From IMG/VR virus record IMGVR_UViG_3300039412_001255, positions 1 through 23,637 of that record: a stretch of 23,637 bases of DNA; one strand, 5' to 3'. How positions within the stretch are numbered: the first letter of the stretch is position 1; the number at the start of each line of letters is the position of its first letter. Both the position numbers and the translations under genes were made by a program. Source of the DNA: a virus. Positions 1 through 23,637 of the stretch are shown here, in pieces. The notes beneath the pieces are model-generated. The model ran no database searches. It worked only from the letters and a program-made list of their open reading frames with translations, and was not told where the DNA came from.

Positions 1-213
1 ATGGCTTGGAAAGAGGTAAAAGAGATGAAGAGAGGGGATATTTTAGGCCATTGGGAGACCGAAGAGGGGTCTATGATAACCATTACGAAGGGTATGGCCC
101 ATATCGTGCATAAGGGAAGGGCTATGGCCATCCAGATGCCAGAAGGAACCTATCCTGAAGACCCTGCGATAATGGCAAAAATGCTGTCTAAGAGACTGGA
201 TTCGGTTAAGTAA
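1..213 (+). CDS. Small hypothetical protein (70 aa)
   Basis: I do not recognise this protein. It starts with ATG at the first base of the window, so its promoter, or a longer N-terminus, would lie outside. The product is basic at the N-terminus, Met-rich, and has no signal peptide, membrane segment or cysteine motif. The middle (residues 20-45) alternates hydrophobic and polar residues, as in a small beta-barrel, and the last 20 residues look helical. Its TAA stop ends two bases before the stop codon of the convergent minus-strand adhesin gene, so the two genes are packed tail to tail with no room for a separate terminator. Confidence 0.6.
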   Translation: MAWKEVKEMKRGDILGHWETEEGSMITITKGMAHIVHKGRAMAIQMPEGTYPEDPAIMAKMLSKRLDSVK

Positions 214-214
214 T

Positions 215-1726
215 CTATCCTGACGCTACAGTGACCTGACCGGACTTCCATCTAGCCACTTCTCCACCCTGTCCTATGATAGACTCAACATTGGATGTGG
301 CCGTCCCTGTGACTGTGGGTGCTACGGTGAACGACTCTCCACCTGCGGCTAATGGTATGGGAGAGAATGCGGTTCCGACAGTAATCGTGGTCGCTGTGTT
401 CGCTGTGACTAATCTGCTCTGACCTGCCGCGTTTCCACTGGTGTAAGTGAGAGTCCATCCTACTAGAGCGTTCACTGTCAAACTCAGATTAGTGTCATGA
501 AGCACTGTTGACGAAGTGCTACCTGTGGTCTGCCCTGTGACACTGACTGAACCACTCATGTCATTGATGACCTTCTGTTGTGGAAGGCTTGCACTGGTTG
601 TCGCTTGCTCCCATCTGGCGACTCCCGTTTCTGTGCTAGTCGCAGGGGTTGTTACCCCGCTTTTGATTGTGACTCCCTGAACCTCTGCACCTATGTCTAA
701 AGTTGTCCAAGGCCCGGTGCTTGCATTGAGTTGAAGATAGGCATCCACGCATCCGACTACCATCCACGCACCTGCCGCATTCAATATGGTGGTGGCTGAC
801 CCTGTTATCGGGAAGTCAACCTGTGGAGTCGTGGTAAGGTAGCACTCGGTTGCAAGGTAGAAGTCTGTCGCGTCTACCGCGTCTATTGCTGTCATTCCTG
901 TTCCTACCGTTATTGTGACATCAGGAGCAACTAACATCGCTCCGAACAGAAGTGCTGGCGCGTTGCGGTTGGAAATCTTTGCTGAGAAGGTCGTGGCTCC
1001 GGCACTGTTCCCACCAACCACATAGGGTGACGGCAGACCGGGGTTGGTGTCATAGAATACCGGGGTGGCTATGTCAACTAGACCGACTACTGAGATAGCG
1101 CATTCTCCGCTTGGAACGGCAGAGAAAGTCGCAGTCACAGCCTTATTCGAGATTGCGCCAGTGGCGATAGCCGTGAATATCTGAATGTAGTATTCGTCAT
1201 AGGTCTTGACTATGCTTGGGAATGTGCCAGTGATAATCCACGACCCATTGGTGATGGGCTGTCCTCTTGGAACCCAAGAGAGACTCAGACCTGTGGTATC
1301 AGTGATGCTAGACACAGATATGCCGGATGTGGATGTGTCGTGCCAAGCGACTACTGCAACAACAAGGTCTCCGCTTGCGGCAGACAGACCTGTTGCTGTT
1401 ACTGTTCCTGTTGCGAGAGAAATCGCATGAACAGCAGTCGCAGGATAGGCTGATGTGGTAGAAGTGAAAGACGCTGAAGCAGTATCGGCAGACGTAGTGA
1501 TTGTGATGTTATGAGCACCCAAAGTTGTTATGGGGATTGTGAGTGTGCCAGAGACTAAGCCAGTGGCCGGAATCACTTGTCCTACGAGAGTGTTAGGACT
1601 ACAGAGAACGGTGTTGTAGGTGCAAGTAAGTATTGTAGTGGCACTTGTGAACCCTGCCCCGGTTACTCGGACTCCCTGCATACCAAGTGGGCCAGTGATT
1701 GGAGAAAGCGTAATTCCTGCTACCAT
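215..1726 (-). CDS. Multidomain beta-rich virion/adhesin protein with IPT/TIG-like N-terminus
   Basis: This 503-aa protein is rich in Thr, Ser, Ala, Gly and Val with almost no Lys, typical of virion surface proteins. Residues 1-95 resemble an IPT/TIG immunoglobulin-like domain (start ITLSPITGP, hydrophobic alternation, ends TASASFTST). Residues 95-340 look like a jelly-roll adhesin domain with the element GDLVVAVVAWHD followed by VSSITDT. The same GD(L/W)(V/I)V...VSSITDT pattern occurs near the N-terminus of the 1453-aa repeat protein at 11975. The C-terminal part (about 415-475) has the motif TSGNAAGQSRLVTANTAT ... AAGGESFTV, also found in the protein at 4044. A minus-strand TATA box at 1752-1759 sits 29 nt upstream of this ATG and supports the start. 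It is probably a receptor-binding or decoration protein; the exact virion position is unknown. Confidence 0.75.
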   Translation of the reverse strand: MVAGITLSPITGPLGMQGVRVTGAGFTSATTILTCTYNTVLCSPNTLVGQVIPATGLVSGTLTIPITTLGAHNITITTSADTASASFTSTTSAYPATAVHAISLATGTVTATGLSAASGDLVVAVVAWHDTSTSGISVSSITDTTGLSLSWVPRGQPITNGSWIITGTFPSIVKTYDEYYIQIFTAIATGAISNKAVTATFSAVPSGECAISVVGLVDIATPVFYDTNPGLPSPYVVGGNSAGATTFSAKISNRNAPALLFGAMLVAPDVTITVGTGMTAIDAVDATDFYLATECYLTTTPQVDFPITGSATTILNAAGAWMVVGCVDAYLQLNASTGPWTTLDIGAEVQGVTIKSGVTTPATSTETGVARWEQATTSASLPQQKVINDMSGSVSVTGQTTGSTSSTVLHDTNLSLTVNALVGWTLTYTSGNAAGQSRLVTANTATTITVGTAFSPIPLAAGGESFTVAPTVTGTATSNVESIIGQGGEVARWKSGQVTVASG

Positions 1727-1751
1727 TCTACTCTATTGTATAACTTGCCAC

Positions 1752-1759
1752 TATTTAAA
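1752..1759 (-). promoter_or_regulatory. TATA box for the 503-aa adhesin gene
   Basis: On the minus strand this reads TTTAAATA, centred about 29 nt upstream of the ATG at 1726, so the mRNA has almost no leader. It lies only about 20 bp from the plus-strand TATA box at 1777-1784, making a compact divergent promoter pair. Confidence 0.7.
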
Positions 1760-1776
1760 GATACTCTCGGCCACTC

Positions 1777-1784
1777 TTTATATA
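1777..1784 (+). promoter_or_regulatory. TATA box for the Vsr-like endonuclease gene
   Basis: TTTATATA is centred 26-27 nt before the ATG at 1807. The in-frame ATG at 1786 is only two bases after this box and would lie upstream of the expected transcription start, so 1807 is the better start codon. Confidence 0.65.
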
Positions 1785-1806
1785 GATGGCCGTTCTTAAT
1801 CAGTCT

Positions 1807-2166
1807 ATGCCACGCAGATTCAGACGCAGGTGGTTCCCGCCCTCTTCTCCACAGCAGAACAAACTTCTGCACTACGTTAGGTTCCTCTATCCAACGGCCC
1901 TGAGAAATCACCGCGTTAGAATTGCTGGAATGCGGAAGAGCCGATGGGTTGACATCGGAATTGTTGAGAGAAAGATTGCGGTGGAATACGATGGTCAACA
2001 GCACTTCACGAAAGAGGGGAAGATTAAGGACAAAGTTCGAGATGCCGAACTCGTCTCGATGGGTTGGCGCGTCATTCATGTGAACAAGAACAACTGGAAG
2101 TTCTTCCTTGAGCACATGAGGGCTGTGGTCGAAGGTGAGATAACCCTTGCTCGAACTCAAGTGTAG
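1807..2166 (+). CDS. Vsr/DUF559-like PD-(D/E)XK endonuclease
   Basis: This 119-aa basic protein carries the core of the Vsr/DUF559 nuclease fold. It has WVDIGIVERKIAVEYDGQQH at residues 47-66, giving the Asp (D49) and Glu-x-Asp (E60, D62) arrangement plus a His (H66). A following RDAELVSMGWRVIHVNKNN stretch is the usual 'R-D-x-x-L-x-x-x-G-W' helix and strand. Families with this fold include very-short-patch repair nucleases, DUF559 proteins and phage EDxHD homing endonucleases. The neighbouring LAGLIDADG gene favours a free-standing homing or host-attack nuclease. The start at 1807 was chosen from the TATA spacing; 1786 is the longer alternative. The 3' end overlaps a tiny zinc-ribbon ORF by 20 nt. 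Confidence 0.75.
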   Translation: MPRRFRRRWFPPSSPQQNKLLHYVRFLYPTALRNHRVRIAGMRKSRWVDIGIVERKIAVEYDGQQHFTKEGKIKDKVRDAELVSMGWRVIHVNKNNWKFFLEHMRAVVEGEITLARTQV

Positions 2167-2287
2167 TTGGTGTGGTGAGACATTCAAGACCAAGAAGGTT
2201 CAGAGGATGTGTCCGACCTGCAAGTATTTAAAAGCCACAGCCCAATGGGAGAATTTGGAGAGACGAAATCTTTATAAGAAGCCTTAA
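2147..2287 (+). CDS. Tiny zinc-ribbon protein (46 aa, TTG start)
   Basis: This short frame encodes two Cys-x-x-Cys knuckles, CSWC at residues 6-9 and CPTC at 22-25, followed by a helical basic tail. A TTG start is proposed because GGTGAG lies 8-9 nt upstream (about 2134-2139) and an in-frame stop (TAA, 2141-2143) rules out a longer product. It overlaps the end of the nuclease gene by 20 nt in another frame, suggesting translational coupling. The zinc ribbon could aid DNA binding by the upstream nuclease, but that is inference. The main uncertainty is the non-ATG start. Confidence 0.5.
   Translation: MLELKCSWCGETFKTKKVQRMCPTCKYLKATAQWENLERRNLYKKP
2271..2278 (+). promoter_or_regulatory. TATA box for the LAGLIDADG gene
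   Basis: TTTATAAG is centred about 26 nt before the ATG at 2300. It lies inside the last codons of the zinc-ribbon ORF. Confidence 0.65.
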
Positions 2288-2299
2288 GTAATAACCACT

Positions 2300-2800
2300 A
2301 TGGAAAGGAAAATCAGTGAAGATTACATTGCAGGATTCTTTGATGGCGAAGGCTGTATTTTCTTAGGAAAGGTTGCAAGCGCGTCAACTCATACGCATTA
2401 CACTTACTCGCCAAAAGTTCTGATTACTAACTCTAATTTGGATGTATTGAAGAGCATCCAAGGCTTTTTGAATTATGGAACTATTCATAAGCAATCTTCA
2501 ACGCACAAACAAGTGTATGTCTTGAGACTAGACACAATGGGAATGATGCTATACTTTTTACAGGGGTTCAGACCTCTTCTTCGTATAAAGGCTGAAGAAG
2601 CAGACCTTATGATAGAATTTTTGGAACGCAGACTTCAATACAAAGGGACTAACTACAGACACGCGCCTTATGTTTACGAAGATGAGGTTGTCTACCAAAA
2701 GTTGAAAAGAATTAAGGGAACAAGAAGTCGAACTAAGGCAAAGGGTTTGAAGGTTGCTTCAACATACAAATGGCAAGAAGAAAGAGCCGCAAATGCTTAA
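2300..2800 (+). CDS. LAGLIDADG homing endonuclease (single motif)
   Basis: The 166-aa protein opens with YIAGFFDGEGCIFL (residues 9-22), a good match to the LAGLIDADG helix with its catalytic acidic residue. A beta region then follows with the typical 'L-x-x-I-Q-x-x-L-x-x-G' element (LKSIQGFLNYGTI) and a C-terminal segment rich in Lys and Arg. With one motif, the active enzyme should be a homodimer that cuts a near-palindromic DNA site. Nothing indicates an intron or intein around it: the flanking genes are intact, so it is free-standing. It forms a nuclease patch with the Vsr-like gene upstream. Its TAA stop lies within the TATA box of the next gene. Confidence 0.9.
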   Translation: MERKISEDYIAGFFDGEGCIFLGKVASASTHTHYTYSPKVLITNSNLDVLKSIQGFLNYGTIHKQSSTHKQVYVLRLDTMGMMLYFLQGFRPLLRIKAEEADLMIEFLERRLQYKGTNYRHAPYVYEDEVVYQKLKRIKGTRSRTKAKGLKVASTYKWQEERAANA

Positions 2801-2803
2801 ATA
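2797..2803 (+). promoter_or_regulatory. TATA box overlapping the LAGLIDADG stop codon
   Basis: TTAAATA contains the TAA stop (2798-2800) of the endonuclease gene and lies 27 nt before the ATG at 2827. Confidence 0.65.
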
Positions 2804-2826
2804 CCCTCACTACCTGACTCCTGCCT

Positions 2827-3156
2827 ATGGGAACCGCAATGATTCCAACACCGATGCCGTCTCCTTCTGAGAGATGGTTCCATTCAGGGACTCTCAAAAT
2901 TGAGCCACTGCCGTTGCACATTGAAAGGGCCATCTTGGGGGCTTCGATAGGGGCGAAGACTATCTTCGATGACAACGGATGGGAATGGAACGGAGCAGTT
3001 CCAAGTTTGAGAGAGATTGTAGACCTCTACACAAAACTCACAAATGAAGTGCTTTCATGGCCAGAAGTCGGCAACGCAAGGTCTGGCCACCTGATTGTCG
3101 AAATGACCGATGAGATACTAGAGTTCAGTGTCGAAGTCGGTTACGTTGAAGTCTAG
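2827..3156 (+). CDS. Hypothetical protein (109 aa)
   Basis: I do not recognise this protein. It is acidic, with a Pro/Ser-rich first 15 residues, a central amphipathic helix (SLREIVDLYTKLTNEVL, about residues 60-76), and an alternating beta-like C-terminus (HLIVEMTDEILEFSVEVGYVEV region). It has no cysteines or membrane segment. The start is supported by the TATA box 27 nt upstream. Its stop shares the palindromic CTAG at 3153-3156 with the stop of the convergent SLOG-like gene, so the two coding regions overlap by four bases. Confidence 0.65.
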   Translation: MGTAMIPTPMPSPSERWFHSGTLKIEPLPLHIERAILGASIGAKTIFDDNGWEWNGAVPSLREIVDLYTKLTNEVLSWPEVGNARSGHLIVEMTDEILEFSVEVGYVEV

Positions 3157-3617
3157 AGCAGATACCAGATGGCTTGGTGGCCAAGTTCGATGGCCTTGAG
3201 TCCAGTCCAACAAGCACCGCTTTTTATGTGAGACTCCCGTTTGTCTTTGCAGTGATAGCAATATGGGGTCTTCGGTTCCCACGACTCGAACTTGTATCCG
3301 GGTGGATACTCCTTTACTACAATGACCACAACCAAGTCGGCTTTGGCGATGTCCAAGTTCCGAGCCATGTAACCGTATCCCTTCCCCTGTTTGGGCCATG
3401 CTTGGATGACCGGAGCATGAATCCACAAGCCGCCAGTAGTCGGATTTAGGAAGAACTCTTCCTCTGTGATGATGTCAATCCCCTTCTTCTTGGAATGCCC
3501 TGAAGTGATGGTGGCAGTGGGATTGTCAATGAGAATTTTGCGGATGGTCGCTCTCGCCTTGGCTTCCGTTTCAACAGTAAACTTGTCTTGCCCTGCACCC
3601 ACGATTCCTATCATCAT
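3153..3617 (-). CDS. SLOG-superfamily (DprA/LOG/YspA-like) Rossmann protein
   Basis: The 154-aa protein begins with the Rossmann strand and loop MMIGIVGAGQD. It then shows a second strand ending in TITSGHSKKKGIDI (residues 36-49), the 'TSG...G.D' nucleotide-binding signature of SLOG proteins. GYMARNLDIAKADLVVVI (82-99) matches the family's 'G...RN..M...AD.vv' segment, and KSGACWTGLKAIELGH (132-147) matches the 'G.GT...i..A...G' helix. A CYHC pair (120-123) may bind zinc, an unusual addition. SLOG domains bind nucleotides or nucleotide derivatives, and phage members are often uncharacterised. It overlaps the upstream 61-aa gene through an ATGA, so the two are likely co-translated. Confidence 0.65.
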   Translation of the reverse strand: MMIGIVGAGQDKFTVETEAKARATIRKILIDNPTATITSGHSKKKGIDIITEEEFFLNPTTGGLWIHAPVIQAWPKQGKGYGYMARNLDIAKADLVVVIVVKEYPPGYKFESWEPKTPYCYHCKDKRESHIKSGACWTGLKAIELGHQAIWYLL

Positions 3618-3799
3618 TTCAGCAAATCACCAAAGTCGGCGGATGTTATTGTATATCCTGTCTCTCTCAGCCACTTGGTAAAAGCGATGAGATTGCGTCT
3701 GTCTTTGTCTGAGATTGTCAATACATCATAGCCATGTTCATGCTCCCACTCTCTGACTTGTTTTGAGGCACGCTCGATGTCCTCAAGAGTAAGACTCAT
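3614..3799 (-). CDS. Small hypothetical helical protein (61 aa)
   Basis: This highly charged protein is predicted mostly alpha-helical (residues 4-22 and 32-47) and ends with ITSADFGDLLK. It resembles no family I can name. It heads the two-gene minus-strand operon with the SLOG-like gene; its stop overlaps that gene's start (ATGA). The ATG at 3799 lies 25-26 nt from the centre of the shared TATA box at 3821-3828, which fixes the start. Confidence 0.65.
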   Translation of the reverse strand: MSLTLEDIERASKQVREWEHEHGYDVLTISDKDRRNLIAFTKWLRETGYTITSADFGDLLK

Positions 3800-3820
3800 A
3801 CCACCCCTTCTACCCTAATG

Positions 3821-3828
3821 TTTATAAG
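3821..3828. promoter_or_regulatory. Shared bidirectional TATA box
   Basis: This near-palindromic box reads TTTATAAG on the plus strand and CTTATAAA on the minus strand. The plus-strand ATG at 3851 and the minus-strand ATG at 3799 are both about 26 nt from its centre. No second TATA box is visible between the two genes, so one TBP site appears to serve both directions. Confidence 0.6.
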
Positions 3829-3850
3829 GGTTTTCCTCTTATCATGAGGT

Positions 3851-4015
3851 ATGGCAAAGTGTCCGAAGTGTCACGACCCAGACTCCGTGTTGGAAACCTA
3901 TGAGGGAGCACATGGGCCGGAGCAACTCTGTTCCAACTGTGGTTGGACGAGTCAAGATAAAGCGTCCTTTGAACTGATGAAGAGTGTGCCGACTGCTTTG
4001 AAGGAACAGGTTTAA
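3851..4015 (+). CDS. Small zinc-ribbon protein (54 aa)
   Basis: The protein has two Cys-x-x-Cys knuckles, CPKC at residues 4-7 and CSNCGW at 27-32, separated by 19 residues as in a classic zinc ribbon of the transcription-factor or ribosomal type. A short acidic/helical tail follows. It is probably a small DNA-, RNA- or protein-binding accessory factor; the partner is unknown. The ATG is 26 nt from the bidirectional TATA box and directly follows GAGGT, too close to act as a normal ribosome-binding site, so leaderless initiation is more likely. The TAA stop lies inside the TATA box of the next gene. Confidence 0.7.
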   Translation: MAKCPKCHDPDSVLETYEGAHGPEQLCSNCGWTSQDKASFELMKSVPTALKEQV

Positions 4016-4018
4016 ATA
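4011..4018 (+). promoter_or_regulatory. TATA box overlapping the zinc-ribbon stop codon
   Basis: TTTAAATA includes the TAA stop at 4013-4015 and is centred 29-30 nt before the ATG at 4044. Confidence 0.7.
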
Positions 4019-4043
4019 GTGGCTTGCCCATAGAAGAGGTAGG

Positions 4044-4814
4044 ATGACAGCAAAGATTGTTCTAACTCCGTCAACTGGTGCGGGTAGCACCGTTGTCTCG
4101 ATAGCGGCAACAGGATTCACAACCGGAAGCCACAATATGTCCACCATCACACTTAATGGGTTGTCAATGGCCACGACTTGCACACCGAGTCTTCCAGCCG
4201 CTATGACGAGTGGCGCTGTAACGATAACCTTCATAATTCCGATGGCCACCTTTGGGTATGGCACTTTCACTGTTGTAGCAACGGATGACAATTCTGCGAC
4301 TGCTTCGGCTTCGTTCACCATAACTCCGGTAGCAACGATAGAGAAACTTGCGGGTGGCGGAATGTCGCAACTCGGCCCGGGTGGTTCAGGTTACTACGCC
4401 TCTGCTAATACTCCAACACTGACAGACCAAACAGCAGGAATCGAAGAGATTGTAGACAACTGGATTGGCAACATGACAGGAATATCTTCAGCCGCAACGA
4501 ACTCGTCTAATGCAACGGTAACAGTCTACGGACAGACGATGCCAGTGAACTACTTGGTGAATGCTTACATTCAATTCACCAGTGGCCCTGCTATCGGACT
4601 ACAACTCATCATTGCATCGAACACAGCATCGGTAATAACCTGCACAGGTGTCTTCGGTGTAGCACCGACAGCCGCAGGTGGAGACTCCTTCATAATCGTT
4701 GGAAACAACAGTACTGTCTACACGAACATCCCGCCCTTCGCAGTAGGCGAGATGAGAACAGGAACCATCGTCTACTCAAGTGACAATCAGCCACTCTGGG
4801 TCATCTGGTCGTAA
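4044..4814 (+). CDS. Beta-rich virion protein, shortened paralogue of the 503-aa adhesin
   Basis: The 256-aa protein begins with an IPT/TIG-like domain (IVLTPSTGAGSTVVSIAATG, ending TASASFTIT near residue 93) that aligns with the first 95 residues of the protein at 215-1726. The C-terminal module (about 150-225) has FTSGPAIGLQLIIASNTAS and AAGGDSFIIV, matching TSGNAAGQSRLVTANTAT and AAGGESFTV in that protein. The jelly-roll middle of the longer protein is missing. A Gly-rich linker (GGGMSQLGPGGSG) joins the two modules. It is presumably a virion surface or tail component; Lys and charged residues are scarce. The start is supported by the TATA box at 4011-4018. Confidence 0.7.
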   Translation: MTAKIVLTPSTGAGSTVVSIAATGFTTGSHNMSTITLNGLSMATTCTPSLPAAMTSGAVTITFIIPMATFGYGTFTVVATDDNSATASASFTITPVATIEKLAGGGMSQLGPGGSGYYASANTPTLTDQTAGIEEIVDNWIGNMTGISSAATNSSNATVTVYGQTMPVNYLVNAYIQFTSGPAIGLQLIIASNTASVITCTGVFGVAPTAAGGDSFIIVGNNSTVYTNIPPFAVGEMRTGTIVYSSDNQPLWVIWS

Positions 4815-4828
4815 GCCGAACTAGAGGC

Positions 4829-4836
4829 TTTAAATA
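4829..4836 (+). promoter_or_regulatory. TATA box for the SpeD-SET gene
   Basis: TTTAAATA preceded by GAGGC lies 26-27 nt before the ATG at 4859, the spacing seen for leaderless genes throughout the window. Confidence 0.7.
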
Positions 4837-4858
4837 GTTCCACGCCCTAGTCTATCTC

Positions 4859-5671
4859 ATGTCTGAGACTGAAGGCACTCATGAGTTTGTAGGGCATCAC
4901 GCCTTCGCAGACTTCTACGGATGTAAGGGAGACCTAGATGACAAGGAGAAGATGGAAGAGGCAATCTCATTAGCCATCGAAGCCGCAGACATGGATGAGG
5001 TCAAAACCGATGTGGTCAACTTCAAGCCACAAGGGACGACAGCCATCTCTATCATCACTCAATCTTCTGTCACTATTCACACATGGCCAGAGTCCGATGG
5101 TATGTTAGTGGATGCTATAACCTGTGGGCCTCACGACCCTCACAAAATTATCGAGACCCTGAAGGAGATTTATCAACCTGAGAAGGTCAACGAGTGGAGT
5201 GTAGAAAGGGGAGAGGCAAGTAATGAAGTGAAGAGGCTAGAAGAGGAAGACCGAGAGACAGACGTTGCTCCCATTCCTGTAAGATTTCCAGACGAGAAGA
5301 CTAAGGTGACGGGTGAGAGCGTTGAGGTCAAGCCTTGCGAACACGGTCACGGAGTCTTCGCTACTCAGGACTTTGAAGAGGGCGAAGCCATTCAGACCTT
5401 CAAGGCTCCCTTTGTAGAGGGAGACGAAGACCCCTCAAAAGACGGGACAGCCCTCAGAGTCGGTGAGTTGTGGTGGAACGGGCCTAAGTCTGGGACGGGA
5501 GAGGAGTGGGCCAACTTCCTTGACCACAGCGACACGCCCAACGCCAGTTTCTTCGACTTCGACATAGAGAAAGGAACGGGGAGTCTTATAGCGATTCAGC
5601 CTATCGGTAGAGGCGATGAAATCCTCATAGATTATGGGGAGTATGCCCCAGAGAACCTAGAAAGGGCTTAA
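4859..5671 (+). CDS. S-adenosylmethionine decarboxylase-like (SpeD) domain fused to a SET domain
   Basis: Residues 10-118 match bacterial/archaeal SpeD. They show HHAFADFYGC, a SIITQSSVTIHTWPE segment, and VDAITCG ending in VERGE. The pyruvoyl-forming Ser (S69), His (H74) and Cys (C89) of the family are all present, but the usual Glu-Ser-His around the self-cleavage site is Gln-Ser-Ser, so activity may differ. SpeD makes decarboxylated AdoMet for polyamine synthesis; some SpeD homologues have become arginine or ornithine decarboxylases. A charged linker (120-150) leads to residues 152-262, a compact SET domain with GHGVFATQDFEEGEAI, NFLDHSDTPN (219-228) and DEILIDYGEY (253-262), the folds that bind AdoMet and the target lysine. 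If SpeD self-processing occurs, the SET part would be on the alpha chain. The gene has its own promoter. Fusion of these domains is unusual. Confidence 0.85.
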   Translation: MSETEGTHEFVGHHAFADFYGCKGDLDDKEKMEEAISLAIEAADMDEVKTDVVNFKPQGTTAISIITQSSVTIHTWPESDGMLVDAITCGPHDPHKIIETLKEIYQPEKVNEWSVERGEASNEVKRLEEEDRETDVAPIPVRFPDEKTKVTGESVEVKPCEHGHGVFATQDFEEGEAIQTFKAPFVEGDEDPSKDGTALRVGELWWNGPKSGTGEEWANFLDHSDTPNASFFDFDIEKGTGSLIAIQPIGRGDEILIDYGEYAPENLERA

Positions 5672-5674
5672 ATA
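5668..5674 (+). promoter_or_regulatory. TATA box overlapping the SpeD-SET stop codon
   Basis: TTAAATA contains the TAA stop (5669-5671) and lies 26 nt before the ATG at 5697. A second A/T-rich element (CCTTATAAAAGG, 5683-5694) lies too close to that ATG to be its TATA box. Confidence 0.65.
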
Positions 5675-5696
5675 GAGCGTCACCTTATAAAAGGTC

Positions 5697-6035
5697 ATGC
5701 CAACGATGGAGTTGATTGTGCCTCTCACCTATGGCGACACCGGAGAGCCAGTTGACGCGGAAGCCTTTATGATTCTTGAAGAGAAACTGATGGACTACTT
5801 CGGTGGCTATACATCCCATTCTATTGAGGGTGGATGGCGCAGTCCTACCGGACAACGCCTTCGTGACGAGAGCGTTAGGTATGTCGCCTCTACCGACCAA
5901 TACGACCCTGAGACTTTTGAGACCTACGCTCGTGGAATCGCTGATGCTGTCAAAGACTATTGGAGACAGCAAGAGGTCTTCTACAAGGTCGGCAAGCAAG
6001 AGGAAATCGAGAAGGATTCAGCAATCTTTATATAG
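5697..6035 (+). CDS. Hypothetical protein (112 aa)
   Basis: The protein starts with a strand (MELIVPLTYGDTGEPV), then a helix ending in FGGYTSHSIEGGWRSPTG (about residues 35-52), and a C-terminal helical part with a final acidic stretch. The order 'strand, helix, F-G-G-x-T ... G-x-W-x-x-x-x-G' resembles a small uncharacterised alpha/beta family found in bacteria, archaea and phages, but I cannot assign a function. The first ATG is 26 nt from the TATA box; an ATG at codon 4 is an alternative. Its TAG stop forms the end of the TATA box of the OB-fold gene. Confidence 0.65.
   Translation: MPTMELIVPLTYGDTGEPVDAEAFMILEEKLMDYFGGYTSHSIEGGWRSPTGQRLRDESVRYVASTDQYDPETFETYARGIADAVKDYWRQQEVFYKVGKQEEIEKDSAIFI
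6027..6034 (+). promoter_or_regulatory. TATA box for the RPA-like operon
   Basis: TTTATATA overlaps the TAG stop (6033-6035) of the upstream gene. Its centre is 26-27 nt from the ATG at 6057 but only about 20 nt from the ATG at 6051, favouring the second ATG. Confidence 0.65.
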
Positions 6036-6056
6036 TCTAGAAACCATCCTATGCCT

Positions 6057-6350
6057 ATGGATATACACGACCTAAAGAACGGAATGAAGAAGGTAGATGC
6101 CTCTGGGGTTGTCAAAGAACTCAGCGACATAAAGACCGTCAACCTCAAGGCTGGCGGGACTGCAAAGGTAAGGGATGCGAAGATACAGGATGCGACAGGT
6201 AACATCACCCTTTCTCTCTGGAATGATGACATCGCAAGGGTCAAGGTAGACTCTCTTGTGGCTGTCACCAATGGGTTCGTCTCAGAGTTCCAGAACGTCA
6301 TCCGCCTCAACGTAGGGAAATACGGACACCTTTCAGTAGATGGACAGTGA
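6057..6350 (+). CDS. RPA-like OB-fold single-stranded DNA-binding protein
   Basis: The 97-aa product is a single OB-fold domain of the archaeal RPA/SSB type. It opens with IHDLKNGMKKVDASGVVKE, followed by AKVRDAKIQDATGNITLSLW, NDDIARVKVDSLVAVTNGFVSEF and IRLNVGKYGHL. This follows the family order 'I-x-D-L-x-x-x-M-x-x-V', 'D-x-T-G-x-I-x-L-x-L-W-x-D' and 'G-K-x-x'. Viral copies of this protein coat single-stranded DNA during replication or repair. It lacks the extra OB folds and zinc finger of host RPA large subunits, but the next gene supplies a zinc ribbon. An ATG at 6051 would add two residues. Its stop overlaps the next gene's GTG start as GTGA. Confidence 0.85.
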   Translation: MDIHDLKNGMKKVDASGVVKELSDIKTVNLKAGGTAKVRDAKIQDATGNITLSLWNDDIARVKVDSLVAVTNGFVSEFQNVIRLNVGKYGHLSVDGQ

Positions 6351-6520
6351 CCAAATGCGAGAACTGCGGCTCTACTGATGTCACGAAGTTTGAAACTGAG
6401 ACTGTGCTTCGTTACCAGTGTAGCGAGTGCAACTGTTTTTGGTATGAAGACAAGACCGTAATCCTTATAGCCGACAAGCCGCCAACTCGGAAGGTGAGAA
6501 ACAATGGCCACCGCGATTGA
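6347..6520 (+). CDS. Small zinc-ribbon protein (57 aa, GTG start) coupled to the RPA-like gene
   Basis: Two Cys pairs, CENC (residues 4-7) and CSEC (25-28) with an extra Cys at 30, are spaced as in a zinc ribbon, followed by FWYEDKTVIL and a basic tail. The GTG start overlaps the upstream TGA (GTGA), and the 3' end overlaps the next gene by 17 nt, so it sits inside a tightly coupled three-gene unit. Archaeal RPA operons often pair OB folds with zinc fingers; here the ribbon appears as a separate small protein. That it partners the OB-fold protein is inference from position. Confidence 0.65.
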   Translation: MTKCENCGSTDVTKFETETVLRYQCSECNCFWYEDKTVILIADKPPTRKVRNNGHRD

Positions 6521-6833
6521 GACTATAGACCTTCCTCTTGAAAGTGTAGTCACTGCGAAAGAATGGGGAGACAAAGCCTTCGTCTATGCCCCTAGTGATG
6601 ACGAGTTCTACATAACTCAAGAGAAGCACAAGGCTCTAGAGTTCGTTGCACACCGGAAGTTTGAGGCCAAAGTGACTGTAGTGGACGATAAGGTGAAGGT
6701 GATTTTGCCGACAGAGTTTGCCAGAGCCTATATGTGGGAACGACAAGCCCAAATCGCCAAGATAACCTACGGAAACAAGTTGGCTATCGTGGTCTTTGCC
6801 GCACCGAAGAAGCCAGCCCAAGGACAGCCTTAA
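6504..6833 (+). CDS. Hypothetical protein (109 aa) of the RPA-like operon
   Basis: I do not recognise this protein. It is an alternating alpha/beta product with a Val/Lys-rich centre (FEAKVTVVDDKVKVIL, about 54-69), an aromatic helix (FARAYMWERQAQIAK), a final strand (LAIVVFAAP) and a Pro/Gln/Lys tail. GGTGAG at 6493-6498 is a good Shine-Dalgarno sequence 5 nt before the ATG, consistent with an internal operon gene that cannot be leaderless. Its start lies inside the end of the zinc-ribbon gene. The TAA stop forms part of the next TATA box. A role in DNA metabolism is suggested only by the neighbours. Confidence 0.7.
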   Translation: MATAIETIDLPLESVVTAKEWGDKAFVYAPSDDEFYITQEKHKALEFVAHRKFEAKVTVVDDKVKVILPTEFARAYMWERQAQIAKITYGNKLAIVVFAAPKKPAQGQP

Positions 6834-6836
6834 ATA
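6830..6836 (+). promoter_or_regulatory. TATA box overlapping the stop codon, for the prohead protease gene
   Basis: TTAAATA contains the TAA stop at 6831-6833 and lies 29 nt before the ATG at 6862. Confidence 0.65.
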
Positions 6837-6861
6837 GTAGAAACCTCTATAAACAGGTAGA

Positions 6862-8328
6862 ATGGCTCCGATACCTTCAGACCGAAAAGGACTGACTCTC
6901 AAGTATAGTTCTGGCATCGCACCCCTAGTAACTGCCAAGCAATACTCCGACCTCATCGCTAATTACAAGCAAACAGGGCAGTTTCCTCACATTCTGAACC
7001 TTGGTGGCATGGCCATTGACACTTCTAGGAACCGGAACAAGTGGAGAGTGCCTCTAGAAGACCTACAAGCCATCGCTGACCAACTCAAAGGACTCCCTCT
7101 GATGAAAGACCACGATATAGACCACGTTGATTCTATCATCGGAAAGGTCGAAGAGGCGTGGGTAGAGGTAGATAAACTCGACCCAACCGCAGGAAAAGTC
7201 TTCTGGAAGGGTGAGACCAGTGATGAAAGCCTCATTCAGAAGATACTTCTAGGCTATATCAAGCACAACAGCATCCAGATTGCTGTCCCGAATGCCTATT
7301 GCGATGACTGTATGAGTGGCCAAGGCAAGAAAGAAGAGGAAGCGACCATTGATGACCTTGACGCTCCCTGCCCAAGATGCGGCAGTTTGAATATGCTTAT
7401 CCGCCATCCAATGGCTTTGGAGCAGTCTATCATAGCCATACCTGCTTACGAACACGCCGACATCACTCCATACGGGTTCAAGGCCAGCATGGACTTCGCT
7501 CTGAGGGCGCGTTACGAGCCTAAAGAAGCCCTAGCAGTGGCAAAACCAGTGCCAAAGGTGGCCAAAGTAGCGGTTCCAGACTTCATGCCTACCTTATTCA
7601 AGGCTTACAATGCAGTCGGAATGGCCACTATCGAAGTGGCTGAAATGCAACTTAGGATGGCAAAAATGGCCTTAGAGGGCTATCCAGAAGACCGAGTTGA
7701 GATTAGATACAGCCAAAAGGCAAGAGATTTGGGTGCAGACAAGCCTACAGAAGATAAAGGGCTGTCTCCTGAACAACTGGACTTCTTAGCGTCCCTACCC
7801 GATGTCTACACGGCAGAAGAACTGAATAAGGAGACTGCAAAGGAGCACACCCCAGAGGTCGAATCAGGGATGTCTGAAGAGGCCAAAGGCGGCTCACTAG
7901 AGGACTTCCCACTGGTAGAGAAGAAAGGAAAGGGTGAAGCCACGACCTGTCCTCAGTGTGGTTCGACAAAAGTAACAGACGTTGCAGATACAACTATCGA
8001 AGGCGGAGAGGGGCCGATTCTCGAATGTGAATCTTGTGGTTATAATCTCACAGAAGGTTCGCCTCTATCTGAAGAGGCTCTAGAAAAGTGTCCAGTGTGT
8101 GGTATGGAATACGACCCAGAGATAGAAGAGAAGCCTTGCCATTGCGACCCTACTTTCTATCCAGAACCCGAAGAGGCCGATGCCCTTGGGATTCCGAGAC
8201 CCGAACAAGAAGAGGCCGACCCCAAAAAGCAGTATAGGTGTCCCTGTGGATGTGGGCAGATGGTTGATGAGGAAACCTATCTTGATGTTATAGGACGCGA
8301 TGAAACACCCGACATATTCGGGAACTGA
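6862..8328 (+). CDS. Prohead maturation protease with zinc-ribbon insertion and C-terminal zinc ribbons
   Basis: Residues 45-205 resemble phage prohead serine proteases. GLPLMKDHDIDHVDSIIGKV (77-96) gives the catalytic His (H84 or H88) before the 'G-x-V' strand, HNSIQIA (135-141) supplies the likely nucleophile S137, and MALEQSIIAIPAYEHAD (184-200) is the family's 'E-x-S-x-x-x-x-P-A' strand. Between the Ser and the last strand is an inserted zinc knuckle, C147/C150 and C170/C173. After a linker with helices (about 225-290) and an acidic part, the C-terminal 130 residues hold at least two more zinc ribbons (CPQC ... CESC; CPVC ... CHC) and a CPCGCGQ motif. The enzyme would cut scaffold and capsid precursors. 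The 488-aa length is at least twice that of a typical prohead protease. The gene directly precedes the scaffold and capsid genes. Confidence 0.75.
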   Translation: MAPIPSDRKGLTLKYSSGIAPLVTAKQYSDLIANYKQTGQFPHILNLGGMAIDTSRNRNKWRVPLEDLQAIADQLKGLPLMKDHDIDHVDSIIGKVEEAWVEVDKLDPTAGKVFWKGETSDESLIQKILLGYIKHNSIQIAVPNAYCDDCMSGQGKKEEEATIDDLDAPCPRCGSLNMLIRHPMALEQSIIAIPAYEHADITPYGFKASMDFALRARYEPKEALAVAKPVPKVAKVAVPDFMPTLFKAYNAVGMATIEVAEMQLRMAKMALEGYPEDRVEIRYSQKARDLGADKPTEDKGLSPEQLDFLASLPDVYTAEELNKETAKEHTPEVESGMSEEAKGGSLEDFPLVEKKGKGEATTCPQCGSTKVTDVADTTIEGGEGPILECESCGYNLTEGSPLSEEALEKCPVCGMEYDPEIEEKPCHCDPTFYPEPEEADALGIPRPEQEEADPKKQYRCPCGCGQMVDEETYLDVIGRDETPDIFGN

Positions 8329-8337
8329 GGCGAAGAC

Positions 8338-8345
8338 TTTAAATA
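8338..8345 (+). promoter_or_regulatory. TATA box for the scaffold-capsid operon
   Basis: TTTAAATA lies 30 nt before the ATG of the 25-codon mini-ORF at 8372 and about 108 nt before the scaffold start. It is the only strong box between the protease and capsid genes; a weaker TATACTATATA at 8352-8362 has no start codon at the right distance that opens a useful frame. Confidence 0.65.
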
Positions 8346-8371
8346 ACCCCGTATACTATATACCCTTGTCT

Positions 8372-8449
8372 ATGACATCTTCTTCTACATATGGGTGTGA
8401 AGTTGACCGATTGACAGATGTAACGTCACCCCAGAAATCAAGAAACTAA
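8372..8449 (+). CDS. Leader mini-ORF (25 aa) abutting the scaffold gene
   Basis: This 25-codon frame starts with an ATG 30 nt from the TATA box and ends with TAA exactly next to the ATG of the scaffold gene, with no base between. The product is polar (Ser/Thr-rich start, one Cys) and looks like no known protein. It occupies the whole leader of the capsid operon. It may be a leader peptide that feeds ribosomes into the scaffold gene by termination-reinitiation, since no strong Shine-Dalgarno is seen there. A plain 5' leader containing a chance ORF is the alternative. Confidence 0.4.
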   Translation: MTSSSTYGCEVDRLTDVTSPQKSRN

Positions 8450-8968
8450 ATGGCTACTGTCGCACCTTCTGGTGAAATAAGCGAAGGCAAAACTTTGGCT
8501 TATGACCAAGTTGTGAAGCAATTCGGTGCTCTCGAATCCAAACTTGATGGTCTGATGTCCCTAATCAAAGAGGTCAATGTGAAACTGGAACAGCAAGACT
8601 CGCTTCGCAAGAGGCAAGCCCTACTGAGCCAGAGGATTGCTCTAAGACGGGCATCGAACCGCAAGGTTGAAGAGGAAGAGGAAGCAAAGAAGAAGCGCGA
8701 AGAGGACGAAGCCACTAAGCGGAAGATCCTTGAGAAACTGAAGTCACGGCTTCAGGAAGTCAAGTCGAAAGTTGAGGAATCCCGCAAGCAGAGAGAGGCT
8801 TCTGCGACTTCACCCGCCACTGCCATAGGAAAGGGCAATGTCGGTGAGGTCAAGGAAGAGAACTCGGCTCTTGCCGCAATGGGTATCTCGACTGAGATTC
8901 CGGCTGAGTTCAAGGAACTCATGAGTGCTTCGGACAAGTTCAAGAGTCTGGGACTACTCTCAGGGTAG
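8450..8968 (+). CDS. Capsid scaffold-like coiled-coil protein
   Basis: The 172-aa protein is almost entirely helical and highly charged. Residues 20-125 form heptad-rich coiled coil with long Glu/Lys/Arg runs (about 75-95). A flexible Ala/Thr/Ser patch (about 118-130) follows, then a C-terminal helix-turn segment ending in KFKSLGLLSG. Small size, coiled coil and position between the protease and capsid genes fit an internal scaffold that is cleaved during head maturation; I saw no conserved family signature. It follows the mini-ORF stop with no gap and precedes the decoration gene by 10 nt. Confidence 0.65.
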   Translation: MATVAPSGEISEGKTLAYDQVVKQFGALESKLDGLMSLIKEVNVKLEQQDSLRKRQALLSQRIALRRASNRKVEEEEEAKKKREEDEATKRKILEKLKSRLQEVKSKVEESRKQREASATSPATAIGKGNVGEVKEENSALAAMGISTEIPAEFKELMSASDKFKSLGLLSG

Positions 8969-8978
8969 GTAATAGAAA

Positions 8979-9419
8979 ATGGCATTTGGGCCACCTTATC
9001 TACACGGAAGTTCAATCCCGGGTCTGCTTGAAGGCGCACCCTTCCACAATGACTCATTCCTTCTCACCTTCAATAGTGAGGCGAACACAAACGGCATTGG
9101 TGTGTATGTAGGCGCATTAGTTGGTCTAGCAACAGACAACGACCTGACTTGTGTCTGTAAAGCGCAAACTCAAGGAGCGTTCATCCTTGGGGTTGCCCAG
9201 ACATCAGGACAACTTCAGGCGGCAATTGACGTAATTTGTCGTGGTGAAGTGTCCGTAGTCGTGGACGCTACTGTTACTGCTGGCCACTATCTTGATGCCT
9301 CAACGACTGCTACGCATGATGGAATGGTTGCGGGTTCCTCATCCGCCACCCGTCTCATCTCGCTCCAAGCGGCCACTGTGACATCAACGCCTGTTACCAT
9401 CTTAGCCCTTCTGTTCTAG
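8979..9419 (+). CDS. Head decoration/cement protein (DUF2190-like)
   Basis: The 146-aa product is Ala/Thr/Val-rich and all-beta. Features include a segment ending GVYVGALVGLATDND, then CVCKAQTQGAFILGVAQTSG, a central CRGEVSVVVDATVTAGHYLDAS (about 88-109), and a C-terminal strand (VTILALLF). The order 'G-x-x-V-G ... G-V-A ... G-x-V-x-V ... V-x-A-G' is that of capsid-cement proteins of the DUF2190 type, which sit on the outside of HK97-fold shells. Position directly before the major capsid gene agrees. GGTAGGT overlaps the preceding stop and gives a Shine-Dalgarno about 8 nt before the ATG. Confidence 0.7.
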   Translation: MAFGPPYLHGSSIPGLLEGAPFHNDSFLLTFNSEANTNGIGVYVGALVGLATDNDLTCVCKAQTQGAFILGVAQTSGQLQAAIDVICRGEVSVVVDATVTAGHYLDASTTATHDGMVAGSSSATRLISLQAATVTSTPVTILALLF

Positions 9420-9439
9420 ACACTACAAAGTGAATTAGA

Positions 9440-10375
9440 ATGGCAATGACAAGAGAGCAGTTCCCGATAGTTAACACTGGTGCTCTGTTCTATCCAGCAC
9501 TGGCGAAGAGGATAGTAGAACTTACGATGCCCAATCTGGCATTGAAGCCTCTACTTCAGGACTTCTTCATCAAGGTTGGTTCAACAGCCACCATTCCGAA
9601 ACAAAAGGGTGCTCGCGCCAACGCAGTAATCGGAAAGACTGCGGAAGGGGCCGAGATTATGGCCGACTTCACACCTTACGACTCGATTACCGTTACACCT
9701 TACAAGGTGGGTATGAGAGTCCGAGTTACCAGAGAGTTGATTGAAGACCAGATAGTGAACATAGTAGAAGACCAGTTGAAGAGAGCCGCGAGACGGGTGG
9801 TCATGACGATTGACCAAGACGTTGAGAAGGCTCTGAACGCAGGTGCTCAAACCACCTACGGTGTCACTGGAACTTCAGTGTTCATGGATGGAACGCCGGG
9901 AACATTCGCTAACACGATAGGAGTTAACGACATCACTAACGGTATCCAAGTTATCCAGAACTTCATGCTGGAACCTGACACCATTGCGATGAATCCAATG
10001 GCCAATCAGGACTTGGCTAGGATACCTCAGTTTGCCGCACTACTCTTCTTCGGACAGCCCGTATACCAACAGGGACAGGGAACAGTCGTTTCCGCCCCTC
10101 AGTTGTATGGACTGAAGCGCATAGTTACCCCGAACATCCCTCTGACTGATGGAACTGCCAACAGTGGTAGGGCTTACATCCTTGCCGCTTCAGGTAGCAA
10201 CTACTCAGCCGCATACGCCCCGTTGGGCTACTTTGCGACTAAGAGACCCATCAGCGTAGATGTTTGGCCGCAACCGACTTTCGACTCGATAGACACAGTG
10301 ATTACTGCAAGATACGCGCCCGTCATCACATACCCAGAAAGTATTGTGAAGATGACCGACTTGCGGTCTGCATAG
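9440..10375 (+). CDS. Major capsid protein, HK97 fold
   Basis: The 311-aa protein has features of HK97-like capsid subunits. The N-arm runs into VGSTATIPKQKGARANAVIGKTAEGAEI (about 46-73), an E-loop-like segment. DSITVTPYKVGMRVRVTRELIEDQIVNIVEDQLKRAARRVVMTIDQDVEKAL (residues 80-131) contains the 'K-x-G-x-x-x-x-v-T-x-E-L-I-E-D' strand and spine helix typical of the fold. An A-domain with a loop FFGQPVYQQGQGTVVSAPQLYGLKRIVTPNIPL (about 193-228) follows, and a final strand YFATKRPISVDV. The length fits a mature form with a short arm rather than a long fused scaffold, consistent with a separate scaffold gene. It is 20 nt after the decoration gene, with a weak GTGA as ribosome-binding site. Confidence 0.85.
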   Translation: MAMTREQFPIVNTGALFYPALAKRIVELTMPNLALKPLLQDFFIKVGSTATIPKQKGARANAVIGKTAEGAEIMADFTPYDSITVTPYKVGMRVRVTRELIEDQIVNIVEDQLKRAARRVVMTIDQDVEKALNAGAQTTYGVTGTSVFMDGTPGTFANTIGVNDITNGIQVIQNFMLEPDTIAMNPMANQDLARIPQFAALLFFGQPVYQQGQGTVVSAPQLYGLKRIVTPNIPLTDGTANSGRAYILAASGSNYSAAYAPLGYFATKRPISVDVWPQPTFDSIDTVITARYAPVITYPESIVKMTDLRSA

Positions 10376-10433
10376 TGTCTTTCACTAGAAGTCAACCATC
10401 GAACACACTCCCTTCGGAGAGTTAACTGAAAGC

Positions 10434-10464
10434 AGGGCGTAGCCGCCTTTAGTGGGCTACCCCT
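10434..10464 (+). terminator. Hairpin downstream of the major capsid gene
   Basis: AGGG-C-GTAGCC pairs with GGCTAC-CCCT, a 10-bp stem with one bulged C and a 10-nt loop. It lies 58 nt past the capsid stop and before the next TATA box. It could end the capsid operon transcript or protect its 3' end. Archaeal termination usually depends on T-runs, and only short pyrimidine tracts follow, so the role is uncertain. Confidence 0.4.
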
Positions 10465-10484
10465 TCCCTACGTTTTACGACATC

Positions 10485-10492
10485 TTTAAATA
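10485..10492 (+). promoter_or_regulatory. TATA box for the 216-aa virion protein gene
   Basis: TTTAAATA is centred 29-30 nt before the ATG at 10518. The longer reading frame (GTG at 10452) begins upstream of this box and so is unlikely to be used. Confidence 0.7.
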
Positions 10493-10517
10493 CTCCCTTG
10501 CCCTTCTATATCCTAGA

Positions 10518-11168
10518 ATGGCTACCTCAGTTCCGCCAGTCGTAACGAGACCAACACTCCAATCTCTAGGGTTCTCCAATCCCAGACGGTCTACGTTCAC
10601 AATCGCACGTTTCCACGACCCCGACAAGGCAATCTACAACTGGAAGATACAGGGGCATTCTGCCAATGAAGCCATGACGGTGTTCCGTCACAAACTAATC
10701 AAAGTAACCACAACGAAGACGAACAGTCTGCTCAACGACTACAAGCCTCTAGGATGGGCTTTCATCGCTGGCATTGGTTCACCAACCACTCCTTTCAGTT
10801 TCACCAATTCAAGGCTTGGAGTTTCAGATGACCCTTCGTCTCCTACAGATACAAGCGTCACCGTTCTGAATCCTGCTGGCGGAACCACACAAATCTATAT
10901 GCAGACCATAGACTTGACCTATCCACAGATTACGACTAATGCCACTACAGGAGACACGGCCACATGGGAAGCGTCTTATCCGACTGGCATCGCAGAGTTC
11001 GACTGGACGGCCTTCGGAGTTGACAACGATGCGGCTGATGGCCCCGGTATTATCATCAGTAGTTATGACGGAATCAACATCCTTCTCATGAATAGGCTAG
11101 TCACAGACGAAGGGACTAAGGGTGCTGGCCAACTCTGGATACTCACGCTGAACATCACCCAATACTAG
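10518..11168 (+). CDS. Hypothetical virion protein (216 aa)
   Basis: The product is beta-rich with Thr/Ser/Asn/Gly and aromatic residues, short acidic turns, and no cysteines or membrane segment. Recognisable stretches are the basic start FSNPRRSTFTIARFHD, a central strand TSVTVLNPAGGTTQIYMQTIDL and a C-terminal GQLWILTLNITQY. I cannot match it to a known tail or neck family; a tail-tube, head-completion or surface protein are all possible from its position just after the capsid gene and before adhesin-like genes. The start is set by the TATA box, giving MATSVPPVV as the N-terminus. Confidence 0.65.
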   Translation: MATSVPPVVTRPTLQSLGFSNPRRSTFTIARFHDPDKAIYNWKIQGHSANEAMTVFRHKLIKVTTTKTNSLLNDYKPLGWAFIAGIGSPTTPFSFTNSRLGVSDDPSSPTDTSVTVLNPAGGTTQIYMQTIDLTYPQITTNATTGDTATWEASYPTGIAEFDWTAFGVDNDAADGPGIIISSYDGINILLMNRLVTDEGTKGAGQLWILTLNITQY

Positions 11169-11184
11169 GCGCACTTGCGCTATC

Positions 11185-11192
11185 TTTAAATA
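11185..11192 (+). promoter_or_regulatory. TATA box for the 221-aa virion protein gene
   Basis: TTTAAATA, preceded by TATC as in the box at 10485, is centred about 30 nt before the ATG at 11219. The two boxes share CTTTAAATACTCCC, suggesting joint late regulation of the two genes. Confidence 0.7.
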
Positions 11193-11218
11193 CTCCCGAA
11201 TCCTAGTAATATCCAGAT

Positions 11219-11884
11219 ATGTCTTCAGGAATGGGTGGTATGCACGTTGGTTTGGACATCAAGGTTTTCGAGCCTTGCCCTATCCATCAGACTCCCGACA
11301 AGACCGTGAGGAAGACTTTCGTTGTTAGGCAAGCCCGATGGCCCTTCTTCCACATCGAGAAGCGGGGAGTAGTCCCACAATGCGATTGTCCCAAGGTAAT
11401 GTCGGGCCACACCGAGAAGGAATACGACATGAGCCTCAAGCAGTTTGCAGGGCTTGTCATGGCTAACTGTTTCGACTTTGCAACCACAGGAACACCTGTG
11501 AACACCACTGCAAATACGGCTGAAGACATCACTGCGAATAGTGCTGTATCTGCTGTCACTATCATGGCTGGAAGCGGAACGAGTGCTCCGAATGCGGCCA
11601 CAGATTATGTGATACAATCCGCACTTCCCGGTACAGACGGCTCAGTAGCGGCATCCTGCACTGCGGCCTTCACTTCGTCAACCGCAAGTCTAACCGCGTT
11701 CCAACTCACCTGCACGATGACGAATGCTCAAGTCACGCCAGAGACCTACGGCAACATCGGCATCTACATAACAGCAGGTGGCCACACATATATGTTGGCT
11801 CACGACCAGACCAATGGTGCGACAGGGTATCCTGTGTCACCAAGCGGAACCGTAGTCGTGACCTACACAATCACCTGCACTTAG
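11219..11884 (+). CDS. Two-part virion protein: Cys/His-containing N-terminus and beta-rich C-terminus
   Basis: Residues 1-85 contain CPIH (20-23) and CDC (55-57) in a basic context, which may bind a metal ion. From about 88 the composition changes to Thr/Ala/Ser with no Lys, and the C-terminal 130 residues look like an all-beta surface domain (GGHTYMLAHDQTNGATGYPV and the final VVVTYTITCT). The sharp change suggests a virion-anchoring part joined to an exposed beta domain. I do not recognise a named family. It is flanked by other beta-rich proteins with their own promoters. Confidence 0.65.
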   Translation: MSSGMGGMHVGLDIKVFEPCPIHQTPDKTVRKTFVVRQARWPFFHIEKRGVVPQCDCPKVMSGHTEKEYDMSLKQFAGLVMANCFDFATTGTPVNTTANTAEDITANSAVSAVTIMAGSGTSAPNAATDYVIQSALPGTDGSVAASCTAAFTSSTASLTAFQLTCTMTNAQVTPETYGNIGIYITAGGHTYMLAHDQTNGATGYPVSPSGTVVVTYTITCT

Positions 11885-11903
11885 ACCCTTTAGACGGGTC
11901 AAC

Positions 11904-11912
11904 CTTATATAA
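11904..11912 (+). promoter_or_regulatory. TATA box for the giant repeat protein transcript
   Basis: CTTATATAA is centred 29 nt before the ATG of the 13-codon mini-ORF at 11937, and 67 nt before the start of the giant gene. Confidence 0.6.
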
Positions 11913-11936
11913 CTCAGAAGGACTATACTCTCTAGT

Positions 11937-11978
11937 ATGTCCTCTGAATCGGGCTGGAATAGGGTGGGGCTAGAATGA
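11937..11978 (+). CDS. Leader mini-ORF (13 aa) overlapping the giant repeat protein start
   Basis: The ATG lies 29 nt from the TATA box, and the 13-codon frame ends in TGA overlapping the ATG of the giant gene as ATGA (11975-11978). This is the standard geometry for translational coupling. GGGTGGGG near the end of the mini-ORF could be a ribosome-binding site for the main gene. The peptide resembles nothing known. It parallels the 25-codon mini-ORF before the scaffold gene and the 18-codon one before the exonuclease. Confidence 0.4.
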   Translation: MSSESGWNRVGLE

Positions 11979-14900
11979 CTATTGGACAAAAGAACAATAC
12001 TGGTGCTTCCCAAACTTCACTTACAGTCAAAATACTCAGTCTTCCAGCCATAACTACGGTAGTTGGAGATTGGATTGTAGTCTTCGTTTCTTCTCTCATT
12101 TCAGGAGCGTCTCCTGTCTCGTCTATAACCGATACAGCCTTGAATACTTACGTTTATGTTTCAACCATCACTGACTCTCAAGACGCTTCGGAAGGCGACC
12201 TTTGGATGTGCAAAGGCGCGGCCAATGCGAATGCAAGCAATGTCATCAAAGTCACAATGAGTTATAACGGTAGATTCCTTGCCAGCACATCATCTTACAC
12301 AGGAAAAATCAAACTTGGAAATCTTCATACATCCACAGACCCCGGCTCTACTCAGACTACGGCTTCTAACTCGGACACTACACAAGACCCCAATAATTGG
12401 GTTGTTGGCGGCTTTTGCGTTGACAGAGCATCCACACCCTCTGCGACAACGGGCAATTCGAGAGATGCTAGAAGCACGACTGGTGTTGGCTCTATTATGA
12501 TAGATAATACTAGAGCAACGGCGGGTTCTGCGACTATCGCTTGCTCATGGACAAACGGAGCATATTGGGGTGGTGTGATGGCTGAACTCAGAGGCGCACA
12601 AAACGTTAGTGGGAGTATAGGTTCAGGGATAGCAGAGACTAGCACAAAATTGACTCATCAAACTTCAACAGGAGCCATCGGCGGTGCGGCATCCAATACA
12701 TCTTTCACTATGTCTCATCAGACCTCAAAAGGGAGTGTGGGTCTCTCCGACACTACGGCCTACAACTTTACTCATCAAACTGTCTCTGGTTCCATTGGAG
12801 ACGCTATCTCTAGCGCAATGAGTATGACTCATCAGACTATGACGGGTTCCATCGGAAGCGCGGCTAATGGGGCAGTTGTAACCAACCAAAAGGTGTATGG
12901 TTCCATTGGAGCCAGCCTTGTTGGAGTGGCTGTCACTTCTGTAATCACATATGTATACGGGGCCATCGGAAGTGCTCTGTCTGGTCTCGCAAACATTACC
13001 AAACAGGTTGTGTCGGGTGCTTTAGGTGCAAGCGCGTCTGGCGCAACCACGATGACCCATCAAGAAGTCTCTGGGTCAATGGGAAGCAACACTCTTGGAG
13101 CACTTGCCATAACACATCAAGAAATAAGTGGAGCCTTAGGTGCGGTCATCTCAGGAGCCGTCAATACAGCACAGAAGGTTGTGGGAGCCATTGGAAGTGC
13201 CATCTCTGGCGCAGTTCAAATGACTCATCAGACTGTCTTTGGTTCCCTTGGAGATGCTATCTCTGGAACAATGGGTATGACTTATCAGACTGTCTCAGGT
13301 GCGGTTGGAAGTATGATAAAGTCGAAGGTTGTCACCAATGACTATGTGTATCTCGAACTGGACGCAGGGATGAGTGCCGCAGGAGAGGTCATAACGCACG
13401 ATGTAGTGACTGGTTCCATCGGAAAGAGCGCGTCTGGAAGCGTAGTCACCAACGATGAAGTGCCGGGTAGTATAGGGGATTCTGCTTCAGGAGCCGTCAC
13501 GATACCCTACCAGACCGCTTCTGGAACAGTAGGAGACAGTGCTTCAGGGGCAATCAACATCACTCATCAAACCGCAACAGGTTCGATAGGAGAGTCTGCA
13601 ACTGGAACAATGGCCACTCACGATACTGTGTTTGGATACATTGGATACACGTTATCTGGCGTGCTACAGATGCTCTCTCAAGCCCTGAGAGGGAATATGG
13701 GAGACAGTGTTTCTGGACAGGTTATAACAACCGATGTAGTGGCAGGAAGCATTGGCGAATCGGTTAGTGCGGCTACCATAATATCCAATCAGACTGCAAG
13801 CGGCAACGTGGGAGACGGTGCATCTGGGTCGGTCATCACCAATGATGAGGTCTTGGGTTCCATAGGAACGTCTGCAAGCGGCCTACCAGTCACTCACGAT
13901 ACTGTCTTTGGAGCCATTGGAAATGCCCTTTCTGGCGTGCTACAGATGCTTTCACAAGCCTTAAGCGGCAATGTTGGAAGCAACGTCACTGGAACGATTG
14001 TCACTTCTGATGTGGTCTCTGGGTCAGTAGGCGGGTCGGCTTCTGGGGCTATAAAGATAACTCAACAGATGGCACAGGGGTTGGTGGGAGCCAATGCAAG
14101 TGGAACGATTGCGCTCACTTTCCAGAATATAGTGGGTTCTATAGGAAGTGCCATCTCTGGAATAGCCGTTCCCTCTAGTATCACGCAGGTATTCGGATAC
14201 CTTGGGAGTGCCATATCTGGTCTGTTAGGGATTACTCACCAAGAGATAGAAGCAGGAATTGGTGAAAGCGGCTCTGGCCAAGTGATGACAGCAGATGTCG
14301 TGTCGGCTTCGATAGGCGCGGTTGGCTCTGGTGGATTCGAGATAACGCATCAGGAAACCGTTGGCGCGGTAGGAGATGATGCTTCCGGTGCTCTGGCTGT
14401 CACCCATCAGGAAGTCATTGGCTCATTGGGCAATTCTCTAGCAGGGACGTTTGCGATACTGTCCCAATTTATGTCCGGTCTATTAGGAACCGATACAACT
14501 GGAACGGTGGTCACTAACGACACTGTAAGTGGCTCGATAGGCAACACGGCCACTGGCGAGTTGGCTGTCACTCATCAAGTGGTCTCCGGCTCTGTCGGTG
14601 GCTCTCTAGTTGGGGCATTTGAAGTGCTGTCCCAAGCCGTGTCTGGATTCTTGGGAGCCGATACCATTGGCCAAGTTGTGACCAACGACTTTGTGAACGG
14701 AACCATCGGAAGCAACATCCTTGGTGTAGTGTTTACTGCACGCGAAGTCTTTGGATACATCGGAAGTGCTATCTTTGGGTCAGGGATAACCAATGATGTA
14801 GTGGAAGGAGCCATCGGTGGAGAGGCCAGTGGAGCAATCGAGATAACCTCTCAGACCGCATCTGGGTCAATCGGAAGTGACCTCACAGGTCTAGCGAATG

Positions 14901-16336
14901 TGATATACCAAGCCGTAAGCGGCCTCTTAGGTAACTCTGCTTCAGGAACAGTGGTCACTGGCGATGTAGTGAGTGGTGCTCTGGGCAATGACGTTTCAGG
15001 AGTGACTGATGTAACGCACCAAGAACTTAGCGGAAGCACCGGAGCCAGTGGCTCTGGACAGGGTGTGACTCATGATGTAATCGGAGTCAATATCGGTGCA
15101 AAAGGGGCTGGCGCGGTTGTGACCGGGGATGTAGTCTTAGGAGAGGTCGGTATCTCAGAAACAGGAGTGTCTATCACTAATCAGGTAGTGGGCGGAACTA
15201 TAGGCGAGTCTACAACCGAGAAGGTGGTCACACATGATGTAGTCTTTGGAACCATCGGCGCAGGGATACAGACTGGACTCTATCCCAAGTTCATAAACAT
15301 CGCCATAACCGCGACTGTCATAGTCCACGACTTGGTGTATGGAGCGATTGGTCTGTCTGCCTCTGGGTCTGGCTCGACACGACAGGTGGTCTCTGGAAAG
15401 GTTGGAACGAGTGGAACGGGCGCGACTCTTGTGACTCACCAAGAGGCAAGCGGCCAAGTTGGAACCAGTGCAATTGGTGTAATCCATACCTTGAGCCAAC
15501 TTGTAAACGGAGCGATTGGTGGCTCAATTCTAGGCAAGGTCATAACGAAGCAGAGGGTCAAGGGAACTATGGGTGTGTCTGAAACTGGCCAGACCTCTGT
15601 GACTTCCCAAGTTGTGACTGGCTCTGTTGGAGCCAAGGCAACCGCAGTCGAGATACTGCACGACCTTGTAAGCGGGACAATCGGCACTTCGATTCTGGGC
15701 AAGGGCATCACACGCCAAAAGGTCTCAGGGACTATGGGGTTGAATGAGACGAGCACGATGACCATTCCTCACCAAGAGGTCTCCGGCCAAGTTGGGGCTT
15801 CTGTGAAGGCGAAGGAGACGACCTTCGACCTGATAAGCGGGGCCATCGGTGCGGCCATCTCTGAAATCGTGAATACAGGACAGAGGGTAAAGGGAAGCAT
15901 AGGACTCTCTTCTAGCGAGACAACCACCATACCTCATCAGACTGCTCAAGGCTCTATCGGAAGCAGGGTGTTTGGTGTGCTTGATGTGACTCACCAGATA
16001 GTAGGCGGGGCAGTTGGAGCCAGAATAAGCGGAACGCCTAGAACCCATCAGAAGGTCAAGGGAAGCATAAGTGGTGGGACAACTGGCCAGACTGCGGTTA
16101 CGCACCAAGAGGTCAAGGGAGAAATAGGCACTGAGGTCACTGGTAGCCTTGTTACGACTCTTGTTCAGATATTCGGATACATGGGCAGTGGGATTGTTGG
16201 CCAGATGAGGTTTGAATGGAAGGAGTTCCTCAAACTCAAGATACTCTCTGAGGTCAAGAACACTACCCTACAGACCTTCAAGAAGGGCATGAGATTGAGG
16301 GTGAAGCCGGAAGAGAATGAGGACGAAAACCCGTAA
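11975..16336 (+). CDS. Giant repeat-built fibre/adhesin-like virion protein (1453 aa)
   Basis: Residues 1-207 form a jelly-roll-like domain with VGDWIVVFVSS and VSSITDT, matching the middle domain of the 503-aa protein at 215. From about residue 211 to 1410 the protein is a tandem array of about 60 units of roughly 20 residues, of the form G-S-I-G-x-S-x-S-G-x-V-x-(T/I)-T-(H/N)-(Q/D)-x-V-x. Typical units end in THQTVSGSIG or TNDEVSGSIG. Regular Gly and alternating hydrophobic residues suggest a beta-solenoid or repetitive fibre. The position with His-Gln, His-Asp or Asn-Asp could line up along one face. The last 45 residues lose the repeat and become charged (FEWKEFLKLK ... KPEENEDENP), probably an attachment or assembly tail. 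There is no signal peptide or transmembrane segment. A long tail fibre or surface spike is likely. Confidence 0.8.
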   Translation: MTIGQKNNTGASQTSLTVKILSLPAITTVVGDWIVVFVSSLISGASPVSSITDTALNTYVYVSTITDSQDASEGDLWMCKGAANANASNVIKVTMSYNGRFLASTSSYTGKIKLGNLHTSTDPGSTQTTASNSDTTQDPNNWVVGGFCVDRASTPSATTGNSRDARSTTGVGSIMIDNTRATAGSATIACSWTNGAYWGGVMAELRGAQNVSGSIGSGIAETSTKLTHQTSTGAIGGAASNTSFTMSHQTSKGSVGLSDTTAYNFTHQTVSGSIGDAISSAMSMTHQTMTGSIGSAANGAVVTNQKVYGSIGASLVGVAVTSVITYVYGAIGSALSGLANITKQVVSGALGASASGATTMTHQEVSGSMGSNTLGALAITHQEISGALGAVISGAVNTAQKVVGAIGSAISGAVQMTHQTVFGSLGDAISGTMGMTYQTVSGAVGSMIKSKVVTNDYVYLELDAGMSAAGEVITHDVVTGSIGKSASGSVVTNDEVPGSIGDSASGAVTIPYQTASGTVGDSASGAINITHQTATGSIGESATGTMATHDTVFGYIGYTLSGVLQMLSQALRGNMGDSVSGQVITTDVVAGSIGESVSAATIISNQTASGNVGDGASGSVITNDEVLGSIGTSASGLPVTHDTVFGAIGNALSGVLQMLSQALSGNVGSNVTGTIVTSDVVSGSVGGSASGAIKITQQMAQGLVGANASGTIALTFQNIVGSIGSAISGIAVPSSITQVFGYLGSAISGLLGITHQEIEAGIGESGSGQVMTADVVSASIGAVGSGGFEITHQETVGAVGDDASGALAVTHQEVIGSLGNSLAGTFAILSQFMSGLLGTDTTGTVVTNDTVSGSIGNTATGELAVTHQVVSGSVGGSLVGAFEVLSQAVSGFLGADTIGQVVTNDFVNGTIGSNILGVVFTAREVFGYIGSAIFGSGITNDVVEGAIGGEASGAIEITSQTASGSIGSDLTGLANVIYQAVSGLLGNSASGTVVTGDVVSGALGNDVSGVTDVTHQELSGSTGASGSGQGVTHDVIGVNIGAKGAGAVVTGDVVLGEVGISETGVSITNQVVGGTIGESTTEKVVTHDVVFGTIGAGIQTGLYPKFINIAITATVIVHDLVYGAIGLSASGSGSTRQVVSGKVGTSGTGATLVTHQEASGQVGTSAIGVIHTLSQLVNGAIGGSILGKVITKQRVKGTMGVSETGQTSVTSQVVTGSVGAKATAVEILHDLVSGTIGTSILGKGITRQKVSGTMGLNETSTMTIPHQEVSGQVGASVKAKETTFDLISGAIGAAISEIVNTGQRVKGSIGLSSSETTTIPHQTAQGSIGSRVFGVLDVTHQIVGGAVGARISGTPRTHQKVKGSISGGTTGQTAVTHQEVKGEIGTEVTGSLVTTLVQIFGYMGSGIVGQMRFEWKEFLKLKILSEVKNTTLQTFKKGMRLRVKPEENEDENP
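12605..16206 (+). repeat. About 60 degenerate 60-bp coding repeats
   Basis: The DNA repeats with a 60-bp period in frame, each unit encoding the 20-residue GSIG...(T)HQ motif. Copies are diverged at the nucleotide level, with some near-identical blocks such as 13621-13700 versus 13890-13970, where the same stretch of about 20 codons (THDTVFG ... LSGVLQMLSQAL) recurs. That suggests block duplication on top of older single-unit expansion. Confidence 0.8.
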
Positions 16337-16340
16337 ATAC
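16333..16340 (+). promoter_or_regulatory. TATA-like box overlapping the giant gene stop codon
   Basis: GTAAATAC contains the TAA stop (16334-16336) and is centred 26-27 nt before the ATG at 16363. It is a weaker match than most boxes in the window. Confidence 0.5.
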
Positions 16341-16362
16341 TACCCCCACCCTAGTATAATCT

Positions 16363-16479
16363 ATGGCCTTCGACCCAGATGAAGTGCATGAGATAACCGT
16401 CAAGGTGTATGGCAAGACGTTCACCGTCAAGATGCCGGACAAGGACGTTCTGTTTCACATGGCGACCAGTGAGACTTAA
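16363..16479 (+). CDS. Very small hypothetical protein (38 aa)
   Basis: The frame begins with an ATG 26 nt from a TATA-like box and ends in a TAA that forms part of the next TATA box. The peptide has an amphipathic beta-hairpin look (HEITVKVYGKTFTVKMPDKD) and a short tail, with no cysteine. Its placement exactly between two promoter elements, filling the gap between the giant protein and the next tail-like gene, supports it as real. Function unknown. Confidence 0.55.
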   Translation: MAFDPDEVHEITVKVYGKTFTVKMPDKDVLFHMATSET

Positions 16480-16482
16480 ATA
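16476..16482 (+). promoter_or_regulatory. TATA box overlapping the 38-aa ORF stop codon
   Basis: TTAAATA includes the TAA at 16477-16479 and is centred 24 nt before the GTG at 16503 (33 nt before the ATG at 16512). Confidence 0.6.
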
Positions 16483-16502
16483 GTCGGAACTCCCTATCCT
16501 GT

Positions 16503-16850
16503 GTGAAAGAAATGCCATCAGGATTGGTCGTCAAAGTGAACAACTTCGGATTCGCTCTAACCTTCACTATAGTCAATGCGGATGGAACGGTTAGGGACTT
16601 GTCTGGGGAGACGCTTACAATCTACTGTTGGACTCAAGAGGAAGACCCTACTCTGGTGTTCTCTGGGTCTTGCACTTCAGCATTTCCTTTGACCGGAGTA
16701 TGCATCTATATGGTGCAGTTGGGTGACTTCGCTACTACAGGAACCTTTGATGCTGAGATTGAGATGACCGCAGGGACTCCCACTTTAACCTATCTAGAGG
16801 ATACGGAAACATTCTCCATTAATGTAATCCGCAGACATCCAGTGCCTTAG
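16503..16850 (+). CDS. BppU-N-like immunoglobulin-fold tail/baseplate protein
   Basis: The 115-aa product resembles the N-terminal domain of phage baseplate upper proteins. It shows FGFALTFTIVNADGTVRDLSGETLTIYCW (about 14-42), then LVFSGSCTSAF, GVCIYMVQLGDFATTGTFDAEIEM and a C-terminal strand FSINVIRRHPVP. The order 'strand, D-G-x-x-x-D-L-(S/T)-G, strand, G-x-x-x-Y, G-x-F-x-A-E-I' is typical. This domain usually anchors receptor-binding parts, which fits its place just after the giant fibre-like gene. A GTG start at 16503 gives MKEMPSG; an ATG at 16512 is the alternative. The downstream gene starts three bases after its stop. Confidence 0.6.
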   Translation: MKEMPSGLVVKVNNFGFALTFTIVNADGTVRDLSGETLTIYCWTQEEDPTLVFSGSCTSAFPLTGVCIYMVQLGDFATTGTFDAEIEMTAGTPTLTYLEDTETFSINVIRRHPVP

Positions 16851-16852
16851 AG

Positions 16853-17065
16853 ATGTCCAAGCCCTTCTTAGGATACCCGTCAATCGCCCAATGGATGTAT
16901 ACCTGTTTCATAGCTTCACCACCCAAGTCTAGGGACGAGATAGTGGCCACCCTCATGGAGCATGGTTACAGCAGACACCAAGCCTCATTCACCTACAGGA
17001 ACTACTGGCTCAAATTCTTGGCGTTTCGGAAGAGACTTGTTTCTGAAGATGAAGAGGGAATATAG
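16853..17065 (+). CDS. Small helical hypothetical protein (70 aa)
   Basis: The protein is helical with a possible helix-turn-helix in residues 26-50 (SRDEIVATLMEHGYSRHQASF), followed by an aromatic helix (YRNYWLKFLAFRKR) and an acidic end. It lies three bases after the baseplate-like gene, so it is likely co-transcribed and translated by coupling. Its last 56 nt overlap the 3' end of a convergent minus-strand gene. Whether it binds DNA is unclear. Confidence 0.55.
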   Translation: MSKPFLGYPSIAQWMYTCFIASPPKSRDEIVATLMEHGYSRHQASFTYRNYWLKFLAFRKRLVSEDEEGI

Positions 17066-17252
17066 TGTTCAGATAGTCTCTCACCGCCTCTGCGAACTCC
17101 CAGTCTGCACAAATGATTTGGACAGCCCTTATCTGCTCTTGAGGTAGGGCCGAGTCGTTTGTTGAGATAGCCCCTAAGAAAGCTCTGGCCACCCGTTCTT
17201 TGTAGGTAGGGATGCCACGTTCCTCATCGGTTGGGATGCGGTCGGTGCTCAT
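17010..17252 (-). CDS. Hypothetical protein (80 aa), last gene of the minus-strand operon
   Basis: I do not recognise this protein. It is helical, with an Arg/Glu-rich first third, QEQIRAVQIICADWEFAEAVRDYLNTIF in the middle, and a short polar tail. Its ATG overlaps the stop of the MazG-like gene (ATGA), which fixes the start. The 3' end runs 56 nt into the end of the opposing plus-strand gene, so the two mRNAs are complementary there. Confidence 0.6.
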   Translation of the reverse strand: MSTDRIPTDEERGIPTYKERVARAFLGAISTNDSALPQEQIRAVQIICADWEFAEAVRDYLNTIFPLHLQKQVSSETPRI

Positions 17253-17668
17253 GATGTGATGTCCACCATAAAACGAAGTGCCATCGTTGCCACCTGTTTA
17301 GCCTCTGCTCTCAACCTCTCCTTAGTCCTTTGGTCGTGTTGTTTGAAGACCTCATCCTTCAGTTCGTCCAACTCCTCTAGTATGACAGCATAGCCCTCAT
17401 GTGCGCTGTGGAACGCCCCGAACTTCTGGGTGGCTCCCTTGTATTCATCCACAATCTCCTTGATAGCGAGAGTGAGAGGAGTCATCTCATGGCCGTTGTA
17501 TTTGTCGCCAACCTTCAGAGGCTCCGACTTCGCAGGTTCTCTGGTTGTGTTGTAGAAATCCCGATAATCGCCAACAGCGCAAATAGGGCAGAGAGGGAAC
17601 GTCTTCTCAGGATGCTGGAAAGCAAGAACCCCTGTTCCTTTCATCCTATGGACTATCCATATGCTCAT
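17249..17668 (-). CDS. MazG-like nucleotide pyrophosphohydrolase-type protein
   Basis: The C-terminal half (residues 67-139) matches MazG-like all-alpha NTP pyrophosphohydrolases. SAHEGYAVILEELDELKDEVF (88-108) carries the acidic cluster E91, E98, E99 and E102 for metal binding, and RAEAKQVATMALRFMVDI (120-137) is the usual second helix with its 'A-x-Q-V-A-x-M-A' pattern. The N-terminal part has a CPIC pair (27-30) in an unrecognised domain. Viral MazG-like proteins may clear aberrant nucleotides or lower host alarmone and nucleotide pools. The gene overlaps both neighbours by 4 nt. The family call is good; the exact substrate is unknown. Confidence 0.65.
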   Translation of the reverse strand: MSIWIVHRMKGTGVLAFQHPEKTFPLCPICAVGDYRDFYNTTREPAKSEPLKVGDKYNGHEMTPLTLAIKEIVDEYKGATQKFGAFHSAHEGYAVILEELDELKDEVFKQHDQRTKERLRAEAKQVATMALRFMVDITS

Positions 17669-18015
17669 GAGGGCTTCGCCATTGCTTTGGGTGTCGGCTT
17701 TATCGTCTTCCTCTTCTCAAGGAACTCGTCTGTGACCTTCTTGAAGTCGGCCCAATTCCAAGGGTTGATGGTGAAGTGTTGCTTCCGCTTCCACGACTTC
17801 ACATGGGTATCCTTGTCTTCCTTCTCCTGCCAGAGATACCACTTCACCTGTATCTTACCGTAGGTCTCCACTAGAAGGATTGCGCTCCACCATCCCTGTC
17901 CCTTGGAGATTGTCTTCCCTTCCAGAACCTTGATGTCGGAGTCCTCAAAAGCGGGATAATGCTCAGGTATTGTCGGAGCGTTGACCTCAGATGCGGGTGG
18001 CGGTGGTGAACTCAT
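17665..18015 (-). CDS. Hypothetical protein (116 aa), possibly PC4/Whirly-like
   Basis: After a Pro-rich disordered start (residues 1-20), the core has strands rich in Trp and Lys: GQGWWSAILLVETYGKIQVKWYLW, then HVKSWKRKQHFTINPWNWADFKKVTDEFLEKRK. The pattern 'strands plus W-x-K-x-x-x-F-x-I ... W-x-x-h-x-x-x-h helix' recalls PC4/Whirly single-stranded DNA-binding domains, but this is a visual resemblance only. The basic Pro/Lys C-terminus would suit nucleic-acid binding. It overlaps its neighbours by 4 nt on each side. Confidence 0.6.
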   Translation of the reverse strand: MSSPPPPASEVNAPTIPEHYPAFEDSDIKVLEGKTISKGQGWWSAILLVETYGKIQVKWYLWQEKEDKDTHVKSWKRKQHFTINPWNWADFKKVTDEFLEKRKTIKPTPKAMAKPS

Positions 18016-18275
18016 CTGTCTCCCTCTTTGATTGGCATCTTCACGACTGCTGGCAACTTCAAAGAATAGCCTTCCTTATCGAGTGTCTCTACTATCTTCC
18101 TCACGTTACCAGTGCGAACCTGATGCTCGTCTGAGAACTTTTGGATGTCCACGACATCTCCTGCTTTGTATTCGGCTTTGAGTGCCGCTTTCACCTTCTC
18201 TTCAAAATCGGCTCTCGTCTGAGCCGTGATAGGGACAGTAATCTTTCGTTCTGGGCTTGGTATTTCTGTGCTCAT
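18012..18275 (-). CDS. Small protein with a winged-helix-like segment (87 aa)
   Basis: Residues 44-70 (IQKFSDEHQVRTGNVRKIVETLDKEGY) look like a helix-turn-helix, following a charged helix (22-37), so DNA binding is possible. The ATG at 18275 overlaps the upstream stop as ATGA, matching the other junctions of this operon; a 17-codon longer frame exists but would run deep into the upstream gene. Function unknown; a regulator is a reasonable guess. Confidence 0.6.
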   Translation of the reverse strand: MSTEIPSPERKITVPITAQTRADFEEKVKAALKAEYKAGDVVDIQKFSDEHQVRTGNVRKIVETLDKEGYSLKLPAVVKMPIKEGDR

Positions 18276-18523
18276 GCAGACCCCTTGCTCTTGAGGGTAT
18301 TTGAAGATTTCGGTTCCTCTTCCCACATCTCTATCTCAGCGATGAGGTCTCCTTTGGTCGAGTCAAGCGTCTGCTTTCGTCCAATCATCTTCCCATCGCC
18401 ACTCTTCTCATAATATGTGACTCGCACTTGAGTCCTGAAAGCCGGGATGCTCTTGGCTGAAGAGACTTCGAGCAGACCATTTGCCGCCACATGGAGATGG
18501 AACTTCCCTTCTTGTGTGTTCAT
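18272..18523 (-). CDS. Hypothetical protein (83 aa), first gene of the minus-strand operon
   Basis: I do not recognise it. The product is a small alpha/beta protein (KFHLHVAANGLLEV strand pair, TQVRVTYYEKSGDGK) with an acidic then Ser/Lys-rich tail. The start at 18523 is preferred because it lies 28-29 nt from the minus-strand TATA box centre; the longer frame from 18544 begins only about 8 nt from that box. It heads five genes joined by four successive 4-nt overlaps. Confidence 0.6.
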   Translation of the reverse strand: MNTQEGKFHLHVAANGLLEVSSAKSIPAFRTQVRVTYYEKSGDGKMIGRKQTLDSTKGDLIAEIEMWEEEPKSSNTLKSKGSA

Positions 18524-18547
18524 ACTCACACCCCTTGCTCCCAACCC

Positions 18548-18555
18548 TATTTAAA
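18548..18555 (-). promoter_or_regulatory. TATA box for the minus-strand operon
   Basis: On the minus strand it reads GAATC-TTTAAATA. It is the left arm of a 13-bp inverted repeat whose right arm is the plus-strand box at 18597-18604. Confidence 0.7.
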
Positions 18556-18596
18556 GATTCGTCAACCGACTCCCCATTATGGTAGGGTAGTGAATC

Positions 18597-18604
18597 TTTA
18601 AATA
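18597..18604 (+). promoter_or_regulatory. Plus-strand TATA box without an obvious downstream ORF
   Basis: GAATC-TTTAAATA predicts a start near 18627, but no start codon with a useful frame lies there. The transcript would begin inside the G-rich hairpin at 18613-18648 and may be a leader or a non-coding RNA. Confidence 0.5.
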
Positions 18605-18612
18605 ACCACCCG

Positions 18613-18648
18613 ACTGTTACAGGGGGGTAGGGGGGTCGTCCTGACAGT
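18613..18648 (+). other. Hairpin with G-rich loop
   Basis: ACTGT-TA-CAGG (18613-18623) pairs with CCTG-ACAGT (18640-18648), leaving a loop with two runs of five to six G. Two direct copies of AGACAAT (18650-18656, 18658-18664) follow immediately. Confidence 0.5.
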
Positions 18649-18670
18649 TAGACAATCAGACAATGGTTAT

Positions 18671-18725
18671 AAAAACCCAAACACACCCCACAAACACAAC
18701 CACAAACACAACCACAAACCCACAA
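18671..18725. repeat. 55-nt A/C-only tract with 12-bp tandem repeats
   Basis: The plus strand contains only A and C over 55 bases, so the minus strand contains only T and G. Inside it CACAAACACAAC occurs twice in tandem (18689-18700, 18701-18712), followed by a partial third copy to 18719. No start codon or frame of note is found here. The 18545-18772 gap as a whole has no gene. Confidence 0.85.
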
Positions 18726-18742
18726 TCCTAACCCTGTGAACA

Positions 18743-18750
18743 TTTAAATA
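18743..18750 (+). promoter_or_regulatory. TATA box for the 76-aa acidic protein gene
   Basis: TTTAAATA is centred 26-27 nt before the ATG at 18773. Confidence 0.7.
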
Positions 18751-18772
18751 GGCTCAGAGGAAGGGGTTTGGT

Positions 18773-19003
18773 ATGGAAACAGAAAGAGACGTAGAAAAAG
18801 AACTTTTGGAGTTCATGAACAGCCTTCATCATGACATGGATGAAAAGGAAGTTGTGGCACTCTTCGACTCGCTTCAGAAGGAGCACTACATAGCAGAGTC
18901 CAAACTCATCCTTGTTAGGACGGTCTTCCACAAGGTTCTCGATGTGGCTTTCGAGAAGGAAGACCAACCGAAGGGTAACGCAGACCTTCCAATGTTCCAC
19001 TGA
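18773..19003 (+). CDS. Small acidic helical protein (76 aa)
   Basis: The product is strongly acidic and helical (ERDVEKELLEFMNSLHHDMDEKEVVALFDSL), with a hydrophobic helix ILVRTVFHKVLDVAF and a polar end. No family is recognised. It is the first plus-strand gene to the right of the divergent control region, and a small zinc-binding ORF follows 5 nt after its stop. Such early-position small acidic proteins are often host-takeover factors, but this is only positional inference. Confidence 0.65.
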   Translation: METERDVEKELLEFMNSLHHDMDEKEVVALFDSLQKEHYIAESKLILVRTVFHKVLDVAFEKEDQPKGNADLPMFH

Positions 19004-19008
19004 TAGAC

Positions 19009-19170
19009 ATGAAGTGCGATTGTGGGACTGAGGTAGACCCTAAGAACCTCAAGGTGGGGCAATCTTACATCGCCTCTATAGACAGAGAGGGCGTGAAGAC
19101 AGAAGAGGTTTTCTGCACTGTAAGATGTTTCGAGAGGGCGCGTGGTGGGTTCATGAACCGGAACGATTAG
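19009..19170 (+). CDS. Small Cys-containing, probably zinc-binding protein (53 aa)
   Basis: Two cysteine pairs, CDC at residues 3-5 and CTVRC at 36-40, flank a beta-like centre (KVGQSYIASIDREGV), a spacing that would suit one zinc ion. A short basic tail follows. It starts 5 nt after the previous stop and is likely co-transcribed. Function unknown. Its TAG is immediately followed by the arm of a 12-bp inverted repeat. Confidence 0.6.
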   Translation: MKCDCGTEVDPKNLKVGQSYIASIDREGVKTEEVFCTVRCFERARGGFMNRND

Positions 19171-19224
19171 TTATCAAGACAAAAGTAACAATCATAACGA
19201 AAGTAACAGGATGTCTTGATAACC
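19170..19224. repeat. 12-bp inverted repeat between convergent genes
   Basis: GTTATCAAGACA at the left and TGTCTTGATAAC at the right are exact reverse complements, separated by about 31 nt (coordinates accurate to about one base). The loop holds two copies of AAAGTAACA. It exactly fills the space between two convergent stop codons, so a bidirectional terminator or 3'-end stabiliser is likely; a protein-binding or recombination site is possible. Confidence 0.75.
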
Positions 19225-19688
19225 TAGTTGCCGCTTCCTCTAGTCCAGACATCTTCATTCTCGTAGTCTAGACCCATGTAACTCTCTCCATACACCGTCA
19301 TCCTCTGTCCGTTTACCATAGCGTCAATGTAACCATGTCCAGCAGGGTTGTTGCTCTCAGTGCTTGGATAGGTCATCTTCATTGCGTAGACATCTCCGCC
19401 AAGGAGTTGAAGCGGAAAAGTGCCATAAGACTGGTGACTTGCCCCGTCTAGGACGGTCACGTTTATCGTGGTTGGGTAGGATATGTCTGGAAGCAACCAG
19501 TCTGCCTTAAGAGGACTCCATGTGCCAGTTGGAGCCTGAGACACTCCCAACGCCACTCCTTGGAAGGTTTCATAGATGAAGACGAAAGAGTAGTCTGTCT
19601 GTATCTCGATGTTCTTGTTGGTAGGGTCGTTAGTGGTGCTGATACGCCAGAACGCTGGCTTCCCTTGAGAGTTACGAAGCATGGCCAT
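19224..19688 (-). CDS. Beta-rich hypothetical protein (154 aa)
   Basis: The protein has alternating aromatic and polar residues: DYSFVFIYETFQGVALGVSQAPTGTW in the first half, then TTINVTVLDGASHQSYGTFPLQLLGGDVYAMKM, and a Gly/Asn/Asp-rich end. It has few Lys and no cysteine, like the other virion surface proteins of this window, so a virion decoration or spike role is possible. I cannot name a family. The ATG at 19688 lies 26-27 nt from the minus-strand TATA box. Confidence 0.65.
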   Translation of the reverse strand: MAMLRNSQGKPAFWRISTTNDPTNKNIEIQTDYSFVFIYETFQGVALGVSQAPTGTWSPLKADWLLPDISYPTTINVTVLDGASHQSYGTFPLQLLGGDVYAMKMTYPSTESNNPAGHGYIDAMVNGQRMTVYGESYMGLDYENEDVWTRGSGN

Positions 19689-19692
19689 AATC

Positions 19693-19700
19693 CTTAAATG
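19693..19700 (+). promoter_or_regulatory. TATA box for the 100-aa protein gene
   Basis: CTTAAATG is centred 26-27 nt before the ATG at 19723. It lies between the minus-strand start codon and the minus-strand TATA box. Confidence 0.5.
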
Positions 19701-19710
19701 GGGTCTGTTC

Positions 19711-19718
19711 TATATAAA
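19711..19718 (-). promoter_or_regulatory. Minus-strand TATA box, interleaved with the divergent plus-strand promoter
   Basis: On the minus strand it reads TTTATATA, 26-27 nt before the ATG at 19688. Its centre is only 18 bp from the plus-strand box at 19693-19700. Confidence 0.6.
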
Positions 19719-19722
19719 CGCT

Positions 19723-20025
19723 ATGCAGATAACCTTTGCCTTCACAGGGCAACCCCGAATTTCCCTTGTAGTGGACATCCCCAAACTCAGAGGCACTGTC
19801 CTTCCGCCTAAGACCATCATTCAAGCAAGGCGCGACCTTCAAATCATCATGTCTCACATCTCAGAAGAGAGCAAATCTAGCCCGGAATCCTTTGCCGTCC
19901 AACTCTTCAAGACCATCAGGAGCGAATATCAGACTCTAGTTCTGCTTGCTATGGTCTTCACGATAGAGCATGAGAACGAAGGCCAGACCGTTCTGACCTA
20001 CACTTCAAAGGACATCCAGTTTTGA
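19723..20025 (+). CDS. Hypothetical protein (100 aa)
   Basis: The protein begins MQITFAFTGQPRISLVVDIP, then has a helix (ARRDLQIIMSHISEES), a second helix (FAVQLFKTIRSEYQTLVLLAMVF) and a final hairpin (ENEGQTVLTYTSKDIQF). It has no recognised family. A frame extending upstream to 19681 exists, but its ATG lies before the TATA box; 19723 fits the 26-nt rule. A following TATA box starts the protease gene as a separate transcript. Confidence 0.65.
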   Translation: MQITFAFTGQPRISLVVDIPKLRGTVLPPKTIIQARRDLQIIMSHISEESKSSPESFAVQLFKTIRSEYQTLVLLAMVFTIEHENEGQTVLTYTSKDIQF

Positions 20026-20038
20026 GAGCACTAAAGGC

Positions 20039-20045
20039 TTAAATA
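20039..20045 (+). promoter_or_regulatory. TATA box for the serine protease gene
   Basis: TTAAATA is centred 27 nt before the ATG at 20069. Confidence 0.7.
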
Positions 20046-20048
20046 GAG

Positions 20049-20067
20049 AGTCTACTTTAGTTAGACT
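20049..20067. promoter_or_regulatory. Palindrome between TATA box and start codon (possible operator)
   Basis: AGTCTA (20049-20054) and TAGACT (20062-20067) form a perfect inverted repeat around a 7-nt spacer. It ends one base before the ATG, where a bound protein would block initiation. Confidence 0.4.
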
Positions 20068-20068
20068 G

Positions 20069-21382
20069 ATGACAAGACTATCTGCGAATGTAATTAAGCA
20101 ACTGCAAGGCATCCATAACGAGTATGTTAACGTCAATGGATTCAGTGCAGATGTGCAAGACGAACTGAGAGTTGGAAAGAAGACTGGCAACAAGTGTGCT
20201 AGAGTCTATGTAACTCAGAAGGTTCCAGTCAATGCTCTTGCTGTGAACGATGTGATTCCTAACTCCATACTTGATGAAGATGGGGTGAAGGTTCTTATTG
20301 ATGTGGTGGAGATTGGAGTCATAAAAGCATTTCCAGACTTTAACGGTTTCCTACATAAACAACACCCGGCTTCAGTTTCGGCTCCGGCTTCTGTTTACAC
20401 CAATCCAGATGTTGCAGTGAGACCTATGATTGGCGGCATTTCAGTGGGTCACTACAAAATCACGGCTGGAACGATAAATTACTTCTACACGGACAATGTT
20501 ACTGGCAAGATAGGAATGCTTAGTAACAACCACGTTCTTGCAAACGAGAACGATGCGACTGCCGGAGACCCCATCCTTCAACCCGGCCCATACGATGGTG
20601 GCACAATACTCAGTGATGAAGTGGGTAAACTGACACGCTTTGTGCCTATTGTGTATGACGCGGCTACTGGTGTCTCATCGGGACAAGCGGGAACCTCTGC
20701 TCCGAATACACAGGGTAACAACACTGTAGACTGCGCTTTCGCTATTCTGAATGACCAGACGAACTATCAATTAGTGGAAGACGGTCTCTTCTCTCCTGTA
20801 GGAAACTCAGAGGCAGTAGTTGGAGACACCGTTACCAAATCAGGGCGCACCACTGGTGTCACCACTGGAAAAGTCATAGACATTGCTGGAACCGTAGACG
20901 TAGGTTACAGTGGAAGCAATACCGCAACCTTTGTAGACCAAGTGATTGTGCAGGACGAAGGCTCAAGTTTCAGCCAAGGCGGAGACAGTGGTTCTCTCAT
21001 TATGAGGTCAAGCGACAAGATGGCTGTTGCCATACTCTTTGCGGGTGGCGGAACTACCACAATAGGCAACCACATTCTTGCTGTTCTTGCCGCGCTGAAC
21101 ATCTCTTCGATTGGAACTACACCTACTCCGACACCAACTCCAACCCCAACTCCTACTCCAACCCCTACTCCAACTCCGACACCAACACCAACTCCGACCA
21201 GTCCATGTTTGGCCAAGATTCAGAAAGGAGTGGCCGAACTTGAAGCAGGGTCGGTTCTTCATGGTATAGAAGACATACTTTCTGGTCTAACGTGCTATGT
21301 TGACAACGACCTCAAAGGCGAGTCGAAAGCAATCAAACGAAAGATAAGGGCTGATATTGAGCGAGTTGAGAGACGACTCTAA
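20069..21382 (+). CDS. Trypsin-like (S1-fold) serine protease with Thr-Pro linker
   Basis: The 437-aa protein has a chymotrypsin-fold domain with an intact triad: H155 in LSNNHVLAN, D221 in NTVDCAFAIL, and S307 in GGDSGSL. KSGRTTGVTTGKV (257-269), a typical strand pair, precedes the Ser motif. Residues 1-115 form a separate N-terminal alpha/beta part with ARVYVTQKVPVNAL. A linker of about 13 Thr-Pro pairs (351-377) leads to a 60-residue Cys-containing helical tail (SPCLAKIQKG ... IERVERRL). There is no signal peptide or transmembrane segment. The rigid linker suggests a protease head held away from a virion or cell anchor, so digestion of a host surface protein is plausible. Housekeeping functions in virion maturation seem less likely because a prohead protease is present. 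Confidence 0.85.
   Translation: MTRLSANVIKQLQGIHNEYVNVNGFSADVQDELRVGKKTGNKCARVYVTQKVPVNALAVNDVIPNSILDEDGVKVLIDVVEIGVIKAFPDFNGFLHKQHPASVSAPASVYTNPDVAVRPMIGGISVGHYKITAGTINYFYTDNVTGKIGMLSNNHVLANENDATAGDPILQPGPYDGGTILSDEVGKLTRFVPIVYDAATGVSSGQAGTSAPNTQGNNTVDCAFAILNDQTNYQLVEDGLFSPVGNSEAVVGDTVTKSGRTTGVTTGKVIDIAGTVDVGYSGSNTATFVDQVIVQDEGSSFSQGGDSGSLIMRSSDKMAVAILFAGGGTTTIGNHILAVLAALNISSIGTTPTPTPTPTPTPTPTPTPTPTPTPTPTSPCLAKIQKGVAELEAGSVLHGIEDILSGLTCYVDNDLKGESKAIKRKIRADIERVERRL
21120..21198 (+). repeat. Thr-Pro codon repeats (linker)
   Basis: Repeating 6-bp units of the type AC(T/A/C)CC(A/T/C/G) encode the Thr-Pro linker of the protease. Silent variation between units argues for selection on the protein sequence. 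Confidence 0.85.
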
Positions 21383-21397
21383 GTATTGGGCAGAATC

Positions 21398-21406
21398 CTT
21401 ATTAAT
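21398..21406 (+). promoter_or_regulatory. TATA box for the structured RNA
   Basis: CTTATTAAT is centred 26 nt before 21428, where the 5' arm of a 12-bp RNA stem begins. CAGAATCCTTAT (21391-21402) is repeated exactly at 21553-21564 in the promoter of the next gene, so both look like bona fide core promoters. Confidence 0.6.
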
Positions 21407-21427
21407 CCTACCTACATAGGATGTGCC

Positions 21428-21553
21428 GGGATTGCAGGGGCTTAGTTAGCGAGACCCCGCACCGTTACGGCCAAGGCCGTAAAGACTCAGTTGATAAGGG
21501 GCCGACGCTTCCCAAACGGGCGTAACAGGGAGCGTGCGAACCCTGACAATCCC
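21428..21553 (+). ncRNA. Probable structured non-coding RNA (about 126 nt)
   Basis: GGGATTGCAGGG at the 5' end (21428-21439) pairs with CCCTG-A-CAATCCC at the 3' end (21541-21553), a 12-bp stem with one bulged A. Inside are a hairpin TTACGGC/GCCGTAA with loop CAAG (21465-21482) and a hairpin ACG...CCC/GGGCGT with loop AAAC (21505-21523). CAGGG (21526-21530) could compete with the 5' AGGG for CCCTG, giving two alternative folds. It has no ORF, is more G+C-rich than its flanks, and begins exactly 26 nt after a TATA box. It is not a canonical tRNA: the T-arm-like hairpin has a 10-nt loop and an extra A before the 3' acceptor-like strand. The class is unknown; possibilities are a viral small RNA, a tRNA-like RNA or a ribozyme. 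Confidence 0.6.
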
Positions 21554-21560
21554 AGAATCC

Positions 21561-21567
21561 TTATAAA
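21561..21567 (+). promoter_or_regulatory. TATA box for the nucleotidyltransferase-like gene
   Basis: TTATAAA is centred 26 nt before the ATG at 21590, which marks the true start. The longer frame from 21491 runs through the RNA gene and is not credible. Confidence 0.7.
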
Positions 21568-21589
21568 GCAGGGTCGGGATACCTTACTC

Positions 21590-22231
21590 ATGAGTAGTGA
21601 GCGCGTTCTAGTTCTGATGGCTGGCGGATACACGCCAGACCAAATCCAGAAGCACCTTCTGGTGGATAGCAATGGCAACCGCCTCTTTGAGAGGACGATT
21701 AATGCTGTTCCGGCAGATACGGTCTGGATAGTCCACAACCGAATCAATCAGGGTTGGTGGAATGCGTGGTATAACAACAATGTCCACAACACGTTCAGCG
21801 ATAAGACCATCACGCTCTTTCTGGACACCAAGGGAAGCAAGGGACAGTCGAACAACCCCTCTCTCTGGATGACTAGCGGCATCCCGGCTATGACCGTCAA
21901 CACCAAGTTCAAAGAGGTCGTCTTCGGCGCGATTGACTCCTACTTCGACAACTACAACTTCATGGACGAATTCATCTCCAAGGAGCACGCCTATGTCATA
22001 GCAGACACCTACATCGGGAAGGACATCTACACCGACCTGATGAAGACCACCACTAAGGAACTTCTGAAGAACGGACAGTTGCGGTATGGGAGCATGAGCC
22101 AAGTTCTCTTCCAGATGATTCAGAAAGGAACTGTCTTCGACATCATCAAAGTGAAGGGCAAGTTCTTCGATTGTGGAACTCCTGACGGTCTGGAAGCGGC
22201 AAAGGGGTATGTGACTGTTGGAACATTATAA
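21590..22231 (+). CDS. Degenerate NTP-transferase-fold (sugar nucleotidyltransferase-like) protein
   Basis: The 213-aa product starts like a sugar-1-phosphate nucleotidyltransferase: VLVLMAGGY (6-14), then QKHLLVDSNGNRLFERTI (20-37), matching 'K-x-x-L-x-v-x-G-x-P-l-l-x-x-x-i'. It ends with FFDCGTPDGLEAAKGYV (192-208), the usual 'D-x-G-T-P-x-x-l-x-x-A' motif. The normal G-x-G-T-R loop after A-G-G is missing and much of the sugar-binding centre is shortened, so it may be a reduced or altered enzyme. The downstream glycosyltransferase-like gene suggests a role in glycan synthesis for virion or host surface modification. Confidence 0.65.
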   Translation: MSSERVLVLMAGGYTPDQIQKHLLVDSNGNRLFERTINAVPADTVWIVHNRINQGWWNAWYNNNVHNTFSDKTITLFLDTKGSKGQSNNPSLWMTSGIPAMTVNTKFKEVVFGAIDSYFDNYNFMDEFISKEHAYVIADTYIGKDIYTDLMKTTTKELLKNGQLRYGSMSQVLFQMIQKGTVFDIIKVKGKFFDCGTPDGLEAAKGYVTVGTL

Positions 22232-22240
22232 ACGACAAAG

Positions 22241-22248
22241 CCTAAATA
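22241..22248 (+). promoter_or_regulatory. TATA box for the 18-codon mini-ORF
   Basis: CCTAAATA is centred 26-27 nt before the ATG at 22272. A second box (22296-22302) lies downstream inside that ORF. Confidence 0.45.
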
Positions 22249-22253
22249 GGATG

Positions 22254-22282
22254 TTCGCGTATCTACAACCAATGGACGCGAA
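22254..22282. promoter_or_regulatory. 7-bp inverted repeat around the predicted start site (possible operator)
   Basis: TTCGCGT (22254-22260) and ACGCGAA (22276-22282) are exact reverse complements flanking the predicted transcription start near 22272. A bound dimer here would block the first of the two tandem promoters. Confidence 0.4.
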
Positions 22283-22328
22283 ATTTAGCGAATCCTTAAA
22301 TACCATCGTGAGGGTGGGTATGCTATGA
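22272..22328 (+). CDS. Leader mini-ORF (18 aa) overlapping the exonuclease start
   Basis: The ATG is 26-27 nt from the upstream TATA box, and the frame ends in TGA overlapping the exonuclease ATG as ATGA (22325-22328). The second TATA box lies inside it, so the upstream promoter would give a coupled mRNA and the inner promoter a leaderless one. The peptide matches nothing known. Confidence 0.35.
   Translation: MDAKFSESLNTIVRVGML
22296..22302 (+). promoter_or_regulatory. TATA box for the exonuclease gene
   Basis: TTAAATA, in AATCCTTAAATACC, is centred 26 nt before the ATG at 22325. Confidence 0.7.
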
Positions 22329-22981
22329 AAGGTAAGAAACCACTGATTAGTCCCGCGCTGTGGAAGTGCGAACACGCACACACTGGCGAAGGACACCCGA
22401 ACTGCTGGCGAAGGTTCCAAGAAGACTACATGAGTAAAGACCTTAGACTAGGCTATCTAGACATTGAGGCCAACGGTCTACAGGGAGACTTCAACATCAT
22501 GTATTCATGGGCCATCAAGACCAGAGACAGCCGTGAGATTGCATGGGACTGTATGCGCGTTCCAGACGAACCTCTCGCGGAGACCTTCGACAAGAGGACG
22601 ACTCAAGCGTGTATAGACGCTATGAGGAAGTATGACGTTCTCTACACCTATTATGGGACAGGGTTCGACATCCCTATGATTAGGACGAGAGCCTTGGATT
22701 GGGGTCTAGACTTCCCGGCCTACGGAGAGGTTCAGCACGTTGACCTCTACTATCTGGTCAAGAGCAAACTCCAACTCCACTCGAACAGACTCGCTTCTGT
22801 AGCGTCTTTGCTTCATGTAGAAGAGAAGACACCCCTAGAACCGACCATCTGGAAGACCGCAATGGTCAATCCTCATTCGATGAGTTACATCGTCCAACAC
22901 AACAAGCAAGACGTTGTGGTGCTTGAGGAAGTCCATAAGAAACTAGAGACCTTCATGAAGGGGAACAGGAAATCCCTTTAG
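22325..22981 (+). CDS. DEDD-type 3'-5' exonuclease-like protein (RNase H-like fold)
   Basis: The 218-aa protein carries the three exonuclease motifs. Exo I is LGYLDIEANGL with D46 and E48, Exo II is YYGTGFDIPMIR with D115, and Exo III is IVQHNKQDVVVLEEVHKKL with D196. It resembles the RNase_H_2/YprB group and the proofreading domain of family B polymerases. The Exo III tyrosine position is His (HxxxD rather than YxxxD). Residues 15-27 (CEHAHTGEGHPNC) form a Cys/His cluster that could bind zinc, an unusual N-terminal addition. A start at codon 36 would remove it, but the TATA spacing supports 22325. It may act in viral DNA repair, recombination or degradation of host DNA. Confidence 0.75.
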   Translation: MKGKKPLISPALWKCEHAHTGEGHPNCWRRFQEDYMSKDLRLGYLDIEANGLQGDFNIMYSWAIKTRDSREIAWDCMRVPDEPLAETFDKRTTQACIDAMRKYDVLYTYYGTGFDIPMIRTRALDWGLDFPAYGEVQHVDLYYLVKSKLQLHSNRLASVASLLHVEEKTPLEPTIWKTAMVNPHSMSYIVQHNKQDVVVLEEVHKKLETFMKGNRKSL

Positions 22982-22986
22982 ATGCG

Positions 22987-23637
22987 ATGACTATGGGACT
23001 TCCAGCCGAGAAAAGATACATGGGTCTGCTGTCTTACGATGGCAGGGCCACACCGGAGACAGTCATGAATCTGACGGTGGCCATCCTCTTTTCTAACAAG
23101 AGTCCGGTCTTCAGTCACACATGGGGTGGCACAGGTGCGTCTTGGGGCAGAACCTTGGTCTTCAAGGGCTTGAGAGAACACGGCAAGGGCAGGGGATTCC
23201 TGATTGACTATGACATTGTGTTTCCAGCAACATCGTTACGCAAACTGGTAGACGCAATGAAAGAAGCAGACGACAGACACCTTAACATAGTGTCTCCTTA
23301 TTGGATTCCGAAGAAGGACGTTTGCGACCCCATGAAGCCAAAGGACGGGTTCCCTTCCTATTTCCACAAAGACGGCACAGCATACAGTCTGGAAGAGATA
23401 TGGAAACTCAAGGATTGGCAAAGGGTTGAAATGGCAGGACTCGGATTCTACTATGGTGACTTAGACCCATCATACGAGTTTCGTGAACAGGTCAAGAACA
23501 AGGTGGGCGGCAACTCTGGTGAAGACTTCTCCTTCTTTGTTGACAACAAGATAGTCGTGAATCATGTGAACTTCAACTTGTCTCATCTGAGGCTCGTCCA
23601 ATACATAATGCCGCCACCGCCGACTTCTAGCCCCTAA
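22987..23637 (+). CDS. GT-A-type glycosyltransferase-like protein
   Basis: The 216-aa protein lacks the first part of a full GT2 enzyme but shows FLIDYDIVFPATSLRKLVDAM (71-91) with a DxD-like metal motif (DYD, 74-76). IVSPYW (101-106), MAGLGFYYGDLD (149-160) and GEDFSFFVDNKIVVNHVNFNLSHL (178-201) follow, the last like the 'E-D-x-x-F ... H' acceptor and metal end of GT-A folds. It begins 6 nt after the exonuclease stop and is probably co-transcribed. Together with the nucleotidyltransferase-like gene it suggests glycosylation of virion proteins or cell surface. A Pro-rich tail (PPPPTSSP) ends the protein at the window edge. Confidence 0.65.
   Translation: MTMGLPAEKRYMGLLSYDGRATPETVMNLTVAILFSNKSPVFSHTWGGTGASWGRTLVFKGLREHGKGRGFLIDYDIVFPATSLRKLVDAMKEADDRHLNIVSPYWIPKKDVCDPMKPKDGFPSYFHKDGTAYSLEEIWKLKDWQRVEMAGLGFYYGDLDPSYEFREQVKNKVGGNSGEDFSFFVDNKIVVNHVNFNLSHLRLVQYIMPPPPTSSP

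Follow-up and report, generated by a model that had tools for sequence, protein, structure and literature searches.

The AdoMet decarboxylase (AdoMetDC, SpeD) of Thermotoga maritima requires Ser63, His68, and Cys83 for self-processing and catalysis (PMC10407285), and of two Glu residues with described roles, one binds the ribose hydroxyls of AdoMet and the other contacts its base (PMC1282579). SpeD domains are also found fused to spermidine synthase, to a branched-polyamine synthase, to an aminopropyltransferase (PMC11107197), and to another SpeD (PMC10407285); the AdoMetDC-aminopropyltransferase of Pelagibacter shows that an N-terminal SpeD fusion can be functional (PMC11107197). Viral polyamine enzymes have been proved active (PMC9992855). 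In SET domains, the Asn and His of the NH motif both have a role, with the Asn binding the AdoMet amino group (PMC1282579). Polyamine synthesis is commonly boosted by viruses. To our knowledge, archaeal viruses are not well known either for manipulating polyamines or for methylating proteins. We describe here a viral protein that joins SpeD to SET, two enzymes sharing one cofactor for different chemistry, and that is encoded in IMG/VR record IMGVR_UViG_3300039412_001255, of which the 23,637 nucleotides analyzed are referred to as the window.

The SpeD-SET open reading frame (positions 4859 to 5671; this and all features of the protein are on the + strand) runs from an ATG start to a TAA stop and codes for 270 aa (29.95 kDa, pI 4.4). 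Its AdoMet_dc (class 1b SpeD) domain (residues 14 to 118, 4898 to 5212) is delimited by PF02675, TIGR03330, and the AlphaFold model; it matches PF02675 in Pfam (E 2.7e-24, 86 bits against a cut-off of 25) and the TIGR03330 adenosylmethionine decarboxylase equivalog of NCBIfam (83.7 bits, above the curated cut-off of 75.65), and phmmer aligns the N-terminal half with the AdoMetDC structures of T. maritima and Aquifex aeolicus. Ser69, His74, and Cys89, the residues singled out in the preliminary description, align with T. maritima Ser63, His68, and Cys83 and are kept in all of the fusions. Ser69 is the putative pyruvoyl precursor within the predicted self-cleavage site Gln68|Ser69-Ser70 (5060 to 5068), His74 (5078 to 5080) would act in processing and catalysis, and Cys89 (5123 to 5125) would be the proton donor, these roles being those given in PMC10407285. 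Glu78 (5090 to 5092) aligns with the ribose-hydroxyl-binding Glu (PMC1282579), and its equivalent is conserved across all fusions. Gln68-Ser69-Ser70 occupies the Glu-Ser-His position of T. maritima; the Glu ahead of the cleavage Ser, which makes the base contact in eukaryotic enzymes, is not found, and Gln stands there instead. From the column placement we infer that Gln68 replaces the base-contacting Glu and that Glu78 is the ribose Glu.

A variable charged linker (residues 119 to 148, 5213 to 5302), with low pLDDT and a length that differs among homologs, leads into the SET domain (residues 163 to 260, 5345 to 5638), which lacks the post-SET Cys cluster and is identified by PF00856 (E 4e-10, 40.5 bits against a cut-off of 22.4) and by Foldseek; phmmer aligns this C-terminal half with vSET of PBCV-1. 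The SET half keeps Gly163 and Gly165 (GxG), His223, Asn228, and Tyr259 (5633 to 5635), the invariant catalytic Tyr of SET (alignment; PMC1282579), and the stretches NFLDHSDTPN and DYGEY on which the SET assignment had been based are both present. Within Asp222-His223 (5522 to 5527), Asp stands in place of the AdoMet-binding and usually invariant Asn of the NH motif (PMC1282579); it is confined to this virus lineage, with Asn in all 35 other SETs of our alignment A6, and might reduce the methyl transfer of this domain. A resemblance between linker and tail (NEVKRLEEE and NEVTKLEQE, 8/20 identical) was set aside as chance or a coiled-coil-like heptad, and none of the defense-system models matches the SpeD-SET protein.

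Structure prediction gives both folds. The SpeD domain was modeled with a pLDDT of about 95 (AlphaFold2, 35 sequences) and superimposes on T. maritima AdoMetDC (1tmi and 1tlu) with an rmsd of 1.2 Å and a TMt of 0.86 to 0.87. The SET half was poorly modeled in the first fold, and only its core gained from a deeper SET alignment: with 39 sequences the mean pLDDT is 67.5, the core being good and the SET-I insert poor. In Foldseek searches with this SET model, every significant match in the PDB is a SET-domain enzyme, and those significant viral matches that bear a name are all SET proteins. Searched at full length, the model hits vSET as well as human spermine synthase (3c6k), the N-terminal domain of which we take to be AdoMetDC-like.

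The fusion is not peculiar to one contig. The full-length protein is present in three further IMG/VR contigs (3300025419_000037, 3300025439_000012, and 3300039258_000198) in a single version 89 to 90% identical to that of the window, and in 3300037843_000452 at 69% identity; these full-length contigs stem from four other metagenomes, so that with the window included the sample comprises three distinct sequence versions. A further contig, 3300039251_000163, carries one end of the gene at 100% identity. Between the window and homolog L002, dN/dS (NG86) is 0.015 for SpeD and 0.14 for SET, and between L002 and L005 it is 0.056 and 0.135 (dS between the window and L005 is saturated or undefined); values this far below 1 in both parts imply that both domains are maintained. 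The surrounding genes are syntenic among the fusion contigs, and one archaeal-type promoter heads the whole reading frame. These independent full-length homologs, the synteny, the purifying selection, and the single promoter establish one viral protein, as the preliminary description had it, rather than a join of two genes, and confirm that the SpeD-SET fusion is real and under purifying selection in both domains. A SpeD tree unites the SpeDs of the fusions in a single long-branched group, the neighbors of which it does not resolve. Directly 3' of SpeD-SET lies a 112-aa gene (5697 to 6035) with 94% and 35% identity in the fusion viruses; it is absent from the locus in relatives that have SET alone.

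Two such relatives are a 105-kb contig (L214), in which the SET protein has 171 aa, and 3300025446_000251 (L200). Their SET-only genes lie between the same neighbors, behind the CTTTAAATAG promoter shared with the fusion viruses, and the proteins are 53 to 55% identical to the window SET; no SpeD domain is found anywhere in the 105-kb contig. Since these viruses use the shared locus and promoter for SET by itself, SET is the resident and SpeD a module that was either gained or lost at its 5' end. SET identities (53.5% between the window and L214, 62.2% between L005 and L214) disagree with those of the capsid (99.4% between the window and L214, 86% between the window and L005), and modules have therefore been exchanged between these viruses. 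The SET-only sisters provide a natural control, in that SET with and without SpeD makes the coupling of the two testable. The L200 gene (7256 to 7771) has an in-frame stop just before FLDHS and is possibly a pseudogene or carries a sequencing error. We also note about 120 mostly stand-alone SET proteins of ∼100 aa in IMG/VR contigs (L132 to L262), many of which share TYRPLPxxLTI...GLGLFA...GGFINHSExPNA, a large and apparently little-described viral SET family.

The SpeD-SET promoter is a TATA-box-like CTTTAAATA(G) (4828 to 4836, + strand), 22 to 30 nt upstream of the ATG, a near-leaderless arrangement; it is conserved in the fusion and SET-only relatives. There are seven CTTTAAATA sites in the window (0.23 expected), several of them some tens of bases upstream of a start codon, and at 1720 to 1800 they form a divergent promoter region serving one gene on the − strand and one on the + strand. 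The window codes for an archaeal-type Ssb/RPA OB protein and for an HK97-type major capsid protein (9440 to 10375, + strand; Pfam Phage_capsid/Phage_capsid_4, PHROG major head protein) that matches a provirus: it has a 43% match in a Thermoproteota genome (G215) together with syntenic protease- and decoration-like genes, and terminase- and portal-like ORFs, both named by eye, adjoin the capsid gene there. The 105-kb contig, with a 99% identical capsid, codes for PolB, a HerA-like ATPase, terminase, portal, and DHH proteins. This is a tailed virus, and it is placed among viruses of archaea because CTTTAAATA promoters are enriched and its capsid kin lie in a Thermoproteota provirus, in agreement with the archaeal setting proposed earlier; the host is an archaeon, probably one of the Thermoproteota. 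A search for AmoA as a host marker gave no match, the controls being likewise silent. In this virus lineage, L118 (5997 to 6884) and L271 (7527 to 8435) have, on the upstream side of the SpeD-SET locus, another major-capsid-like gene that has diverged and is 37 to 44% identical to the main copy with patches up to 66%, and the window also codes for a 1,453-aa degenerate-repeat protein (11975 to 16336; xGSIGxxxSGxxxxTHQT) that is strongly reshuffled between relatives and looks like a fiber or adhesin.

We hold with middling confidence that SpeD-SET is a bifunctional auxiliary protein, in which a self-cleaving SpeD supplies decarboxylated AdoMet (dcAdoMet) and a SET lysine methyltransferase sits on its large subunit. 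The proenzyme would cleave itself before Ser69 into chains of residues 1 to 68 (7.5 kDa) and 69 to 270 (22.5 kDa), the larger bearing the pyruvoyl group as well as SET, and two chain pairs would form the usual SpeD dimer, a dimeric decarboxylase displaying two SET domains. The SpeD part would decarboxylate AdoMet to give an aminopropyl donor for polyamine synthesis, and the SET part would methylate lysine on a viral or host protein, for which the preliminary description had named archaeal histones or Alba as candidates. We favor an active AdoMetDC because the domains score above cut-offs, the catalytic residues are kept, the model lies within 1.2 Å of a known enzyme, and dN/dS is low. Channeled use of AdoMet had been suggested, but close relatives have SET alone at the locus, and since these sister viruses keep SET without SpeD, channeling is probably not obligatory; what the fusion most likely gives is co-expression and dimerization. 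As to where the product would go, no aminopropyltransferase was detected among the window ORFs tested, and both SpeD and spermidine synthase were undetected, among the matches listed, in four of five Thermoproteota genomes with capsid kin, which are of uncertain completeness and belong to hosts of distant relatives; the product might therefore have no obvious use there. Mesophilic ammonia-oxidizing archaea keep spermidine synthase without SpeD (PMC5797428), and a viral SpeD would fill this gap if the host is of that type.

The preliminary description was right that Gln-Ser-Ser replaces Glu-Ser-His, but its use as a pointer to a new substrate does not stand, because Gln is common in cellular SpeDs, one of them fused to spermidine synthase. 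A degenerate DNA scan finds Gln at the pre-cleavage position in 49 cellular loci, a few of them by chance; it precedes the cleavage Ser in 40-odd cellular SpeD homologs, and Q-S-H or Q-S-S SpeDs were read in Desulfobacca, Actinomycetota, DPANN archaea, Electrothrix, and others. In L049/L077, a Q-S-H SpeD and a spermidine synthase (PF01564, E 2.6e-67) form one polypeptide, a setting where AdoMetDC activity is expected. We accordingly rejected Q-S-S as the mark of a dead or re-purposed enzyme, since Gln recurs in cellular SpeDs including SpeD-SpeE; this context suggests that Gln is compatible with a bona fide AdoMetDC and that Glu is not strictly required at this position. Two side observations concern other loci. 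In "Candidatus Electrothrix aarhusensis" (L070, 607 to 1095 and 1480 to 2010, − strand), 385 nt separate a Q-S-S SpeD from a SET gene on its downstream side; because L050 and L024, which are related loci, lack this adjacency, a conserved SpeD/SET neighborhood in bacteria was discarded. In a WWE3 bacterium (PEYT01000021.1; L030, 2031 to 3068), a 346-aa ORF fuses a BpsA_C branched-chain polyamine synthase to a Q-S-N SpeD.

It is unlikely that SpeD is a substrate-shifted pyruvoyl decarboxylase, of arginine or less probably ornithine, with an ordinary SET methyltransferase attached. Arg or Orn is often the substrate of phage SpeD homologs (PMC9992855), and the sequences of arginine enzymes can scarcely be told from those of AdoMetDC (PMC10407285), a near-inseparability that speaks for the shift. 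The latter source gives Gln, Thr, Phe, and Tyr as the diagnostics of ornithine-decarboxylating SpeDs; we read these positions from a Ca. Electrothrix SpeD (L075) that adjoins a carboxynorspermidine-decarboxylase-like gene, and where this has ETSAITGHF..YLDIFSC, the window has TQSSVTIHTWPE..LVDAITC. With the diagnostic Thr, Phe, and Tyr missing at the positions so read, a pyruvoyl ornithine decarboxylase (SpeDC) was rejected. The ribose-binding Glu78 is retained, as are Pro57 and Pro77, either of which may be the Pro that separates AdoMetDC from the arginine enzymes (PMC10407285), and the score above the cut-off of the TIGR03330 AdoMetDC equivalog speaks against a shift.

We likewise doubt that SpeD no longer makes a product and serves the SET enzyme as a module for dimerization or AdoMet binding. 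Precedents are the AdoMetDC-like N-terminal domain of human spermine synthase, which the full-length model matches (3c6k), and the trypanosome prozyme, and the occurrence of SET without SpeD in sister viruses makes SpeD an accessory. Non-catalytic copies would, however, be expected to lose the processing and catalytic residues, which are fully conserved here, and SpeD is the part under the strongest constraint (dN/dS 0.015).

Quite improbable is a coupling whereby one domain's product regulates or supplies its partner, with dcAdoMet made in cis inhibiting or being used by SET, or whereby SpeD blunts host methylation by lowering AdoMet or raising dcAdoMet. AdoMet is common to the two domains, elsewhere the fusion partners of SpeD are users of its product, the SET residue at the amino-group contact is Asp rather than Asn, and dcAdoMet inhibits DNA methyltransferases (PMC6213949). 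Asp222 is also found in the SET-only relatives, though, including the one without SpeD in 105 kb, and so did not evolve for dcAdoMet; the turnover measured for SpeD-family decarboxylases, from the tables of PMC10407285, is slow for depletion of AdoMet. That dcAdoMet from SpeD is an effector of the fused SET or a group donor for it, for example in gating or in aminopropyl transfer to protein lysine, seems very improbable. We know of no SET that uses dcAdoMet. An assembly chimera or annotation artifact, for which nothing speaks except the novelty of the architecture, is practically excluded by independent contigs at 69 to 90% identity, synteny, and purifying selection.

Phage SpeDs are widespread: the SpeD half alone is matched in 110 of 50,697 phage records and in six of 72,556 plasmids (tblastn). 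The SET half alone has no match among the phage records, and no place in the 50,697 phage and 72,556 plasmid records covers 80% of the SpeD-SET query. Among 1,143 cellular genomes, from the phyla of genomes G004, G001, and G005, the fusion is absent from 375 of Desulfobacterota type and 370 of Thermoplasmatota type, and in 398 Thermoproteota genomes there is none among the matches listed, where a fusion would rank top. Literature searches for SpeD fused to SET returned nothing relevant. The architecture, unfamiliar when first described, is thus found in none of the phage, plasmid, or cellular genomes searched (among the matches listed); no source consulted has this combination, both halves are members of known families, and SpeD-SET is a new domain architecture from known enzymes.

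Compared with known systems, the SpeD part has the fold of class 1b SpeD (T. maritima TM0655, 1tlu/1tmi/1vr7; A. aeolicus, 2iii), with the same Ser, His, and Cys, the ribose Glu, and a length of ∼115 aa, and differs in having Gln-Ser-Ser for Glu-Ser-His and a C-terminal SET. Like the viral single-domain SETs (PBCV-1 vSET, 3kma/1n3j, and many in IMG/VR and Caudovirales), the SET part is short, lacks post-SET cysteines, and has GxG, His, and Tyr, but it has DHS for NHS, a longer SET-I insert, and the SpeD fusion. Goe1-SET of Methanosarcina mazei, an archaeal SET lysine methyltransferase whose target is the DNA-binding protein MC1-alpha (PMC3980110), is cellular and without SpeD, whereas the window protein is viral with SpeD. 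Human spermine synthase (3c6k) also has an AdoMetDC-like N-terminal domain on another enzyme, although its second enzyme is a different one and the catalytic residues of SpeD are kept in the window. The SpeD-SpeDC double fusions (PMC10407285) are single-chain SpeD fusions also predicted to process into several chains, with another SpeD, an ornithine decarboxylase, as second domain where the window has SET. The AdoMetDC-aminopropyltransferase of Ca. Pelagibacter (PMC11107197) and the SpeD-SpeE of L049/L077 likewise place an N-terminal class 1b SpeD on an AdoMet-related enzyme; their partner is an aminopropyltransferase that uses dcAdoMet, whereas in the window it is a SET methyltransferase, a partner that breaks the pattern of SpeD fusions.

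Follow-up and report, generated by a model that had tools for sequence, protein, structure and literature searches.

This locus raises the question of whether a short structured stretch between two protein genes of a virus is an RNA gene in its own right, and what such an RNA would do for the virus. The window, by which we mean the whole stretch of 23,637 nucleotides that was analysed, is a 23.6-kb record with an HK97-type capsid gene. The structured element occupies positions 21428-21553 on the plus strand (126 nt), between the end of a protease gene at 21382 and the ATG of the next gene at 21590. Its parts and immediate surroundings are as follows; the three forms mentioned are the window form and two homologous forms described below.

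21391..21405, plus strand: core promoter of the RNA gene, BRE-like GAATC followed by TATA-like CCTTATTAA; the 3' end of the TATA 9-mer lies 22 nt from 21428
21428..21553, plus strand: predicted structured noncoding RNA of 126 nt, recognised by its terminal helix, its homologues and the lack of a common reading frame; predicted +1 at 21428
21428..21439, plus strand: 5' strand of the closing stem P1, GGGATTGCAGGG, partner of 21541-21553
21440..21464, plus strand: invariant core GCTTAGTTAGCGAGACCCCGCACCG, the same in all three forms while the adjoining hairpins diverge
21465..21482, plus strand: variable hairpin TTACGGC-CAAG-GCCGTAA, its sequence replaced in form C with a hairpin still possible
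21505..21535, plus strand: second hairpin, ACGCTTCC / GGGAGCGT, able to pair in each of the three forms, where G-C/G-U changes occur
21534..21542, plus strand: conserved 3' core GTGCGAACC, the same in all three forms
21541..21553, plus strand: 3' strand of P1, CCCTG-A-CAATCCC (CCCTGACAATCCC), with a bulged A at 21546
21553..21567, plus strand: separate core promoter of the next gene, CAGAATCCTTATAAA, whose TATA 9-mer ends 22 nt before the ATG at 21590
21590..22231, plus strand: downstream protein gene of 213 aa, nucleotidyltransferase-like (NTase) by its N-terminal motif and outside the RNA gene; the protein had no Pfam match

The setting of the element appears to be archaeal. Boxes resembling CTTWAAATA, of archaeal promoter type, precede many genes of the window, and the commonest distance from the 3' end of the TATA-like box to the start codon of its protein genes is 22 nt, as expected of leaderless archaeal mRNAs. 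The virus belongs to a group of tailed viruses that, judging from these promoters and from a relative of the protease in an Aeropyrum virus, appears to infect archaea. Neither a provirus search with the capsid profile nor a search with an exact 23-mer of the RNA core gave a match in 84,980 prokaryote species. Elsewhere, the window encodes one viral protein with both an S-adenosylmethionine decarboxylase (PF02675) and a SET (PF00856) domain (4859-5671), a 1453-aa protein with many GSIG/GAIG-type repeats that is perhaps a structural or fibre protein (11975-16336), and a homing-type endonuclease (PHROG HNH endonuclease) together with a second endonuclease-like gene (2300-2800 and 1786-2166). In G019, a 106.9-kb relative, both endonuclease genes have relatives close to the NTase gene or to the RNA. 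The protease gene (20069-21382) has a C-terminal tail, a threonine-proline repeat plus about 60 residues, that is missing from L003 and L005; at its place, G019, G021 and L006 have the end of a papain-like protease reading frame instead.

Homologues, which the first-pass annotation had proposed to collect, were found in two forms (B and C) besides that of the window (W), giving three independent RNA sequences in all (n=3). The downstream gene, used as a query, led to five related contigs. In one of these (L002/G005, 18 kb), the RNA region is identical to that of the window. Form B (L003 4605-4737, 133 nt) stands at the same site and is 90% identical to the window; it occurs in two contigs, L003/G001 and L004/G002, which are near identical to each other at the RNA region. 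Form C, found via capsid relatives, has 113 nt and lies on the minus strand of G019 (97459-97347, corresponding to L109 1537-1425, minus), and the length of the RNA ranges from 113 to 133 nt across the forms. In G019 the gene behind the RNA is homologous to window gene 18773, so that the RNA stands about 2.7 kb away from where its window position would lead one to expect it; the NTase site of that genome shows one promoter only and lacks the RNA. The downstream gene is a different one in W and B than in C, and at both genome sites it keeps its own promoter 3' of the RNA.

Other relatives have the genes and lack the RNA. In L005/G003 (105 kb) the flanking genes are the same, with one promoter and no RNA between them, and the RNA is also absent at the site in L006/G004, where the protein is 50% identical. 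A covariance model built from the three forms found no copy in G003 (105 kb), G004 (91 kb), G021 (105.7 kb) or other fragments, these being records classed as linear and maybe incomplete. All three RNA-less genomes are large and syntenic with the window, and the downstream gene is present in each of them, as it is in G019 without RNA at this site. The window place that corresponds to the RNA site of G019, before gene 18773, shows a second layout of promoter, noncoding stretch and promoter (18592-18770): GAATCTTTAAATA, about 120 nt of A/C-rich sequence with the ends GTTACAGGG...CCCTGTGAAC, and then the gene's own promoter. The window sequence there has no match to the RNA model. At the same site, L156 (G021; ~4180-4520) and L006 (~4700-5050) have a small leaderless ORF of 24-25 codons on the opposite strand, which starts with MARLPYMRA and is preceded by a GAATCCTTAWTAA promoter.

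Conservation within the RNA is uneven. Between the window and G019, the first ~38-39 nt of the RNA are 97% identical, while the other alignable stretches reach 64-78%, and this 5' part is the most identical stretch of the whole 20-kb comparison between the two. Beside the ~38-nt 5' part, GACGCT and the conserved 3' core are also invariant. The invariant core at 21440..21464 is likely a functional site.

The promoters on the two sides of the RNA had attracted attention for sharing an exact 12-bp repeat. The repeat is there: the window contains CAGAATCCTTAT exactly two times, at 21391 and 21553. It is itself a core promoter, BRE-like GAATC plus a TATA-like box, and the special meaning once attached to it falls away, since this is the usual promoter core and relatives carry differing versions of it; in forms B and C the RNA promoter and the next-gene promoter are unlike each other. 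Read from the sequence, the exact repeat reflects a chance agreement between two good core promoters. The element had been said to start 26 nt after a TATA box; measured from the end of the TATA-like 9-mer to the first G of the stem, the distance is 22 nt, near that figure, and in W, B and C alike exactly 22 nt separate the end of the TATA-like box from the first G of GGGATTG. The earlier claim of a separate transcription unit thus gains support from the homologues, the two genome sites, the exact 22-nt promoter spacing and the next-gene promoter behind the RNA. We saw no T-run terminator 3' of the RNA in W, B or C by direct reading, and the transcript might therefore read through into the next gene. 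None of the small reading frames through the RNA survives the indels between the forms.

The closing stem is the firmest part of the predicted fold. In the window form, P1 comprises 12 bp with A21546 bulged and joins both ends of the element, which confirms, by reading and by shuffle statistics, the 126-nt element with a 12-bp closing stem and one bulged A described at first pass. A terminal helix this long arose in 4 of 20,000 dinucleotide shuffles for the window form, in 4 of 20,000 for B and in 13 of 20,000 for C. Against shuffles, every form had an MFE z-score of about -2.7 to -3.0, and 21426-21556 one of -3.29. Only the closing stem has a high predicted probability in all three forms. In form C it has 11 bp: one G-C has become G-U, the 5' strand has lost one base and the 3' strand two, one of them the bulged A. 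The covariation that three independent sequences offer is thin, too little for meaningful statistics: it consists of this G-C to G-U pair and the matched length change of P1, a few one-sided changes and one replaced hairpin.

Inside P1 the fold is ambiguous, and the predictions disagree among the three forms. Two clear internal hairpins had been claimed. The one at 21465-21482 is clear, with mean pair probabilities of 0.5 to 0.96; its counterpart in form C is GGGG-TAAA-CCCC, whose foldability alone is within chance. The one at 21505..21535 is less certain: its predicted probability is low in forms B and C, and the pairings ACGC/GCGT and CGCAC/GTGCG compete with it. For ACGCTYCC the possible partners are GGRAGYGT and, over a shorter length, GCGT; for CGCAC, the possible partner is GTGCG. 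The alternative 3' fold suggested earlier exists in the window sequence but is absent in the distant form C. The proposed switch, in which AGGG and CAGGG compete for CCCTG, does not hold across the family, since the inner CAGGG is TCGAG in form C while the outer CAGG/CCTG is kept.

Searches against known families did not place the RNA. Rfam 15 at the gathering threshold returned no family for the window and the three forms, and at relaxed thresholds W, B and C gave only matches far below threshold, none of them credible. ARAGORN found 0 tRNA/tmRNA genes in the window and relatives, and blast against 50,697 phage records gave no match to the RNA. W has CTGA near its 3' end and no 5' C box (RUGAUGA), and form C is without CTGA there; the ACA of W and B sits inside the closing stem and is absent in form C. 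The element thus resembles neither box C/D nor H/ACA RNAs, and the original impression that it fits no tRNA or box C/D pattern stands. The longest antisense match of the RNA within the window's own sequence was 11 nt. Pattern scans of the viral collection hit 66 stretches with the 5'-end 15-mer, 4 with the invariant 17-mer, 16 with the core 15-mer and 26 with a gapped 3' pattern. Matches were checked by blastn and reading for the first scan and by the covariance model for the last two, and beyond the known contigs the scans gave chance matches only. One match in G007 (E 0.04) spans 25 nt in dissimilar surroundings and was taken as chance. On sequence grounds, then, the element is real and discrete, a previously uncatalogued gene family of a small virus group, and it belongs to a kind already known, the viral noncoding RNAs.

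What would this RNA do? Its accessory distribution, its own promoter and its two sites suggest a trans-acting, dispensable RNA, which argues against both a leader function and an essential packaging RNA. We consider it fairly probable that this is a free-standing noncoding RNA gene, trans-acting and accessory in the manner of a moron, whose product serves as a decoy or regulator by binding a protein or an RNA of the host. In broader terms, it is probably an accessory RNA that targets either the host or the virus itself. It is the accessory distribution that suggests a host-directed role. Host RNA polymerase would transcribe a short RNA from the gene's own promoter, with the first G of the closing stem as the predicted start. 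The end-to-end stem may fix and protect the ends of the RNA and leave the invariant core accessible to a partner. This partner, a protein or an RNA of the host, would be offered the core, GCUUAGUUAGCGAGACCCCGCACCG, along with GACGCU and GUGCGAACC, and the RNA would act in trans, as decoy or regulator, during infection. Processing may be required to form its 3' end, or part of the transcripts may extend into the next gene. A bolder proposal, which we advance only tentatively, is that tailed viruses of archaea have a new family of RNAs, movable and acting in trans, that counter host defence, or seize a host RNA-binding machine, via the invariant ~38-nt 5' part, as an archaeal counterpart of viral decoy RNAs.

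Four other explanations have to be weighed against a host-directed accessory RNA. Best placed among them, though still unlikely, is an RNA that serves packaging or replication in the manner of phi29 pRNA or of the RNA proposed for the Acidianus bottle-shaped virus. The capsid is of HK97 type, the RNA is compact with paired ends, and there is a precedent in an archaeal virus (PMC5882107). However, an essential part should be present, and the RNA is absent from the syntenic G004 and G021 and from G003, whose capsid protein is 99% identical to that of the window. The RNA-less genomes may hold a diverged replacement or miss terminal sequence. Because G003 lacks the RNA, we regard an essential packaging role as less likely than that of a decoy or regulator directed at the host. 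A cis-acting leader of the downstream gene, either a riboswitch or an attenuator, seems quite unlikely. The RNA does lie directly 5' of a gene with no terminator-like T-run between them, and alternative folds are possible; but a promoter separates the RNA from the downstream start codon at both sites, the gene behind it changes from W and B to C, and the same genes occur without the RNA in relatives. We give as little credence to a small mobile DNA element (MITE-like) with inverted ends that only resemble an RNA stem. The 12-bp inverted ends, the presence or absence at a syntenic site and the two different sites would suit such an element. Against it, there is a single copy per genome and no target-site duplication at the element ends, the block missing in G003 takes in one of the two promoters, the 22-nt spacing to the TATA box is constant in three contexts, and an invariant interior core with variable hairpins suits an RNA better than the interior of a transposon. 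Least probable of all is a mimic of a specific host RNA, a tRNA-like minihelix or rRNA fragment titrating a host enzyme: 7 bp, a break and 5 bp do stack into 12 bp much as the acceptor and T stems do, and the core's AGCGAGACCCC is presumably reminiscent of a stretch conserved in archaeal 16S rRNA, but neither ARAGORN nor Rfam detects any resemblance to tRNA or rRNA, the T-arm-like pairing is lost in the distant form C, and a match of 11 nt to rRNA is not rare by chance.

Descriptions of noncoding RNAs from archaeal viruses are few. The present one offers defined ends, a promoter from which the start can be predicted to single-base precision, a core that does not vary, and naturally occurring pairs of viruses with and without it, which would make its role directly testable once a host or a metatranscriptome is available. 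Among known systems, phage morons are extra genes with their own promoter that occur in some relatives. The RNA gene likewise has its own promoter (by sequence), comes and goes at the same site and varies in position; its product, however, is RNA and not protein, and a terminator of its own was not seen. Tailed phages also encode small RNAs that are not protein leaders, for example the stable RNAs of phage T4 and the c4-type RNAs of P1. The present RNA likewise does not look like a protein leader, with different downstream genes and a promoter between in each case; its differences are that it has no Rfam relation and has an archaeal-type promoter. In the pRNA of phi29, a lone viral RNA that is short and structured, the ends are paired. 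Ours is also short and structured with paired ends, yet it has no Rfam match, and relatives whose capsid protein is nearly the same lack it. In the Acidianus bottle-shaped virus (Ampullaviridae), a putative noncoding RNA with a hypothesised packaging role has been reported (PMC5882107). As a noncoding RNA gene proposed in an archaeal DNA virus, it is the nearest precedent as regards kind; that RNA comes from an unrelated virus group and carries a packaging hypothesis, whereas the present RNA is accessory and occupies two sites.
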